Assembly (NCBI RefSeq): GCF_947500125.1
Contig: NZ_CANMRA010000009.1
Coordinates: 62,001 to 126,000, forward strand
Direction of reading: 5' to 3'
Length of the DNA stretch: 64,000 bases
DNA from: an uncultured Kocuria sp.
GTDB lineage: Bacteria > Actinomycetota > Actinomycetes > Actinomycetales > Micrococcaceae
The notes under the pieces were generated by a model. That model was given only the letters and a program-made list of their open reading frames with translations. It was not told where the DNA came from and ran no database searches. A program made the position numbers and the translations under genes. Of this stretch, positions 1-64,000 are shown piece after piece; within the stretch, counting starts at the first letter, position 1, and each line of letters begins with the position of its first letter.

Positions 1-870
1 GGTGTTGACCTCCAGGAAGGAGATCAGCCCGTCCTGGGCCACGAGGAACTCGGCCGTGCCCACCCCCACGTACCCGGCCTCCCGGAAGATGCCCTCGGCG
101 GCCGCGGCGATCCGTTCGCGCTGGACGTCCGTGAGGAAGGGCGCGGGGGCCTCCTCGACGAGCTTCTGGTGGCGCCGCTGCAGGGAGCAGTCCCGGGTGC
201 CGAGCACGACGACGTGACCGTGGGCGTCGGCCACGACCTGCGCCTCCACGTGCCGCGGGCGGTCCAGGAAGCGCTCCACGAAGCACTCGCCGCGGCCGAA
301 CGCGCTCTGCGCCTCGCGGGCGGCGGAGAGGAAGGCGTCCTCGACCTGGTCCAGCTCCCGGACCACGCGCATGCCGCGGCCCCCGCCGCCGTGGGCGGCC
401 TTCACGATCACCGGCAGGCCGTGCTCCTGGGCGAACGCGCGGGCGTCCTCCGGGGACTCGACCGGTCCGTCGCTGCCGGGCACGAGCGGGGCGCCGGCGC
501 GCCGGGCGATCTCGCGGGCGGCGACCTTGTCCCCCAGCAGCACGATCGTCTCCGGGGAGGGGCCGATCCAGGTGAGGCCGGCCTCGATCACGGCCCGGGC
601 GAAGCCGGCGTTCTCGGAGAGGAACCCGTAGCCCGGGTGCACGGCGTCGGCGTCGCACCGGAGCGCGATCGCGAGGACCTCGTCCCCGTCCAGGTAGGTC
701 TCGGTGGCCGAGGTGCCCTCCAGGGCGTACGCCTCGTCGGCCAGCAGGACGTGCGGGGCGTCGGCGTCGGGGTCGGCGTAGACGGCCACGGACTCGAGGC
801 CGGCCTCGGCGCAGGCGTGGACGACGCGGACGGCGATCTCCCCGCGGTTGGCGATCAGGATCTTGCGCAC
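1..870 (-). CDS. Biotin carboxylase subunit (AccC-like), 3' end beyond window
   Basis: ATP-grasp biotin carboxylase, which carboxylates the biotin of a carrier protein with bicarbonate and ATP. The first 290 codons are present. The protein opens with the family signature [14 protein letters not shown], then [10 protein letters not shown] (about residue 73), the ATP-binding glycine loop [12 protein letters not shown] (about 156-167) and the [16 protein letters not shown] segment. The GTG start at 870 follows the pxpBC stop by 4 nt, so it is the third gene of a pxpA-pxpBC-accC operon. Biotin carboxylase genes commonly sit beside 5-oxoprolinase genes, but their part in that reaction is not settled. 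The C-terminal domain and any carrier protein lie off the left edge, so a role in acetyl-CoA carboxylase proper cannot be excluded. Confidence 0.9.
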
Positions 871-874
871 GGTG

Positions 875-2575
875 CTACTCCTGGGACGTGTCGGTCGAGG
901 TCTCGGTGGTGGAGTTCTCGGGGGTGGAGGTCTCGGCGGTGGAACTCTCGGTGGTGGTGCTGACGGGGCCCGGCGGCTCGGCGGTGCCGCCGACTGGATC
1001 CTCGGGGGACGGTGCGCCGAGCTCGGGCGCCGGCGCCCGCACGAAGCGCAGCCGGCCGCCCGGGCGCAGCTGGGCGAGGACGGGGAGGTCCTGCGGGTGC
1101 ACCACGCCGAGCACGGGATAGCCGCCGGTGGTGGGCGCGTCCTGCAGCAGGACCACCGGCAGGCCCGAGGGCGGGACCTGGACGCAGCCGGGCACGGTCC
1201 CCTCGCTGGGCAGCTCGTCCGTGCGCGCCCGCTCCAGCGGTTCGCCCGCCAGCCGGGCGCCCACACGGTCGGAGGAGGTGGCGAGCTCCCACTCCTGTTC
1301 GAAGAACGACGCCACGGCGGCGGGGGCGAACCAGTCGTCGCGGGGGCCCGGGACCACGCGGACGGAGGACACCGCGGGCGGGCCGGGCACCGGCACGGGG
1401 GGCCGGACGGCCGTGCCCGGGTCCGGCCCGACCGGAAGGGCGTCGCCGGCGGCGAGCGGAGCCGGGCCCAGCCCCGCGAGGGTGTCCGCGGAGCGGCTGC
1501 CCAGCACCGGCGGGACCGCGACGCCGCCCCGCACGCCCACGTAGGCCCGCGCCCCGGCCGTCACGGCGCCGACGACCAGCCGTTCGCCGTCGCGCAGGGC
1601 GAAGGGGGTGCCGAGCGGGGGGCGCCACGGGGCCGGGCCCGTGACCGTCAGCGCCGCCCGCGCGCCGGTGACGGCCAGGACGTGCTCGCCGTGGGCGGTC
1701 AGCTCGAGACCGCCGAGCAGGTTCTCCAGCACCGCGGCCCCCGGGTCGTTGCCCACGAGCCGGTTGGCCGAGGCGGCGGCGGCAGCGTCCAGCGCGCCCG
1801 AGGGGGAGACGCCCAGCGCGGCGGAGCCCGGGCGGCCGCCGTCCTGGACGAGCGTCTGCAGCCCGGGGGCCCCGACCGCCAGGTGCGGTCCCCGCACCGG
1901 TGCGGGCCCAGCGGTGCCCGGGGCGATCTCCGCGAGCTCGCGCACGGGCCGGTAGCGCACCCGGTCCCCGGGGCGCAGCAGGGCCGGGTCGTCGCGGTCG
2001 AGGTCGAACATCCGGGCCGCCGTGCGCCCGATGAGCTGCCAGCCGCCGGGGGAGCTGCGCGGGTAGACGGCGGAGAACCGGCCCGCCAGCGCCACCGACC
2101 CGGTGGGGACGGTGGTGCGCGGCGTGTCCCGGCGCGGGACGTCGAGGCCGTCCTCGGCGTCGCCCACGCAGTAGAAGAAGCCGGGCGCGAAGCCGGCGAA
2201 GGCGGCCGTCCACGTCTGCTCGGAGTGGGCGCGGACCACCCCGTCCGCGCCGAGGCCCGTGAGCTCGCCGACCGCCGCGAGGTCCTCCCCGTCGTAGACG
2301 ACGTCGATGGTCACGGTGCGGGCCTCGCCCGTCCCGGCGCTCCCGCGCGGGGCGGCGCGGGCGGCGCGGACGATGTCCCGCAGCGCCGCGGTGGTGCTCG
2401 CCCGCACCACCACGGTCTCCGCACCGGCCACGCAGTCCACGAGCCCGGGCAGGTCCGCGCCGGCGAGACGGGCGTGCACCGCCACGGCGTCGTGCAGGTC
2501 GGCGCACTCGACCAGCGCCGCGCGCGGGCCGAGCGGCCGGACCCGGCGGGGCACGCCGGGGGCCGGCGCGCTCAC
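875..2575 (-). CDS. pxpBC: Fused 5-oxoprolinase subunits B and C (PxpBC, KipI-KipA)
   Basis: Two subunits of the prokaryotic ATP-dependent 5-oxoprolinase in one 566-residue chain. Residues ~1-215 are PxpB/KipI, with the pattern GFxPGFxY...PRRxTPR..VPxGSV...[15 protein letters not shown]. Residues ~228-530 are PxpC/KipA (cyclophilin-like), starting [17 protein letters not shown] and containing [11 protein letters not shown] and [16 protein letters not shown]. With PxpA the enzyme would open cyclic 5-oxoproline to glutamate. The GTG start at 2575 overlaps the pxpA stop (GTGA). The last ~30 residues are a Ser/Thr/Glu low-complexity tail absent from typical PxpC proteins; it is encoded by degenerate ~15-nt repeats just before the accC start. 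Fusion of B and C is known in actinobacteria. Confidence 0.93.
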
Positions 2576-3336
2576 AGGAAGCTGCCGACGCGCAGGCCGG
2601 CCTCCTCGAGGGCGTGGCGCACGCGCCCGGCGATGGCCAGTGCCCCCGGGGTGTCCCCGTGCACGCAGATGCTCTGGGCGTCCACCGCCACGAGGGAGCC
2701 GTCGACGGCCTCGACGACGCCCTCGACGGCCATCCGCACCACGCGGGCGGCGATCTCCTCGGCGTCGTGCAGGACGGCCCCGGACTCGGTGCGGGGCACG
2801 AGCGTGGCCTGCGGCGTGTAGCCGCGGTCGGCGAAGGCCTCACGGACCGTGCGCAGCCCGGCCGCCCGCGCCTGCCGCTCGATCTCGGAGCCGGGCAGCA
2901 CGAGGAGGGGCAGGGCGTCGTCGACGTCGCGCACGGCGTCCACGACCGCGCCCGCGTGCTCCTCGTGGTGGACGATCGCGTTGTACAGGGCGCCGTGGGG
3001 TTTGACGTAGCTCACCCGGGTGCCCGAGGCGCGGGCCAGGGCCTGGAGGGCGCCGATCTGGTACACCAGCTGGTCGGTCAGCTCCGCCCGGGGCACGGCG
3101 ATGAACCGGCGGCCGAAGCCCTTCAGGTCGTCGTAGGAGACCTGGGCGCCCACGGCCACGCCCTGCTCGGCGGCCACGGTGCAGGTCCGGCGGGCGACCG
3201 TCGGGTCCCCCGCGTGGAAGCCGCAGGCCACGTTGGCGCTGCTGACCACGTGGAGGACGGCCTCGTCGCCCTCCATGGCCCAGGCGCTGAGCGACTCGCC
3301 GCAGTCCGCGTTGAGATCGATGTCGGAGGGGGGCAT
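2572..3336 (-). CDS. pxpA: 5-oxoprolinase subunit A (PxpA, LamB/YcsF family)
   Basis: 254-residue LamB/YcsF protein, the third component needed for ATP-dependent hydrolysis of 5-oxoproline to L-glutamate in the cytoplasm. The N-terminus DLNADCGESLSAW and the following ANVACGFHAGDP are family hallmarks, as are VKPHGALYN (about residue 112) and EAFADRGYTPQATLVPR (about 165-181). The length is normal for the family. The ATG at 3336 has an AAGGAG Shine-Dalgarno 6 nt upstream. It is the first gene of the pxpA-pxpBC-accC operon. A FadR/GntR-type palindrome lies about 50 bp upstream and probably controls the operon. Confidence 0.95.
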   Translation of the reverse strand: MPPSDIDLNADCGESLSAWAMEGDEAVLHVVSSANVACGFHAGDPTVARRTCTVAAEQGVAVGAQVSYDDLKGFGRRFIAVPRAELTDQLVYQIGALQALARASGTRVSYVKPHGALYNAIVHHEEHAGAVVDAVRDVDDALPLLVLPGSEIERQARAAGLRTVREAFADRGYTPQATLVPRTESGAVLHDAEEIAARVVRMAVEGVVEAVDGSLVAVDAQSICVHGDTPGALAIAGRVRHALEEAGLRVGSFL

Positions 3337-3385
3337 GCTGTGCTCCTTGTCACGTCGGTCCCTCCAGCATGCCCTGTCCGCCAGG

Positions 3386-3398
3386 ATTGTTCAACAAT
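3386..3398. promoter_or_regulatory. Palindrome matching FadR-subfamily GntR operators
   Basis: ATTGTTCAACAAT is a perfect inverted repeat around one central base. Its core TTGTTCAACAA fits the FadR-type GntR consensus TNGTNNNACNA at every fixed position. It lies 49 bp upstream of the pxpA start in a small AT-rich island, the only such island between pxpA and the divergent PTS IIA gene. On the minus strand TTGAAC within it could serve as a -35, with a weak CATGCT 17 nt downstream. No full-length GntR gene is in the window, so the regulator lies elsewhere or beyond the left edge. Confidence 0.55.
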
Positions 3399-3541
3399 AT
3401 TTTCCGTCGGGATCGGACTCCGTCCCACCGGTGGACGCCAGGTCCTGCCCGCCGTATGTTGGCCCGCACGAGGGTGCAGCGGGGCCACGGGCAGCACGGT
3501 GGGCCCGCGCCGCCCGTCCGCCTCCACCGATGGGACAGCGC

Positions 3542-4048
3542 ATGAGCGACAGGACCCCCCGCACCACGCACGACTCCCCGGGACGCTCCGGCTCCGTCCT
3601 GGAGCACCTGAGCGAGTCGACCGTGCTCCTGGACGTCCACGGCGCGGACCGGGACGGCGTCATCCGGCAGCTCGCCGAGCTCGGTGCGCACACGGGGCGG
3701 GCCTACGACGCGGACGAGACCGTCGCCGCGGCCCTGGCCCGGGAGGAGGAGGGGTCCACCGGGGTGGGCAACGGCGTGGCCCTGCCGCACGCCGAGTCCG
3801 CCGGGGCCGAGCGGCCGATGGTCGCGTTCGCCCGCAGCACGGACGGCGTGGAGTGGAACTCGCTGGACGGCGAGCCCGTCCATCTCGTCTTCCTGATCTC
3901 CCTGCCCGGGGACCGGTCCGGGGGCGAGCACCTGGAGCTGCTGGCGGAGCTCTCCGAGGCCCTGGCCGAGGAGTCCTGCCGGCAGGCCCTCCTCGACGCC
4001 GGGAGCGCGTCCGAGGTGCTGGCCGTGCTGAGGGACGCGATGGGCTGA
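3542..4048 (+). CDS. Stand-alone PTS fructose-type EIIA protein
   Basis: 168-residue phosphotransferase domain of the fructose/mannitol EIIA family (PTS_EIIA_2), which receives phosphate from HPr on a histidine and passes it to a IIB domain. The active-site histidine is H83 in GVALPHAES. The domain covers residues ~16-167. It is closely similar (by eye around 60% identity) to the C-terminal IIA domain of the EIIBCA protein encoded at 10328-12394, including the shared opening GSVL(E/D)HLSE. It lacks IIB and IIC and has no PTS partner beside it, so it may supply or regulate the FruA-type permease 6 kb away. I chose the ATG at 3542; an in-frame ATG at 3530 is possible. Neither has a strong Shine-Dalgarno. 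Confidence 0.88.
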   Translation: MSDRTPRTTHDSPGRSGSVLEHLSESTVLLDVHGADRDGVIRQLAELGAHTGRAYDADETVAAALAREEEGSTGVGNGVALPHAESAGAERPMVAFARSTDGVEWNSLDGEPVHLVFLISLPGDRSGGEHLELLAELSEALAEESCRQALLDAGSASEVLAVLRDAMG

Positions 4049-4052
4049 TCGG

Positions 4053-5117
4053 TCAGTGCCGGAAGCGCCACTCCGTGCGGGAGTGGTAGGTCTCGCCGGG
4101 GCGCAGGACCGGGTCGGAGAGCTCGGAGAGCTCGGGGCGGTTGGGGGAGTCGGGGTGTCGCTGGGGCTCGAGGGCCACGCCGTCGCCCTGGCGGTACCGG
4201 CGCCCCGAGCTGCCGGCGCCGGTGCCGTCCAGGGAGTTGCCCGTGTAGACCTGCAGGGCGGGCTGGTCCGTGCGCAGCTCCACGGACCGCCCGCTCGCCG
4301 GGTGCTCCAGCAGCGCCGCCCGGCGCAGGCCCGTCCCCCGCAGGTGGAAGGAGTGGTCGATCCCGCGCACGGCGATCGTCTGCGGGTGCTCCGCCCGCAC
4401 GCGGTCCCCGATCCGGGCCGGCGCCGTGAGGTCGAACGGTGTCCCGGCCACGTCCGCGAGGCCGCCCAGCGGCAGGGAGCCCGGGCCCACGGGGAGGTAC
4501 CGGTCGGCCTCGACGGTCAGCCGGTGGTCGTCGATCGTTCCGGATCCCTCGCCGGCGAGGTTGAGGTAGAGGTGGCTGGCGGGTCCGACCACCGTGGGGG
4601 CGTCGGTGCGGGCCTCCAGGTCCAGGGTCACTACGTCGTCCTCGACGGCGTACCGGGCCCGGAGGACCACCTCGCCGGGAAACCCCTGGTCGCCGTCGGG
4701 GCTGACCAGCTCCAGCACCAGGACGTCGCGGCCCCTGGACACCGTCCGCCAGATTCTGCGGTGGAAGCCGTCGGGTCCCCCGTGCAGGGTGTTGCCGCCC
4801 TCGTTGGCCGCCAGCTGCACGAGCTCGTCGTCGAGGGGGAAGCAGGCGCCGCCGATGCGGTTGGCGTAGCGGCCCACGACCGAGCCGAGGAACGCGTCCG
4901 CGTGCTCGGCGTAGCCGGCGGCGTCCGGGTGGCCCAGGGCGACGTTCGTCGTGCCACCGGATCCGTCGGGCACGTGCAGGGCCTGCACGGTGGCGCCGAG
5001 GTCGAGCACGCGCAGGCGCAGCCCGCCCGGGGCGCACAGGGTGTGCACGGTGACCTCCCGGCCGTCGGGCAGCGTCCCGAAGGACCGCGGGGCGGTCTCA
5101 CCGCCCACGGTGGGCAC
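4053..5117 (-). CDS. galM: Aldose 1-epimerase (mutarotase)
   Basis: 354-residue GalM-family protein interconverting alpha and beta anomers of aldoses, here most likely xylose or a related pentose given the operon. Visible family motifs are GRYANRIGG (about residue 82), NEGGNTLHGGP with its histidine, SHLYLNLAG (in place of the usual NHTYFNLAG, keeping the His), and GVALEPQRHPDSPN near the end, which carries the catalytic Glu. The GTG start at 5117 lies inside the end of xylB (20-bp overlap), so it is translationally coupled and last in the xylA-xylB-galM unit. It converges with the PTS IIA gene, 4 bp between stops. Confidence 0.9.
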   Translation of the reverse strand: MPTVGGETAPRSFGTLPDGREVTVHTLCAPGGLRLRVLDLGATVQALHVPDGSGGTTNVALGHPDAAGYAEHADAFLGSVVGRYANRIGGACFPLDDELVQLAANEGGNTLHGGPDGFHRRIWRTVSRGRDVLVLELVSPDGDQGFPGEVVLRARYAVEDDVVTLDLEARTDAPTVVGPASHLYLNLAGEGSGTIDDHRLTVEADRYLPVGPGSLPLGGLADVAGTPFDLTAPARIGDRVRAEHPQTIAVRGIDHSFHLRGTGLRRAALLEHPASGRSVELRTDQPALQVYTGNSLDGTGAGSSGRRYRQGDGVALEPQRHPDSPNRPELSELSDPVLRPGETYHSRTEWRFRH

Positions 5118-6522
5118 CGGCCGGGGGCTGGGACCAGTCGGCGGTCCGGTCCCGCAGGGTGCGGTAGGCCTCCAGGACCTCGGGCGTCGGCTCCGCCTCG
5201 TACTCCTGGGCGCCGGCGAGCGCCCAGGCCGGGGGCTCCGCGTCGCCCGAGAGGGCCCATGCGGCCTGCCGGGCGGCGCCGAGGGCCACGTACTCCCCCG
5301 GGGCGGGCACGAGCACGGGCCGGCCCAGCACGGCCGGGGCGAGCCGGCGCACCGCCTCGGACTGCGCGCCGCCGCCGATCAGGAGGATCCGTTCCGCGGC
5401 GGTGCCGGTGGCCCGCTCGAGCGCGGCCACGCCGTCGGCGAGGGAGCAGAGCAGGCCCTCCACGCAGGCCCGCGCGATGTCCTCCCGGCCGGTGCCCGAC
5501 GACATCCCGTGGAGAGTGCCGCGGGCCTCGGGCCGGTTGGGCGTGCGCTCCCCGTCGAGGTACGGGAGCAGTGTGACACCGCCCGCCCCGGGACGTCCCG
5601 CGAGGGCGAGATCGGCGAGCCCGGCGTGGTCGACGCCCAGCACGCGGGCCCCGAACTCCAGGACCCGGGCGGCGTTGAGGGTCGTGGCCATGGGCAGGTA
5701 CCGGCCGGTGGCGTCGGCGAAACCGGTCACGAGCCCGCTGGGGTCCGCGGTGCGGGCCTCCGAGACCATGGCCGCGACCCCGGAGGTGCCGATCGACAGG
5801 GACACGTCCCCGGGACCGAGCGCGAGGCCCAGCGCGGCGGCCATGTTGTCGCCGGTGCCGGCCGCGAGCACCGCCCCCGCGCTCGTGCGGCCCATGACCT
5901 GGTTCGGGGCCGCGGCCACGTGCGGGAGCTCCAGGTCGTGACCGAGCGCCTGCGCCACGAGGGCGTGGTTCCACGCGCCGGTGCGGGTGGAGAAGTAGCC
6001 GGTGCCGGAGGCGTCGCCGCGGTCGGTGAAGAAGGACGCCCTGTCGGCGCCCAGGTGCCACGACAGGTAGTCGTGGGGCAGCAGCACCCGGTGGGTGCGG
6101 GCGGCGTGCTGCGGCTCATGCTGCGCCATCCAGCGCAGCTTGGTGGACGTCATGGAGGCGACCAGCACGCTGCCCAGCTCCTCGGCGCAGGCGGCCGGGC
6201 CGCCCATCTCCTCGACGAGCTCTCGTGCCTGGGGCGCCGAGCGGGTGTCGTTCCACAGGAGGGCGTCGCGCACCACGGCGTCGTGCTCGTCGAGCGCGAC
6301 CATCCCGTGCTGCTGACCTCCCACGGACACGGCGGCGGCCTCGTCGAGGAAGGGGCCGGCGGCGTCGTCGAGCGCGGCGAGCCAGGCCCGCGGATCCACC
6401 TCGGTCCCGTCGGGATGGGGGGCGCGGCGCTGCGCGAGCACCTCGCCGGTGCCGGCGTCGACGAGGAGCGCCTTGGTGGACTGGGTGGAGGAGTCGATGC
6501 CCAGGACGGTCGTGCGTGCCAT
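5098..6522 (-). CDS. xylB: Xylulokinase
   Basis: 474-residue FGGY-family carbohydrate kinase that phosphorylates D-xylulose to xylulose 5-phosphate for the pentose phosphate pathway. The N-terminal phosphate-binding loop GIDSSTQSTK, the substrate segment GGQQHGMVALD, the LLWNDTRS stretch, the C-lobe YLDGERTPNRP and the adenosine loop LLIGGGAQSE are all in order. It lies downstream of xylA (142 bp gap holding two strong hairpins) and overlaps galM. The ATG at 6522 has only a weak GAGG Shine-Dalgarno, so expression may be set by the upstream hairpins. Confidence 0.94.
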   Translation of the reverse strand: MARTTVLGIDSSTQSTKALLVDAGTGEVLAQRRAPHPDGTEVDPRAWLAALDDAAGPFLDEAAAVSVGGQQHGMVALDEHDAVVRDALLWNDTRSAPQARELVEEMGGPAACAEELGSVLVASMTSTKLRWMAQHEPQHAARTHRVLLPHDYLSWHLGADRASFFTDRGDASGTGYFSTRTGAWNHALVAQALGHDLELPHVAAAPNQVMGRTSAGAVLAAGTGDNMAAALGLALGPGDVSLSIGTSGVAAMVSEARTADPSGLVTGFADATGRYLPMATTLNAARVLEFGARVLGVDHAGLADLALAGRPGAGGVTLLPYLDGERTPNRPEARGTLHGMSSGTGREDIARACVEGLLCSLADGVAALERATGTAAERILLIGGGAQSEAVRRLAPAVLGRPVLVPAPGEYVALGAARQAAWALSGDAEPPAWALAGAQEYEAEPTPEVLEAYRTLRDRTADWSQPPAGAHRGR

Positions 6523-6573
6523 GAAGAACCTCGGTGCGGGGTCGGGGCGGGTCGGCGGGAAGGCCGCGGGACG

Positions 6574-6657
6574 CCCGGCCCGGCGCAGGGGGGACGTGCG
6601 CCGGGCCGGGCCGGGGCGGGGTCCGGCGCCCCGGATCGGGGGCGGGCGCCGGACCCC
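6574..6657 (-). promoter_or_regulatory. Two tandem GC-rich stem-loops between xylA and xylB
   Basis: Transcribed right to left after xylA, the first hairpin pairs 6645-6657 with 6618-6630 (13 bp, 14-nt loop). The second pairs 6597-6610 with 6574-6587 (14 bp, 9-nt loop). Both stems are perfect. No U-tract follows, so they look more like partial terminators or 3' stabilisers that would make xylA mRNA more abundant than xylB-galM. Confidence 0.6.
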
Positions 6658-6664
6658 GGGTGCG

Positions 6665-7888
6665 TCAGCCGCGGGCGCCCATGAGGTGCTCGACGGCGAG
6701 CTGGTGCAGGCGCACGAAGCCGTAGTTGCGCTCCGAGGGCCCGGTCAGGTCGAGGTCCTCGTAGGCGCTGCGGTCGGCCAGGAAGGCCTGCAGGTCCTCG
6801 CCCTCCGCGAGGGTCGGCTCGGCGAGCTCGAGGACGCCCGACTGCTCCATGGCCTCCTGCACGTCGGGGTCCTGGCGGAAGGCCACGGCCCGCAGCTTCA
6901 GGAGCAGGTACATCTGCATGTTCGCCGCCGCCGAGTCCCAGACGCCGTCGACGTGCTCGGTGCGGGAGGGCTTGTAGTCGAAGTGGCGGGCCCCTTGGTA
7001 GCCCCCCGGCCGGGACGGGAACCCGTTCTCCAGCAGGTCGACCGTGAAGAAGGCGCTGATCAGGTTGCCGTGGCCGAACACCAGGTCCTGGTCGTACATC
7101 GGGCCGTTCTGCCCGTTGAGGTCGATGTGGAACAGCTTCTCGCACCACAGCGCCTCGGCGAGGCCGTGCGTGTAGTTGAGGGTGGCCATCTGCTCGTGCC
7201 CGGTCTCCGGGTTCACGCCGACGACGTCCCCGTTGTCGAGCCGGTCGATGAACGCGAGCGCGTGCCCGATGGTGGGCAGGAAGATGTTGCCGCGGGGCTC
7301 GTTGGGCTTCGGCTCGATGCCGATGCGCATGTCGTAGCCCTGGGACTTGATGTACCCGGCCACGGTGTCGATGCCCTCGGCGTAGCGGTCCAGGGCGGCG
7401 TACAGGTCCTTGGAGGAGTCGTACTCGGTGCCCTCGCGCCCGCCCCACATCACGAAGGTCGTGGCGCCGAGCTCGGCGGCGAGGTCCACGTTGCGCAGCA
7501 CCTTGCGCAGGCCGTAGCGCCGGACCCGCCGGTCGTTGGACGTGAACGCGCCGTCCTTGAAGATCGGCTCCGCGAAGGTGTCGGTGGTGACCATCTCGCA
7601 GACCATGCCGGTCTCGTCGATGGTCTGCTTGAGCTGTCCGATCAGCTTCTCGCGCTGCGCCTCGGACGCGTCGAAGGGGATCAGGTCGTTGTCGTGGAAG
7701 GTGAAGCCCCAGGCGCCGAGCTCCTTCAGCTTCCGCACGGACGCGAGGGGGTCCAGGTCCGGCCGGGAGGCGGTGCCGAACTGGTCGCGGGCCGCCCAGC
7801 CGACGGTCCAGAGGCCGAAGGAGAACTTGTCGGCGGGGGACGGGGCGAGCGTGCTGGCGAGGGAGGTCGCGGGGGACGCGGTAGGCAT
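6665..7888 (-). CDS. xylA: Xylose isomerase
   Basis: Metal-dependent isomerase converting D-xylose to D-xylulose (class I, actinomycete type). Landmarks are FGLWTVGW near the N-terminus, [10 protein letters not shown] with the catalytic His, FVMWGGREG, the metal-ligand segment [21 protein letters not shown] and [10 protein letters not shown]. The start is set at the ATG at 7888 because AAAGGAA lies 5-11 nt upstream; an in-frame TTG at 7906 would add six residues that encode this Shine-Dalgarno. The resulting 407 residues are slightly above the usual ~390. First gene of xylA-xylB-galM, divergent from xylR, so xylose likely relieves XylR repression at the shared 150-bp region. Confidence 0.96.
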
Positions 7889-7908
7889 CGGAAGTTCCTT
7901 TCCCAATA

Positions 7909-7933
7909 GGTTAGTTACCGTTACTTACTTTAC
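7909..7933. promoter_or_regulatory. Probable XylR operator in the xylA-xylR divergent region
   Basis: An AT-rich block in otherwise GC-rich DNA. It repeats TTAG/TTAC four times and contains the imperfect palindrome GTTAGTTACCGTTACTTAC (14 of 19 positions symmetric). It lies 20 bp upstream of the xylA start and 106 bp upstream of xylR, where an autoregulating ROK repressor would bind. Assignment to XylR rests on position and symmetry. Confidence 0.5.
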
Positions 7934-8038
7934 GGGCCGGAGTACCGTGGGGGAAGACCGGCGGAGGACTTTCTGTTCCGCCGGTCGGCCGGGGTCCGTG
8001 CCGGACCCGGTCCCGCCGGCACCAGAGGAGAGCCGTCC

Positions 8039-9205
8039 GTGCAGTCGAGCCATCTGCGGGAGCACAACCTCTCCGCCGTGCTCCGCGCCGTCGCCGGGGC
8101 GCAGAATCCGGTCTCCCGGGCCGCGCTCGCGAAGCTCACGGGTCTCACGAAGCCCACCGTCTCCAAGCTGGTGCAGGAGCTGCTCGAGTCGGAACTCCTC
8201 GTCGAGGGGCGGCAGGCGGCCGCCCGGGTCTCCGGCCGGCCGATGATCCCCCTGACCGTGGCCCGGGGGACCGTGCTGGGCGTGGGCCTGGAGATCGCCG
8301 CCGACCACCTCGCGTGCCTCGTCACCGATCTCGGTGGTCGCGTCCTCCACGAGGAGGCCCGGTTCGGGGCCTTCGCGGGGGCGTCCGTGGACGAGGTCGC
8401 CGCCGTGCTGGCCGGCCTGCTCGACGCCGCCCTGTCCCCCCGCCGGGACGTGCCCCTGGCCGGTGTCTGCGTCTCGGTCCCCGGGAGGCTCTCCACGGAC
8501 CGCGCCACCGTGCTCTCCGCCCCCAACCTGGCCTGGCGGGACGTGCCGCTGGTCGAGCGGCTCCGCCGGCTCCCGGAGTTCCGGGGACCGATGCTCACCG
8601 CCGGCAACGACAGCATGCTGGCCGCGCGCACGGAGGTCCTGCGCCGGCCCGGCGAGTCCTTCCTCTTCCTCCACGGCCAGACCGGCATCGGCGGCGCCGT
8701 GGTCCTGGAGGGGCGCATCCACCGGGGCGAGCACGGCTGGGCGGGGGAGCTGGGCCACGTGACGATCACCCCCGGCGGGGAGCTGTGCCGGTGCGGCCGG
8801 CGCGGCTGCCTCGAGGCCTACGCCAGCTACCACGCGCTGCGGGGGCGGACGGGACTGCCGGAGGACGTCCGGATCGAGGACCTCGTGGCGGCCACGGCCG
8901 AACGGCTGCAGAGCCGGGCGGCGGTCATGGAGATGATCGGGCGGCCCCTGGGCGTGGTGCTCGCGAACTCCATGAACCTCCTGGACCTGTCGACGGTCGT
9001 GCTCTCCGGATACTTCGCCCCCATCGCGACGGAGCTGGAGCCCGTGCTGCGCGAGGTCCTCGAGGCGCACGCGCTCACGGCGGAGGCGGGGCCCGTCGAG
9101 ATCCAGCGGTCGGCGGCGGACGCCCGTCCCGCCCTGACCGGTGCGGCCGCGACGGCGCTCGAGCCGATCTACGCCTCCCCGGCCCGCTGGATCGACCGGC
9201 GCTGA
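8039..9205 (+). CDS. xylR: ROK-family transcriptional repressor of xylose genes
   Basis: 388-residue ROK repressor. Residues ~5-65 form a winged helix (SRAALAKLTGLTKPTVSKLV). The rest is a ROK sugar-binding domain with the HGQTGIGGAVVLEG glycine-rich segment, the GELGHVTITPGG signature and the zinc site CRCGRRGCLEAYAS (about residues 256-269). The GTG start at 8039 follows AGAGGAGAG. Divergence from xylA supports xylose-responsive control of xylA-xylB-galM. A strong terminator hairpin follows at 9284. Confidence 0.9.
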   Translation: MQSSHLREHNLSAVLRAVAGAQNPVSRAALAKLTGLTKPTVSKLVQELLESELLVEGRQAAARVSGRPMIPLTVARGTVLGVGLEIAADHLACLVTDLGGRVLHEEARFGAFAGASVDEVAAVLAGLLDAALSPRRDVPLAGVCVSVPGRLSTDRATVLSAPNLAWRDVPLVERLRRLPEFRGPMLTAGNDSMLAARTEVLRRPGESFLFLHGQTGIGGAVVLEGRIHRGEHGWAGELGHVTITPGGELCRCGRRGCLEAYASYHALRGRTGLPEDVRIEDLVAATAERLQSRAAVMEMIGRPLGVVLANSMNLLDLSTVVLSGYFAPIATELEPVLREVLEAHALTAEAGPVEIQRSAADARPALTGAAATALEPIYASPARWIDRR

Positions 9206-9283
9206 GCCGCCGGCGCTGATCCTCCGGTGCCGATGCTCCGGCGCCGGCGCTCTGCGGCTGATCCCCTCGCCGCCCGGGGGCGA

Positions 9284-9317
9284 CGACGGGGCCCGCTCGC
9301 ACGAGCGGGCCCCGTCG
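9284..9317. terminator. Terminator hairpin downstream of xylR
   Basis: Perfect 16-bp inverted repeat (arms 9284-9299 and 9302-9317, CGACGGGGCCCGCTCG and its complement). It begins 79 bp after the xylR stop. No U-tract follows, as is common for actinobacterial terminators. The rest of 9206-9507 holds no gene I can support. Confidence 0.75.
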
Positions 9318-9507
9318 CGCTCCGGCACTCGGCCGGACGCCCGGCTCAGCGGAACGCGGGGTGGTGCTTCCACGTCGCCGCGCCGCCCGGCTGGGACCGG
9401 ACCAGGGTCTTCCACGCACCGATCCCTGGTAGACAGGTCACCACCGTGCCGGACGCGACGAACGGTCTGTCCCGGTGGCCCCTTCGACGTCCGAGGAGAT
9501 CGTCCTG

Positions 9508-9606
9508 ATGAAGAGAACCACGGTGAGCCAGGCCGCCGCCCTCGGTTGCACGAGCTCGTCCGCCCGCCGGCCCCGGGTGGTCGTCGCCGAGGGGGCGACG
9601 TCGTGA
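9508..9606 (+). CDS. Small ORF (32 aa), possible leader peptide before the HAD/fruA genes
   Basis: ATG at 9508 with GAGGAGA 8 nt upstream opens a 32-codon frame (MKRTTVSQAAALGCTSSSAR and onward) that stops at TGA 9604-9606. The GTG start of the HAD gene is at 9603, so stop and start overlap as GTGA. This is the arrangement of a translationally coupled leader. The peptide matches no family I recognise and could be chance. The HAD gene itself has a poor Shine-Dalgarno, which fits coupling. Confidence 0.35.
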   Translation: MKRTTVSQAAALGCTSSSARRPRVVVAEGATS

Positions 9607-10331
9607 CCGCGCCCGGGTTCCCTGCCGCCGTCCTGTGGGACTTCGACGGCACGCTCGTGGACACCGAGCCGCTCTGGCTGGAGCTGGAGCGCGAGGAGCT
9701 CGAGGCGCTCGGCGGCACGTGGAGCCCCGAGCTCGCGGCCGAGCTCGTCGGGACCACCATGACGGCCACGGCGGGGATCCTGCTGCGCCACGCCGGTCGC
9801 CCGGAGCCGTCCCCGGGTGAGGTCGAGGCGGTCGCGGGCCGGCTCGAGCGCGCCATGCACGCGCACCTCGGCGGGGGAGGACTCCGGTGGCAGCCGGGCG
9901 TCGAGCGGCTGCTCGGGGAGCTCGGGGCCGCCGGCGTGCCCTCGGCGCTCGTCTCGTCCTCGCCCGCCTCGCTGCTCCGTGCCGCCGTGCGCGCCCTGCC
10001 CCCCGGGGTCTTCTCCGCCGTGGTCGCCGGCGACCACGGGCACCGGCCCAAGCCGCACCCGGCCCCGTACCTGGCGGCGTGCGAGCTGCTGGGCGTGTCG
10101 GCCGCGGACTGCGTCGTCGTGGAGGACTCGCCCACGGGGGCCGCCGCGGGGACCGCGGCCGGGGCGTGGGTCGTCGCGGTCCGCGGCGTCATACCCGTGG
10201 AACACGCCACCCGGCGCCTCGTCGTGGATAGCCTGGAGACCATCGATCTCCCGCTCCTGCGGAGCCTGCCGCGCACCGGCCCCGCCCCGCGGTCCGGGCA
10301 CCGCCCACCACGTCGATCGGAACAGACATGA
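9603..10331 (+). CDS. HAD-superfamily phosphatase (beta-phosphoglucomutase-like)
   Basis: 242-residue HAD subfamily I protein. The nucleophile motif is LWDFDGTLVDTEP (residues ~11-23), motif II is the ALVSSSP region, the motif III lysine sits in HRPKPHPAPY, and motif IV is VVEDSPTGAAAG. These residues support hydrolysis or transfer of phosphate on a small sugar phosphate; the substrate cannot be read from sequence. The GTG start is coupled to the small ORF upstream, and its own stop overlaps the fruA start (ATGA), so it is co-translated with the PTS permease and probably acts on the same sugar phosphate. The C-terminus (~20 residues) is Arg/Pro-rich and probably disordered. Confidence 0.85.
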   Translation: MTAPGFPAAVLWDFDGTLVDTEPLWLELEREELEALGGTWSPELAAELVGTTMTATAGILLRHAGRPEPSPGEVEAVAGRLERAMHAHLGGGGLRWQPGVERLLGELGAAGVPSALVSSSPASLLRAAVRALPPGVFSAVVAGDHGHRPKPHPAPYLAACELLGVSAADCVVVEDSPTGAAAGTAAGAWVVAVRGVIPVEHATRRLVVDSLETIDLPLLRSLPRTGPAPRSGHRPPRRSEQT

Positions 10332-12394
10332 GCGACTCGCAGCGGATCCTCGCCATCACCGCGTGCCCCACCGGCATCGCGCACACCTTCATGGCCGCCG
10401 AGAACCTCGAGCAGGCCGCGGCACGGCTCGGCCACGAGATCAAGGTGGAGACCCACGGCTCGATCGGGGTCGAGAACGCCCTCACGGCCGAGGACATCGA
10501 CCGGGCCGACGCCGTGGTCGTCGCCGCCGACAAGCAGGTGGACCTCTCCCGCTTCGCCGGCAAGCGGGTGGTCACCGCTCCCGTGGCCGACGGGATCCGC
10601 CGGCCCGAGGAGCTGATCCGCGAGGCGCTCGCCGCGACGCCCCGGGCCGACGCCCCGCGCCAGGAGACCCGGGAGGACGCCGGCACCGGCTTCGGTGCGA
10701 CCGTCTACAAGGCGCTCATGAACGGTGTCTCGCACATGATCCCGTTCGTGGTGGCCGGAGGTCTGCTCCTGGCCGTCTCGCTGTCCCTCGGCGGCACCCC
10801 GACCCCCGAGGGCCTGGTCATCCCCGAGGACAGCTTCTGGTACGTGATCAGCCAGGTCGGCGTGCTCGCGTTCACGCTGATGGTCCCGGTCCTGTCCGGC
10901 TACATCGCCTACGCGATCGCGGACCGGCCCGGGCTCGCCCCCGGGATGATCGGCGGGTTCATCGCCAACACGGGAGCGCTGTACGGGTCCGAGTCCGGGG
11001 CCGGCTTCATCGGCGCGATCGTGACCGGCTTCCTGGCCGGCTACGTGGCGCTGGCGATCAAGAAGATCCCCGTGCACCGCTACATCGCCCCGATCTGGCC
11101 CATCATCGTCATCCCGGTGCTGACCACCCTGGTGGTCGCCCTGCTGTTCGTCTATGTCCTCGGCGCCCCGATCGCCGGGGCGTTCGCCGCGCTCACGGCC
11201 TTCCTCGCCGGGCTCGAGGGCGGCAGCGTCATCCTGCTCGGCGCCGTCCTCGGCGCGATGATCGCCTTCGACATGGGCGGGCCCGTCAACAAGACCGCGT
11301 TCCTGTTCGGCGGCGGGCTCATCGCGGCCGGCAACGCCGCCCCGATGGGCATGGTCGCCGCGGCCATCGCCGTCCCGCCCCTGGGCATGGGGCTGGCCAC
11401 GCTCCTGCGCCGCCGCTACTTCACCGCCCAGGAGCGCGAGTCCGGGATTGCGGCCCTGTTCATGGGCTTCTTCGGCATCACGGAGGGGGCCATCCCCTTC
11501 GCGGCCGCCCGCCCGCTGCAGGTCATCCCGGCGAACATGCTCGGCGGCACCGTCGCCGGGGCCGTCGCGGCGGTGCTGGCCGTCGAGGACAACGTCATGC
11601 ACGGCGGCCCGATCGTCGCCGTCCTGGGCGCCGTCGAGAACGTGGCCGGGTTCTTCGTGGCCATCGGGATCGGCCTGCTCGTGACGGCCCTGACGGCCCT
11701 GTTCCTGCTCGGGCTGAGCGCGCGCCGGAACGGGACGGACGGCGCCGCGCCGGACGGCGACACCGAGGGCCGCGGCGGGAGCGCCGGGGCGGAGAGCGAC
11801 CGGACCGGCACCGGGGAGCGCGAGCCCGTGGCGGTCGGGGCGGCGGGGGGCTCCACCGCGGCGGCGTCGGCCTCCGCGCCGTCCCCCGGGCTGTCGGGCG
11901 CCGCGCCCGCCGCCCGTGCCGGGCAGCGGCGCACCGGCTCCGTCCTCGACCACCTGAGCGAGGACACCGTGCTGCTCGACGTCGACGGCGCGGGCCGCGA
12001 CGACGTCGTCCGCCGGCTCGTGGAGCTCGGCGCCGCCACGGGGCAGGTGCGGGACGTGGACGCCGTCGTCGCCGCGGCCCTGGCCCGGGAGGGGCAGGGC
12101 ACCACCGGGGTGGGGCAGGGCATCGCGATCCCGCACGCCAAGTCCGCCGAGGTGGCCGCGCCCCTGATCGCGTTCGCCCGCAGCGACGAGGGCGTGGAGT
12201 GGGAGGCCATGGACGGCGCGCCCGTCCACCTGGTCTTCCTCATCGCGGTGCCGCAGGAGCAGGCCGGGGACGAGCACCTGAAGATCCTGGCCACCCTGTC
12301 CCGGGCGCTGACGAAGACCGAGTTCCGGAACTCCCTGCTCGAGGCGCGGAGCAGGTCCGAGGTGATCCGGGTCCTGGAGGACCGGCTGGGCTGA
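10328..12394 (+). CDS. fruA: PTS fructose-family EIIBCA permease
   Basis: 688-residue fused permease that imports and phosphorylates fructose or a related hexose. Order: IIB (residues ~5-100, phosphorylated Cys C13 in TACPTGIAHTFMAAE), IIC (~118-465, multiple membrane spans, FDMGGPVNKTAF, GITEGAIPF), a ~70-residue Gly/Ala/Ser-rich linker, then IIA (~540-688, phospho-His H603 in IAIPHAKS). Usual fructose neighbours, 1-phosphofructokinase (fruK) and a DeoR-type FruR, are absent; the partner gene is a HAD phosphatase. The sugar may therefore be something other than fructose. The C-terminal IIA is nearly duplicated by the lone IIA gene at 3542. Confidence 0.93.
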   Translation: MSDSQRILAITACPTGIAHTFMAAENLEQAAARLGHEIKVETHGSIGVENALTAEDIDRADAVVVAADKQVDLSRFAGKRVVTAPVADGIRRPEELIREALAATPRADAPRQETREDAGTGFGATVYKALMNGVSHMIPFVVAGGLLLAVSLSLGGTPTPEGLVIPEDSFWYVISQVGVLAFTLMVPVLSGYIAYAIADRPGLAPGMIGGFIANTGALYGSESGAGFIGAIVTGFLAGYVALAIKKIPVHRYIAPIWPIIVIPVLTTLVVALLFVYVLGAPIAGAFAALTAFLAGLEGGSVILLGAVLGAMIAFDMGGPVNKTAFLFGGGLIAAGNAAPMGMVAAAIAVPPLGMGLATLLRRRYFTAQERESGIAALFMGFFGITEGAIPFAAARPLQVIPANMLGGTVAGAVAAVLAVEDNVMHGGPIVAVLGAVENVAGFFVAIGIGLLVTALTALFLLGLSARRNGTDGAAPDGDTEGRGGSAGAESDRTGTGEREPVAVGAAGGSTAAASASAPSPGLSGAAPAARAGQRRTGSVLDHLSEDTVLLDVDGAGRDDVVRRLVELGAATGQVRDVDAVVAAALAREGQGTTGVGQGIAIPHAKSAEVAAPLIAFARSDEGVEWEAMDGAPVHLVFLIAVPQEQAGDEHLKILATLSRALTKTEFRNSLLEARSRSEVIRVLEDRLG

Positions 12395-12398
12395 GCGC

Positions 12399-13619
12399 TC
12401 ACTCCTCGCGGATGAAGCGGGCCCTGCCGGCCTGCCAGCCGAAGACCGCCGCGAGCGCGCCGACCACGGCGAACATGACGCCCGCCGCGGCGAAGCCCCC
12501 GGTCCAGTGCAGCAGCTGCCCCACCAGGAAGGTGCCGGAGGAGCCCAGGCCGTAGCCGACGCCCTGCATCATGCCCGAGAGCCGGACCGCCATGTGGCTG
12601 CTGCGGGTGCGCAGGGCGATCATCGTCAGGGCCACGGCGGTGAGGCTGCCCTGGCCCAGCCCGAGCAGCCCGGTCCAGATCCAGATCAGCTGGGTCGGTC
12701 CGAAGATGGAGAGCACGAAGCCGCCGCCGGCCATCAGGGCCACCGCGGCGTTGAGCACCCGCTGGTCGGCCAGCCGTGCGGCCAGGACCGGGGCGAAGAG
12801 CGAGCCCGTCATCTGCAGCAGGATGGACACCGCCACGATCAGCCCGGCGGTGGCCCCGTCGATCCCGCGGTCCCGCAGGATGGGGGCGAGCCAGGCGAAG
12901 ACGCTGAAGGACATCATCGCCTGGAAGACCATGAACAGGGTGATCTGCCAGGCCACCGGCGAGCGCCACGGGCCGGGCCCGCCGGTGTCGGGCTGCGGGG
13001 GGCCGGACGTGCGGTGGCGGACCGCCACCGGGACGAGCAGGGCCACGACGACCGCCGCGGGGGCCGCCCACACCGCCAGGGACCCCCGCCAGGAGTCCGT
13101 CGCCTGGAACACCGGGTAGGTGAGGCCCGCGCCGAGGGCGGCGGAGGCGCAGATCGCGGTGGTGTAGAGCCCGCTCATCAGGCCGATGCGGTGGGCGAAG
13201 TCCCGCTTCACGATAGAGGGCAGCAGCACGTTGCCCAGGGCGATCGCCGCGCCGCACGCGACCGTCCCCGCGAGCAGCAGCGGCAGGGCGCTCGCGCCGG
13301 GCAGGGGGAGACCGCGGGCCAGCAGGCCCAGGGTCAGGACCACCATGGCGCCCAGCAGCACGTTCTCCGGCCCGAACCGCCGGGCCAGGCGCGGCGCGAA
13401 CGGCGCGAAGACGCCGAGCAGCGTCACGGGGGCCGTGGTCAGCACGGTGACCGCCCACCCGGGGAGGCCGGCGGCCGCGGTGATCTCCGGGAGGATCGCG
13501 GAGAAGCTGGAGAAGACGGTGCGCAGGTTCAGGCCCACCAGGACCACGCACACGGCGAGGTAGACCAGCGCCCTGCGGGACGTCGGGGCCGTCGTCGGAT
13601 CGGCGTGCGGGCTCGGCAC
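12399..13619 (-). CDS. MFS transporter, CynX/NimT-like
   Basis: 406-residue major facilitator with about 12 hydrophobic spans. Features are the opening ALVYLAVCVVLVGLNLRTVFSSFSAILPEI, LARRFGPENVLLGAMVV between helices 2 and 3, and a charged mid-loop around residue 205 (RHRTSGPPQPDTGG). The NLR...S pattern near helix 1 is typical of CynX/NimT transporters (cyanate, nitroimidazole and other small compounds), but substrate is unknown. The GTG start at 13619 has GAGGAGA 6 nt upstream; a longer in-frame extension to 13940 would run through the promoter region of metF and is rejected. It converges with fruA (4 bp between stops). Confidence 0.85.
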   Translation of the reverse strand: MPSPHADPTTAPTSRRALVYLAVCVVLVGLNLRTVFSSFSAILPEITAAAGLPGWAVTVLTTAPVTLLGVFAPFAPRLARRFGPENVLLGAMVVLTLGLLARGLPLPGASALPLLLAGTVACGAAIALGNVLLPSIVKRDFAHRIGLMSGLYTTAICASAALGAGLTYPVFQATDSWRGSLAVWAAPAAVVVALLVPVAVRHRTSGPPQPDTGGPGPWRSPVAWQITLFMVFQAMMSFSVFAWLAPILRDRGIDGATAGLIVAVSILLQMTGSLFAPVLAARLADQRVLNAAVALMAGGGFVLSIFGPTQLIWIWTGLLGLGQGSLTAVALTMIALRTRSSHMAVRLSGMMQGVGYGLGSSGTFLVGQLLHWTGGFAAAGVMFAVVGALAAVFGWQAGRARFIREE

Positions 13620-13993
13620 GGGGGGTCTCCTCAGGGCTCGGGGCGCGGGCCGGGGAACGGCGACGCCGACCGACCGTGAGCTGCGCGGGACCACAGTACT
13701 CCGCGGGCAGCAGGTCCTCCGTCCGCCGCGCGCCGTGCCCGGTCGGACGGTGACGGACGGGCCGGTGGCCGGGCCGGCGGACGAGGCGAGCTGGTCTCCG
13801 CACCGGGAGATGCCTGCCGGGTCGCGTCCCGCTCCCGCCCCGGCGCCGGGGCGCCCTCGCGAAGCGGGGCAAGCTCTGGACGCAAACACTCTGTACATAG
13901 TTATTGTGACCTGCGACACTGGCGGCGAGACCGTGTACACCCCACGCCGCGGGGCGGGCCCCCGGGCACGCGCCGTGGAAAGGAAGTGGATCG
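13620..13993. promoter_or_regulatory. Intergenic region with probable metF-purU-ligM promoter
   Basis: 374 bp between the divergent MFS and metF genes. Most is GC-rich without coding support. The AT-rich island 13876-13916 is the likely promoter: CTGGAC (about 13875-13880) and TAGTTAT (about 13897-13903) could be -35 and -10, 16 nt apart. A good Shine-Dalgarno (GGAAAGGAAG) precedes the metF ATG. Confidence 0.4.
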
Positions 13994-14862
13994 ATGCCGA
14001 TCGACACGCCCGACGCCGGACCGGCCGCCGCCCTGCTGCGGGACTTCTCCCTCGAGATGACGGGCAAGGACGTGCCGGCGCTGGAGGAGGCCGCCGCCGT
14101 GGTGCCGGCGGGGACCCGGATCAACGTGACCTTCCTCGGCAACGAGGACCTGACCATGCGGGTGGCCGCGGCCAGGGCGGTCCGGGAGCACGGGTTCGTC
14201 CCCGTGCCCCACCTCTCGGCGCGGCGGCTGCGCTCCCAGGACGAGCTCGAGGAGTTCCTCGCGGCGCTCGCGGAGGTCGGCGCCGCCGAGCACGTCTTCG
14301 TGGTCGGCGGGGACCCCGAGACCCCGGAGGGCCCGTACGAGGACTCCCTGTCCGTCATCCGCACCGGGGTGCTCCAGCGGCACGGGGTCCGCGGCGTGGG
14401 CGTCAGCGGCTACCCGGAGGGCCACCCCGACATCGACGACGACACCCTCTGGTCGGCCCTGACCGACAAGACGGCCGCGATCCGCGACCAGGGCCTCGAG
14501 CCCGAGGTCATCACCCAGTTCGGCTTCGACAAGGACCCGGTCCTGGAGTGGCTGGCCGAGGTGCGCCGCCGGGGCATCGACGCCCCCGTGCGGATCGGGG
14601 TGCCCGGGCCGGCGGGCGTCAAGCGCCTGCTCGGCTACGCGCGCCGCTTCGGCGTGGGCACCTCGGCCGGCATCGTGCAGAAGTACGGTTTCTCCCTGAC
14701 GAACCTGCTGGGCACCGCGGGCCCGGACCGCTTCCTGCGCGACCTCGCCGCCGGTCACGACCCCGCCGTGCACGGTCAGGTGCTGCTGCACTTCTACACC
14801 TTCGGGGGGCTGCGGACCACGGCCGAGTGGGTCCGCGCGTTCGGCACGGGCGGGCGGACCCC

Positions 14863-14866
<4 letters not shown>
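13994..14866 (+). CDS. metF: Methylenetetrahydrofolate reductase
   Basis: 290-residue flavoprotein of the MTHFR family. Next to ligM it most likely runs in the oxidative direction, turning the 5-methyl-THF made by O-demethylation into 5,10-methylene-THF. Visible elements are FSLEMTGKD, INVTFLGNED, the segment LSARRLRSQDELEEFL (usually HxxxR), VFVVGGDPETPEG (FAD pocket), GVSGYPEGHPD, VITQFGFDKD and VRIGVPGPAGVKRLL. The ATG has a GGAAAGGAAG Shine-Dalgarno. Its stop overlaps the purU GTG (GTGA). A housekeeping role in methionine synthesis is possible, but no methionine genes are near. Confidence 0.88.
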
Positions 14867-19278
<4,412 letters not shown>

Positions 19279-19285
19279 CCCGGCC

Positions 19286-19426
19286 TCAGCCGTTCCCCGC
19301 CGCGGCCGGAGGCGCAGGGGCCGGCACGGAGCTGCCGCTGGGCAGGCGCTCGCCGGAGGAGATGCGCCCGTCGACGATGCGCGCCCGGAGGTCGTCCACG
19401 AGGGCGGTGGTGAGGTTGCGGCTCAT
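19286..19426 (-). pseudogene. Truncated GntR-type DNA-binding stub (46 aa)
   Basis: ATG at 19426 opens MSRNLTTALVDDLRARIVDG followed by RISSGERLPSGSS, the first helix and turn typical of a GntR winged helix (usually ...L...I..G.l.pGe.LPsE..la). After LPSGSS the sequence becomes Pro/Ala-rich (VPAPAPPAAAG) and stops, so the recognition helix and wing are missing. It is either a decayed regulator or a small coupled ORF, since pabBC starts 7 nt after its stop. It is unlikely to bind DNA alone. Confidence 0.45.
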
Positions 19427-19500
19427 GAGGACATGATCCCACCCCGCCGGCGGTCTCCCCGGCGGCCAGGAGTCCACGGCGGGGGCGGCGGCGCGCCGTC

Positions 19501-19519
19501 GTTATCGGTCCGCGATAAC
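19501..19519. promoter_or_regulatory. GTTATCG-N5-CGATAAC palindrome, candidate IclR operator
   Basis: GTTATCGGTCCGCGATAAC has perfect 7-bp arms around 5 nt. It sits 85 bp before the ABM gene and 75 bp before the divergent pabBC leader. A diverged copy (same left arm and spacing) occurs at 23111-23129 ahead of the GMC operon. The IclR regulator gene lies between the two sites, so it is the natural candidate to bind both. Confidence 0.55.
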
Positions 19520-19604
19520 CTCCCTTGGCGGGCCGTCCACGGCCCGTGACACTGGCACGGAGAGCCCCCGGCACTGCGGGGCGTCCGCCGAGAAGGGAGC
19601 AGGG

Positions 19605-19925
19605 ATGATCTTCATCGTCGTCAAGTTCAAGGTGAAGCCGGACTGGGCCGACCGCTGGGTCGAGTTCTCGAAGGAGTTCACGGAGGCCACCCGCGCGGAG
19701 CCGGGCAACCTGTGGTTCGACTGGTCCCGCAGCGTGGAGGACCCGCACGAGTTCGTGCTGGTGGAGGCCTTCGAGGACGACGCCGCGGGCCCGCACGTGA
19801 ACAGCGACCACTTCCAGAAGTTCACGGCGGAGGCGCCCCAGGCGCTGGTGGAGACCCCGCAGATCATCAGCGAGCAGATCTCGGCCTCGGGCTGGAACCG
19901 GATGGGCGAGATCACGGTCGACTGA
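19605..19925 (+). CDS. ABM-domain protein, putative quinol monooxygenase (YgiN-like)
   Basis: 106-residue dimeric alpha+beta barrel protein of the antibiotic biosynthesis monooxygenase family. It starts IFIVVKFKVKPDWADRW and carries the typical EFTEATRAEPGNLWFDWSRS and EFVLVEAFEDDAAGPHVNSDHFQ (conserved His/Phe pair). Relatives oxidise quinols without cofactor or act on small aromatic or lactaldehyde-type compounds. Next to ligM, handling of a catechol or quinol product of lignin aromatics is plausible but unproven. ATG at 19605 after AAGGGAGCAGGG. The palindrome at 19501 lies upstream and an iclR gene downstream. Confidence 0.82.
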   Translation: MIFIVVKFKVKPDWADRWVEFSKEFTEATRAEPGNLWFDWSRSVEDPHEFVLVEAFEDDAAGPHVNSDHFQKFTAEAPQALVETPQIISEQISASGWNRMGEITVD

Positions 19926-19971
19926 CCGCCCGCCGGCGTGCCGGCGCGCCGGGAGCAGCGCTCCCGGCCTG

Positions 19972-20000
19972 TTGGCAGGTGCAACCCGGCACGCCAGACT
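19972..20000 (+). promoter_or_regulatory. Promoter of iclR, leaderless arrangement
   Basis: TTGGCA (19972-19977) and CAGACT (19995-20000) are separated by 17 nt, and the iclR ATG is 7 nt beyond the -10. Transcription would begin at or next to the start codon, and no Shine-Dalgarno is needed. An upstream TTG start for the ORF would place this promoter inside the gene and is not used. Confidence 0.55.
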
Positions 20001-20007
20001 GTGGGGC

Positions 20008-20805
20008 ATGAGCACACGCGACACCGGCATGGCCTCCGTCCAGAAGGCCTTCGCCCTCCTGGACGTGGTCGCGGGGGACCCCCGAGGGGCCACGGCCAAG
20101 GACATCAGCACCGAGCTCGGGATGCCGCTGCCCTCGGTCTACCGGCTGCTGCAGACGCTCGTCGCCTCCGAGCACGTGGTGCACCTCCGGGACCAGCGCC
20201 GCTACGGCCTGGGCTACAAGCTGCACGCCCTCGACGCCTCGCTGCGCCAGCAGGTCGCCACGCCGGCCACGGTCCGGCGCGCGGTGCGGGAGCTGCACGC
20301 GAGCGCCGACGCCGCCGCCTACTTCGCGATCTACCGCGGCGACGCCATCGTGGTGTCGCACGTGGTCGACTCCCCGCGCCGGCCGCGCATCACCCCCCTG
20401 GACTTCGGGTTCACGGACGCCGCCCACGCCACGGCCTTCGGCAAGATCCTGCTCTCCCGCATGGGCGACGACGAGGTGGCGGACTACCTCGGCCGCCACG
20501 GGATGCGTCCCCTGACGGACCGCACGCGCACCACGCCGGAGGGTCTGGGGCGCGAGCTCGGGCAGGTGCGCGCGGAGGGCGTCGCCGTGGAGCGGGAGGA
20601 GTTCGTGCCCGGCGCCTCGTGCCTGGCCGCGCCCGTCGTCGACGCCGCCGGGCGCACCCTGGGCTCCGTGGCCGTGTCCCTGCCGCCCGCCGAGTTCGAG
20701 CAGCGGCACCGGTCGATCGCCCCGGTACTGCGGGACGCGGCGGACCGGGTGGGACGGGCCCTGCGCGCGGCGGAGGGCTGCCCGGCCGGGCCCGCGCCCG
20801 GCTGA
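20008..20805 (+). CDS. IclR-family transcriptional regulator
   Basis: 265 residues: N-terminal winged helix (~5-70, SVQKAFALLDVVAGDP, AKDISTELGMPLPSVYRLLQTLVASEHV) and a C-terminal GAF-like effector domain (~85-255, with HATAFGKILLS, VDRE-like VAVEREEFVPGASCLAAPV). The start is the ATG at 20008, directly after a leaderless promoter. IclR proteins often control aromatic or small-acid catabolism. It is flanked by the ABM gene and the convergent GMC operon, with GTTATCG palindromes beyond both, so control of these two units is likely. The effector is unknown. Confidence 0.88.
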   Translation: MSTRDTGMASVQKAFALLDVVAGDPRGATAKDISTELGMPLPSVYRLLQTLVASEHVVHLRDQRRYGLGYKLHALDASLRQQVATPATVRRAVRELHASADAAAYFAIYRGDAIVVSHVVDSPRRPRITPLDFGFTDAAHATAFGKILLSRMGDDEVADYLGRHGMRPLTDRTRTTPEGLGRELGQVRAEGVAVEREEFVPGASCLAAPVVDAAGRTLGSVAVSLPPAEFEQRHRSIAPVLRDAADRVGRALRAAEGCPAGPAPG

Positions 20806-20828
20806 GCAGCCCTCCGCCGCCGCGGCCG

Positions 20829-22427
20829 TCAGAGGTGCCGGCCCGCCAGCTGCTGCGCGATGTAGTCCGCCTGCCGGGCGGCCAGGGCCACGATCGTCAG
20901 CGTCGGGTTCGCCGCCGCGCCGGTCGTGAACAGCGATCCGTCCGAGACGAAGAGGTTCGGCACGTCGTGGGTCTGGCCGAACGCGTTGGTCACCCCGTCC
21001 TCGGGCCGCTCGCTCATCCGGGCCGTGCCCATGTTGTGCGTCGACGGGTAGGGCGGGGTGTGGTGCACGGAGGTGGCGCCCACGGACTCGTAGAGCAGGG
21101 ACGCCTGCTGGTAGCCGTGGTTGCGCATCGCCACGTCGTTCGGGTGGTCGTCGAAGTGCACGTTGGGCACGGGCAGCCCCAGGTGGTCGGTCACGGACGG
21201 GTTGAGGGTCACCCGGTTGCTCTCCTGCGGCATGTCCTCGCCCACCACCCACATCCCGGCGGTGTTCTCGTAGCCGTCCAGCAGGGCCGTGAAGTCCGGC
21301 CCCCAGGAGCCGGGGTCCACGAAGCTGGCGAGGAAGGCGGGGCCCAGGGAGATCGTCTCCATGTAGTACCCGCCGGCGAAGCCGCGGTCGACGTCGTGCC
21401 GGGACTCGTCCGCGACGAGCCCCGCCATCGTCTCGCCCCGGTACATGTGCACCGGCCGGTCGAACTGCGCGTAGACGGAGCCCGTGGTGTGCCGCATGTA
21501 GTTGCGGCCCAGCTGCCCGGAGGAGTTCGCGAGCCCGTCCGGGAACAGCGGGGAGCCCGAGAGCATGAGCAGCCGGGGTGTCTCGATGGCGTTGCAGGCC
21601 ACCGCCACGAGCCGTGCCCGCTGCCGCTGGACCTGACCCTGTCCGTCGACGTAGAGCACGCTGTCGACCAGGCCCTTCTCCGTGTGGGTGATCTGCACGG
21701 CGTGGCAGTCCGGGCGCAGGTCGAGGTTGCCGGTGCGCAGGGCCTTGGGGATCTCCGAGACGAGCGTGGACCACTTCGAGCGGTTCTTGTCGCCCTGGAA
21801 GTTGAACCCGTCCTGGACGGTCGCCGGGCGCCCGTCGTACGGCTCCGCGTTCGTCCCGTAGGGGCCGGTCGCGTAGTGCCGGTAGCCGAGCTTCTCCGCG
21901 CCCGCGGCGAGCACCTTGTAGTTGTTGTTCGCGGGCAGCGGCGGGCGGCCGTGGCGGTGGGTGCTGCCGATCTTCTGCTCGGCCCGGTCGTAGTAGGGGG
22001 CGAGGTCCTCCAGGCCGATCGGCCAGTCCAGGAGGTTGGCGCCGTCGACACGGCCGTAGACGCTGCGGGTGCGGAACTCGTGGGCCTTGAACCGGGGCGT
22101 GGCCCCCGACCAGTGGGTGGTGGTCCCGCCGACGGCCTTGACGATCCACGCCGGGAGGTTGGGGAAGTCCCGGGCGATCCGCCACGACCCCGTGGTGGTC
22201 CGCGGGTCCAGCCAGGCCATCTGGTGGAAGGCCTCCCACTCGTCGTTGACCCAGTCCTCGCTGGTCAGGTGCGGCCCGGCCTCGAGGAGCACCACCTTGA
22301 TGCCCTTCTCCGTCAGTTCGTGGGCGAGGGTGCCTCCGCCGGCCCCGGAGCCGATGACGACGACGGCGGAGTCGTCGTCGAGCTCGATCCGGGCGGAGCG
22401 CTGCTGGTCCTGGGGCGTGGTGGTCAT
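20829..22427 (-). CDS. GMC-family FAD oxidoreductase, large subunit
   Basis: 532-residue glucose-methanol-choline oxidoreductase. The N-terminal Rossmann FAD motif is VVVIGSGAGGGTLAHELTEK (about 21-40), followed by GGTTTHWSGATPRF (about 100-113), NAIETPRLLMLSGS, and the C-terminal active-site segment STHNMGTARMS plus GAAANPTLTIVALAARQADYI. Best matched in memory by gluconate 2-dehydrogenase-type large subunits. The ATG at 22427 overlaps the stop of the upstream small-subunit gene (ATGA), so the two are a pair. No signal or Tat motif is visible, unlike most periplasmic relatives. The alcohol or sugar substrate cannot be read. Confidence 0.85.
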   Translation of the reverse strand: MTTTPQDQQRSARIELDDDSAVVVIGSGAGGGTLAHELTEKGIKVVLLEAGPHLTSEDWVNDEWEAFHQMAWLDPRTTTGSWRIARDFPNLPAWIVKAVGGTTTHWSGATPRFKAHEFRTRSVYGRVDGANLLDWPIGLEDLAPYYDRAEQKIGSTHRHGRPPLPANNNYKVLAAGAEKLGYRHYATGPYGTNAEPYDGRPATVQDGFNFQGDKNRSKWSTLVSEIPKALRTGNLDLRPDCHAVQITHTEKGLVDSVLYVDGQGQVQRQRARLVAVACNAIETPRLLMLSGSPLFPDGLANSSGQLGRNYMRHTTGSVYAQFDRPVHMYRGETMAGLVADESRHDVDRGFAGGYYMETISLGPAFLASFVDPGSWGPDFTALLDGYENTAGMWVVGEDMPQESNRVTLNPSVTDHLGLPVPNVHFDDHPNDVAMRNHGYQQASLLYESVGATSVHHTPPYPSTHNMGTARMSERPEDGVTNAFGQTHDVPNLFVSDGSLFTTGAAANPTLTIVALAARQADYIAQQLAGRHL

Positions 22428-23038
22428 GCGGTCTCCCCGTGCTCGATGACGTCCGACCCCTTGAAGAGGTCGCTGAAGGGCTGTTCCGTGGTCTCCGAGG
22501 CACCCTGCTGGTCCAGGTTCCAGCCCTCCTTCGGGGCCGCGGTCGCCACCTGGTACCCGAGGGGCCCGCACTCGGTGAGCTCCTCCTCGGACTCCTCGAC
22601 GCGCGGGTCCGGCAGCCAGTCGAGGTCGTCGAAGCCGCGGTGCAGGTAGCCGCCCCGGGAGAAGGACTCGCCCTCGTAGCCCAGGGCCTCCCACACCTCG
22701 TGGTCGTCGTAGAGGTGCAGCACGGTGGTGCGGCGGATGAAGCCGAAGAACTCGAGGTCGGCGATCCGCTTGAGCACCTTGAGCGCGGCGTCGTCCGGCA
22801 GCTCCACGAACGGCGCGTCGCTGAGCGAGTTCAGGGTCAGCAGTCCCTGGGTCAGGGCCATCCGGAACCACGTGGAGCCCTCGGCCTCGGCGACGATCTT
22901 CTCCGTCATCCGTTCGTACGGGCCGTCGGGGATCTGCGGGTGGGGGAACGCGACCCGGATGACGCGGGTGAGGGTGCGCTTGGCCTCGTCGGTCAGGGCC
23001 AGGGCGTTCAGTGCGGAGTACTTCGCGGGATAGACCAT
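22424..23038 (-). CDS. Gluconate 2-dehydrogenase subunit 3-like protein
   Basis: 204-residue partner of the GMC enzyme (gluconate_2-dh3 family), needed for folding or stability of the large subunit in characterised relatives. The fold is mostly helical: LTDEAKRTLTRVIRVAFPH near the N-terminus, a central LTLNSLSDAPFVELPDDAALKVLKRI, then LEFFGFIRRTTVLHLYDDHEVWEALGYEGESFSRGGY, which is typical of the family. No Tat signal is present. ATG at 23038 after AGGAGGAGACCC. First gene of the pair; the GTTATCG-type motif at 23111 lies 73 bp upstream. Confidence 0.78.
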   Translation of the reverse strand: MVYPAKYSALNALALTDEAKRTLTRVIRVAFPHPQIPDGPYERMTEKIVAEAEGSTWFRMALTQGLLTLNSLSDAPFVELPDDAALKVLKRIADLEFFGFIRRTTVLHLYDDHEVWEALGYEGESFSRGGYLHRGFDDLDWLPDPRVEESEEELTECGPLGYQVATAAPKEGWNLDQQGASETTEQPFSDLFKGSDVIEHGETA

Positions 23039-23110
23039 GGGTCTCCTCCTCGTCGGCGGTGACGGGTGTAGTCCAGAGTGTGAGCCAGCGCACCGTGGTG
23101 GGCCAGGCCT

Positions 23111-23129
23111 GTTATCGCAGGGCGAGAAT
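23111..23129. promoter_or_regulatory. Second GTTATCG-type site, upstream of the GMC operon
   Basis: GTTATCGCAGGGCGAGAAT keeps the full left arm GTTATCG, the 5-nt spacer and CGA-AA of the right arm seen at 19501-19519. It lies in the 131-bp region between the divergent GMC operon and the GNAT gene, so it could control either or both. The right arm has two mismatches. Confidence 0.45.
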
Positions 23130-23169
23130 CCGGTGCCCGTGAGAGCATGGGCCGAGCGAAGGAGGCCGC

Positions 23170-23607
23170 GTGATCGTCGAACGACTGCCGGAGCACCTGT
23201 GCGAGGACGCCGTGTCCCTGTGGCAGGACGCGGGGCTGACCCGCCCCTGGAACGACCCCCGTGCGGACCTGGACCGGGCGCTCGGGAGCCCGTCCTCCAC
23301 CGTCCTGGCCGCCGTCGAGGACGGCCGGCTCACCGGCACCGCCATGGTCGGCCACGACGGCCACCGGGGGTGGGTGTACTACGTGGCCGTGCACCCGTCC
23401 CGCCGGGGGCAGGGGCTGGGCCGCGAGCTGATGGCCGCGGCCGAGCAGTGGGTGGCCGGGCGCGGCATCCCGAAGATGCAGCTCATGGTCCGCACCACGA
23501 ACACCGGGACCCGGGAGTTCTACGAACGGATGGGCTACGCCGTCCAGGACACCGTGGTGCTCGGGAAGTTCTTCGACCCCGGGCGGCAGGCCCAGCAGAG
23601 CGGCTGA
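23170..23607 (+). CDS. GNAT-family N-acetyltransferase (YpeA-like)
   Basis: 145-residue GNAT acetyltransferase. The acetyl-CoA pyrophosphate loop is HPSRRGQGLGRELM (about residues 78-91), preceded by the beta-strand GWVYYVAV and followed by MQLMVRTTNTGTREFYERMGY, the typical C-terminal N..A..FYe..GF segment. Acceptor unknown. The GTG at 23170 has GAAGGAGG 6 nt upstream. Convergent with the DUF5996 gene, 7 bp between stops. Confidence 0.87.
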   Translation: MIVERLPEHLCEDAVSLWQDAGLTRPWNDPRADLDRALGSPSSTVLAAVEDGRLTGTAMVGHDGHRGWVYYVAVHPSRRGQGLGRELMAAAEQWVAGRGIPKMQLMVRTTNTGTREFYERMGYAVQDTVVLGKFFDPGRQAQQSG

Positions 23608-23614
23608 GCCCGGT

Positions 23615-24541
23615 TCACCCCTCGGGGTCGGTGACGCCCTCCGGGCAGTCGTAGCGCGTGAAGTCCCAGTCGCTGCGGCGCGCCCCCGCCCGGTAGGCGC
23701 TGTCCCAGAACTCCAGGACGGCGCCGTGCGGATCGGGCAGCGCACGCACGTCCTCGTAGCGCAGGACCGCGAGGTGGCTGCCGCCGCGCTCGCTCCAGAA
23801 CGCGGCGTCCGGACGCAGGGGCTCGCCGGTCAGCCCCTCCGGTTCCGGCGCGGTGTAGGAGTAGAAGGCCGGTTCCGGGAAGGCGGGGTCCCCGAACCAG
23901 AACCCGGAGCTGATGACCTCCCGGGAGTAGGCCTCCCGGGTGACCGGGTCCGTGCCGGGCGGGAGGTCCACGGAGCGGTCGGCGAAGCGGGTCACGGCGA
24001 TGTCGAACGTGTGCCAGAAGTGGTGCACGGGGCTGGTCTTGCCGGACCAGCCGGCGGCGAACTCCTCCAGCAGCAGGTTCACCCGGCCGAGGACCTGCCA
24101 GTAGCGGGTGACGGCGGCGGGATCGTAGGCGGCGTGCGCGGTGTCGGCGCTGAACGGGCGCGCGGAGTCGGGGAGGTCGAACGGGTGGGGGCGGGCGATG
24201 GTCACCTCCACCCCCACCGCCGCCAGGGCGTGCAGGACCCGGGCGTGGAACTCGGCGACGGAGAGCCCCGGCAGGGCGAAGGAGTGCCGGGCGCCGGCGG
24301 CGGTGCTCACGTCGAGGCGGTGGTCGAGGAAGTCGAAGTCGATCGCGAAGACCGGGTCCCGTCCCATGGGGCGGGTGGTGATGCCGCGGCCGGTCAGGTG
24401 GAACGGCACGTTCCACCAGTGGTTCCGGCGCGGCGCGGCCGCCAGCCGCACCTTGCCGACCACCTGGGCGAACCGGTGCACGGTGTCCAGGGTGTCCCGC
24501 CAGGACTCGTAGGGCATCTCGGGGAGAGCGGCGTGGGTCAT
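23615..24541 (-). CDS. DUF5996 family protein
   Basis: 308-residue cytoplasmic protein with no signal or membrane span, recognised by PYESWRDTLDTVHRFAQVVGKVRLA at the N-terminus, RRNHWWNVPFHLTGRGITTRPM (~39-60), FDFLDHRL and SSGFWFGDPAFPEPAFYSYTAPEPEGL (~220-246). These are landmarks of an uncharacterised family common in actinobacteria and some proteobacteria; no function is established. The ATG at 24541 has CAGGAGG 6 nt upstream. No operon partner. Confidence 0.75.
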   Translation of the reverse strand: MTHAALPEMPYESWRDTLDTVHRFAQVVGKVRLAAAPRRNHWWNVPFHLTGRGITTRPMGRDPVFAIDFDFLDHRLDVSTAAGARHSFALPGLSVAEFHARVLHALAAVGVEVTIARPHPFDLPDSARPFSADTAHAAYDPAAVTRYWQVLGRVNLLLEEFAAGWSGKTSPVHHFWHTFDIAVTRFADRSVDLPPGTDPVTREAYSREVISSGFWFGDPAFPEPAFYSYTAPEPEGLTGEPLRPDAAFWSERGGSHLAVLRYEDVRALPDPHGAVLEFWDSAYRAGARRSDWDFTRYDCPEGVTDPEG

Positions 24542-24727
24542 GAGGCCTCCTGCGCCCCAGTGTGCGGCCGGACCGGGCCGGGCGTCCAGGGCATCCGGGG
24601 CCGGCAGCACGGGGCCGTGCGGTCCTCCCGGTGGGACACTGGGCGGAGACGATCCGGTGGCGGTGCGGTGGTGCTCCGGCGGGGCCCCGCCCCGCCACCG
24701 GCGACGACGACGACGAACGAGCTGCCC

Positions 24728-26158
24728 GTGCTGCGATCCTCCGGCGACGACCCTCCGCCCGAGCTGCTGTCCTGGGGGCAGCGGCGGGCCCGGTGGGTGC
24801 TGGCCGCCACCGTGCTCGGCTCGGCCCTGACGTTCATCGACACGACCGTGGTGAGCATCGCCCTGCCGGCCGTCGGCGCCGACCTCGGTGCGGGGAGCAC
24901 CGGCCTGACCTGGGTGGTCAACGGGTACACGCTGAGCCTGGCCGCCCTCGTGCTGCTGGGCGGCTCGCTGGGGGACCGGTACGGCCGGCGCAGGATCTTC
25001 CTGATCGGCGTCGCCTGCTTCGCGGGAGCCTCCGCGCTGTGCGGACTGGCCCCCGACGTCACCGTCCTCATCGCCGCGCGGGCCGTCCAGGGGGTCGGCG
25101 GCGCCCTCCTCGTGCCGACCGCCCTCGCGATCCTGCAGTCGTCCTTCGCGCCGGGGCACCGCGCCCGCGCCATCGGCGCCTGGTCGGGGCTCACGGGGGT
25201 GGCCTCGGCCGTGGGCCCGTTCGCGGGCGGCTGGCTCGTCCAGACCACCTCGTGGCGGTGGGTGTTCCTGGTCAATCTGCCGGTGGCGCTCGCCGTGGCG
25301 CTGATCGCCCGCCGGCACGTCCCCGAGTCGAGGGACCCGGCGGCCTGCCCGCAGCTCGACGTGCCCGGCGCCGCGCTGCTGGTGACCGGGCTCGGGGCGC
25401 TGACGCTCGGGCTGACGGCGGCGGCCGGCGACGACGCGTCGGCGCCGCGCACGGGCGGGGCGCTCGCGGCCGGAGCGGGCCTGCTGGCGGCGTTCCTGCT
25501 CCGCGAACGGCGTGCGGTGTCCCCGCTGCTGCCTCCCGCCCTGCTCCGCCGGCGACTGTTCGTCGCGGCGAACGTCATCACCTTCGTGGTCTACGCCGGC
25601 CTGGGCGCGGTCTTCTTCGTCCTCGTCGTCGCCCTCCAGGTGGGAGCCGGCTTCTCACCCCTGGCGGCCGGGCTGTCCCTGCTGCCCGTCACCGTCCTGA
25701 TGCTGCTGCTCTCGCCGTCCGCCGGTGCCCTGGTGCACCGGGTGGGTCCGCGACTGCCCATGACGGCCGGTCCGCTGATCGCCGCTCTCGGGGTGCTCCT
25801 GCTGGGGCGGGCGGGACCCGGGGCGCACTACCTCCTGGAGGTGCTGGTCCCGGCCGCGGTGTTCGGCGCCGGACTGACCCTGCTGGTCACGCCGTTGACG
25901 GCCACGGTCCTCGGCGCACTGCCCACGGAGCAGGCCGGGCTGGCCAGCGGGGTCAACAACGCCGTGGCGCGCACGGCGGGCCTGCTCGCGGTCGCGGCGA
26001 TCCCGCTGGTGGGCGGGCTCGGGGAGACCGGCCTCACCGACCCGGTCCGGGTCCGCGAGGGCTTCCCCGTGGTCATGGGACTGTGCGCGGGCCTGCTCGC
26101 GGCGGGCGGGCTGCTGTCCGCGGCGGTGCTCCGCCCCACGGCGCGGGACGATGCGTGA
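24728..26158 (+). CDS. MFS drug transporter, DHA2 (14-TMS) family
   Basis: About 476 residues with 14 hydrophobic spans. Motif D1/A around residue 20-80 is TFIDTTVVSIALPAVGADLG...WVVNGYTLSLAALVLLGGSLGDRYGRRR, and motif C is GVASAVGPFAGGWLV. This pattern defines EmrB/QacA-type exporters of lipophilic compounds driven by the proton gradient. Start uncertain: the GTG at 24728 is used because the conserved region begins shortly after it, but no good Shine-Dalgarno is visible and an in-frame GTG at 24671 is possible. It ends ARDDA. No adjacent TetR or MarR regulator. Confidence 0.85.
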   Translation: MLRSSGDDPPPELLSWGQRRARWVLAATVLGSALTFIDTTVVSIALPAVGADLGAGSTGLTWVVNGYTLSLAALVLLGGSLGDRYGRRRIFLIGVACFAGASALCGLAPDVTVLIAARAVQGVGGALLVPTALAILQSSFAPGHRARAIGAWSGLTGVASAVGPFAGGWLVQTTSWRWVFLVNLPVALAVALIARRHVPESRDPAACPQLDVPGAALLVTGLGALTLGLTAAAGDDASAPRTGGALAAGAGLLAAFLLRERRAVSPLLPPALLRRRLFVAANVITFVVYAGLGAVFFVLVVALQVGAGFSPLAAGLSLLPVTVLMLLLSPSAGALVHRVGPRLPMTAGPLIAALGVLLLGRAGPGAHYLLEVLVPAAVFGAGLTLLVTPLTATVLGALPTEQAGLASGVNNAVARTAGLLAVAAIPLVGGLGETGLTDPVRVREGFPVVMGLCAGLLAAGGLLSAAVLRPTARDDA

Positions 26159-26382
26159 CGGCTTCGCGGCGCGACACATCCTTGACCGCCCGATCGGCGC
26201 GTTCCTACCCTGAAGCCCCTTGTCGTGCGGTGGTGGGGCGTGGAGGCCGGGGGCTGCGGGGCGCGGGGGCGCCCGAGGGCCCGGCGGGCCGCGAGACCGC
26301 CGGAAGGGGTCATGACGTGCGCGTCCGCGCTCGTGCTCGCGCACCGGCGTCCGGCCGGTTCGACCGAAAGCAGTGGTGAGCC

Positions 26383-27972
26383 ATGCGTCCTCCCGAGAAC
26401 ACCCACGGCCCCGACGACTCCTCCGGCGCTCGCGGCAGGAGGCGCCGGCGGACGCGCCGTGCGGGCTCCGCGCTGGCCCTGGCCGTGCTCCTGGCGGCCG
26501 CTCCGGCGGGCGGGGCCGCCGCGGCCACGGTCGCCGCGCCGCAGCAGGGCGTCGTCGTCACCGCGCAGGTGCCGCCCGGGCTCGAGGAGTTCTACGCCCA
26601 GCAGCTCGTGTGGACCGCGTGCGGCGCGGCGGCGGAGTGCGCCCAGGTGCGGGTGCCGCTCGACCACGAGAACCCGGCCGCCGGAGCGATCCAGCTGGCG
26701 GTCACCCGGGTGGTGAGCACCGACCCCGCCGCCCGCCAGGGCTCCCTGCTCGTGAACTTCGGCGGGCCGGGCGGGTCCGGGACGGCGTCGATCGAGCCGT
26801 GGGCGGCCGGACTGGACCCGCGCGTCCGGGCCGCGTACGACGTCGTGGGCTTCGACCCGCGGGGCGTGGGCAGCTCCACCGCGGTGGAGTGCATCGACGA
26901 CGCCGCGATGGACGCGATGCGCGCCACCTCCGTCGACCCCGACACCCCGGAGGGGCTGGCCCAGGCGGTCGCGGCCGCCGAGCGGTTGGCCGCGGCGTGC
27001 GCGGCGAACACCGGCCCGCTGCTCGGCGAGGTCGACACGATCAGCGCCGCCAAGGACCTGGACATCCTGCGGGCCGTGCTGGGCGACGACGAGCTCCACT
27101 ACCTCGGCTACTCCTACGGCACCCTGCTCGGCGCCACCTACGCCGATCTGTTTCCCGCGACCACGGGCCGGTTCGTGCTCGACGCGGCGATGGACCCGTC
27201 CCTCGACGGCACCGGGACGATCCTCGACCAGGCCGCCGGCTTCGAGCGGGCTCTCCGGCTGTACGTCGAGTCGTGCCTGCCGCTGGACGGGTGCCCGTTC
27301 GAGGGGACCGTCGACGAGGGGCTGGCCGAGATCGAGGCCCTGCTCCGGCAGGCCGAGGCGCAGCCGCTGCCGACCGCCGACGGACGGCCGCTCACCGTCG
27401 ACGAGGCGCTGACCGCGGTGATCCTGCCGCTGTACAACGAGCAGAACTGGTGGTTCCTCACCCCCGCGCTCGTCCTCGCGCTCGATCACGGCGACGGGAC
27501 CGCGCTGCTGGCGCTCGCCGACGCCTACCACGGCCGGCAGCCGGACGGCTCCTACCAGGACAACGGATCCGAGGCGAACGTCGCGGTCAACTGCCTGGAC
27601 CGCACCTACGACGCCGATCCGGCCGCCATGGCCGCGGTCGACACCAGGCTCCAGGAGGTGGCGCCGACCCTGGGCGACTGGTTCAGCCACGGTGCGGTCA
27701 CATGCGACGCCTGGCCGTACGAGCCGGTCCGGGAGCCGGCGCCCATCGACGCCGCGGGGGCCGGCCCCATCCTGGTCGTCGGCGGCACAGGGGACACCGC
27801 CACGCCCTACGCGTGGTCGCAGGCGCTGGCCGCGCAGCTCGAGGGCGGGCACCTGCTGACCCGGGTGGGCGAGGGGCACGGGTCCTACCTGAGGGGCAAC
27901 CGGTGCGTCGACGAGACGATCACCACCTACTTCCTCGAGGGCGTGCTGCCCGCGGAGGAGCGGATCTGCTGA
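26383..27972 (+). CDS. Secreted alpha/beta hydrolase, tripeptidyl aminopeptidase-like
   Basis: 529 residues. The N-terminus has a twin-arginine-rich stretch (RRRRRTRRAGS) and a hydrophobic core LALAVLLAAAPAGGAAAA, so a signal peptide with cleavage near residue 47. The catalytic region reads LLVNFGGPGGSGTAS (oxyanion), GFDPRGVGSS, and the nucleophile elbow GYSYGTLLGA. The Asp lies in the C-terminal TAP-like domain (GGTGDTATPY) and the His in GEGHGSY. Streptomyces relatives (Tap, SlpD/E) release tripeptides from extracellular protein N-termini. Four cysteines in the C-terminal half may form disulfides. ATG 26383; upstream 224 bp shows no gene. It stands alone. Confidence 0.88.
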   Translation: MRPPENTHGPDDSSGARGRRRRRTRRAGSALALAVLLAAAPAGGAAAATVAAPQQGVVVTAQVPPGLEEFYAQQLVWTACGAAAECAQVRVPLDHENPAAGAIQLAVTRVVSTDPAARQGSLLVNFGGPGGSGTASIEPWAAGLDPRVRAAYDVVGFDPRGVGSSTAVECIDDAAMDAMRATSVDPDTPEGLAQAVAAAERLAAACAANTGPLLGEVDTISAAKDLDILRAVLGDDELHYLGYSYGTLLGATYADLFPATTGRFVLDAAMDPSLDGTGTILDQAAGFERALRLYVESCLPLDGCPFEGTVDEGLAEIEALLRQAEAQPLPTADGRPLTVDEALTAVILPLYNEQNWWFLTPALVLALDHGDGTALLALADAYHGRQPDGSYQDNGSEANVAVNCLDRTYDADPAAMAAVDTRLQEVAPTLGDWFSHGAVTCDAWPYEPVREPAPIDAAGAGPILVVGGTGDTATPYAWSQALAAQLEGGHLLTRVGEGHGSYLRGNRCVDETITTYFLEGVLPAEERIC

Positions 27973-28233
27973 GCGGGACCGTCCCCGGTGACGGGGGCAG
28001 AAACGGGCCGGTACGAGATCGCCCCCGCACCGGCCCAGCCGCCAGGGAAATCAGGAAGATCCGGCGACTCCGGCCCATCCTACTGAGACGCGGGTCACGG
28101 ATCACCACTTGATTTTCCCGGACGCCCTCCGGGACGGCCCGCGGACGGACGCCGGCCGGACCGGAGGGCCCCGGGCGGTGAGCGGGGAGGACATGAAGAA
28201 CCGTGACGCGTCCTGCCCTCGGAGAGGGCGGCG

Positions 28234-29175
28234 TCATGGCCGCCGCCCGGGGCCGGCGCCTGCACGCCGGGTCCCGGGGCCGGCGCCCGCACGCCGGGCC
28301 CCGAGGCGCGGCAGGCCCGGCAGCTGCCCGGCCAGGGACGCCACGAGGGCCAGCCCGAACCCCGCCGCCTGGAGGCCCGTGAGCGTCTCGTCCAGCAGCA
28401 GCCAGCCCAGCACCGCGGCCGTCACCGGGGTCAGCGGGATCAGCAGGGTCAGGCTCGTGGCCGGCACGCGCCGGCCGGCGTGGAACCACGCGGCGTAGGC
28501 AATGGCGCCGCCGGGCAGCGCCAGCCAGGCGTAGCCGAGCACGGCCGGCAGGTCCAGGACGAGGGGACCGGTGTCCAGCAGGGGCACGAGCGGGGCGATC
28601 ATGAGACCGCCGAGGGTCAGCTGCCAGCCGGTCGCCGCGAGCCCGTTCAGGCCGTCGGGCAGCCCCCACCGCCGGGTCAGGACCACCCCGGCGGCCATGA
28701 CCGCGGTCCCGGCGAAGGCCGCGGCGAGCCCCAGGGCGTCCAGGGTGACGGTGCCCGCGAACACGGCCACGGACACGCCCGCCACCGCGGCGAGGGCCCA
28801 CAGCACCCGGGGCAGGGGCGTGCGCTGCCGGAAGGCCAGGAGCAGCAGGAGCGCCGCGACCAGGGGCTGGGCGGAGCCCACCACGGCGGCGAGACCCCCC
28901 GGCAGGCGGTAGGCGCCGAGGAACAGGAGGGGGAAGAACGCCCCGAAGTTGAGCAGTGCGAGCACCGCCAACCGTCCCCACCAGGCGCGCGGCGGCAGCT
29001 GCTGGGTCAGGGCGAGCAGCAGCAGCCCGGCCGGGAGGGCCCGCAGCAGGGACGCGGTCATGGGCCGGTCCGGGGGCAGCAGCTCGGTGGTGACCACGTA
29101 GGTCGTCCCCCACACGACCGGCGCCACCGCGCCGAGGAGGATCAGCCGGGCATGACCGGCCGGGTCGTGGTCCAC
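28234..29175 (-). CDS. EamA/DMT-family transporter
   Basis: 313-residue drug/metabolite transporter with ten predicted spans and two EamA repeats (~8-135 and ~150-285). Features are APVVWGTTYVVTTELLPPDRPM and LLLDETLTGLQAAGFGLAL, the second being the family's typical penultimate segment (e.g. E in LDE). Substrate unknown. The GTG at 29175 is chosen because the first membrane span begins 12 residues later; the ORF extension upstream enters the divergent dehydrogenase gene. The C-terminus ends in a short duplicated Arg/Ala/Gly tail (RRAGAGPGTRRAGAGPG), encoded by a direct repeat at about 28241-28290. The 261 bp between the hydrolase stop and this gene's stop shows no gene. Confidence 0.84.
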   Translation of the reverse strand: MDHDPAGHARLILLGAVAPVVWGTTYVVTTELLPPDRPMTASLLRALPAGLLLLALTQQLPPRAWWGRLAVLALLNFGAFFPLLFLGAYRLPGGLAAVVGSAQPLVAALLLLLAFRQRTPLPRVLWALAAVAGVSVAVFAGTVTLDALGLAAAFAGTAVMAAGVVLTRRWGLPDGLNGLAATGWQLTLGGLMIAPLVPLLDTGPLVLDLPAVLGYAWLALPGGAIAYAAWFHAGRRVPATSLTLLIPLTPVTAAVLGWLLLDETLTGLQAAGFGLALVASLAGQLPGLPRLGARRAGAGPGTRRAGAGPGRRP

Positions 29176-29255
29176 CGGTGCACCCCCGCTCTGCGTCCTG
29201 CCCCGTCCGGGGCGGGATGCACCGATCCTACGGTCCCGCCGGCCGGGAACCGGAG

Positions 29256-29261
29256 TAGATT
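29256..29261 (+). promoter_or_regulatory. -10 element of a leaderless promoter for the sugar dehydrogenase gene
   Basis: TAGATT lies 6 nt before the ATG at 29268, and no Shine-Dalgarno precedes it. The same spacing of a TANNNT hexamer to the start is seen for the genes at 37166, 46723 and 57568 and, at 7 nt, for the small ORF at 39410. Confidence 0.5.
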
Positions 29262-29267
29262 GCCACC

Positions 29268-30443
29268 ATGGACGTCCGCGGGGGGATCGTGAGCACGCTG
29301 TCCGTGCTGGCACTGCTGCTGAGCGGCTGTGCCCCGGAGGGCGGCGGGACCGTGGCGACCGGCGAGGGCCTGGGCGCCCCGGCGGACGCGCCCGCCCTGG
29401 ACGTCGAGGTGGTCGTGGACGACCTCGAGCTGGCGTGGGACGTGGCCCTCACCCCGGAGGGCACCGTGCTGGTCACCGAGCGGGCCGGCCGGCTGCTGGC
29501 CCACGACGCGCAGGGCACGCGGGAGGTCGCGGCCGACCTGGACGACCTGTTCGTGGGCAGCGAGGCCGGGCTGATGGGCCTGGAGGTCTCCCCGGACTTC
29601 GAGCGGACCCGGGAGATCTTCCTGTGCCACGCCACACGGACCGGCGACGGCCGGCCGCAGGACGTGCGGGTCACCCGCTGGCGGCTCGACGAGGACGCCG
29701 CGGCGGCCGAGCGCACCGGGACCGTGGTGGACGGGCTGCCCATCAGCTCCGGCCGGCACAGCGGCTGCCGGTTGCGCTTCGCCCCGGACGGCACCCTCCG
29801 CGTCGGCACCGGCGACGCCGCCCAGGGCGGGAACCCGCAGGACCCGGACTCGCTCGGGGGCAAGACGCTGCGGCTCCACCCCGACGGCACGATCCCGCAG
29901 GACAACCCGTTCGCCGACCGGGACGGGTCCGCGGCCGCCGTCCACACCCTGGGCCACCGCAACGTCCAGGGCCTCGCGGTGCAGCCCGGCACGGGCACGG
30001 TGTGGTCGGCGGAGCACGGCCCCGGCACCGACGACGAGATCAACGTCCTCGAGCCCGGCGCCAACTACGGGTGGGACCCGGCGCCCGGCTACGACGAGTC
30101 CGTGCCCATGACCGATCTCGAGGAGTACCCGGACGCGGTCCCGGCGGCGTGGTCCTCCGGGCGCCCGACCGTCGCCCTCAGCGGCGCCGCCTTCCTCGAC
30201 GGGGAGCAGTGGGGTGCGTGGGAGGGCGCGCTGGCCGTGGCCGAGCTGAAGAACACGGGGGTCGGGGTCTACCGGGTCGAGGACACCGCGGTCACCGGCC
30301 TGACCCGCATGGCGGAGCTGGAGAACGACTACGGCCGGCTGCGCTCGCTGACCCTCGACGACGACGGCGCCCTGTGGGTCACCACCTCCAACGGCGACGA
30401 CGACGCCGTCCTGCGCGTCACCCCGCGGCCGGACGACGGCTGA
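29268..30443 (+). CDS. PQQ-dependent sugar dehydrogenase-like lipoprotein (GSDH family)
   Basis: 391 residues. Lipoprotein signal with lipobox LLSGC (Cys21), so anchored outside the membrane. The rest is a six-bladed GSDH propeller: LAWDVALTPEGTVLVTERAGRL, GLMGLEVSPDFER, SSGRHSGCRLRFAPDGTLRVGTGDA (usual H..G.l.FgpDG motif with the catalytic His), GHRNVQGLAVQP and SAEHGPGTDDEINVLEPGANYGW. Relatives oxidise aldoses with PQQ and calcium, though many actinobacterial members have no proven cofactor. No PQQ synthesis gene is in the window. Divergent from the EamA gene, probably leaderless. Confidence 0.88.
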   Translation: MDVRGGIVSTLSVLALLLSGCAPEGGGTVATGEGLGAPADAPALDVEVVVDDLELAWDVALTPEGTVLVTERAGRLLAHDAQGTREVAADLDDLFVGSEAGLMGLEVSPDFERTREIFLCHATRTGDGRPQDVRVTRWRLDEDAAAAERTGTVVDGLPISSGRHSGCRLRFAPDGTLRVGTGDAAQGGNPQDPDSLGGKTLRLHPDGTIPQDNPFADRDGSAAAVHTLGHRNVQGLAVQPGTGTVWSAEHGPGTDDEINVLEPGANYGWDPAPGYDESVPMTDLEEYPDAVPAAWSSGRPTVALSGAAFLDGEQWGAWEGALAVAELKNTGVGVYRVEDTAVTGLTRMAELENDYGRLRSLTLDDDGALWVTTSNGDDDAVLRVTPRPDDG

Positions 30444-30516
30444 TCTGCGCCCCGGTGCTCCGTCCTCGGGCGGATCCCGGCGCGGAGGCCGCCCGGTGCG
30501 GGCCTGTGCGGAGCGT

Positions 30517-31605
30517 TCAGGACTCCGCCTGACCCTGCCGCCAGTAGCCCATGAAGGAGACGTGGTCCTTGGGGATGCCCGCGGCGTCCACGCACAGTCG
30601 GCGCAGGGCCTTGACGGTGCCGGACTCACCGGCGAGGAACACGTAGGGGACGTCGGCGCGCCCGGGGCCGGCCACCGACCACGCCCGGGGCTCGGCGGCG
30701 TTCTCGGCGGCGTTCTCTCCGGCCGACGGGGCCGACGGGGCCGACAGGGCGGACCGGGCGGGCGCCCCGCGGCCGCGCTGCGGTCGGCGGCCCGCCAGGA
30801 CGTCGTCCACGGCGCCGCCGGGCAGCTCGAGGAGACGCGCGAGGCGCTCCGCGGCCCGGTGCCCGTGCCCGGCGGGCTCCCCGCTCCCGGCCCGGGGCAG
30901 GACGTGCAGCCGCACGTCCGGCAGGTCGGCGGGCAGGCGGTGGGCAGCGACGTCCTCGGGGTGGGGGACCTCGAGCACCACGTCGAGGCGGGGACGGGTC
31001 CCGCCGTCGGGCGCCCCCTGAAGGGTGTCCGTGAACTCCTCCGCGACGGACATCAGGGCCGGGGCCGCGGTCTCGTCCCCGACGGCGAGGACGCGCTGGG
31101 TCCCGCCGTGGTCCCACGCCGCCCAGGGCCGCTCCTGCGGGCCGGGCCCGAGCAGGTACACGCGCTCGCCGGGAGACACCCCGGCCGCCCAGCGGCTGCC
31201 GGGACCGTCCTGGGTGTGCCCGCCGTGCACCACGACGTCGATCACGAGCTCCGGGACCACCATCCCGCAGAACGTGGTGCGCCGGACGCCGCGCACGGTG
31301 TAGGTCCGCATCCAGCCGCGCTCCTCGGCCGGCCGGGCGAACCAGCCCTCGCGCAGCCCCAGGGACAGGTCCGCCCGCTCGGGCTCTCCGCCCGGGGGCG
31401 GGACCAGCAGCTTGATGTAGGCGTCGCGGCACCGCGTCCGGTCCCCGGCCCCGACGAGGGCCGGGGACAGGCCGGCGAGCTCCGGTCCCGCCAGGGTGAT
31501 CCGGCGGAAGGACGGGCACAGCTGGGTCACGGACGTCACGGCGGCCTCGACGCACAGCACGGGGGCGTCGGGGGCGGTGGTCTCGGGGGCGGGGACGACG
31601 GTCAC
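30517..31605 (-). CDS. Siderophore-interacting protein (ferric-siderophore reductase)
   Basis: 362-residue SIP/ViuB family flavoprotein that releases iron from imported siderophores. N-terminal FAD-binding domain: YIKLLVPPP (~67-75), RTYTVRGVRR (RxYT motif, ~105) and DVVVHGGHTQDGPGSRWAAGVSPGERVYLLGPG. C-terminal NAD(P)H-binding domain: VLAVGDETAAPALMSVAEE, then YVFLAGESGTVKALRRLCV and ISF-like VSFMGYWRQGQAES at the end. A variable Ala/Ser/Pro/Glu-rich insert of ~40 residues lies between the last two. The GTG at 31605 overlaps the fecE stop. Last gene of the iron operon. Confidence 0.9.
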   Translation of the reverse strand: MTVVPAPETTAPDAPVLCVEAAVTSVTQLCPSFRRITLAGPELAGLSPALVGAGDRTRCRDAYIKLLVPPPGGEPERADLSLGLREGWFARPAEERGWMRTYTVRGVRRTTFCGMVVPELVIDVVVHGGHTQDGPGSRWAAGVSPGERVYLLGPGPQERPWAAWDHGGTQRVLAVGDETAAPALMSVAEEFTDTLQGAPDGGTRPRLDVVLEVPHPEDVAAHRLPADLPDVRLHVLPRAGSGEPAGHGHRAAERLARLLELPGGAVDDVLAGRRPQRGRGAPARSALSAPSAPSAGENAAENAAEPRAWSVAGPGRADVPYVFLAGESGTVKALRRLCVDAAGIPKDHVSFMGYWRQGQAES

Positions 31606-32546
31606 AGCGGGGTCCTTCCGGTCGGGGCGGCGGCAGCCCGGGGCCCGGGGTCCAGGGACACGGGTGCGGTGGGCGGGGTGGGGTGGGAGCCCTCGCGGGC
31701 CCGCCCGCGGGGCAGGACGACGGGCCGCCCGCCCTCGGGGTCCCGGGCGACGTCCGCCCGGAGCCCGAAGACCTCGGCCAGCAGATCGGGGGTGAGCACC
31801 TCCTCCGGCGTGCCCACGGCCACGATGCGCCCGGCGGCCATCGCCACGAGCCGGTCGGCCACGCGCGCGGCCAGGTTCAGCTCGTGCAGGACGGCGACGA
31901 CGGTGGCCCGGCCGGCGCCCGGTCCGTCCGGGTGCTCCAGCCCCCGGAGCAGGTCCAGCAGGTCCACCTGGTGCGCCAGGTCGAGGTAGGAGGTGGGCTC
32001 GTCGAGCAGCATCGTCCGGGCCCGCTGGGCCAGGGTCAGGGCGATCCAGACCCGCTGGCGCTGCCCGCCGGAGAGCTCCTCCACCGGCCGCGCCGCCAGG
32101 GCCGTGAGCTCGGTGAGCTCCATCGCCCGGGCCACGGCCGCGTCGTCGTCGGGGGCGGGCGCGCCCCACCAGCGGCGGTGCGGGTGCCGGCCGCGCTCCA
32201 CGAGCTCCGCGACCGTCAGGCCCTCCGGGACCACCGGCGACTGCGGCAGGAGGCTGACCGAGCGGGCGTACCGGCGGGCGTGCCACTCGCGCACGCCGCG
32301 GCCGTCGGCCTCGAGGGTGCCGGTGAGCGGGCGCAGCTGCCGGGACAGGCCCTTGAGCAGGGTGGTCTTGCCGCACCCGTTGGCGCCGATGAGCACGGTG
32401 GTGGCCCCGTGCGGGATGTCGAGGTCCACGTCCCGCACCACGGGGCGGTCGCCGTAGCCCAGGGACAGGCCGCGCATCCGGAAGGCGGGGGCGTCGGCCG
32501 CGGGGGCCTCCGCGGGACGCGGATCGGAGCGCGGGTCGGGGCTCAT
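31602..32546 (-). CDS. Iron-siderophore ABC transporter ATPase (FecE/FepC-like)
   Basis: 314-residue ATPase with Walker A GANGCGKTT (~53-61), Q-loop LLPQSP, signature LSGGQRQR (~159-166), Walker B MLLDEPTSYLD and the switch His in VLHELNLA. It powers the FecCD-like permease below it. A Pro-rich tail of ~25 residues follows the usual end. ATG at 32546 overlaps the fecD stop (ATGA) and its own stop overlaps the SIP gene start. Confidence 0.93.
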   Translation of the reverse strand: MSPDPRSDPRPAEAPAADAPAFRMRGLSLGYGDRPVVRDVDLDIPHGATTVLIGANGCGKTTLLKGLSRQLRPLTGTLEADGRGVREWHARRYARSVSLLPQSPVVPEGLTVAELVERGRHPHRRWWGAPAPDDDAAVARAMELTELTALAARPVEELSGGQRQRVWIALTLAQRARTMLLDEPTSYLDLAHQVDLLDLLRGLEHPDGPGAGRATVVAVLHELNLAARVADRLVAMAAGRIVAVGTPEEVLTPDLLAEVFGLRADVARDPEGGRPVVLPRGRAREGSHPTPPTAPVSLDPGPRAAAAPTGRTPL

Positions 32547-33637
32547 GCCAGGGCTCCTCTGCGCTGCCGCACGAGCAGCCACAGCATCACGGGGGCGCCC
32601 ACGGCGCCGGTGACCACCCCGGCCGGCAGCTGCACCTGCGCGACCAGGCCCGCGCCGACGGCGTCGGCGACCACCACCACCACGGCGCCCACGAGGGCGC
32701 ACGCCACGATCGAGGTCCGTCCCCGGGTCAGGGCGGTCGCCACCGGGGTGGACATCAGCGCCACGAAGGCGAGCGGACCGGTCGCGGCGGTGGCCACGGC
32801 GGCCAGCAGCACGCCCAGGCCCAGGGCGAGGGCCCGGCTGCGCGCCGGGCGCGCCCCGAGCCCGGCGGCCAGCTCCGGTCCGAGCTCGGCCGGCTCGAGC
32901 GCGCGGTGCACCGCCACGGCCGCGGGCACGGCCACCGCCAGGCACGCGCCGAGGACGGCGATCCGCTCCCACGTGGCGGCGCTGAGCGAGCCCGCGGTCC
33001 AGAGGGCGGCGTCCTGGGCGGAGTTCAGGGACAGCCGCGCCAGCAGGGCCGCGGTGAGGGCCTGGGCGAGCGCGGCCACGCCGATGCCGGCGAGCAGGAA
33101 GCGCTCGCCCACGATCCCGCCGGTGCGCAGCCGCACCGAGGCGGTGGCGATGAGGGCCGCGGCGAGCAGCGCCCCGGCCAGGGCGGTCCAGGACACGGCC
33201 GTGCCGCGCAGGCCCCATACCGCGGTGCCGGCCACGGCCCCCGCCGCGGCGCCGTAGGTGATGCCCAGGATGTCGGGGCTGGCCAGGGGGTTGCGCAGCA
33301 CCCGGCGGAACAGGGCGCCGGAGCAGCCGAGGGCGGCCCCGGCGAGCGCGCCCAGCACGGCGCGCGGGAGCTTCTCCTGCAGCACGATGAAGCTCGCCCC
33401 GGGGATCTGCTCCCCGGCGAGGATCGCGAGGAAGTCGGGGACCGTCACGGTGTAGCGCCCGAGCAGCACGCGCACGGCCAGGGCCGCGAGCAGCGCCAGG
33501 GCCAGCAGGGCGACGGCCCGGCGGGTGCGCCGGAGCCGGTCGCGGCGGACCGCCCGCACGAGCTCGGCGGGGCCGGTCTCCCCGGGACCGGTCTCCTCGG
33601 AGGCGGCAGGGGAGGGGGCGAGGACCGTGCCGGTCAC
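32543..33637 (-). CDS. Iron-siderophore ABC transporter permease (FecD-like)
   Basis: 364-residue FecCD-family permease. After a ~40-residue charged N-terminus come about nine or ten membrane spans. The family segments are LPRAVLGALAGAALGCSGALFRRVLRNPLASPDILGI, LLAGIGVAALAQALTAALLARLS, ATGPLAFVALMSTPVA and the C-terminal LPAGVVTGAVGAPVMLWLLVRQRR. It pairs with the following FecC-like subunit to form the channel. GTG at 33637 overlaps the stop of fecC (GTGA). Confidence 0.92.
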   Translation of the reverse strand: MTGTVLAPSPAASEETGPGETGPAELVRAVRRDRLRRTRRAVALLALALLAALAVRVLLGRYTVTVPDFLAILAGEQIPGASFIVLQEKLPRAVLGALAGAALGCSGALFRRVLRNPLASPDILGITYGAAAGAVAGTAVWGLRGTAVSWTALAGALLAAALIATASVRLRTGGIVGERFLLAGIGVAALAQALTAALLARLSLNSAQDAALWTAGSLSAATWERIAVLGACLAVAVPAAVAVHRALEPAELGPELAAGLGARPARSRALALGLGVLLAAVATAATGPLAFVALMSTPVATALTRGRTSIVACALVGAVVVVVADAVGAGLVAQVQLPAGVVTGAVGAPVMLWLLVRQRRGALA

Positions 33638-34722
33638 AGGGTCACGCTCCGTCCCCGGCGCAGCAGCGCCAGCAGCACGGGCACCCCGAGCACCACCGTG
33701 GTCACGCCCACGTGGATCTCCTGGGGCGGGGTCAGGACCCGGCCCAGGACGTCGGCCAGCAGGAGCAGCACGGGGCCGAGCGCCGCGCTGAACAGGACGA
33801 TCCAGCGGTAGTCGCCGCCGAGGAGGCGGCGCACGGCGTGGGGCACGAGCAGCCCCACGAAGGCGATGGGGCCGGCGAGCGCCGTGGCCGAGCCGGAGAG
33901 CAGGACCACGCCCACGAAGACGAGGACGCGCTGGAGCCCCAGGTCCACGCCCAGCCCGTGCGCGAGCTCGTCCCCGAGGGCCATGGCGTTGAGCCCGGAG
34001 GAGCCGCCGAGCACGAGGAGGACGCCCAGCAGGACCAGGGGTGCCACGGCGGCGAGGTCGGTGGTCTCGGCGCGGGCGACCGAGCCGATGCTCCAGAACC
34101 GGAAGCGGTCCAGGACCGCGGGCAGCACGAGCACCACGGAGGTGGTCAGCGCGGTGAAGCCGGCGTTCACGGCCGCGCCGGACAGGACCAGGCCCGCCGG
34201 GGTCGGGGCGCCGCCGAGCCGGGACGAGCCGAAGACGAGCACAGCGGCCACGGCCGAGCCGGCGAGGGCCAGCGCGGTGAGCTGCCACGTGGCCACCGGG
34301 CCGAGCCAGCCGATCCCGAGGACCACGGCGCACGCCGCGCCGGCGGTCAGCCCGAGCAGCCCGGGGTCGCCCAGCGGATTGCGGCTGACTCCCTGCATCC
34401 CGGCGCCGGCCACGGCCAGGGCCGCCCCCACGAGCACCGCGGTCAGGGTCCGGGGGATCCTGCTCTGCACCACGGCGGCGTCGATGCCCAGCCCGGCGGA
34501 GACCTGGGACCAGCCTCCTTCGAGCAGGTCGGCCGGCAGCCCGGTGAGCACGGCGACCACGGTGGCCGGGTCCACCGAGCGGGCCCCCCAGAACAGGGAG
34601 GCCGCGGCGGCCAGGGCCAGCAGCAGCACGGCCGCGGACAGGGCGAGGCCCCGGCGCCGCTGCGCGGTGCCGGGGGTCTGCCGGGTGGCCCGGACGGGGA
34701 AGACCGTGCTCGTGCTGATCAC
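33634..34722 (-). CDS. Iron-siderophore ABC transporter permease (FecC-like)
   Basis: 362-residue FecCD-family permease. Landmarks are SRIPRTLTAVLVGAALAVAGAGMQGVSRNPLGDPGLLGLTAGA (~88-130), LNAMALGDELAHGLGVDL, GPIAFVGLLVPHAVRRLLGGDYR and PQEIHVGVTTVVLGVPVLLALLRR. It starts with GTG at 34722, 13 bp after the binding-protein gene. Part of the five-gene cistron SBP-fecC-fecD-fecE-SIP. Confidence 0.92.
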   Translation of the reverse strand: MISTSTVFPVRATRQTPGTAQRRRGLALSAAVLLLALAAAASLFWGARSVDPATVVAVLTGLPADLLEGGWSQVSAGLGIDAAVVQSRIPRTLTAVLVGAALAVAGAGMQGVSRNPLGDPGLLGLTAGAACAVVLGIGWLGPVATWQLTALALAGSAVAAVLVFGSSRLGGAPTPAGLVLSGAAVNAGFTALTTSVVLVLPAVLDRFRFWSIGSVARAETTDLAAVAPLVLLGVLLVLGGSSGLNAMALGDELAHGLGVDLGLQRVLVFVGVVLLSGSATALAGPIAFVGLLVPHAVRRLLGGDYRWIVLFSAALGPVLLLLADVLGRVLTPPQEIHVGVTTVVLGVPVLLALLRRGRSVTL

Positions 34723-34735
34723 CGGGTCCGCCGTC

Positions 34736-35842
34736 TCACTCGCCGCCGGCGGACGCGGCGGCCTCGGCGATGTCCGGGACCACGTTCTCGAGCGCCCACG
34801 GGATGCTCAGCGGGGAGGCGGCCGAGACCGAGAGCACCTCCTGCTGGTCGCTCTGGAGCACCAGGGCGCCGTCGGCGACCGCGGGGACGCGGCTGAGCAG
34901 GGGGTCGTTCTCGATGGACTCGCGCACGCCCTCGTCCTCGGCCCAGCTGACGAAGACGTCGGAGGTCAGCTCGTCGGCGCGCTCCGGGGACCAGGTGATG
35001 AAGAACTCGTCCTCCTCGCCCTCGGCGGCCTCCGCGACCGCCCCGGACTGGACCATGCCGAGGGACTCGAGGAACTTGGGGCGGTTGTCCACCGCGGTGT
35101 AGGCGAAGATCTGGTCGGCCGCGGACGGGTCGAGCGTGCCGTACACGAACGAGGTGCCCTCCAGCTCGGGGTGTTCGGCCGCGGCCTCGTCGATCTGCCG
35201 CTCCACGTCCGCCACGACCTCCGCGGCCCGCTCCTCCCGGCCCAGGGCCTGGCCGATGAGCTCCGTGGAGTCCTGCCAGGACGTCCCGTAGGCGACGGCG
35301 TCCTCCGGGAAACCGACCACGGGGGCGATCTCGGAGAGCTTGTCGTAGTCCTCCTGCGTCAGCCCGGAGTAGGCGCCCAGGATGACATCGGGCTGGAGCG
35401 CGGCGATGGCCTCGAAGTTGATCCCGTCCGTCTCGGCGTAGGTCTCCGGGGCCTCGGCGCCGGCGTCCTCGAGCGCGGCGTCGAACCAGTCGGTGGACCC
35501 GTTCTCGTTGGCGCCGAAGTCCAGGGCGGGCACCCCGACCGGGACCACGCCGAGGGCGGTCGCGACGTCGTGGTTGACCCAGGACACCGTGGCCACGCGC
35601 TCGGGGGCCTCCTCGAGCGTGGTCTCGCCGAAGGCGTGCTGCACGGTGCGCGGGAACTCGCCGGTGGCGCCCTCCGCGGTCGTGGCCCCGCCTCCGGACC
35701 CCCCGCCCGCCGGGCCGGTGGAGCACCCGGTGAGGACCAGGGCCCCCGCGGTCAGCAGGGCGGCCGGGACCAGGACGTGGCGGCGCGCGGCGCCGGGGGA
35801 CAGAGGACGCGGAGCGCGGGGAAGCAGAGGGGCCACGGCCAC
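34736..35842 (-). CDS. Iron-siderophore ABC transporter binding lipoprotein
   Basis: 368-residue class III substrate-binding protein (Peripla_BP_2). Signal peptide with lipobox LTGC (Cys near residue 40), a Gly/Ser/Thr-rich linker, then the helical-backbone fold: RVATVSWVNHDVATALGVVPVGVP, INFEAIAALQPDVILGAYSGLTQEDYDKLSEIAPVVGFP and LYVSWAEDEG-like FVSWAEDEGVRES. Many acidic and several Trp residues in the pocket suit a cationic ferric siderophore. GTG at 35842 after GAAAGGG. First gene of the operon, 38 bp downstream of a palindromic iron box. Confidence 0.92.
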   Translation of the reverse strand: MAVAPLLPRAPRPLSPGAARRHVLVPAALLTAGALVLTGCSTGPAGGGSGGGATTAEGATGEFPRTVQHAFGETTLEEAPERVATVSWVNHDVATALGVVPVGVPALDFGANENGSTDWFDAALEDAGAEAPETYAETDGINFEAIAALQPDVILGAYSGLTQEDYDKLSEIAPVVGFPEDAVAYGTSWQDSTELIGQALGREERAAEVVADVERQIDEAAAEHPELEGTSFVYGTLDPSAADQIFAYTAVDNRPKFLESLGMVQSGAVAEAAEGEEDEFFITWSPERADELTSDVFVSWAEDEGVRESIENDPLLSRVPAVADGALVLQSDQQEVLSVSAASPLSIPWALENVVPDIAEAAASAGGE

Positions 35843-35879
35843 CCTTTCGGAGGTCGACGGCGGGGCCGTCGGCGCGGAC

Positions 35880-35908
35880 GGAGGTGAGGCAAGGGTTGCC
35901 TAACCTCC
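35880..35908. promoter_or_regulatory. IdeR/DtxR-type iron box with upstream promoter
   Basis: The core TGAGGCAAGGGTTGCCTAA (35885-35903) matches the IdeR/DtxR consensus at 13 of 19 positions. It sits inside a larger inverted repeat, arms 35880-35892 and 35896-35908, 12 of 13 pairs matching around GGG. On the minus strand TTGCGT (about 35953-35948) and TAGGGT (about 35929-35924) could be -35 and -10, so the repressor would sit on the start site. This implies iron-repressed expression of the siderophore operon. Confidence 0.8.
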
Positions 35909-36073
35909 AGGACAGGGATCACCCTAGGGCGTGATCCGGAGAATACGCAACACGAGCATGAGCTAATCCTCCGGCGCGGCGGTCGAAGCCGGCCGGGATC
36001 CGCCTCCGGCCCGTTGCGTAGAGTGGGCCGGACGACCGATGCAGTGCTGGTCCCGAGCCGGAGAGAAGAACCC

Positions 36074-37072
36074 ATGGCATCTGCCCTCCCGTCCTCCGCC
36101 GACGTGCTCGTGGTCGGTGGTGGCCCCGCCGGTCTGTCCGCGGCCACCTGGCTGGGCCGCTACCTCCGCTCCACCGTGGTCGTGGACGCGGGGCGGCAGC
36201 GCAACCTGTCCGCCGAGTTCACCCACGGCCTGCTGGGCAGGGACCCGACCACCCCGGGCGAGCTGCTGGCCGAGGCCCGCGCCGGGCTGGCGCAGTACCC
36301 GCAGGTGAGCCTCCACCACGGGACGGTCACCGGCCTGCGCCGGGACGAGGGCGGCCTGTTCCGCGCCGTCGTCGACGGCGCCGAGATCACCGGCGCCGAG
36401 ATCACCGGCGCCGAGATCACCGTGGAGCGGGTCGTGCTGGCCACCGGGGTCCGCGACCAGGTGCCCGGGATCGCCGGCTTCTCCGACCACTACGGCGTCG
36501 ACGTGCACCACTGCCCGGCCTGCGACGGGTACACCGCCCGCGGCCAGGTCGTCATCGTCCTCGGCTCCGGGCGGCACGTGCCGGCCTACGCCGCGGAACT
36601 GCTCGACTGGGCCGACAGCGTCCGGATCGTCACCGGGACCACCGAACCGGCGTTCGACGAGGAGCAGCGCACCGTCCTGGCCGACCACGGGGCCGAGGTC
36701 GTGGACGGGGTCGCGGAGGCGCTGATCGGGGCCCCCGGCGCCCTGACGGGGGTCCAGCTGGCCGGCGGGGAGCTCGTGGAGGGGGACAAGGTCTTCTTCT
36801 CCTGTGCGCACCACCCCACCAACGACCTCGCGAGGGAGCTGGGGTGCGAGCTCGACCACGAAGGACGCATCGCGGTCGACGCGTTCCAGCTCAGCAGCGT
36901 CGACGGTGTCTACGCCGCCGGCGACATCACCGCCGGCCTGCAGCTGGTGCCGATCGCCATCGGCAAGGGGGCGGCCGCCGGGGTCGCGTGCGCCACCTCG
37001 CTGCGGGGGCACTCCGGCGCCGGTTCGGCCCCCGCCCCGGCGCCGCCGACGCGCTGGTTCACCGCGCGCTGA
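36074..37072 (+). CDS. Thioredoxin reductase-like FAD/NAD(P)-binding oxidoreductase
   Basis: 332-residue two-dinucleotide-domain flavoprotein. FAD motif VLVVGGGPAGLSAATWLGR (~11-29), redox-active CPAC at C147-C150 in HHCPACDG, NADPH-binding VVIVLGSGRHVPAYAAELL (~158-176), and the final FAD loop VYAAGDITAGLQLVPIAIGKGAAAG. It resembles TrxR-like proteins acting on small disulfides or as ferredoxin-like reductases; thioredoxin itself is not encoded nearby. A 15-bp unit is repeated three times (36377-36421), giving EITGAEITGAEIT in a surface loop. ATG at 36074 with GGAGAGAAGAA upstream. Divergent from the iron operon, with 231 bp between. Confidence 0.85.
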   Translation: MASALPSSADVLVVGGGPAGLSAATWLGRYLRSTVVVDAGRQRNLSAEFTHGLLGRDPTTPGELLAEARAGLAQYPQVSLHHGTVTGLRRDEGGLFRAVVDGAEITGAEITGAEITVERVVLATGVRDQVPGIAGFSDHYGVDVHHCPACDGYTARGQVVIVLGSGRHVPAYAAELLDWADSVRIVTGTTEPAFDEEQRTVLADHGAEVVDGVAEALIGAPGALTGVQLAGGELVEGDKVFFSCAHHPTNDLARELGCELDHEGRIAVDAFQLSSVDGVYAAGDITAGLQLVPIAIGKGAAAGVACATSLRGHSGAGSAPAPAPPTRWFTAR

Positions 37073-37165
37073 GGACCTCGCCCCGACCGGGCGCAGGAGC
37101 GGCGGCGGGACGTGCGGGACCGGACCCGAATGGAGTTTCCGGGCGACCTGCCCCAGGATTGACCG

Positions 37166-38263
37166 GTGCCCGACGACCGTTCCGCCACCGCCGCCGACCC
37201 CGCCCACGAGCCCGTGCCCGAGCTGCTGGTCGGCCTCGTCCTCTCGCCCCAGATCGCGGGCGCCCTGCCCCCGGACATCGCGGCCTCCCTGCCCGGGCCG
37301 CTGCACGGGCGCTACCCCGGAGTGCGCTGGCGGGTGGCGGCGGTGACCGACCGGCTGGTCGTCCCGCCCGCCGACGGCCTCGACCTGCTCGAGGCCGCGC
37401 GCGACCGGATGCTCGACGAGGACTGGGACCTCGTCGTCGTCCTCACGGACGTCCCGCTCAAGGACGGCCGCAGCCCGGTGCTCATGCAGCTGAGCCCCGT
37501 GCACGGCGTGGGCCTCGTGGCCGTCCCGGCCCTCGGCGCCCTGCACGTGGGGCAGAAGGTCCGGCAGGCGACCGTGCGGGTGGTCGGCCACCTGCTCGGC
37601 CACGACACGGAGGACGCGGACGACGCCGACGCCCAGGAGGAGCTCGTCCGGCGGGCGCGGCAGCGCTCGGAGGACGTCGAGGACCGGCCCGAGGACAACG
37701 CCGTGCAGTTCACCGCCCGCGTCCTGGGCGGCAACGTGCGCCTGCTCCTCGGGATGATCCGCGCCAACCGCCCTTGGACCCTGGTGGTGCGGCTCTCCCG
37801 CCTCCTCGCCCTGGCCGCGGCGACCGGCGTGCTCACCCTGGTCGCGTCCGACCTGTGGCTGCTCGCCGCCGCCTACGGCCCCTGGCGGCTGGGGCTGCTG
37901 GGCCTGCTGTCGATCGCGGCGGTGACCGGAGCGCTCGTCGTCGGCGCCCGGCTGTGGGAGCGCCCGCGCCGGCGGGCCGAGCGCGAGCAGGTGGCCCTGT
38001 TCAACCTCGCCACGGCCGCCACCGTGGCCATCGGCGTGTCCGTCTTCTACCTCGCGGTCTTCGCCCTGTCCTGGCTGGGGGCGCTGCTGCTCGTGGACGG
38101 CGACGTCTTCGCGGACGTGATCGGCGCCCCGGTCGGGGCGGTGGAGTACGTCAAGCTCGCGTGGCTGACCGCCACGCTCGCCACCGTGGGCGGGGCCCTC
38201 GGCGCCGGGCTCGAGGACGACGACGCCGTGCGCGCCGCCGCGTACACCCGCTCGGAGCCCTGA
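37166..38263 (+). CDS. Conserved membrane protein of unknown function
   Basis: 365 residues, no family I can name. The first ~185 residues are soluble and acidic, with a Rossmann-like WDLVVVLTDVPLKDGRSPVLMQ and QFTARVLGGNVRLLLGMIRANRPW before the membrane part. Four hydrophobic spans follow: about 205-225, 232-256, 282-312 and 328-348. The protein probably places a cytoplasmic sensor or binding domain on the membrane. GTG at 37166 lies 6 nt after CAGGAT, a leaderless-type start. It is not in an operon. Confidence 0.75.
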   Translation: MPDDRSATAADPAHEPVPELLVGLVLSPQIAGALPPDIAASLPGPLHGRYPGVRWRVAAVTDRLVVPPADGLDLLEAARDRMLDEDWDLVVVLTDVPLKDGRSPVLMQLSPVHGVGLVAVPALGALHVGQKVRQATVRVVGHLLGHDTEDADDADAQEELVRRARQRSEDVEDRPEDNAVQFTARVLGGNVRLLLGMIRANRPWTLVVRLSRLLALAAATGVLTLVASDLWLLAAAYGPWRLGLLGLLSIAAVTGALVVGARLWERPRRRAEREQVALFNLATAATVAIGVSVFYLAVFALSWLGALLLVDGDVFADVIGAPVGAVEYVKLAWLTATLATVGGALGAGLEDDDAVRAAAYTRSEP

Positions 38264-38357
38264 CCGGGGCCGCCGCCGTGCCCCTCTGCGCGGACCCCGA
38301 CAGTCAGTAGACTTGGTGTTCCCGGGGTGCTCCCCGGGTCCGACCCGGAAGGACACG

Positions 38358-39365
38358 ATGGCCGCCACGCAGCAGACCCCGGCGAAGCCCCGCACGCCCC
38401 GCCTGCGGCGCAGCAACTGCCACCGTCCCGGGATCACCCGCCGCGGACACGGCACGGGCTTCGCCTACCGCCACGCCGACGGCACGAAGGTGCAGGACCG
38501 CTCCGAGCTCGAGCGGATCCGGCAGCTGGCGATCCCCCCTGCCTGGAAGGACGTGTGGATCAGCCCGCAGCCCAACGGGCACATCCAGGCCACGGGCGTC
38601 GACGACGCCGGGCGGCGCCAGTACCTCTACCACCCTCGGTGGCGGGAGCTGAAGGACCGCGAGAAGTTCGACCGCGTCCTGGACTTCGGCGACACGCTCC
38701 CGCAGGCCCGCCCGGCCGTCACCCGGCTGCTGCGGTCCGAGGGCGCCACGGCGGAGAAGGCCTGCGCCGCGGCCTTCCGGCTCATGGACGAGGCCGCCCT
38801 GCGCGTCGGCAACGAGGAGTACGCCCAGTCGAACGGCTCCTACGGCGTGACCACCCTGCTGGTCCAGCACGTCCGGGTGGACGGTCAGGACGTGCACCTC
38901 GACTTCCCCGGCAAGAGCGGGCACCGATGGACGCTGACCCTCCGGGACGCCGACCTCGCCGCCGCGCTCGCGCCCATGCTGGAGCGCGGCCCGGAGGAGA
39001 CCGCGCTCGCGTACCGCGACGAGGACGGGCAGTGGGCCGGCATCACCAGCGCCCGGCTCAACGACTTCGTGCGGGACCGGTGCGGCCCCGACTTCACCGC
39101 CAAGGACTTCCGCACCTGGCAGGGAACGGTGACCGCCGCGATGGCGCTCGCCGCCCGCGCCGGCACCGGGCCCGGCGAGAGCGCCCGGAAGAAGGCCGTG
39201 TCCGCCGCCATGCGGGAGGTCGCCGAGCACCTGGGCAACACGGCCGCCATCGCCCGCAGCTCCTACACGGACCCGCGGGTGATCGACCGGTTCCTGGACG
39301 GCGAGACCATCGACGCCGCCACCTACCGGGCCGCGGAGCGGTCCCTGCGCGCGTTCCTCACCTGA
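38358..39365 (+). CDS. DNA topoisomerase IB
   Basis: 335-residue eukaryote-like type IB topoisomerase, which relaxes supercoils through a 3'-phosphotyrosyl intermediate. Features are CHRPGITRRGHGTGFAYRHADG at the start, the central IPPAWKDVWISPQPNGHIQATGVDDAGRRQYLYHPRWRE, catalytic Arg in RVGNEEYAQSNGSYGVTTL, KDFRTWQGTVTAA and the nucleophile Tyr in NTAAIARSSYTDPRVID. Normal length for the bacterial family. ATG at 38358 after GGAAGGA. A CCCGGGG-TGCT-CCCCGGG hairpin lies in the 5' leader at 38321-38338. Confidence 0.94.
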   Translation: MAATQQTPAKPRTPRLRRSNCHRPGITRRGHGTGFAYRHADGTKVQDRSELERIRQLAIPPAWKDVWISPQPNGHIQATGVDDAGRRQYLYHPRWRELKDREKFDRVLDFGDTLPQARPAVTRLLRSEGATAEKACAAAFRLMDEAALRVGNEEYAQSNGSYGVTTLLVQHVRVDGQDVHLDFPGKSGHRWTLTLRDADLAAALAPMLERGPEETALAYRDEDGQWAGITSARLNDFVRDRCGPDFTAKDFRTWQGTVTAAMALAARAGTGPGESARKKAVSAAMREVAEHLGNTAAIARSSYTDPRVIDRFLDGETIDAATYRAAERSLRAFLT

Positions 39366-39371
39366 GCGCGT

Positions 39372-39393
39372 GCACCGCGCTCCCACGCGGTGC
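39372..39393 (+). terminator. Short terminator hairpin after topoisomerase IB
   Basis: 8-bp stem (39372-39379 with 39386-39393, GCACCGCG and its complement) and a 6-nt loop. It begins 7 bp after the stop and is followed by CGTTATT, a weak T-rich run. Confidence 0.5.
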
Positions 39394-39409
39394 CGTTATT
39401 CTGGGGGGC

Positions 39410-39538
39410 ATGCCTTCCCTCGACTCCCGGTCCCCCGGAGGCGCGCACCGCGCCACCGCCGGTCCGGACGAAACGGAGCCCCGAAGTACGGGTTCCCCTG
39501 ACCGCACTCTCCCGCCCGAGGGGAGCGCCGCGTGCTAG
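39410..39538 (+). CDS. Small ORF (42 aa) overlapping the first CNNM start, possible leaderless leader peptide
   Basis: ATG at 39410 lies 7 nt after TATTCT (39397-39402), a leaderless arrangement. It also has GGGGGG just upstream. The frame encodes 42 residues rich in Ser, Pro, Gly and Arg, with no known family, and stops at 39538. This is 7 nt into the CNNM gene, whose GTG is at 39532. The overlap would couple translation. It could equally be a chance frame. Confidence 0.3.
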   Translation: MPSLDSRSPGGAHRATAGPDETEPRSTGSPDRTLPPEGSAAC

Positions 39539-40995
39539 AAGCATGGATCCTGCTCGCCGTGGCCGTTCTCCTGGTCCTCGGCAACGCGCTCTTCGTGGCC
39601 GTGGAGTTCGCCTTCCTGACGGTCAACCGCAACGAGGTCCGGGCCGCTGAGGAGGCCGGCGACCGGAGGGCCGCCGCCATCGAGCGGGCCCTGACGAAGA
39701 CCGCCACCAACCTCTCCGGCGCGCAGCTGGGCATCACCCTCACCAGCCTCATCGTGGGGTTCCTCGCCGGGCCCTCCCTGGGCGTGATCCTGGGGCAGGG
39801 CCTGGGCCTCACCGGGTTGTCCCCGGCGGTCGCCACCGGTGTCGCCACCACGGCCGCGTTCGTGATCGCCACCTTCACGCAGATGGTCTTCGGCGAGCTC
39901 GTGCCGAAGAACTGGGCGATCGCCGAGCCGATGCGCGTGTCCCGGCTCGTGGTCCACCCGCAGCGGATCTTCATGCTGCTGCTGGGCTGGCTCGTGAAGA
40001 TCCTCAACTCCTCCGCCAACTGGGTGCTCAAGCTGCTCGGCTTCACCCCGACCGAGGAGGTGGCCAGCGCGCGCACGGCCGGGGAGCTGATGGCCGTGGT
40101 CTCCCGCTCCGGGGCCGAGGGCACCCTCGACGCCGGCACCGCCGAGCTGGTGGCCCGGTCCATCGAGTTCGGCGACCGCACGGCCGCCGATGTCATGCGC
40201 CCGCGCCCGCAGGTCACCTTCCTGGACGACCACACCGTCCAGGACCTCATCGCGATCTCCGCCGAGACCGGGCACTCCCGCTTCCCGGTGGAGGGCGACT
40301 CCGTCGACGACATCGTGGGTGTCGTGCACTTCAAGCACGCCCTCGCGGTGCCCTTCGACGAACGCGGCACCCGCACCGTGCGCGAGATCGCGGTCCCGAC
40401 GACGACCGTCTCCGAGTCCATGACCCTGGACCCGCTGCTGCGCGAGCTGCGCAAGCCCGGACTGCAGCTGGCCGTCGTCGTCGACGAGTACGGGGGGACC
40501 GCCGGGATCGTCACCCTCGAGGACCTGATCGAGGAGATCGTCGGGGAGATCGACGACGAGCAGGACGAGACCGTCGCCCGGTACCGCCGCACCCGCGACG
40601 GCGGGATCTCCGTGTCCGGTCTGCTGCGCCCCGACGAGCTCGGCGACGTCATGGGCCTCGAGCTGCCCGAGGGGGAGGAGTCCGACACCCTCGGCGGGCT
40701 GATGGCCGAGCGGCTCGACCGGCTGCCCCTGGGTGGGGACACGGTCTCGTTCGAGGCCGTCGACCACGTCCACCGGGACGAGGACAACCTGCCCACCAGC
40801 ACCGACGTCACCCTCACCGTGGTGCGGATGGACGGGCACCGGGTGGACCGGATCGTCGTCCGGCGCGGCGACGGCCGCCGGGCCGAGGCGGGCGGTGCCA
40901 CGCCCGCGGGGACGCCCGCCGAGAGGGCCCCCGAAGGGACCGGTGATGCGTCCGGCTCCACGGCCGTCGACGCCGAGAGGGGTGAGTCCCGATGA
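39532..40995 (+). CDS. CNNM/CorC-family transporter with CBS domains (first of pair)
   Basis: 487-residue HlyC/CorC-type protein. N-terminal CNNM membrane domain (~1-190: VEFAFLTVNRNEVRAAEEAGDRRA, LSGAQLGITLTSLIVGFLAGP, FGELVPKNWAIAEP), a CBS pair (~195-330, ending VVVDEYGGTAGIVTLEDLIEEIVGEI) and a C-terminal CorC_HlyC domain. Such proteins are linked to magnesium or cobalt transport, not haemolysis. The C-terminus carries a ~45-residue disordered Gly/Ala/Glu tail. GTG at 39532, overlapped by the small ORF upstream, and overlapping the next paralogue by ATGA. Confidence 0.9.
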   Translation: MLEAWILLAVAVLLVLGNALFVAVEFAFLTVNRNEVRAAEEAGDRRAAAIERALTKTATNLSGAQLGITLTSLIVGFLAGPSLGVILGQGLGLTGLSPAVATGVATTAAFVIATFTQMVFGELVPKNWAIAEPMRVSRLVVHPQRIFMLLLGWLVKILNSSANWVLKLLGFTPTEEVASARTAGELMAVVSRSGAEGTLDAGTAELVARSIEFGDRTAADVMRPRPQVTFLDDHTVQDLIAISAETGHSRFPVEGDSVDDIVGVVHFKHALAVPFDERGTRTVREIAVPTTTVSESMTLDPLLRELRKPGLQLAVVVDEYGGTAGIVTLEDLIEEIVGEIDDEQDETVARYRRTRDGGISVSGLLRPDELGDVMGLELPEGEESDTLGGLMAERLDRLPLGGDTVSFEAVDHVHRDEDNLPTSTDVTLTVVRMDGHRVDRIVVRRGDGRRAEAGGATPAGTPAERAPEGTGDASGSTAVDAERGESR

Positions 40996-42044
40996 GCGAA
41001 GGCCTCGCCATCCTGTTCCTGGTCCTGCTGCTGGGCGGCAACGCGTTCTTCGTGGCCGCGGAGTTCGCCATGGTCTCGGCCCGCCGCGACCAGATCGAGC
41101 CGAAGGCCGCCGCCGGTTCCGCCGCCGCCAGGACCGCGCTGAAGGGCATCGAGGACGTCTCGACGTCCCTGGCCGCCACCCAGCTGGGCATCACCGCCTG
41201 CTCCCTGCTGATCGGCGCCGTGGGGGAGCCCGCGATCGCCCACCTCATCGAGGGCCCCATGGCCGACGCCGGCGTGCCCGAGGGACTCGTGCACCCCGTC
41301 GCCCTGGTCATCGCGCTGCTGGTCGTCACGTTCTTCCACATGGTGATCGGGGAGATGGTGCCCAAGAACATGGCCATCGCCAAGCCCGCGGCCTCGGCCC
41401 TGCTGCTGGGCCCGGTCCTGCGGGTCTTCGTGCTGGTCTTCCGCCCGTTCATCTGGCTGATGAACCAGTCCGCGAACCTCGTGGTCCGGTTCGTGTTCAA
41501 GGCCGAGCCCAGGGACGAGGTCGCGTCGAGCTTCACCTCGGACGAGGTCGCCGGTTTCGTCGCCGAGTCCGGCCGCGAGGGCCTGCTCGACGAGGACGAG
41601 ATCACCCTGCTCACCGGGGCGCTGAACTTCGAGCACCTCACCGCGGAGGACGTGGCCATCCCGCCCGAGCAGCTGCACACCGTGTCCCGGTCCGCCACCG
41701 TGGCGGAGCTGGAGCAGATCTGCGCGAGCACGGGCTTCTCCCGCTTCCCCGTCCAGGAGGACGACGGGACGCTGGTGGGCTACGTGCACACCAAGGACCT
41801 GCTCGGGATCCCGCCCGAGCGCCGCCACGCCCCCGTCCCGCAGGACGCCGTCCGCCGGCTCGGCACGGTGGCCGCCGACGCCAAGCTGCGGCACGTCATG
41901 CGCTCCATGCAGCAGCGCAACGCCCACCTGGCCCTCGTCGAGGGACGGGGCACGACGGCCGGCGACGTCTCCGTGGTCGCGCTCGAGGACGTCCTCGAGG
42001 AGCTCGTCGGGGAGGTCCGGGACGCGACCAGCCGCCCGTCCTGA
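40992..42044 (+). CDS. CNNM/CorC-family transporter (second of pair)
   Basis: 350 residues with the same CNNM (~1-185: AEFAMVSARRDQIEPKAAAGS, LAATQLGITACSLLIGAVGEPA, IGEMVPKNMAIAKP) and CBS modules (~205-340), but lacking the CorC_HlyC domain of its neighbour. Coexpressed and overlapping, the two probably form a heterodimeric transporter; that is an inference from pairing, which recurs in actinobacteria. ATG at 40992 has GAGGGGTGAG upstream. A strong terminator follows. Confidence 0.9.
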   Translation: MSEGLAILFLVLLLGGNAFFVAAEFAMVSARRDQIEPKAAAGSAAARTALKGIEDVSTSLAATQLGITACSLLIGAVGEPAIAHLIEGPMADAGVPEGLVHPVALVIALLVVTFFHMVIGEMVPKNMAIAKPAASALLLGPVLRVFVLVFRPFIWLMNQSANLVVRFVFKAEPRDEVASSFTSDEVAGFVAESGREGLLDEDEITLLTGALNFEHLTAEDVAIPPEQLHTVSRSATVAELEQICASTGFSRFPVQEDDGTLVGYVHTKDLLGIPPERRHAPVPQDAVRRLGTVAADAKLRHVMRSMQQRNAHLALVEGRGTTAGDVSVVALEDVLEELVGEVRDATSRPS

Positions 42045-42065
42045 GCCGGCGCCGGCCCGCACCGA

Positions 42066-42100
42066 CGAGGCCCTCGTCCCGCCGGGGGACGAGGGCCTCG
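42066..42100. terminator. Bidirectional terminator between CNNM pair and lipoprotein
   Basis: Perfect 15-bp stem (42066-42080 and 42086-42100, CGAGGCCCTCGTCCC and its complement) with a 5-nt loop. It lies between two convergent genes. Confidence 0.8.
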
Positions 42101-42119
42101 CCCCTCCGCGGGCGGGTGC

Positions 42120-42530
42120 CTACTCGACGACGGTGACGGTGGCCTCGGTGAGGTAGGGCTCGGACTCGCGGTTGACGAGGTGGTTGGCGGTCTCCTCGTC
42201 GGTGAGCCGCAGCAGCCGGTCCCGGTCGCCGGGTTCGCTGAACAGGTCGTCCGCCTCGACGGTGCCGGTGGCCTCGACCTCGTCGCCGGGGCGCAGGTCG
42301 GCGGGCATCTCGCGCACGAAGACCACCGTCTGCTCGTCGCCCATGGTCAGGAACTCCTCGCCGTAGATCCCCTCCACCTCGTTGGTGAGGGTGATCTCCT
42401 TCCCGACGAGTTCCTCGGTGGCGACCTCGGACTGGTCCAGCTGGGTCAGTCTCGTCTCGTCCTGGCATCCGCTCAGCAGCAGCGCCCCGGTCAGGCCGGC
42501 CGCGGCAAGGGTCAGGGTGCGGTGGGTCAT
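42120..42530 (-). CDS. Small lipoprotein of unknown function
   Basis: 136 residues: signal peptide ending in the lipobox LLSGC (Cys22), then an acidic domain with alternating beta-strands (KEITLTNEVEGIYGEEFLTMGDEQTVVFVREM, GDEVEATGTVEADD), which looks like an OB-fold of the tRNA-anti-like or YdeI type. No catalytic residues are evident. It would sit on the outer face of the membrane. ATG at 42530. No operon partner. Confidence 0.7.
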   Translation of the reverse strand: MTHRTLTLAAAGLTGALLLSGCQDETRLTQLDQSEVATEELVGKEITLTNEVEGIYGEEFLTMGDEQTVVFVREMPADLRPGDEVEATGTVEADDLFSEPGDRDRLLRLTDEETANHLVNRESEPYLTEATVTVVE

Positions 42531-42726
42531 CAGCGTGCTCCTCGGTGGTCGGGCGGGACGTGCTCCGGGCTGGGCGCCATCGGCCCGGGACGACCCACCC
42601 TAGCCGCCGGAGCCGCCGGGCGACACGGAGAGGGCTGTTCCTGGCCGGGGCGGGACCGGCCCCGGAGGAGGCCTTCGAGGGCGTGCCGCGCCCGGCGCCG
42701 CGTCTCGGCGGAGTCCGCCGTGCACC

Positions 42727-43962
42727 TCAGGACAGGCCGACGTAGGTCGCCGAGTACCCGAAGCCGACGACGTCGTCCCGGCCGTCGCCGTCGACGTCCC
42801 CGAGCAGGCGCGGGAACCGCGCCGGGTCCCAGCCGGCCGACCAGCCGAAGGACGTGGACGTCAGCTCGGGCCCGAAGAAGGCGTTGTCGTCCCCGTAGGC
42901 CACGTGCACACCCGCGTCGCCGAATCCGACGACGTCCAGGATCCCGTCGCCGTTGATGTCGGCGAGGTCCCGGGGGTGCCGGTCGGTGCGCCAGCCCTGC
43001 GCGATGCCGAAGTCGGCGAGCTCGAGGGTGACCGGGAGGTACTTCGGCTCGCCCGGGGCGTAGGGCCGGGAGTAGGCGGCGAGGACGCCGCGGTGGCCGA
43101 ACCCGACGACGTCCGGGGCAAGGTGCCCGCTGACGTTGCCGACGTCCCGGGGGTGCTGGTCGACCCGCCAGCCCTGGGCGTACCCGAAGTCGCGGACCTC
43201 CAGGGCGGGCTGGGTGAACGTGTCGCCCAGCGCCGAGAAGTAGGAGACGTACGTGCCGGCGTCCCCGAGACCGACGATGTCGGCCGTCCCGTTCTCGTCC
43301 ATGTCGGCGAGCATCCGCGGGTGCTGGTCGACCCGCCAGCCACGGTCCCAGCCGTAGCTGTCGATCCGCTTGCCGGTGCCGAAGAAGGTGCGGTCCGACC
43401 GGCCGTGCGAGATCGTCACGCCGGAGTACCCGAAGCCGACGACGTCCGCCGCGCCGTCCCCGACGAGGTCGGCGAGCTCGCGGACGTGCTGGTCGACCCG
43501 CCAGCCCTGGTTCCAGCCGAACTCCCGGACCTTCAGCGCCGGCGCCGTGAAGCTGCCGTCCGGCTGCGCGTAGGCGACGAGCACGCCGGCGTCGCCGAAG
43601 CCGACGAGATCGGCGCGGCCGTCGCCGTCGACGTCGGCGACCTGCCGCGGGTGCCGGTCGGTGCCCCAGCCCTGCGCGGTGCCGAAGTCGCGGACCCTCA
43701 GCACCGGTGCGGCGAAGGTGCCGTTGGCCTGGCCGTGGGCGACGAAGACGCCGGGGTCGCCGAAGGCCACCACGTCGGCGCGTCCGTCCCCGTTGACGTC
43801 GGCGAGCTCGCGCACGTGCTGGTCGACCCGCCAGCCGTCGACGTAGGAGAGGAACCCCTGGGTGGACACGGCGTGGGCCGGTCCGGCGAGGGCGATGCCG
43901 GTGGCGGCCAGTGCCGTCGCGGAGACCCCGGTGAGCAGACGGGCCATCGGTGAGCGTTTCAT
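42727..43962 (-). CDS. Secreted seven-repeat FG-GAP/VCBS beta-propeller protein
   Basis: 411 residues. Signal peptide to about residue 31 (GPAHA cleavage). The rest is seven repeats of 54-59 residues, each beginning GW-x-(V/T)D-(Q/R)H-(P/V)R (GW at 43, 98, 153, 208, 264, 323, 377), followed by a D-x-D/N-G-D-G calcium loop and ADVVGFG. Seven repeats predict a closed seven-bladed propeller. Calcium loops are intact in blades 1, 2, 6 and 7, partial in 3 and 4, lost in 5 (NVSGHLAPD). Similar proteins serve as surface adhesins or lectin-like binders. ATG at 43962 after CTGGAGGTT. It stands alone. Confidence 0.8.
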   Translation of the reverse strand: MKRSPMARLLTGVSATALAATGIALAGPAHAVSTQGFLSYVDGWRVDQHVRELADVNGDGRADVVAFGDPGVFVAHGQANGTFAAPVLRVRDFGTAQGWGTDRHPRQVADVDGDGRADLVGFGDAGVLVAYAQPDGSFTAPALKVREFGWNQGWRVDQHVRELADLVGDGAADVVGFGYSGVTISHGRSDRTFFGTGKRIDSYGWDRGWRVDQHPRMLADMDENGTADIVGLGDAGTYVSYFSALGDTFTQPALEVRDFGYAQGWRVDQHPRDVGNVSGHLAPDVVGFGHRGVLAAYSRPYAPGEPKYLPVTLELADFGIAQGWRTDRHPRDLADINGDGILDVVGFGDAGVHVAYGDDNAFFGPELTSTSFGWSAGWDPARFPRLLGDVDGDGRDDVVGFGYSATYVGLS

Positions 43963-44136
43963 GGTGGAACCTCCAGGTTCCGAAGAGCGGAGAACTCGGT
44001 CCGGATCGCCGGACCTCGGGTGGGAGCCGGTCGACCCCCACCGACCGGCGTCTGGCCGTGGGCTCGGCCGGGGTCCCGGGACCGTGGTCCACCGGTGACC
44101 GCCTCCCGCCGAGCGGACGGAACTGCTGGTGGAACC

Positions 44137-44166
44137 AGTCTAGATCCGCGCGTATGCCATCGCTAA
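44137..44166 (-). promoter_or_regulatory. Possible promoter for the propeller gene
   Basis: On the minus strand TTAGCG (44166-44161) and TAGACT (44142-44137) are 18 nt apart, about 175 nt upstream of the start at 43962. The region 43963-44244 otherwise has no supported gene. Confidence 0.35.
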
Positions 44167-44244
44167 GTGTTCTCCGCTCCGTGCCGAATCGTTATCCGGA
44201 GCCCCGCCCGGGAACCGGGTCCTGGTCCGGACCCCCGAGGGCCT

Positions 44245-44478
44245 TCAGCGGCGGATGCCGCGCCGGAAGTACAGGACCGGGCCCACGAAGTTGACGGCGA
44301 TGATCGCCGCCCACTTCCCCTTGCCGCCGTTGACCTCCTCGGCGGGACGCAGGGCGAGGTCCGCCCAGGCGGTGGCCGCCAGCGAGACCTGCACGGAGGC
44401 CAGCGTCAGCAGCGCGGTCTGCTGCCCCGGCGTGAGGTCCTTCCATCTGGTGCTCTTCCTGGTGCCGATGCGCGTCAT
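44245..44478 (-). CDS. PLDc_N-domain small membrane protein
   Basis: 77 residues. After a basic N-terminus come two hydrophobic segments: ALLTLASVQVSLAATAWADLAL (~20-41) and WAAIIAVNFVGPVLYFRRG (~55-73). The second contains the conserved N-x-(V/I)-GP-x-x-YF motif of PLDc_N (phospholipase D-nuclease N-terminal) proteins, which are mostly uncharacterised small membrane proteins. ATG at 44478 follows AGGAGGACGACC, a strong Shine-Dalgarno; longer in-frame starts are rejected. Confidence 0.8.
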   Translation of the reverse strand: MTRIGTRKSTRWKDLTPGQQTALLTLASVQVSLAATAWADLALRPAEEVNGGKGKWAAIIAVNFVGPVLYFRRGIRR

Positions 44479-44608
44479 GGTCGTCCTCCTGGTGCTCGGG
44501 GACCCGGTGGTCCCGGCGGCCGCTCCGTGGGCGGCCTGTGGCACTCATGCTGGTGCGGGCGCCGCCGGCAGTCAACGCCCGCCTCCGGCGCCGGTGCCCG
44601 GGCGCCGG

Positions 44609-46603
44609 TCAGACGCTGATGTCGGGCCACAGGACGCGGTAGGCCACCGCGTAGCCGGCGATCCAGGCCAGGGACAGGGCCAGCAGCCCCGCCCCGGCCA
44701 CGGCGACCACCCCGCGGCGGTGCCGGAGCGCACCGGCCAGGTGCCGGACGGCGGGCACCACGCCGAGGACGCCCAGGAGCAGGAGCGCCTGCCCGAGACG
44801 GGTGAGGGGCCGCACCAGGGACAGGTCCGGCTGCACGCTCGCGGCGAACAGCGCCAGCCCCGCCAGCACGGCCACCGGAGCCGCGTAGGCCAGCCGCCGC
44901 ACGCGCCGGGGACGGGCCGCGCCCCCCGGCGTGTCCCACCGGCGCCGCCGCCGCAGGCGGTTCACCGGCCAGGCGACCAGCGTCACGACGAGGACGAGCA
45001 GCGCCGCGAGCAGCAGGAGGTGGGGCACGAACAGCCCGTGCCAGGCGCTCACCCTCCCCTCGGTGCTGTAGGCGACCAGCGCGATGTCCCGGACACCGTC
45101 CTCGTCGGCCCGCGCCGCGAGGGTGGCCGTGCCCCCGGTCTCCCGCCACAGCCACGGCTCGACCTCGTGCATCGTGGTGGGAGGAGCCGCGAGGGAGCCG
45201 ACGCTGATCGTCCCGTCCGGGCCGGCGCGCACCGTGGTGATCGCGAGCGCGCCCACCAGGGCCGCGGCGCTCGACTCCGCCCGCCGTGCGCTGCGGTAGT
45301 GGCCGGCCACCGCGGCGGCCCGCTCCGCGGCGCCGGGCGGCGGCTCCGGCGCCGCCGGTTCGGGCGGGGCGACGTAGCGGCGGGCGAACTGCCCGACCAG
45401 CTGCTGCCGCAGCACCGAGGTGCTGAGCGCGCGCACCCCGTTGCCGTTGACGGAGACGAACAGGCCCGTGTCCGCGTCGGGGAACAGGACCAGCTCGCTG
45501 TGGAACAGGTTCGTGTCGCCGCCGTGGGAGAGCACCCGCTGCCCCCGCATCTCGTGGCCCCGGAAGCCCAGGGTCATCTGCTCGGCGGCACCGAGCCCGC
45601 CGAGGGACGCGGGCGGCAGCGCCGGGGCGTGCATGGCCGCCAGCGCCCCGGGGCCCAGGACGTCGTCGGGACCGTGGCCCAGGTGCAGGTTCAGGAACGC
45701 GGCCATGTCCTGCGCGGTGCTGCTCACGGACCCGGCGGGCGGGACGGAGATGTGCTCGAAGGGCGCGGGCTCGGCCCCCGGCGCCGGGAAGCCGCCGGCC
45801 ACGCGGTCGGAGAGCGCGGGCGGCAGCGGCTGCTCGGCGGTGCTGGAGGTCATGCCCAGCGGGCCGAGGACCTCCTCGCGCACGTACTCCTCGAACGGGA
45901 CGCCGGTGACCTGCTGCACGACGTAGCCGGCCAGGGCCAGGCCGTAGTTGGAGTACGCGGGGGTGGTGCCCGGCGCGAAGATCTGCTGCGGCGGGTCCTC
46001 GGCCAGCTCGGTGCGCAGGTCGCGGACCTTCTCGGCGTCCGGGGTGATGAGGTGGTCCACGCGCTCCTCGAAACCGGCGGTGTGGCTCAGCAGGTGCCGC
46101 AGCGTCACCGTTCCCCGGGGCAGCTCCAGCGGGAAGTCGAGGTGCTCGCGGACGTCGGCGTCCAGGTCCAGGGCGCCGCGCTCCACCTGCTGCAGCACGG
46201 CGGTGGCGGTGAAGAGCTTGGACACCGACCCGATCCGGAACAGGTGGTGCTCGGGGTCCACCGGGGTGGCGCCCGGCACGAGCCGGGACCGGTCCGCCGC
46301 GCCGAAGCCGCGCACCGTGACGATCTCGCCGCCGGAGACGACCGCCACCGTCGCCCCCGGGAGCCGCTCGGCGTCCAGGAGGGCCGGGACCAGGCCGTCG
46401 AGCCATGTGTCGACGTCGCCGGCGGTCAGCTCCCGCACGCCCTGATCCTCCTGCGCCCCGTGCTCCCGCGCGGCGGCGGACGACGGCACCGCCAGGTGCG
46501 CGAGCAGCAGCAGCGTCACGAGGACCAGCGCGAGCACCGCCCCGGGCGCTCGCGGGGGCGCCGCGGGGATCGGCGACCGGACCGGGAACGGGTGCACGCG
46601 CAT
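44609..46603 (-). CDS. Serine hydrolase (class C beta-lactamase fold) with C-terminal membrane domain
   Basis: 664 residues. Signal or anchor helix at ~18-40, extracellular beta-lactamase-fold domain (~60-430) with the SxxK motif IGSVSKLF, the YxN motif AYSNYG and an HGG motif (LSHGGDT, in place of KTG). A second extracellular segment follows, then five or six membrane spans (~520-660). It belongs with D-aminopeptidase/esterase EstB-like proteins. The HGG motif fits peptidase or esterase rather than penicillin-binding action. ATG at 46603. It probably acts on peptides or cell-wall pieces outside the cell. Confidence 0.85.
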   Translation of the reverse strand: MRVHPFPVRSPIPAAPPRAPGAVLALVLVTLLLLAHLAVPSSAAAREHGAQEDQGVRELTAGDVDTWLDGLVPALLDAERLPGATVAVVSGGEIVTVRGFGAADRSRLVPGATPVDPEHHLFRIGSVSKLFTATAVLQQVERGALDLDADVREHLDFPLELPRGTVTLRHLLSHTAGFEERVDHLITPDAEKVRDLRTELAEDPPQQIFAPGTTPAYSNYGLALAGYVVQQVTGVPFEEYVREEVLGPLGMTSSTAEQPLPPALSDRVAGGFPAPGAEPAPFEHISVPPAGSVSSTAQDMAAFLNLHLGHGPDDVLGPGALAAMHAPALPPASLGGLGAAEQMTLGFRGHEMRGQRVLSHGGDTNLFHSELVLFPDADTGLFVSVNGNGVRALSTSVLRQQLVGQFARRYVAPPEPAAPEPPPGAAERAAAVAGHYRSARRAESSAAALVGALAITTVRAGPDGTISVGSLAAPPTTMHEVEPWLWRETGGTATLAARADEDGVRDIALVAYSTEGRVSAWHGLFVPHLLLLAALLVLVVTLVAWPVNRLRRRRRWDTPGGAARPRRVRRLAYAAPVAVLAGLALFAASVQPDLSLVRPLTRLGQALLLLGVLGVVPAVRHLAGALRHRRGVVAVAGAGLLALSLAWIAGYAVAYRVLWPDISV

Positions 46604-46722
46604 GAGGCCATCCTGCTCCGGCACCGGGTCCCGTGTCCGAGTGTGACCGGGGAGCGCAGGCGTGCGGCCGGTCCGGCGCCCGGAACGGGACCGGGGCCGG
46701 ACCACCGGTCTAGCCTGGGAGC

Positions 46723-47421
46723 ATGACCCGGTCCCGGACCCTGTCGCACTCCGCTCCCGCAGCCGTCCTGTGGCCGGTCGCCGGAGCGGCCGCCGGACTG
46801 CTCTCCGTGCTCCTCGGCATCGCCGGAGGACTCCTGGAGACCGCGCTCTCCGGTCCTTGGCCGGCCACCGGGGACCCTGCCTACGGGCCGTTCCTGGCGC
46901 GCAACCGTGGCCCCCTGCTGGCGCAGAGCATGCTCTTCGTCCTCGGCCAGGGAGCGCTGGTGTGCTTCCTCGGGTGGGTGCGGGCGCGCCTGCTCCGGGC
47001 GGAGGGCCCGCCCGGCGCGGTCTCCGCCGTGGCCTTCGGGGCCGGGCTCATGGCCGCGGCCCTGAACATCGCCGGCCAGGGCGTGCAGATCGTGCTGACC
47101 ATGCCGGCGGCGGCGTCGATGGGTGCGGGGACGGCGGGCGCGGTGACGGACCTGTGCGTGGTCCTCCTCGCCCTGGCCAACCTCCCCCTCGCCGTCTCGT
47201 TCGCCGCTGTCGCCGCGCTCTCCCTCGCCCGCGGCGCGTACCCGCGGTGGCTCGGCGGGATCGCCGCCGGGGCGGCCGCGGCGGCCCTGCTCTCCGTCTT
47301 CTCCCTCGTGCCCACCGCGGGGCCGCTCTCCCCGCTCGGCGAGCTCACCACGGCACTGCGCCTCGTGCCCGTCCTGTGGTACCTGCCGGCCGCCGTCGTG
47401 ATGCTCCGGGGCCGGCCGTGA
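46723..47421 (+). CDS. Six-span membrane protein (DUF4386-like), unknown function
   Basis: 232 residues with about six hydrophobic spans (about 15-37, 63-85, 98-120, 133-160, 172-192, 208-226) and short loops. The pattern resembles DUF4386 proteins, but I am not certain. No catalytic motif. ATG at 46723 lies 6 nt after TAGCCT, a leaderless-type start. Its stop overlaps the following gene (GTGA), so the two are coupled. Confidence 0.65.
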   Translation: MTRSRTLSHSAPAAVLWPVAGAAAGLLSVLLGIAGGLLETALSGPWPATGDPAYGPFLARNRGPLLAQSMLFVLGQGALVCFLGWVRARLLRAEGPPGAVSAVAFGAGLMAAALNIAGQGVQIVLTMPAAASMGAGTAGAVTDLCVVLLALANLPLAVSFAAVAALSLARGAYPRWLGGIAAGAAAAALLSVFSLVPTAGPLSPLGELTTALRLVPVLWYLPAAVVMLRGRP

Positions 47422-48179
47422 CCGGGCGGCTGCCGCGCGGCGCCCGCCGGCACTGGGCGGCGCTGGACCGCCCCGGCCTGCCGCCACCGCCCGCGGCGGA
47501 CACCGCGGCGATCGCCGGTCTGCCCGAGCCCGCGCGCCGCTGGCTGGAGCGGGCCGTGCCGCCCGGCACCCCGGCGTGGTCCGCGGCGGAGCTGTCGATG
47601 CGCGGCGAGATCCGGCTCGGCGGCTCCTGGCACGCTTTCTCCGCCCGGCAGCTCATCGTTCCCGGCACCGGCTTCGTGTGGGCCGCCCGCACCCGGGTCC
47701 TCGGCCTGCCGGTCGCGGGCTTCGACCGGTACGGCCCCGGCGGGGGCGAGCTGCGGTGGCGGCTGCTGGGCCTCGTGCCCGTGCTGTCGGCCGCGGGCCC
47801 GGACGTCACCCGCAGCGCCGCCGGCCGGCTCGCCGGCGAGGGGGTCCTCGTCCCGACGGCCTGTCTGCGCGCCGCCTGGTCCGAGGGACCGGCCCCGGAC
47901 ACCGCCGTCATGTCCGGGGTGCTCGGCGGGGTGCGCGAGGACGCCCTGATCCGGGTCGACCCGGAGGGCCGGCTGCAGGAGCTGAGCATGCAGCGGTGGG
48001 GTGACCCCGACGGCACCGGCTTCGGCCGCCACCCCTTCGGCGTGGCGCTGTCGGAGGAGGCCGACGTCGACGGCGTGCGCGTGCCCGCCCTCCTGCGCGC
48101 CGGCTGGGCGTGGGGGACCGACCGGCAGGCCGCGGGCGAGTTCTTCCGGGCGCGGATCGAGGACGTCCGCTTCCGCTGA
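47418..48179 (+). CDS. DUF6544/DUF6920-like protein
   Basis: 253-residue protein of an uncharacterised family, recognised by LPEPARRWLERAVPPGTP (~31-48), SAAELSMRGEIRLGGSWHAFSARQLIVPGTGFVWAARTRVLGLPVAGFDRY and SAAGPDVTRSAAGRLAGEGVLVP. No signal peptide; predicted mostly beta structure. Coupled with the membrane protein before it, so they may act together. GTG at 47418. Confidence 0.68.
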   Translation: MTGRLPRGARRHWAALDRPGLPPPPAADTAAIAGLPEPARRWLERAVPPGTPAWSAAELSMRGEIRLGGSWHAFSARQLIVPGTGFVWAARTRVLGLPVAGFDRYGPGGGELRWRLLGLVPVLSAAGPDVTRSAAGRLAGEGVLVPTACLRAAWSEGPAPDTAVMSGVLGGVREDALIRVDPEGRLQELSMQRWGDPDGTGFGRHPFGVALSEEADVDGVRVPALLRAGWAWGTDRQAAGEFFRARIEDVRFR

Positions 48180-48198
48180 GCGGCCCTCACGGGCCGGC

Positions 48199-48240
48199 CC
48201 TCCCGAGCAAATCCTCCCGAGCAAATCCTCCCGGGCAGGG
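48199..48240. repeat. 14-bp tandem repeat in the 3' flank of the DUF6544 gene
   Basis: The unit CCTCCCGAGCAAAT occurs twice head to tail (48199-48212, 48213-48226) with a partial third copy. It lies between two convergent stop codons. Confidence 0.75.
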
Positions 48241-48261
48241 CCGTGCCGGGAGGGCGCCGGC

Positions 48262-49860
48262 TCAGCGGGCCGGGTCCTGGCGCCCCGGTCCGTGCTCCGG
48301 CCCCTCGCCCGGACGGTCGTCCGGCCGGTCCTCCGGCCGATGCTGCGGCGGAGGGGCCCAGGGTGCCGCCGTCCCGTGGGGCTGGGGCTCCACGGGCCCC
48401 TGGTCGAGCCGGAACGGCGGGTACTCGTCCCGCATCAGCAGCACGTAGGCGAGGACCCGGTTGACCCAGCGGTTGATGCCCACGACCAGCGCGAACAGCT
48501 CGGGACGGTACCGGCCCGTGAAGAGCAGGATCACGGCGGCCACGAGCACGAGCAGCCCGAGCAGGGACGGCCCCCAGCTGGTGGTCGTCGTGCCGTCGTC
48601 GCCGCTGCGGGTGGTGCTCCACGTGCTCCCGCCGCCCGCGAGCACCCCGAGGATCAGCAGGTGCGGGATCGCCAGGAGCCACCACTTCACGAGCACGAGC
48701 CCCCGGGAGAGCCGCTCCGGATAGGCGACCTCGAGCTCCGCGGGATGGTCCGCGCGGGCCAGGGTGAAGGGCGGGTACCGGTCGGTGCCCAGGGCCGAGT
48801 ACGAGTAGAACCCCACCCGCCAGCTCCACCGCAGGACCCCCACGCAGAAGGAGAACCACGAGGGCGGGTACCGGCCCGTGAACAGCACGGCGACCCCGGC
48901 GGCCACCGTGGTGACCCCGAGGGCGAACCACAGCACGGCCAGCACGATCAGGTGCGGGATCACCAGCAACCACTTGACCAGCCACAGCCACCGGGACAGC
49001 CCCGCGTCGAGGAAGCCCGTCAGGCGCACGGGGGAGACCTGCCGCGGGGTCCCGTCCCGGGCCGGGGCCCCGGCGAGTGCCGCGCCCGGACCCGTGCCGC
49101 GCGGCGGCGTGCGCGGGTCGATGTCCCGGCCCAGTCCGGCGGCGCCGAGCAGCAGCAGCGGGACGCCCAGGACCAGCCCGACCAGCCCGCCGACCAGCTG
49201 ACCGCCGGCCAGAGGCCCGAGGAGCTCGGAGCGCGCCCCGAGCTGCAGGTCCGCCCAGACCGGCCGGGTGGCGTCGGCGTTCATCACCACGAGCGTCCAG
49301 CTCCCGGAGCGCAGGTCCAGGGTCAGCTCCCGGGTGCCGGTGCCCTGGTCCGAGTCGGCCCAGAAGGTCTGGTTCCCGGGCCGGTCGGGCACCCGCTCAC
49401 CGGGCACACGGGACGCGGTGTCGTCCCCGGACTCCGTGGCGCGGCCCAGCTCGGCGTGGGCGACGCCGTCGAGGTACCGGTCCACGTCGCCGGTCCCGGC
49501 CACGCCCACGAAGATCTCCTGCTCCGGGTCCGCCGCCGTCACGCGCACCTGCACCCGGCCGAGCTGGTCGAGGAAGGGCACGGGGGAGATCTGCGCGTCG
49601 CCGACGTCGAGCACGGCGGGCGGGCCGACCAGGGCGTAGGTGATGGTCTGGTGCCGGTCCGGGGACGTCGTGAGGAAGCGCCCGTCCTGCTGGGCCGCGG
49701 CGGCGCCGGCGAGGACGAGACCGCTGACGAGCGCCCCCAGGCCCAGGGCGGTCAGGACGGCGCCCAGGACCAGCAGCACCCACTGCCCGGGTCTGGTGCG
49801 GCGCGGGGCGCCGTGCCGGCCGGCCGGGCGGGGTGGGTGGGTGACGGGGTGGGCGTTCAT
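48262..49860 (-). CDS. Membrane protein with two DUF4389 domains
   Basis: 532 residues: one N-terminal membrane span (~26-55), an extracellular beta-rich region (~60-205) and a second span (~215-240). Two DUF4389 repeats follow (~285-365 and ~395-480), each with (W/L)VKW-LL-IPHL and LFTGRYP/RP-x-(W/L)F plus ...YPPF, the family marks. The 45-residue C-terminal tail is Pro/Asp/Glu/Arg-rich. Function unknown; likely envelope-associated. ATG at 49860. It ends near the flavodoxin gene's stop on the same strand, which lies 57 bp upstream. Confidence 0.82.
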   Translation of the reverse strand: MNAHPVTHPPRPAGRHGAPRRTRPGQWVLLVLGAVLTALGLGALVSGLVLAGAAAAQQDGRFLTTSPDRHQTITYALVGPPAVLDVGDAQISPVPFLDQLGRVQVRVTAADPEQEIFVGVAGTGDVDRYLDGVAHAELGRATESGDDTASRVPGERVPDRPGNQTFWADSDQGTGTRELTLDLRSGSWTLVVMNADATRPVWADLQLGARSELLGPLAGGQLVGGLVGLVLGVPLLLLGAAGLGRDIDPRTPPRGTGPGAALAGAPARDGTPRQVSPVRLTGFLDAGLSRWLWLVKWLLVIPHLIVLAVLWFALGVTTVAAGVAVLFTGRYPPSWFSFCVGVLRWSWRVGFYSYSALGTDRYPPFTLARADHPAELEVAYPERLSRGLVLVKWWLLAIPHLLILGVLAGGGSTWSTTRSGDDGTTTTSWGPSLLGLLVLVAAVILLFTGRYRPELFALVVGINRWVNRVLAYVLLMRDEYPPFRLDQGPVEPQPHGTAAPWAPPPQHRPEDRPDDRPGEGPEHGPGRQDPAR

Positions 49861-49917
49861 GGGAGCTCCTGAGGAGTCGGACGGGTGGCCGGGGCCCGGG
49901 GCGGGGCGTCCGGGTGG

Positions 49918-50433
49918 TCAGAGGGCGGCGGCGAGGCCGCGGCCCCACGCGACGGCGCGCTCCTCCTCACCGGGGACCAGCTCGTTGCCCATGGTCACGA
50001 GGAAGCTCTCGGGCTCCGCGACCAGCTCGTAGCGGTGCTCCTCGAGGGCGCGGACGATCTTCTGCGAGGCGCGGCCGGTGAGCATCGCCGGGCCCTTGAC
50101 CCGGGTGTCGAAGGCGGTCGCCCGTCCGCCCTGCGCGTCGAGGGCGGCCAGCCACTCGCGGACCCCGGGACCGGTCGCGGAGCCGTCCACGTCCAGGTGG
50201 TGGCGGGAGGCGTCCCGCATGGCCTGCTCGCGGGAGTTCTCCCGGCTCAGCCCGTGGCCGTGGGTGGGGGCGCCCACCACCAGCACGTCCCCGGCGCCCG
50301 GTGGATGCCGCTGCGCCTCGGCGGTCGAGCGCACCTCCGCGGGGACTCCTCCCTCCGTGAGCCCCCGCCCGATCGCCTCGGCGATCCGGTGGGTGTTGCC
50401 GTACATGGACTCGTAGACCACCAGGACGGTCAT
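49918..50433 (-). CDS. Flavodoxin-domain protein
   Basis: 171-residue flavodoxin-like electron carrier. The FMN phosphate loop is VVYESMYGNTHRIAEAIGRG (~4-23), the second loop VVGAPTHGHGLSREN (~51-65) and the third around AFDTRVKGPAMLTGRASQKI (~109-128). Relatives in actinobacteria are short flavodoxins of unknown partner. ATG at 50433 follows GAGGAGACCCGCC. The upstream stretch to 50590 holds degenerate C-rich repeats and no gene. Confidence 0.82.
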   Translation of the reverse strand: MTVLVVYESMYGNTHRIAEAIGRGLTEGGVPAEVRSTAEAQRHPPGAGDVLVVGAPTHGHGLSRENSREQAMRDASRHHLDVDGSATGPGVREWLAALDAQGGRATAFDTRVKGPAMLTGRASQKIVRALEEHRYELVAEPESFLVTMGNELVPGEEERAVAWGRGLAAAL

Positions 50434-50590
50434 GGCGGGTCTCCTCTCTGTGATCCGTGCGAAGCGCACTCCTCCGTGCGGTTCCTGCCCCGCGATTCCT
50501 TCCCCCGCGGTCCTTCCCCGCGGTTTTTCCCGCGGTCCCTTCCGCACGGCCGGCGTCCCGCACGGCCGGCGTCGTCCGCGGGGCCACGGC

Positions 50591-51589
50591 TCACAGGCGC
50601 AGGACGGCGGCGCCCGTGATCCGGTCCGCGGCCAGGTCCGCGAGGGCCCGGTCGGCCGCGCGCAGGGGATAGGGGACGGTGGTGGGGCGCAGCCTCAGCC
50701 GGGCGGCCAGCCGCAGGAACTCCTCGCCGTCCTGCCGGGTGTTGGCGGTGACGCTGCGCAGCTGCCGCTCCTGGAAGAGCTCCGCGGCGTAGTCGAGGGC
50801 CGGGACGTCGCTGAGGTGGATCCCGGCGACGGCGAGGGTGCCGCCCCGGTCGAGGGCGCGCAGCGCCGGGGGGACGAGCGTGCCCACGGGGGCGAAGAGG
50901 ATCGCCGCGTCCAGCGGCACCGGGGGAGGCTCGTCGGCCTCGCCCACGAAGGCGGCGCCCAGCTCGCGGGCCAGCTCGCGCGCCGCGGCCGAGCGGGTCA
51001 TGACGTGGACCTCCGCGCCCTGGTGCAGGGCGACCTGGGCGGCGAGGTGCGCGGAGGCCCCGAAGCCGTAGATGCCCAGCCGGCCCCCGGGCGGCAGCTG
51101 GGCCCGCCGCAGCGCCCGGTAGCCGATGATCCCGGCGCACAGCAGCGGGGCCGCGTGCTCGTCGTCGAACTCCTCGGGCAGACGGTAGGCGAAGGCCTCG
51201 GGGACCAGGGTGAGCTCCGCGTAGCCGCCGTCCTGGTCCCACCCGGTGAAGCGCGGCGCCGTGCAGAGGTTCTCCTGCCCGCGGCGGCAGAAGCGGCAGC
51301 GTCCGCAGGTGTGCCGCAGCCACGCGACGCCCACGCGCTCGCCATTCCGGAACCGGGCGCACCCGGGACCCGGGCGCACCACCTCGCCGACGATCTCGTG
51401 GCCCGGGATCACCCCCGCGCGGTGCAGCGGGAGATCACCCTCCACGAGGTGCAGATCGGTGCGGCACACCCCGCAGGCCCGCACCCGGACGAGCAGCTCC
51501 CCTGCTCCCGGTACCGGGTCGGGGCACTGTCCGAACCGCATCGGCCCGCCGGCGGCGGGGCCGGGCTCGTCGATCCACCACGCACGCAT
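50591..51589 (-). CDS. Zinc-dependent alcohol dehydrogenase (AdhA-like)
   Basis: 332-residue MDR dehydrogenase. Catalytic zinc site: [10 protein letters not shown] (Cys39), GHEIVGEV (His62). Structural zinc lobe: [15 protein letters not shown] (four Cys, about 95-109). NAD(P) loop: [11 protein letters not shown] (~174-184). It oxidises primary alcohols or reduces aldehydes; actinobacterial relatives are NAD- or NADP-linked ADH of unknown physiological substrate. The ATG at 51589 has no strong Shine-Dalgarno. Confidence 0.9.
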
Positions 51590-51908
51590 GCCGTCCTCGT
51601 CGATCCCCCGGCGGAGGGCTCCGGCCGCGGCCGTGACCCCTGTCCTGCTCCGAGTCTAGGAACGGATCACAGGTCCCGTCAGGAAACGAGGAATGTTAAC
51701 GCCCCGGTCCCGGCCACCGCGCACGGCGCCGGCGGGACGGCCCGGACGGGGGAAGCGCCGGGCGTGGGCGGCCCGCGGATGTCGGCGGGAGGTGTTCCCA
51801 ACCGGGGCGCGGGGGACGACCATGGGGGACGAAGGACCGACCGGGTGCGGCCCGCGTCGCCGGCACCCGGGCGCTACGTGCCCCGGCGCGCGACGAGAGG
51901 ACTCAGGC
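51590..51908. other. Intergenic region between the alcohol dehydrogenase and VOC genes
   Basis: 319 bp between divergent genes. An AT-richer strip at about 51655-51700 (AACGGATCACAGG, AACGAGGAATGTTAAC) may hold promoters in either direction. An in-frame extension of the VOC ORF back to 51693 has no conserved content and is not used. Nothing else supported. Confidence 0.35.
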
Positions 51909-52763
51909 ATGACCGAGCGCATCGACCGATGGCCCACGGGGGCTCCGTGCTGGGCGGACATCATGGTCTCGGACCTGGACCGTTCCATGGACTTCTACGC
52001 CTCCGTGCTCGGGTGGCGGTTCACGCCCTCGGACCCGGCGTACGGCGGCTACTGCAACGCCCTGGTGGACGGCGAGCCGGTGGCGGGGATGTCGCCGGCG
52101 CTGCCCGACATGGAGGACGATCCGCACGCGTGGGCCGTCTACCTCGCGTCCGACGACATCGTGGCCACGGGCAGGGCCGCGGTGGCGGCCGGCGCCCGCC
52201 AGCTGTTCGAGCCGATGGCCGTGGGCCGTTTCGGCACCATGGGCGTGTGGATCGATCCCACGGGGGCGGCCTTCGGCGTGTGGCAGCCGCAGGAGCACAC
52301 CGGCTTCAGCATCGTCGGCAAGCACGGGACCGTGGCCTGGTGCGATCTCCTGACCTCCGACCAGGCGGCCGCCGAGCGGTTCTATGCCGAGGTGTTCGGC
52401 TACACGTACCAGGACATCGGGACGCGGCACGAGGCGTATGCGGTGTTCACGGTCCCGGGCATGGACCGTACGGCCGGGGGGATCGGCGTTCCTGCCGAGG
52501 ACGTCGACCACCTGCAGGAGGCGCCGCCGCTGTGGTGGGTCTGCTTCGAGGTCGACGACGCCGACACCGCCGCCGAGCGGGTCGTCGCCGCGGGGGGCGC
52601 GCTGATCCGGGAGCCGGAGGAGTTCGGCTACGGGGAACTGGTCTTCGCCGCCGGCCCGGACGGCGAGCGCTTCGCCATGATGGGCCCGTCCTCGGAGGAC
52701 TGGACCGAGGAGGACGACCAGGACACCGACCAGGACACCGACGAGGACACCGGGCGGTCGTGA
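51909..52763 (+). CDS. VOC-family (glyoxalase/dioxygenase-like) protein, two-domain
   Basis: 284 residues with two VOC modules: ~13-125 (PCWADIMVSDLDRSMDFYASVLGWRF, DPTGAAFGVWQPQEH) and ~133-258 (GTVAWCDLLTSDQAAAERFYAEVFGYTY, PDGERFAMMGPS). It resembles actinobacterial two-domain hydroxylase or resistance proteins whose metal ligands and substrate vary; no reaction can be assigned. The C-terminus is an acidic tail of about 25 residues with DQDTDQDTDEDTG repeats. ATG at 51909 after GAGAGGA. Confidence 0.8.
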   Translation: MTERIDRWPTGAPCWADIMVSDLDRSMDFYASVLGWRFTPSDPAYGGYCNALVDGEPVAGMSPALPDMEDDPHAWAVYLASDDIVATGRAAVAAGARQLFEPMAVGRFGTMGVWIDPTGAAFGVWQPQEHTGFSIVGKHGTVAWCDLLTSDQAAAERFYAEVFGYTYQDIGTRHEAYAVFTVPGMDRTAGGIGVPAEDVDHLQEAPPLWWVCFEVDDADTAAERVVAAGGALIREPEEFGYGELVFAAGPDGERFAMMGPSSEDWTEEDDQDTDQDTDEDTGRS

Positions 52764-52834
52764 GCGGGCCCCCCGCCCGGGCGAACCTGCGGCCGAGGCG
52801 TCAGGCGGCGGCCCGGTGCGTCAGGGCAGGGGCC

Positions 52835-53092
52835 TCAGAACATGCCCACGACGGCGCCGACGAACCACAGCACCGCGAACAGCACCACGAGGCCGAGGAC
52901 GACCGCCAGCGCGATCTTCCCCTTCGCCGAGTCGCCGGGCCGGTCGACGTCGAGCTCGTGGTTGGTGGGGCCCACGCCCGAGCCGGCGTCGGGCGGGGTG
53001 TCGCCTTCGATGCTCAGGCCGGACTCCTCGTTCAGGGCGTCACCGGCCTGCTTCGGGTCGGTGCGCGCGCGCTCGGGATCGATGTCGGCCAC
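52835..53092 (-). CDS. DUF6480-like small membrane protein
   Basis: 85 residues. N-terminal hydrophilic portion (~1-55, DPKQAGDALNEESGLSIEGDTPPDAGSGVGPTNHELDVDRPG) and one C-terminal span (IALAVVLGLVVLFAVLWFVGAVVG). A small actinobacterial family of unknown role. GTG at 53092 with AGCAGGA upstream. The longer ORF in the same frame is without conserved content. Confidence 0.65.
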   Translation of the reverse strand: MADIDPERARTDPKQAGDALNEESGLSIEGDTPPDAGSGVGPTNHELDVDRPGDSAKGKIALAVVLGLVVLFAVLWFVGAVVGMF

Positions 53093-53256
53093 GGGGTCCT
53101 GCTTTCTCCGGTCGGACGTGCTGGGACAGGTGCTCCCAGCAGAATAGCAAGCCTGCTGGCGAAATGGGTCGTCCTGTGCCGGGGACCGCCGGCCCCGGCG
53201 CCCGCTCGCGAGCGGCGCGACGGGGTCCGGGGCGCACTGCGCCGGGGAGCGGCTGC

Positions 53257-53895
53257 TCAGCCGCCCCAGCGGCGGCGGAGGGCGTCGACCAGCACCGCGA
53301 AGTCCTCGGCCATGTCCGGGCACCCGGGATCGGAGAGCCACTGGATCTGCAGGCCGTCCATGGCGGCGATGACGGTGCGGACGATGGAGCCCACCGGGGC
53401 GTCCCCGGCCAGCCGGCCGTCCTCGGCGGCCTCGGCCAGCGCCGCGCGGATCTGGTCGGCGGTGACACGGTGGTGGCGGCGCAGCCACGTGTTCGCCGGG
53501 TGCCCGGGGTCCACGGCTTCTCCGGCCATGGTCGTGAACAGCCGCACGATCCCGGGCTGCCCCTGGTTGTGGCGGACGAGGTCCACGAGGCTCTCCAGGA
53601 ACTCCCAGCCGCGGGGCCGGCCCTCGGCCGGGGCCCGGACCTGGGCGGTGTCGATCTCGTCGCGGCGGTCCATCACGGCCTGCAGGAGGTCGTCCTTGGT
53701 CGGGAAGTAGTGCACGAGGCCCGTCTGGCTCATTCCGCAGGCCCGGGCGACCCCGCTCATCGAGGTGCCGCGGTAGCCCTCGGCCGAGAACAGCTGCGCG
53801 GCGGTGGCCAGGATCTCCTCCCGGCGGGCAGTGCTGTCCGCGCCCCGGGGGCGTCCGCTGCTGCGGCGGGGGGACCGGGGCGCGGCGGCGGACAC
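53257..53895 (-). CDS. TetR-family transcriptional regulator
   Basis: 212 residues. N-terminal HTH of AcrR type: EEILATAAQLFSAEGYRGTSMSGVARACGMSQTGLVHYFPTKDDLLQAVMDRR (~26-78). The C-terminal ligand domain has RHNQGQPGIVRLFTTMAGEAVDPGHPA. It is encoded downstream of the GH3 gene on the same strand, with a terminator between, and probably binds the palindrome at 56630 upstream of that gene. GTG at 53895. Confidence 0.88.
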   Translation of the reverse strand: MSAAAPRSPRRSSGRPRGADSTARREEILATAAQLFSAEGYRGTSMSGVARACGMSQTGLVHYFPTKDDLLQAVMDRRDEIDTAQVRAPAEGRPRGWEFLESLVDLVRHNQGQPGIVRLFTTMAGEAVDPGHPANTWLRRHHRVTADQIRAALAEAAEDGRLAGDAPVGSIVRTVIAAMDGLQIQWLSDPGCPDMAEDFAVLVDALRRRWGG

Positions 53896-53925
53896 GGCGT
53901 CTCCTGGGGTGCGGTGGGGACGGAC

Positions 53926-53961
53926 GAGGAGGCGGCCGTCCGCGGGAACGGCCGCCTCCTC
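53926..53961. terminator. Terminator between the GH3 gene and tetR
   Basis: Perfect 14-bp stem (53926-53939 and 53948-53961; GAGGAGGCGGCCGT) with an 8-nt loop, 6 bp after the GH3 stop. It would limit read-through into tetR. Confidence 0.72.
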
Positions 53962-53967
53962 AGGGAC

Positions 53968-56493
53968 TCAGCCCAACGATACCCGCGCCCGGACGTCGCC
54001 CAGCCCGCGGGCGACGACCAGGTCGGCACCTGCGGCCAGGGGCGCCCAGGTGCCGGTGGCCTCGTCCCAGCGGCGGCGCAGCCGCTCGTCGCAGGTCACC
54101 GTGACGACGGCGGTGGCCCCGGCGGGGACCTCCACGCCGCAGTAGCCGGCCAGGCGGATCGGCTGGTCGTCCTCGGCCGGGTCCAGGTAGACCTGCACGG
54201 TCTCCCGCGAGGCCTGCGCCGAGGTGTTCGTGACCTCGACGTCCACCACCAGTCCGGCCTCGCCCTCGTGGGCCCGCACGGCCCCGTACGCCCAGGTGCC
54301 GTAGCCCAGGCCGTGGCCGAACCAGAACAGCGGGGCGGGGGCGTGGCCGGCGTGGAAGCCGCGGTGGCCGACGAACGTGCCGTCGTCGTAGTGCAGGGCC
54401 AGGCTCTCGTCCGGGACCACGTCCCACGCCGGGGCGGCCCCGTCCGCGGCGGGGTAGCTGGTGACCAGGCGCCCGGTGGGCTCCAGCGCACCGGTCAGCG
54501 CGGCGGCCACGGCGTGCCCGCCCTCCTGGCCCGGCAGACCGGCCACCAGCACCGCGTCCACCTGCTCCAGCCACGGCATGAGCACGGGGGTGGCGGCGTT
54601 GACGACCACCACGGTGCGCCGCGCGGCCGCGGCGACCCGGTGGACGAGCTCGTCCTGGCGCCCGGGCAGGGCGAGGGTCGTCTTGTCCGCCGCCTCGGTC
54701 TCCTGTTCCTCGGTCACGCCCACGACGACGACGGCGGTGCCGGCGGCCCGGGCGGCGCGCTCGGCGTCGGCGATCAGGTCTTCGTCGGGCCGCGGTGCCG
54801 GGGCGGCCGCCAGGGCCGTCCGGCCCAGGGCGGACATGTCCAGCAGGTGGCTCTCCTCGGCCAGCCCGAGCGAGGTGTCCGCCAGCAGGACCTCGCGCCA
54901 GTCGACCGGGTCGAGGGCCACGGTGGCCGTGACGGTGGCGCCGGCCGGCAGCTCGACGGTCTCGGCGAAGGCCGGCGGGCGGAGCATGGTCTCGCCCGGG
55001 TCCTTGCCCGCGAAGCGCAGCTCGGCCGTGACCTCCCGGTCACCGCTGGTCACGGTCCAGGTGCCGGCCCCGACCGCCCCGAGCAGCACCGGCCCGGCGT
55101 CGTTGGCCAGGGTCGTGGTGAGCACGGCGGTGGCCGGGGCCTGGGCGAGGTCGTCGTCCCAGCCGATCGAGAACTCCGCGGAGTCCTCGTGCCGGCGGTC
55201 CAGCTCCGTGCCGTCGGCGGCGAGCAGCACCACCTGCATCCCGGGGGCGCCGGTGGCCGGGTCCGTGAGGAAGGCCGGGGCCGCGGCGACGGGACGGGCC
55301 CGCACGGCCGGCCCGTCGATCACGCGCACGCGGCCCCCGAGCAGCGCGGTCAGGCCCTCGGCCACGGTGGACTGGTAGGGCGGGTTGACGACCGCCGAGC
55401 CGCCGCCCATGTCCACGGTCTCGAGCGCGTGCCGTCCGATCAGCGCCACGGCGTCGTCGGCCTCCCCGTCGGCGGCCAGGGGCAGGACGCCGTTGTTGGC
55501 CACGACCGTCATGCCGCGGGCCGCGATCCGGCGCAGCTGCTCCTTCCGCACCGGTGAGTCCACCGCGGGCAGGTCCTGGGCCCACGGGCGGGGCTGCTGC
55601 CCCTCGGGGGTGAGCCCGCCGACCCTCTCGGCCAGGCGCAGCAGCCGCACCACGTGCTCGTCCACGGTCTCCTCGGCGACCTCGCCGGCCCGGACCGCGG
55701 CCACGAGGCGGTCGCCCCAGGGCCCGCCGGGGCCGGGCATGACGAGGTCCAGGCCGCCGTTGGCAGCGGCCGCGGTGCGCTTGGTGGCGAACCAGTCGCT
55801 CATGATCAGCCCGTCCCAGTCCCACTCACCCTTGACGATCCCGTTCTGCACGTGGTCCTGCTCCGTGGCGGGCACCCCGTTGACGTCGTTGTAGGCGGCC
55901 ATCATCGACCAGGCGCCCGCGTCCTGCGCCGCCATCTCGAAGGGCAGCAGGTACAGCTCGCGCAGCGCGGTCTCCGAGACGCGGGAGTCCATGAAGTTGC
56001 GCAGCGTCTCGGACTCGTTGGCCACCAGGTGCTTGAGGCACGCGGCGGTGCCGCGCCCCTGCATGCCGGCCACGTAGGCGGCGGCGGTGCGCCCGGTCAG
56101 GTACGGGTCCTCGGAGTAGGCCTCGAACAGCCGCCCGCCCAAGGGGCTCCGGTGCAGGTTGATGGTGGGTCCGAGCACCACGTGGATCTGCTGGCGCTGG
56201 GCCTCCTCGGCCAGCATCCGCCCCACCTCCTCGGCGATCTCGTCGTCCCAGGCCCCGGCGATCAGCGTGGCGTTGGGGAACAGGGCCACGGCGTCCCCGC
56301 CGATGAACTTCAGCCCGCGCACCCCGGTGGGCCCGTCGGAGAAGGCCAGCGGGGCGAGGCCGACCCGGTCGTTGCCCGGCAGGGTGAAGGCGGTCTCGCC
56401 GGTGAGCAGGTGCACCTTCTCCTCCAGGGAGAGGCGGCCCACGAGCTCGCTCAGGCGGGTGGTGCGGTCGAGGAGACGGGTCGTGTCGGTCAT
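53968..56493 (-). CDS. Glycoside hydrolase family 3 beta-glucosidase
   Basis: 841-residue GH3 enzyme. It has the N-terminal TIM barrel with GLAPLAFSDGPTGVRG, the substrate pocket CLKHLVANESET (~152-163) and the catalytic nucleophile D233 in LIMSDWFATK. The alpha/beta sandwich (VVVANNGVLPLA, VVVVGVTEEQETEAADKTTLALPGRQDELV) is interrupted by a PA14-like insert (~400-530), and a C-terminal Fn3-like domain follows (ETVQVYLDP). There is no signal peptide, so it hydrolyses imported beta-glucosides or oligosaccharides in the cytoplasm. ATG at 56493. Preceded by a palindromic operator, so likely TetR-controlled. Confidence 0.92.
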   Translation of the reverse strand: MTDTTRLLDRTTRLSELVGRLSLEEKVHLLTGETAFTLPGNDRVGLAPLAFSDGPTGVRGLKFIGGDAVALFPNATLIAGAWDDEIAEEVGRMLAEEAQRQQIHVVLGPTINLHRSPLGGRLFEAYSEDPYLTGRTAAAYVAGMQGRGTAACLKHLVANESETLRNFMDSRVSETALRELYLLPFEMAAQDAGAWSMMAAYNDVNGVPATEQDHVQNGIVKGEWDWDGLIMSDWFATKRTAAAANGGLDLVMPGPGGPWGDRLVAAVRAGEVAEETVDEHVVRLLRLAERVGGLTPEGQQPRPWAQDLPAVDSPVRKEQLRRIAARGMTVVANNGVLPLAADGEADDAVALIGRHALETVDMGGGSAVVNPPYQSTVAEGLTALLGGRVRVIDGPAVRARPVAAAPAFLTDPATGAPGMQVVLLAADGTELDRRHEDSAEFSIGWDDDLAQAPATAVLTTTLANDAGPVLLGAVGAGTWTVTSGDREVTAELRFAGKDPGETMLRPPAFAETVELPAGATVTATVALDPVDWREVLLADTSLGLAEESHLLDMSALGRTALAAAPAPRPDEDLIADAERAARAAGTAVVVVGVTEEQETEAADKTTLALPGRQDELVHRVAAAARRTVVVVNAATPVLMPWLEQVDAVLVAGLPGQEGGHAVAAALTGALEPTGRLVTSYPAADGAAPAWDVVPDESLALHYDDGTFVGHRGFHAGHAPAPLFWFGHGLGYGTWAYGAVRAHEGEAGLVVDVEVTNTSAQASRETVQVYLDPAEDDQPIRLAGYCGVEVPAGATAVVTVTCDERLRRRWDEATGTWAPLAAGADLVVARGLGDVRARVSLG

Positions 56494-56629
56494 GATCACT
56501 TCGCTTTCCTGATGGGGAGGACGACGAGGGCGCCGGCCGGCGCGGCGGCCGCGGTCAGGAGGAGGCCGCGTTGGCACCCTGCTGGGCGACGAACCGGCCG
56601 GGAACGCCAGGACAATCGGCGGAGGCGCT

Positions 56630-56649
56630 AATAGTGAGTACGCACTATT
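56630..56649. promoter_or_regulatory. TetR-type operator upstream of the GH3 gene
   Basis: AATAGTGAGTACGCACTATT is a 20-bp palindrome with one mismatched pair, centred on GTAC and 137 bp upstream of the GH3 start. Its length, GC core and symmetry suit TetR dimers. The nearest TetR is the one encoded downstream of the same gene. Confidence 0.62.
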
Positions 56650-56712
56650 CCATGAAGTGACGGAGATCACCAGAGGTGCCGGACCATGTCGCCCGGGGCC
56701 GCTCAGGGCAGC

Positions 56713-57084
56713 TCAGGGCAGCGGCCCGGCCGCGGCCAGCCCGGCGAGCACAGCGAGCACGGTCAGCGCGCCGGTGCCCGCGGCGTTGAGCACCGCGCGC
56801 AGCGCCCTCCCGTCCCGGGCCAGCCGCACGGTGTCGGCCATCGCGGTGGAGAAGGTCGTGTACCCGCCGCAGAAGCCGATCACGGAGGCCGCGGCGGCCG
56901 GCCCGCCCAGAGTCCCGGCCAGCGCGGCGCCGGACAGGAATCCGGCCAGGAAGGAGCCGCTCACGTTGACGACCACGGTGCCGGCGGGGAAGGACGTGGC
57001 CCACCGCTGCCGCACGGCCCCGTCCACCGCGAACCGGGCCATCGCCCCCAGCCCGCCGAAGAGGCAGATCAGCAGGGCGGTCAC
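56713..57084 (-). CDS. crcB: Fluoride channel subunit CrcB (second)
   Basis: 123-residue Fluc family channel with four spans that exports fluoride passively. It carries the Asn-containing span NVSGSFLAGF and the GFCGGYTTFSTAM motif (Thr/Phe box of helix 3). GTG at 57084 overlaps the stop of the first subunit. The tail codon region shows a 10-bp tandem repeat (GCTCAGGGCA, 56701-56720) across the stop codon. Paired CrcB genes form heterodimers in several actinobacteria. Confidence 0.93.
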   Translation of the reverse strand: MTALLICLFGGLGAMARFAVDGAVRQRWATSFPAGTVVVNVSGSFLAGFLSGAALAGTLGGPAAAASVIGFCGGYTTFSTAMADTVRLARDGRALRAVLNAAGTGALTVLAVLAGLAAAGPLP

Positions 57085-57491
57085 GCGCGCCGCCCCCGGG
57101 CCGCGAGGGCGGTGCCGGCGAGGCAGGCCAGGAACCCGCACCCCAGCGAGATCCCCACGTAGGCCAGGGCCTGCCCCGCGGACCCGCCGGCCAGCAGCCG
57201 CTCCGCCTCGAGGGCGAGCGAGGAGAACGTCGTGAACCCGCCCAGGACCCCGGTGCCCACGCCGAGGCGCAGCAGCATCCCGCGCGGCGTCTCCGCGCCG
57301 CGCCGCAGGAGGGCCTCCAGGAGCATCCCCAGCAGGAACGCCCCGAGCAGGTTCGCCGCCAGGGTGGCCAGCGGCCAGCCGGCCACGGTCGGCAGCAGCA
57401 GGGCGAGGCCGTGGCGGGCGCCGGTGCCCAGCGCCCCACCGGCCCCCACGGCGAGGACCAGCAGCAGGCGCCGGTGCGGCGGTCGGCTCAT
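57081..57491 (-). CDS. crcB: Fluoride channel subunit CrcB (first)
   Basis: 136-residue Fluc protein, four spans. Features are the N-terminal GAGGALGTGARHGLALLLP, the Asn segment LAANLLGAFLLG and TGVLGGFTTFSSLALEAE. ATG at 57491; the ORF extends further, but that N-terminus is not conserved. Coupled to the second subunit through GTGA. I do not see a fluoride riboswitch consensus upstream. Confidence 0.93.
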   Translation of the reverse strand: MSRPPHRRLLLVLAVGAGGALGTGARHGLALLLPTVAGWPLATLAANLLGAFLLGMLLEALLRRGAETPRGMLLRLGVGTGVLGGFTTFSSLALEAERLLAGGSAGQALAYVGISLGCGFLACLAGTALAARGRRA

Positions 57492-57567
57492 GGGGACTCC
57501 TCGGGGGCGGGCTCCCGGGGGAGCGGTCGGCGGCTCGATCCTACCGGCGGGTCCGTAGGATGTCCGG

Positions 57568-58647
57568 GTGCAGACGATACGCGGCGCCCGGATCCTCCTG
57601 GCCCTCAAGACCTCGCTCGCCGTGGCCCTGTCCTGGGTCGTGGCCCAGCGGATGCCCGGGGTGATCGACGACTACCCGTACTACGCCCCGCTGGGCGCGA
57701 TCTCCGCGATGTACCCGACCGTGCTGGGCTCGGTGCGCGCGGGGCTGCAGACGGTGGCCGGCATCGCCCTGGGGATCATGCTGGCCGCAGGAGTCCTGCT
57801 GGTCGGTGACCCCAACCTCGTGACGGTCTCGGTGGCGGTCGGCCTGGGCGTCCTCCTGGCGGGCGTCCGCCAGCTCGGGGCCGGGGCGGAGTACGTCCCG
57901 GTCGGCGCCCTCTTCGTCCTCATCGTCGGGGGCCAGGACGCCGAGGGCTTCTCGGCCGGCTTCCTCGTGCAGATGTCCGTGGGCGTCGCGATCGGCCTGC
58001 TCGTCAACGTGACGGTCATCCCGCCCCTGGACTTCCGCACCGCTCGCCTGCAGCTCGACCGGCTGCAGAACGTCGTCGTCGACTACCTCGAGGACGTCGC
58101 CGGGGAACTCGCGGAGCCCGGGACCACCGGGGGGCGGGACTGGCGCCAGCGCAACCACGCGCTGGTGCGGATCACCGGCGAGGTGCGCGAGGCGGTCGAC
58201 GAGTCGGCGCGCAGCGCCCGCGGCAACCCCCGGATGATGCTCCGCCGCCGGCGCCGCCCCGCGGACTCGACCGACCCCGGATACGACTCCCTGCTGAAGC
58301 TCGAGAACGTGATCTTCCACCTCCGGGGCTTCACGGACGCGGTGCGCGAGCTCTACGACCACCAGCAGCACGACTGGCTCGTGCCCGTGGCCCTGAGCGC
58401 CCGGCTCGCCGAAGCGGTGCAGTCCGCCGCCGACGCGGTGCGCGCGTGGGCCGACAGTGAGGATCCGGAGGAGGCGGCCGAGCGGGTCCGCTCCCTGGTG
58501 GGACGGCTCCACGCCGACCTCACCGACCCCTCGCGGGCGGAGGACCAGCTCGTCATGGCCGCCGCCCAGGACCTCGCCCGGCTCGTGGCGGTCCTGGACC
58601 CGCCGACCGCCCCGACGGCCGGCAGCAGCGCCGTGACCCGGGGCTGA
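57568..58647 (+). CDS. FUSC-family/aromatic acid exporter-like membrane protein
   Basis: 359 residues. Six membrane spans in the first ~155 residues (e.g. LALKTSLAVALSWVVAQRM, YYAPLGAISAMYPTVLGSVRAGLQTVAGIALGI) precede a cytoplasmic helical C-terminus (~155-350). This is the ArAE_1/FUSC-like half-transporter layout, used for export of aromatic acids or similar. GTG at 57568 lies 6 nt after TAGGAT, a leaderless-type start. A bidirectional terminator follows. Confidence 0.8.
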   Translation: MQTIRGARILLALKTSLAVALSWVVAQRMPGVIDDYPYYAPLGAISAMYPTVLGSVRAGLQTVAGIALGIMLAAGVLLVGDPNLVTVSVAVGLGVLLAGVRQLGAGAEYVPVGALFVLIVGGQDAEGFSAGFLVQMSVGVAIGLLVNVTVIPPLDFRTARLQLDRLQNVVVDYLEDVAGELAEPGTTGGRDWRQRNHALVRITGEVREAVDESARSARGNPRMMLRRRRRPADSTDPGYDSLLKLENVIFHLRGFTDAVRELYDHQQHDWLVPVALSARLAEAVQSAADAVRAWADSEDPEEAAERVRSLVGRLHADLTDPSRAEDQLVMAAAQDLARLVAVLDPPTAPTAGSSAVTRG

Positions 58648-58671
58648 CGCCCCCGGTCGACCCGGCCGCGG

Positions 58672-58703
58672 CGCCGTCCGGGACCCCCGGGCCCCGGACG
58701 GCG
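58672..58703. terminator. Bidirectional terminator between FUSC and surface-protein genes
   Basis: Perfect 11-bp stem (58672-58682 and 58693-58703) with a 10-nt loop, between convergent genes. Confidence 0.7.
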
Positions 58704-58709
58704 GGCGGC

Positions 58710-59537
58710 TCAGGCCCGGCTGCGCCGCCGCAGGAGCAGCGCGCCCGCCGCGCTCGCGGCGATCCCCGCGGCGAGCAGACCGGCCAGGAGGCCGGTGCCG
58801 GGGCGCTGCTCCGGCTCCGCGGCGGCCGTCTGGAGATTGAGGCCGGGGTTGACGGCCGCGGGCGCGGTCTCGACGGGCGCCGCCACGACTGGTGCTTCCA
58901 CGACGGGTGCGACGGGGGGCGGTGCGACCTCCACCGGGGCGGCCTCGACCGGCGCGGGCGGTGCGGGGAGCGCCGGGGGCGCGGCCGGCGCCGGGACCAC
59001 CGGGGCGGGGCTCTCGCAGGCCACGACGGCCTGCTCGAGGAGCACGAGGAACTGCTCGACCGTGGCCTCGTCGACGGCCAGCTGCGCCAGGAGCGCCTCG
59101 AACGCCACGGCGGCGTCGGCGAGGGCCTGCTCGGCGACGGCGGGGTCGAGCGTGCCGAGCGCGGCGGCGAGCTCCTGGTCGAGCTCGACGAGGCGGGCCT
59201 CGGCCTGGGCGACGGCCTCCGGGTCGCCGGACTCCCGGGCGGCCATCAGTGCGGCACCGGCCGCCTCCAGCTCCTGCAGGCTCGGCCCGCCGACGTCCCC
59301 CACGAGCGCGGCGTACTGGGCCTCCGCGGCGGCCACGGCCTCGGCCGAGGAGCCGAGCGCCGCGAGCGTGTCGGGCGTGAGGCCCGCCCCGGTCAGCGCG
59401 GTGTCCAGCTGCGCCGTGGCCTGCAGGCAGGCGGGGTCCCCGGGTGCGGCGAGGGCGGCCGGGGTGCCCACGACGAGGCCTCCGGCCAGCATCGCGGCGG
59501 CGGCGCCCGTGGCCGCCCACGTCTTTCCAGCAGTCAT
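58710..59537 (-). CDS. Secreted surface protein with RPGTG sorting-like C-terminus
   Basis: 275 residues. Signal peptide (AAAAMLAGGLVVGTPAALA, cleavage near 31), an Ala/Glu-rich helical segment (~40-165), one pair of cysteines (about 37 and 172), a Pro/Ala/Val-rich linker (~173-225) that probably spans the wall, then RPGTG (245-249), a hydrophobic stretch and RRRSRA. The RPGTG-hydrophobic-Arg order is that of sortase substrates, with Arg in place of the first Leu. It could also be a simple membrane anchor. ATG at 59537. A promoter lies about 200 bp upstream. Confidence 0.68.
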   Translation of the reverse strand: MTAGKTWAATGAAAAMLAGGLVVGTPAALAAPGDPACLQATAQLDTALTGAGLTPDTLAALGSSAEAVAAAEAQYAALVGDVGGPSLQELEAAGAALMAARESGDPEAVAQAEARLVELDQELAAALGTLDPAVAEQALADAAVAFEALLAQLAVDEATVEQFLVLLEQAVVACESPAPVVPAPAAPPALPAPPAPVEAAPVEVAPPPVAPVVEAPVVAAPVETAPAAVNPGLNLQTAAAEPEQRPGTGLLAGLLAAGIAASAAGALLLRRRSRA

Positions 59538-59731
59538 GTCCTGTGTCTCCTGTGCTCGGTCCTCGGCCCGGGACCACCCCGCGGCCGGCAGCGCGCGGCA
59601 GACCTCCCCCCGGCGTCGCCGATCCGCGCGTGCGGGCGGGGCGACAGGAATTGTCGTGCTGCTGGTCGTGCGGCGTGCACCGTGGAGCTCGCGGAGATCC
59701 GGAAGCGCGTCCGACGGACTGCTGTGCCGTC

Positions 59732-59761
59732 AAAATACGCGCCGGTAGCCTGCGTTGGCAA
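59732..59761 (-). promoter_or_regulatory. Promoter for the surface protein gene
   Basis: Minus strand: TTGCCA (59761-59756), 18-nt spacer, TATTTT (59737-59732). It is one of the few AT-rich spots in 59538-59948, with a 5' leader of roughly 190 nt. Confidence 0.5.
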
Positions 59762-59769
59762 TAGTGAAC

Positions 59770-59843
59770 ACGAGGCCCGGGCGAACCGGGGCCGGGTCTG
59801 CGCCCGGGGCGCTCCGGGGGGCGGTAGGACGCCCGGGCCTCGT
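59770..59843. repeat. Long-range inverted repeat in the 59.5-59.9 kb intergenic region
   Basis: ACGAGGCCCGGGCG (59770-59783) is perfectly complementary to 59830-59843. Together with the hairpin at 59871 it makes this 411-bp gap (59538-59948), which has no supported gene, unusually structured. Confidence 0.45.
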
Positions 59844-59870
59844 CCCGCGCGCGCAGGACGGGCCCGGGCA

Positions 59871-59912
59871 CGCCGCGTCCCCCGGGTGCGGTGGCACCCG
59901 GGGGACGCGGCG
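59871..59912 (-). terminator. Strong terminator downstream of the persulfide dioxygenase gene
   Basis: Perfect 19-bp stem (59871-59889 and 59894-59912) with a 4-nt loop, 36 bp beyond the stop codon of the gene transcribed leftward. Confidence 0.8.
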
Positions 59913-59948
59913 TCGCGGGGAGGCTCTCCGCCGCAGCGGAGCGCGGTA

Positions 59949-61358
59949 TCAGCCGGCGGGAGTGGCCTGCAGGCTCCCCTGCCGGGCGGCCCAGGCGGCG
60001 TAGGAGCCCTCGAGCTCCACGACGTCGTAGCCGGCGTGGCGCAGGGTGGAGGCCACGACCGAGCTGCGCAGACCGCTCTGGCAGTAGGTCACGACCGTGC
60101 CCTGGGTCGGGAGCCGGTCCAGGTTCCACAGGACCCGGCCGCCGTGCAGCTGGGTGGAGCCGGGGACGGAGCCGGCGGCGTGCTCGCTGACGGCGCGCAC
60201 GTCCAGCAGTACGGCCTTGTCGAAGGCCTCGACCTCCTCGGGGGAGACCAGCTGCGGAGTGGACTGCGGCAGGCCCTCGATCCCGGTGACGTAGCCGGCC
60301 ACGGCGTCGATGCCCACGCGCACCAGGTGGTCCCAGAACTCCTGGGCCGCCTCCTGGTCGGAGGCCAGCAGCACCAGCGGGCGGGAGTCGGCCTCCGGGT
60401 TCACGGCCCAGGCGCCGAAGGTCGCGATGGACTTGCCGGCCGGGATGTTCAGCGCCCCGGTCACGGTCCCGGTGTGCACCTCGTCCGCGGAGCGGGTGTC
60501 CACGAAGGTCACCTCGTCGGCGGCCAGCTGCTGCGCGACCTGCTGCACGTCGAGCTCGGGCAGGGGTGCCCGCTCGCCCATGACGGCCGGGCCCCGGCGG
60601 TTCTGGTTCTTCATCCGCCCGAAGTAGAACGGGGCGTCGGGCTGGCCCTCGAGCAGCTCGGCGACGAAGCCGGCCTCGTCATCGGCCGCCAGGTAGGGGC
60701 CCCACCAGGCGTAGAGGCGCTCGTAGCCCACCGTGGTGGAGGGGATCGCGCCCAGCGCCTTGCCGCAGGCCGAGCCGGCCCCGTGGCCGGGGAAGACCTG
60801 GACGTGGTCGGGCAGGGTCAGGAACTTCTCCTTGAGGCTGGCGAACATCTGCTTCGCGCCGAGGAAGCGGGTGTCCACCCCGCCGGCGGCCTCGTCCAGC
60901 AGGTCGGGGCGGCCCAGGTCGCCGGAGAACACGAAGTCGCCGGTGAGCATGTACCCGGGGGCGTCGGCGAAGGCGCCGTCGGTGACCAGGAAGGACAGGT
61001 GCTCGGGGGTGTGGCCCGGGGTGTGCACGGCCTTCACCACGATGTTGCCGATGCGGATCTCGTCGCCGTCGTGCAGGCGGGCGGCCTCGAACTCGTACTG
61101 CCAGTCCTCCCCGCCCTCGCCGGAGACGTGGATGTCCGCGCCGGTGGCCGCGGCCAGCTCGCGGGTGCCGGAGAGGTAGTCGGCGTGGATGTGGGTCTCG
61201 GTGACCGCGGTGATCTCCATGCCGTTCTTCGCGGCCATGTCCCGGTAGACGTCGATGTCGCGGCGGGCGTCGACCACCAGCGCCTGGCCGGTGCGCTGGC
61301 ACCCGATGAAGTAGCTGGCCTGGGCGAGGTCCTCGTCGTAGATGCGCTCGATCAGCAT
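59949..61358 (-). CDS. cstB: CstB-like persulfide dioxygenase-sulfurtransferase
   Basis: 469 residues combining a metallo-beta-lactamase-fold non-heme-iron persulfide dioxygenase (~1-250) with two rhodanese domains. Metal ligands: H56, H58 and D60 in THIHADY, H116 in HTPGHTPEH, D141 in TGDFVF and H192 in GHGAGSACG. Y61 replaces the second-site His, as in CstB. C198 sits where CstB has its reactive MBL-domain Cys. The first rhodanese lacks a Cys; the second has C426 in YCQSGLRS. It should oxidise low-molecular-weight persulfides to thiosulfate and sulfite. ATG at 61358 after AAGGAGAG. Two CstR-type boxes lie upstream, so it is probably induced by persulfide stress. Confidence 0.88.
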   Translation of the reverse strand: MLIERIYDEDLAQASYFIGCQRTGQALVVDARRDIDVYRDMAAKNGMEITAVTETHIHADYLSGTRELAAATGADIHVSGEGGEDWQYEFEAARLHDGDEIRIGNIVVKAVHTPGHTPEHLSFLVTDGAFADAPGYMLTGDFVFSGDLGRPDLLDEAAGGVDTRFLGAKQMFASLKEKFLTLPDHVQVFPGHGAGSACGKALGAIPSTTVGYERLYAWWGPYLAADDEAGFVAELLEGQPDAPFYFGRMKNQNRRGPAVMGERAPLPELDVQQVAQQLAADEVTFVDTRSADEVHTGTVTGALNIPAGKSIATFGAWAVNPEADSRPLVLLASDQEAAQEFWDHLVRVGIDAVAGYVTGIEGLPQSTPQLVSPEEVEAFDKAVLLDVRAVSEHAAGSVPGSTQLHGGRVLWNLDRLPTQGTVVTYCQSGLRSSVVASTLRHAGYDVVELEGSYAAWAARQGSLQATPAG

Positions 61359-61434
61359 GAATCTCTCCTTCGTTCGGTGGCTGTTGACACGTTCCCCGGG
61401 TGGGGTTCCCCGCGTCGTCCTGAGCACAACGATA

Positions 61435-61473
61435 ATACCCCTGGGGGTATCGCGCAAGTACCCCCCAGGGTAT
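61435..61473. promoter_or_regulatory. Two CsoR/CstR-type operators
   Basis: ATACCCCTGGGGGTAT (61435-61450) and GTACCCCCCAGGGTAT (61458-61473) each fit the ATACC-C/G run-GGTAT operator of persulfide sensor CstR and copper sensor CsoR. They are spaced 23 bp centre to centre, about two helical turns, and the second ends one base before the sqdX stop. Because cstB is the next gene, CstR is the better guess. No cstR is in the window. Confidence 0.75.
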
Positions 61474-62625
61474 CTACGCAGCGGGGTGCCGGGGCGGCTT
61501 CCTGCGGCTCCGGTGCCGGTCGACCGCCTCGTGGTAGGACGCCACGAGGAACTCGGTCGCGGCCCGCCAACCGAGGCCCTCGGCCTCGGCCCGGCCGGCC
61601 GCGCCCATCCGCGCGCGCAGACCCGCGTCGTCGAGCAGCCGGACCAGACCGTGGGTGAGCGCGTCCGCGTCGCCGGGCGGCACGAGCAGCCCGGTCCGCC
61701 CGTCGTGCACCGCGAACGGGATCCCACCGGCCCGGGCGCCGACCACCGGGACCCCGCTCGCCAGGGACTCCAGGGCCACCAGCCCCAGGGTCTCGGTGCT
61801 GGACGGGAACGCGAACACGTCCGCCGAGGCGTACGCGGCCGCCAGCTCCTCCCCGGCGAGCCGGCCCGGGAAGACCGTGGGGGTGCCCGCGAAGCGCCGT
61901 TCCAGCTCCGCCCGGTGCGGGCCGTCGCCCACCACGGCGAGCCGGGTGCCCGGCAGCCGCCGGAGCGGCTCCAGGAGGGCCTCCACGCTCTTCTCCTTCG
62001 ACAGCCGTCCCACGGACAGCACCAGATGCTCCCCGGGGTGCCCGTCCGTGAGCCGGCGTCGCATCGCGGGAGACGCCTTCGCGGGGTGGAACAGCTCCGT
62101 GTCGACGCCCTTGGGCCACAGCGCCACGTCACGCACGCCCAGGGCCGCGGCCCGTTCCACCATGGGACCCGACGTGCACAGGGTGACCTCGGCGAGGTTG
62201 TGGGTCGTGCGGATCCACCGCTCCACGGGTCGGCGCAGGGCTCCCAGCCCGAACACGCCCAGGTACTGCGGGACGTCGGTGTGGAAGGACGCGAGCAGCG
62301 GCAGGCCCCGCGCCCGCGCCGAGAGAGCACCCCACGCACCGAACCAGACCGGGTTCACGGCGTGCACGACGTCGGGGCGGAACGCCGACACGGCGCGCTC
62401 GACCCGCGGGGACGGCAGGCCTCCCCGGACGTCCCGGTACCAGGGGAACGCCACGGAGGGGGCCCTGACCACCCGGTGCGGACCCCAGTGCTCGGGCGGG
62501 TGTCCCGGCGTGAGCACGAGCACCTCGTGGCCCAGGTCCCCGAGCTCGTCGAGGGTGCGGGTCAGGCGCGTCACCACACCGTCGACGTTCGGGACGAAGA
62601 CGTCCGTGTACAGCGCGATCCGCAT
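61474..62625 (-). CDS. sqdX: Glycosyltransferase, SqdX-like (sulfoquinovosyl diacylglycerol synthase)
   Basis: 383-residue GT4 enzyme. The N-terminus MRIALYTDVFVPNVDGVVTR is close to SqdX; ASFHTDVPQYLG lies mid-domain, and the C-terminal nucleotide-sugar motif is FPSSTETLGLVALES (E-x7-E) near 285-300. In cyanobacteria and plants this enzyme moves sulfoquinovose from UDP-sulfoquinovose to diacylglycerol. Adjacency to sqdB (8 bp) supports the same role here. If sqdB made another sugar, it could instead be a phosphatidylinositol-mannosyltransferase-like enzyme. ATG at 62625. Confidence 0.75.
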   Translation of the reverse strand: MRIALYTDVFVPNVDGVVTRLTRTLDELGDLGHEVLVLTPGHPPEHWGPHRVVRAPSVAFPWYRDVRGGLPSPRVERAVSAFRPDVVHAVNPVWFGAWGALSARARGLPLLASFHTDVPQYLGVFGLGALRRPVERWIRTTHNLAEVTLCTSGPMVERAAALGVRDVALWPKGVDTELFHPAKASPAMRRRLTDGHPGEHLVLSVGRLSKEKSVEALLEPLRRLPGTRLAVVGDGPHRAELERRFAGTPTVFPGRLAGEELAAAYASADVFAFPSSTETLGLVALESLASGVPVVGARAGGIPFAVHDGRTGLLVPPGDADALTHGLVRLLDDAGLRARMGAAGRAEAEGLGWRAATEFLVASYHEAVDRHRSRRKPPRHPAA

Positions 62626-62633
62626 CCGCCGGC

Positions 62634-63854
62634 TCAGGCGCCGACGCCCACGGCCGCGGGGCGGACCGGCCGCGACGGGACCCCCGGGCGCCGGCGGGCG
62701 TTCCACACGGACGTCGCCGGGATGCGGGAGAGGTCCACGCGGTGGGCCCAGCGCACGGCGGCCTCCTCGACCTCCAGCAGCAGGCCCTCCGAGAGGGTGG
62801 TGGGCCGCAGCCCGAGGTCCAGGAACGCGTCGTTGTCGACGTGCAGGTCGTTCTCCGCGGACTCCTGGCGGGGGTTGGGGACCATCTCCACCACCGCGCC
62901 GGTGAGCCCGGCCACGAGATGGGCGAGGTCGCGCACCCGGTGGGTCTCCGTCATCTGGTTGAAGATCTTCACGCGGTCGCCGGCCGCCGGGGGGTGGGTG
63001 AGAGCGAGCTCCACGCACCGGACCATGTCCTGGATGTGGATGAACGCGCGGGTCTGCCCGCCGGTGCCGTGCACGGTCAGCGGGTGGCCGACCGCCGCCT
63101 GGACGAGGAAGCGGTTGAGGACCGTGCCGTAGTCGCCGTCGTAGTCGAAGCGGTTGACGAGCCGCTCGTCGAGCGCGGTCTCCGCGGTGCTGGTGCCCCA
63201 GATGATGCCCTGGTGCAGATCGGTGATCCGCAGCCCGTCGTTCTTGGCGTAGAAGGCGAACATGGCCTGATCCAGGACCTTGGTCATGTGGTAGAGCGAG
63301 CCGGGCTGGGAGGGGTAGAGGATCTGCTGGGGGACGCTGCCGTCGGGGCCGGGGACCTCCACGTCCAGATACCCCTCCGGGATCCGCATCCCGGCGGTGC
63401 CGTACCCGTAGACGCCCATGGTGCCCAGGTGCACGAGGTGGACGTCGAGGCCGGACTCCACGATCGCGCACAGCACGTTGTGGGTGGCGTTGACGTTGTT
63501 GTCCACGGTGTAGCGCTTGGTGCGCGGGCTCTTCATGGAGAACGGCGCCGCCCGCTGCTCCGCGAAGTGCACCACGGCGTCCGGGCGCTCGATGACGAGG
63601 AGGTCGAGGAACGCCTCGTAGTCCTCGGCGAGGTCGATCCCGGCCGCGCCGATCCGCCGGCCCGTGCACTCCGCCCACGCCGCCCGGCGCTCGTCGAGGC
63701 CGCGGATGGGGGTCAGCGACTCCGTGCCGAGCTGAGAGTCGATGGCGCGGCGGGAGAGGTTGTCGACCACGACCACGTCGTGGCCGCGCGCGGACAGGTG
63801 CAGGGCGGCGGGCCAGCCGCAGAAGCCGTCACCACCGAGGATCGCGATCTTCAC
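62634..63854 (-). CDS. sqdB: UDP-sulfoquinovose synthase (SqdB)
   Basis: 406-residue NAD-dependent SDR enzyme that makes UDP-sulfoquinovose from UDP-glucose and sulfite. Features match SqdB closely: GGDGFCGWPAALHLSARGHDV (residues 8-28), TESLTPIRGLDERRAAW, VVHFAEQRAAPFSMKSPRTKRYT, catalytic T145 in LGTMGVYGYG, Y188-x3-K192 in SLYHMTK, and DLHQGIIWG. Length is normal (~400). ATG at 63854. A PHO-type direct repeat lies 68 bp upstream. First gene of sqdB-sqdX. Confidence 0.86.
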   Translation of the reverse strand: MKIAILGGDGFCGWPAALHLSARGHDVVVVDNLSRRAIDSQLGTESLTPIRGLDERRAAWAECTGRRIGAAGIDLAEDYEAFLDLLVIERPDAVVHFAEQRAAPFSMKSPRTKRYTVDNNVNATHNVLCAIVESGLDVHLVHLGTMGVYGYGTAGMRIPEGYLDVEVPGPDGSVPQQILYPSQPGSLYHMTKVLDQAMFAFYAKNDGLRITDLHQGIIWGTSTAETALDERLVNRFDYDGDYGTVLNRFLVQAAVGHPLTVHGTGGQTRAFIHIQDMVRCVELALTHPPAAGDRVKIFNQMTETHRVRDLAHLVAGLTGAVVEMVPNPRQESAENDLHVDNDAFLDLGLRPTTLSEGLLLEVEEAAVRWAHRVDLSRIPATSVWNARRRPGVPSRPVRPAAVGVGA

Positions 63855-64000
63855 TGGTTCTCCGTTCCCGGCCCGGCCGGTGCCGGACCCGTCGGGTGGG
63901 TGTCGGCCTCAGCGTGGAGGACGCGGGTGAACCGGGAGTGAACGGTCCCGGACCAGCTGCTGGTGCCCGAACGAACCGGGGCGGACCTCCCAGCCCGGGC
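63855..64000. other. Upstream region of sqdB at the right edge
   Basis: 146 bp with the PHO-type repeat; otherwise GC-rich, no gene start visible. The next gene lies beyond the window. Confidence 0.4.
63922..63943 (-). promoter_or_regulatory. PHO-box-like direct repeat (PhoP target) upstream of sqdB
   Basis: On the minus strand the sequence reads GTTCACTCCCG then GTTCACCCGCG: two 11-nt units each with the GTTCAC(C/T) core. This is the direct-repeat format bound by actinobacterial PhoP. It starts 68 nt before the sqdB ATG. The other GTTCACC words I found in the window are single copies. Confidence 0.65.

Follow-up and report, generated by a model that had tools for sequence, protein, structure and literature searches.

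Probable CstR operators in the promoter of a Kocuria persulfide dioxygenase gene and the length of CsoR-family operators in Actinomycetota

The cstB locus

The DNA analysed here, a 64-kb stretch referred to as the window, belongs to a Kocuria genome of 4.3 Mb. Its minus strand carries, in this order, sqdB, a glycosyltransferase gene resembling sqdX, two inverted-repeat boxes (box B, then box A) and cstB (Table 1). The gap between sqdX and cstB is 115 bp, and box B immediately adjoins the sqdX stop codon (61474-61476). Since the three genes are codirectional, the boxes precede cstB and lie behind sqdX, not before the sulfolipid genes.

Box A (ATACCCCTGGGGGTAT) and box B (GTACCCCCCAGGGTAT) both follow the pattern ATACC-N6-GGTAT, the latter with one deviation, and their starts are 23 bp apart. 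They were the only matches with up to one mismatch in the 64 kb; shuffled versions gave a mean of 0.07 matches and reached two in one shuffle of 100, which places the inverted repeats above chance. Coordinates and distance agree with the initial annotation, in which two ATACC-type operators 23 bp apart had been described ahead of cstB.

The cstB product matched two solved structures, 3tp9 (E 3.1e-107, residues 1-459) and 3r2u (E 4.8e-86, residues 2-447), the second of which we take to be CstB of S. aureus. A metallo-beta-lactamase (MBL) domain and two rhodanese stretches were recognised by Pfam. In the alignment to 3r2u, the metal motif HxHxD and the cysteine of the C-terminal rhodanese (CQSG) are kept, and the middle domain lacks such a cysteine, i.e. 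the protein has the CstB layout of an MBL dioxygenase, a Cys-less rhodanese-like domain and a C-terminal rhodanese with its Cys. The earlier naming of a CstB-like dioxygenase is borne out by this match, the MBL and rhodanese domains and the CQSG cysteine. For the cst system of S. aureus, oxidation of sulfide to thiosulfate has been described (PMC5480029). Because the rhodanese Cys is kept, thiosulfate is the product expected by analogy with S. aureus, and it is most likely to thiosulfate that CstB oxidises persulfide.

The sqdB product matched SQD1 (1qrr; E 1e-98, residues 2-385 of 406) and contains TMG and YHxxK, which we take to be the active-site motifs of SqdB. Its score against the NCBIfam model NF041015 was 323 bits and did not reach the equivalog cut-off of 575, so that by this measure the name is probable rather than certified; the protein is very probably a UDP-sulfoquinovose synthase. 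The sqdX candidate displayed GT4 domains only, and its best NCBIfam model was that of another enzyme and scored below its cut-off.

Table 1. Features of the cstB locus (window coordinates) and box-bearing regions of the Kocuria genome (contigs C, loci L)
Feature	Location	Strand	Remarks
cstB, persulfide dioxygenase (MBL fold) - pseudorhodanese - rhodanese, 469 aa	59949-61358	-	structure matches and Pfam
Probable cstB -10, TATCGT	61429-61434	-	17 bp from -35; conserved TAnnnT after box
Box A, near CstR-type operator (putative), 16 bp	61435-61450	.	ATACC-N6-GGTAT, perfect
Probable cstB -35, TTGCGC	61452-61457	-	read from sequence; conserved TTG before box
Box B, far CstR-type operator (putative), 16 bp	61458-61473	.	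one mismatch
GT4 glycosyltransferase, probable sqdX	61474-62625	-	name inferred from adjoining sqdB
sqdB, UDP-sulfoquinovose synthase (very probable)	62634-63854	-	SQD1 match
cstR1 / rhodanese-YgaP	C4		two 16-bp boxes
Gene without Pfam match (ferritin-like by eye), then SQR-like flavoprotein (Pyr_redox_2)	C6		16-bp site
MFS transporter	C8; L020:4404-4419		16-bp site
cstB	C9		two 16-bp boxes
Between rhodanese and old-yellow-enzyme gene	C21; L023:4075-4090		16-bp site
TauE	C23		two 16-bp boxes
Second dioxygenase-rhodanese	C23		16-bp site
cstR2 / rhodanese	C57		two 16-bp boxes
Third dioxygenase-rhodanese	C57		16-bp site
csoR-copZ-copA	C4		perfect 17-bp site
copZ-like gene	C40		perfect 17-bp site
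copA-like gene	C41		perfect 17-bp site
P-type ATPase	C52		perfect 17-bp site
copZ-like gene	C18		17-bp site with one mismatch

The cstB promoter and the sulfolipid neighbours

Read on the minus strand, the intergenic region consists of box B, TTGCGC, a single G, box A and TATCGT, and the 17-bp spacer of the probable cstB promoter is made up of box A and one base. A scan of 61300-61560 for sigma-70 consensus promoters returned nothing, not even the -35/-10 pair of cstB, whose score is too low for the scan. The assignment draws on conservation. Outside the window, 73 of 87 non-redundant cstB loci have a box within 250 bp upstream; this set was derived from an initial 78 of 91 by removal of three duplicate rows and of one 37%-identical paralogue (L147), an intact TAC/GTA being required. 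In 65 of the 73 the box forms the promoter spacer, defined by a TTG no more than 10 nt ahead of the box and a TAnnnT that follows it after 0-1 nt, an arrangement met with at 0.9% of random positions in the same DNA. The box thus occupies a conserved position in the promoter of a persulfide gene. Among the 14 of 87 cstB loci lacking a 16-bp box within 250 bp, L035 (Arthrobacter sp. OVS8) has a 15-bp variant in the same promoter place, and L083 and L092 appear, by eye, to lie directly behind another open frame.

The pair of boxes at 23-bp spacing recurs upstream of cstB in eight other Kocuria regions (L137-L143 and L146), and two further Kocuria copies (L144 and L145) have a single box. On the minus strand box B ends in GGTAC, immediately ahead of TTGC; this mismatch is common to all nine Kocuria pairs, that of the window included, and therefore looks conserved, not decayed. 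As box A fills the spacer between TTGCGC and TATCGT, in the manner of the 65 loci, repression by blocking of the promoter is likely, and the simplest mechanism would likely be that the bound repressor covers the cstB core promoter.

A different role could be conceived for the boxes, namely that cstB is additionally served by read-through from sqdB-sqdX and that box-bound CstR halts this transcript as a roadblock; the codirectional genes, their 115-bp gap and the failure to find a terminator-like hairpin in 61300-61560 would all be in keeping with it. This is nevertheless improbable, because the box coincides with the promoter spacer and because the same pair with the same spacing stands before cstB at L138, L140, L143 and L146, where no sqd gene was seen alongside (L143 having less than 1 kb of upstream DNA). 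Blocking of the cstB promoter itself is the reading retained here.

Two observations made in the course of this comparison concern other genera. Ten cstB promoters of Arthrobacter and Citricoccus (L067, L073, L076, L078, L086, L088, L091, L094, L096 and L102) each contain three boxes of 16 bp, near -120, -76 and -41. The record L039, titled Vibrio cholerae strain 35D, contains a cstB 76% identical to that of the window together with an Arthrobacter-like regulator and boxes, and the assembly is probably mislabelled or contaminated.

It is tempting to connect the adjoining genes metabolically, as was done in the initial annotation, where it was suggested that detoxified sulfane sulfur might feed SqdB: sulfite made by CstB from persulfide would be used by SqdB, and the gene neighbourhood would reflect this coupling. 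Among the loci compared, the same-strand order sqdB-sqdX-cstB is restricted to five species of Kocuria, represented by the window and by L027, L028, L137 and L142 (4 of the 87 other cstB loci, some of which have short flanks). In 25 Kocuria genomes at least 90% complete, sqdB was present in 8 of 9 with a close cstB versus 6 of 16 without, a comparison not corrected for kinship, and kinship may lie behind it. Against the coupling stands, first, the position of the boxes, which are not placed before sqdB-sqdX; a search upstream of sqdB at up to two mismatches found none. Three of the eight Kocuria genomes with both genes keep them apart, six have sqdB without a close cstB, and among the other cstB genomes (47 non-Kocuria genomes, hand-picked from 80 loci) no sqdB was detected in 45 at E 1e-50.

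Two further points count against the coupling. With the rhodanese Cys kept, thiosulfate would be expected from CstB, if the description of the S. aureus system applies (PMC5480029). The genome has two genes of the PF01507 (PAPS-reductase) family, consistent with a separate, assimilatory source of sulfite, the family being present in 14 of 14 control genomes and hence not specific. A literature search for a paper joining sulfoquinovose, sulfite and persulfide dioxygenase found none. Since the boxes lie behind sqdX, the neighbourhood is narrow and sqdB and cstB occur separately, the adjacency was judged incidental; sqdX and sqdB are regarded as neighbours and not as part of the regulated unit of cstB. 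The sulfolipid genes as a regulatory link were rejected on box positions, neighbourhood and co-occurrence, the metabolic link was kept as a quite unlikely one, and the attractive passage from sulfide to sulfolipid drops out of the account as unsupported.

CsoR-family regulators and the predicted persulfide regulon

The initial annotation had left the class of the regulator to be looked up in the full genome, which proved to contain four CsoR-family genes. Two of the products (L001 and L002) have the Cys-His-Cys copper set, and their genes adjoin copper genes. The other two (L003 and L004) are of the CstR type, with two Cys and a Gly in place of the copper His, and each of their genes is divergent from a rhodanese-YgaP-like gene. 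Both cstR genes are on contigs other than that of cstB. The nearest solved structure to the L004 CstR is 7mq1, deposited as CsoR and presumably the persulfide sensor of S. pneumoniae.

The genome contains 13 sites with up to one mismatch to ATACCC-N4-GGGTAT. They are spread over nine promoter regions: sulfur genes or cstR account for eight, an MFS transporter gene for the ninth (Table 1). They place cstB in a predicted actinobacterial persulfide regulon of about nine promoters. With two mismatches allowed the excess was mostly gone (34 versus 16 for the reversed control, in all). The shorter 14-bp pattern TACCC-N4-GGGTA gave 12 sites versus 4 for the reversed control; one site of this pattern, on C36 and additional to the regions of Table 1, lies inside a coding region and was taken as chance. 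The Pyr_redox_2 flavoprotein on C6 would be an SQR-like enzyme. The MFS transporter and old-yellow-enzyme genes, which have a box or lie beside one and are without a clear sulfur role, are possible new members of the regulon.

Contigs C23 (L024) and C57 (L026) carry similar cassettes, each with 16-bp boxes, TauE and a dioxygenase-rhodanese about 35% identical to the CstB of the window. Contig C57, 9 kb long, also includes a resolvase-like fragment and what by eye resembles a multicopper-oxidase gene; it may be mobile.

Boxes longer by one base pair (ATACC-N7-GGTAT) form a second set. The four perfect 17-bp sites of the genome are all at copper-type genes; at up to one mismatch 9 sites were counted versus 5 for the reversed control, and besides these four and the one on C18 they lie on C5, C25, C27 and C48. 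The two kinds of box have both arms, TACC and GGTA, in common. When 214 regulator loci were compared within 350 bp upstream of the gene, a 17-bp box was present at 60 of 106 CsoR loci and a 16-bp box at none of them, and CstR loci had a 16-bp box in 88 and a 17-bp box in 4 of 108 cases. Each set of identical proteins contributed one entry, and the counts exclude 14 rows with other residue patterns (2 N6, 1 N7, 1 N8, 1 N5, 9 none). The association of spacing with regulator class gave a Fisher p of 1e-39, not corrected for kinship, and a control in which the arms were rearranged matched once over all spacings. By these counts CstR is the likely sensor of the cstB boxes and the copper reading fails.

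That a copper-sensing CsoR binds the boxes and brings cstB into the copper response, as two CsoR genes in the genome, the shared TACC and GGTA arms and a 17-bp box at a Deinococcus cstB (L336) might be taken to indicate, is very unlikely indeed, given that the cstB boxes are N6 and not TACC-N7-GGTA, that the perfect 17-bp sites are at copper-type genes and the 16-bp sites mostly at sulfur genes, that no 16-bp box was present at any of the 106 CsoR loci, and that the CsoR consensus reported for S. lividans, ATATACCCCTNAGGGGTATAT, is N7 (TAC-X9-GTA; PMC3902906). Use of the cstB boxes by a copper CsoR, the circumstance named at the outset as fatal to a persulfide reading, is countered in this indirect way, and copper CsoR would have no share in these sites because its operators are one bp longer.

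It is highly probable, in our opinion, that boxes A and B serve as operators for a CsoR-family repressor of the dithiol, persulfide-sensing CstR type which, bound at the near and the far box, would shut the cstB promoter and be released by persulfide, with sqdB and sqdX as bystanders. The staphylococcal type of control that had been suggested as a model for cstB gains from the CstR-type boxes, the CstB layout and the two Cys-Cys regulators, and CstR-type control as such is favoured by the 16-bp boxes and the presence of those regulators in the same genome. Box sequence and spacing thus strongly indicate, without experiment, which sensor the boxes belong to.

The following course of events may be proposed. 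The repressor would be the product of one or both cstR paralogues, which lie elsewhere in the genome. In its reduced state CstR would occupy the near box, within the promoter spacer, and the far box, immediately before the -35, and so deny RNA polymerase access. Under sulfide or thiol stress persulfides would rise and react with the two Cys of CstR, which would let go of the DNA. CstB would then be made together with the products of a dispersed regulon, comprising the SQR-like oxidoreductase, the two further dioxygenase-rhodaneses, rhodaneses, TauE-type exporters and the CstR genes, and would oxidise persulfide, most likely to thiosulfate.

The Kocuria system would be a further case of CstR-controlled persulfide oxidation, of a kind already known from Streptomyces and Staphylococcus. 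The closest parallel is the ScCsoR / Scpdo-SctauE / Scrhod circuit of S. coelicolor, in which the pdo promoter is described as having two ATACCn6GGTAT sites; the regulator that binds them has Cys37 and Cys66 and lets go in response to polysulfide, and the circuit also includes Rhod and TauE (PMC7533328). Two 16-bp sites before a persulfide dioxygenase gene, a Cys-Cys regulator, and TauE and rhodanese in the regulon are common to both. In the S. coelicolor circuit as described, however, the regulator gene is near its targets, whereas the Kocuria cstB is an orphan target, its contig having neither cstR gene; the Kocuria enzyme has the three domains of CstB, and the spacing of the boxes is 23 bp instead of the 39 bp calculated from the reported positions -48 and -9 (PMC7533328).

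With the Staphylococcus CstR / cstA-cstB-sqr system, where CstR is described as controlling cstB and sqr (PMC5480029), Kocuria shares the CstB architecture. On an S. xylosus plasmid, two 16-bp sites, ATACGTGCGGGGGTAT and ATACCCTTATAGGTAT, lie in the gap between cstR and cstA; they were found by eye and had not been listed by the G+C-rich filter. The staphylococcal genes probably form one operon, in contrast to the dispersed Kocuria set of about nine promoters and two CstR paralogues. The type 2 copper CsoR operators (S. lividans and relatives, TAC-X9-GTA) resemble the boxes in their TACC...GGTA arms and in protein family but differ in being one bp longer, in the C-H-C copper ligands of their regulators and in the copper efflux genes served.

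Operator length in copper and persulfide regulators

The counts of operator length by regulator class were made up of three parts. In 27 Kocuria genomes N7 was found at 20 of 39 CsoR loci and N6 at none, and the CstR loci had N6 for 11 of 13 non-identical proteins and N7 for none. In a sample of 115 loci from the order and phylum, which comprises part of the matches listed and whose lower-scoring rows were hand-picked to include CstR types, N7 was found at 40 and N6 at 0 of 67 CsoR loci, and N6 at 22 and N7 at 3 of 37 CstR loci. The loci fetched around cstB had N6 at 55 and N7 at 1 of 58 CstR genes. Of the four CstR loci with N7, L288 and L297 have N6 as well, which leaves L299 and L091 as the sole CstR-class loci among the 108 with a 17-bp but no 16-bp box.

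A tree of 170 proteins, in which the columns are few and many forks unresolved, contained a CstR clade of 57 rows (support 99/99; N6 33, N7 1, both 2, N5 1, none 20), into which CstR1 fell (as L017), and a CsoR group of 110 (support 83/93; N7 61, N6 0, none 49). The Staphylococcus CstR reference, whose branch is very long, came out next to the CsoR group, a placement flagged as unsure. As the split between CsoR and CstR is one deep event, the spacing is to be seen as a trait kept in two subfamilies and not as the outcome of many independent origins.

Outside the Actinomycetota the spacing is mixed. The Staphylococcus cstR-cstA gap has the 16-bp form, a 17-bp box lies just upstream of cstB on a Deinococcus grandis plasmid (L336:4947), and no such box was listed at the Priestia locus L334. 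The 17-bp box of L336 and the 15-bp box of L035 show that cstB promoters cannot all be recognised by box length alone.

A sensitivity of binding to spacing has been described for a Thermus CsoR-family protein, placed nearest CstR by its authors, for which one base added or removed between the repeats made binding about 10- or 15-fold weaker (PMC10318464). One may speculate, at what we would call even chances, that across Actinomycetota operator length insulates paralogous sensors: 16 bp (N6) would address the persulfide sensor CstR and 17 bp (N7) with the same arms the copper sensor CsoR, an indel of one bp would switch the regulon, and a lone single-Cys Kocuria paralogue at 15 bp (N5) would be a third channel. 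In the literature searched, from whose coverage the key S. aureus CstR/CsoR papers fell out, no paper stating such a rule was found, and its novelty is unproven. If it holds, copper and persulfide targets of the family in Actinomycetota could be separated by counting bases, and the manner in which near-identical operators stay apart would be directly testable with DNA variants of one base pair. Of the by-products of this analysis the spacing rule is the most interesting, and it is the part for specialists to test.

Relatives of the single-Cys regulator, all CstR-like, were found at 23 loci in 22 of 297 genomes; N6 was present at 21 of the 23, neither N6 nor another spacing at the remaining two, and N5, sought at all 23, at none, which makes N5 a single case among regulators. 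That regulator is a divergent CstR-like protein of Kocuria genome G005 (L213:1486-1863), whose gene lies beside two MBL-fold hydrolase-like genes (by eye), with tandem 15-bp boxes of the form ATACC-N5-GGTAT at L213:1800-1834.
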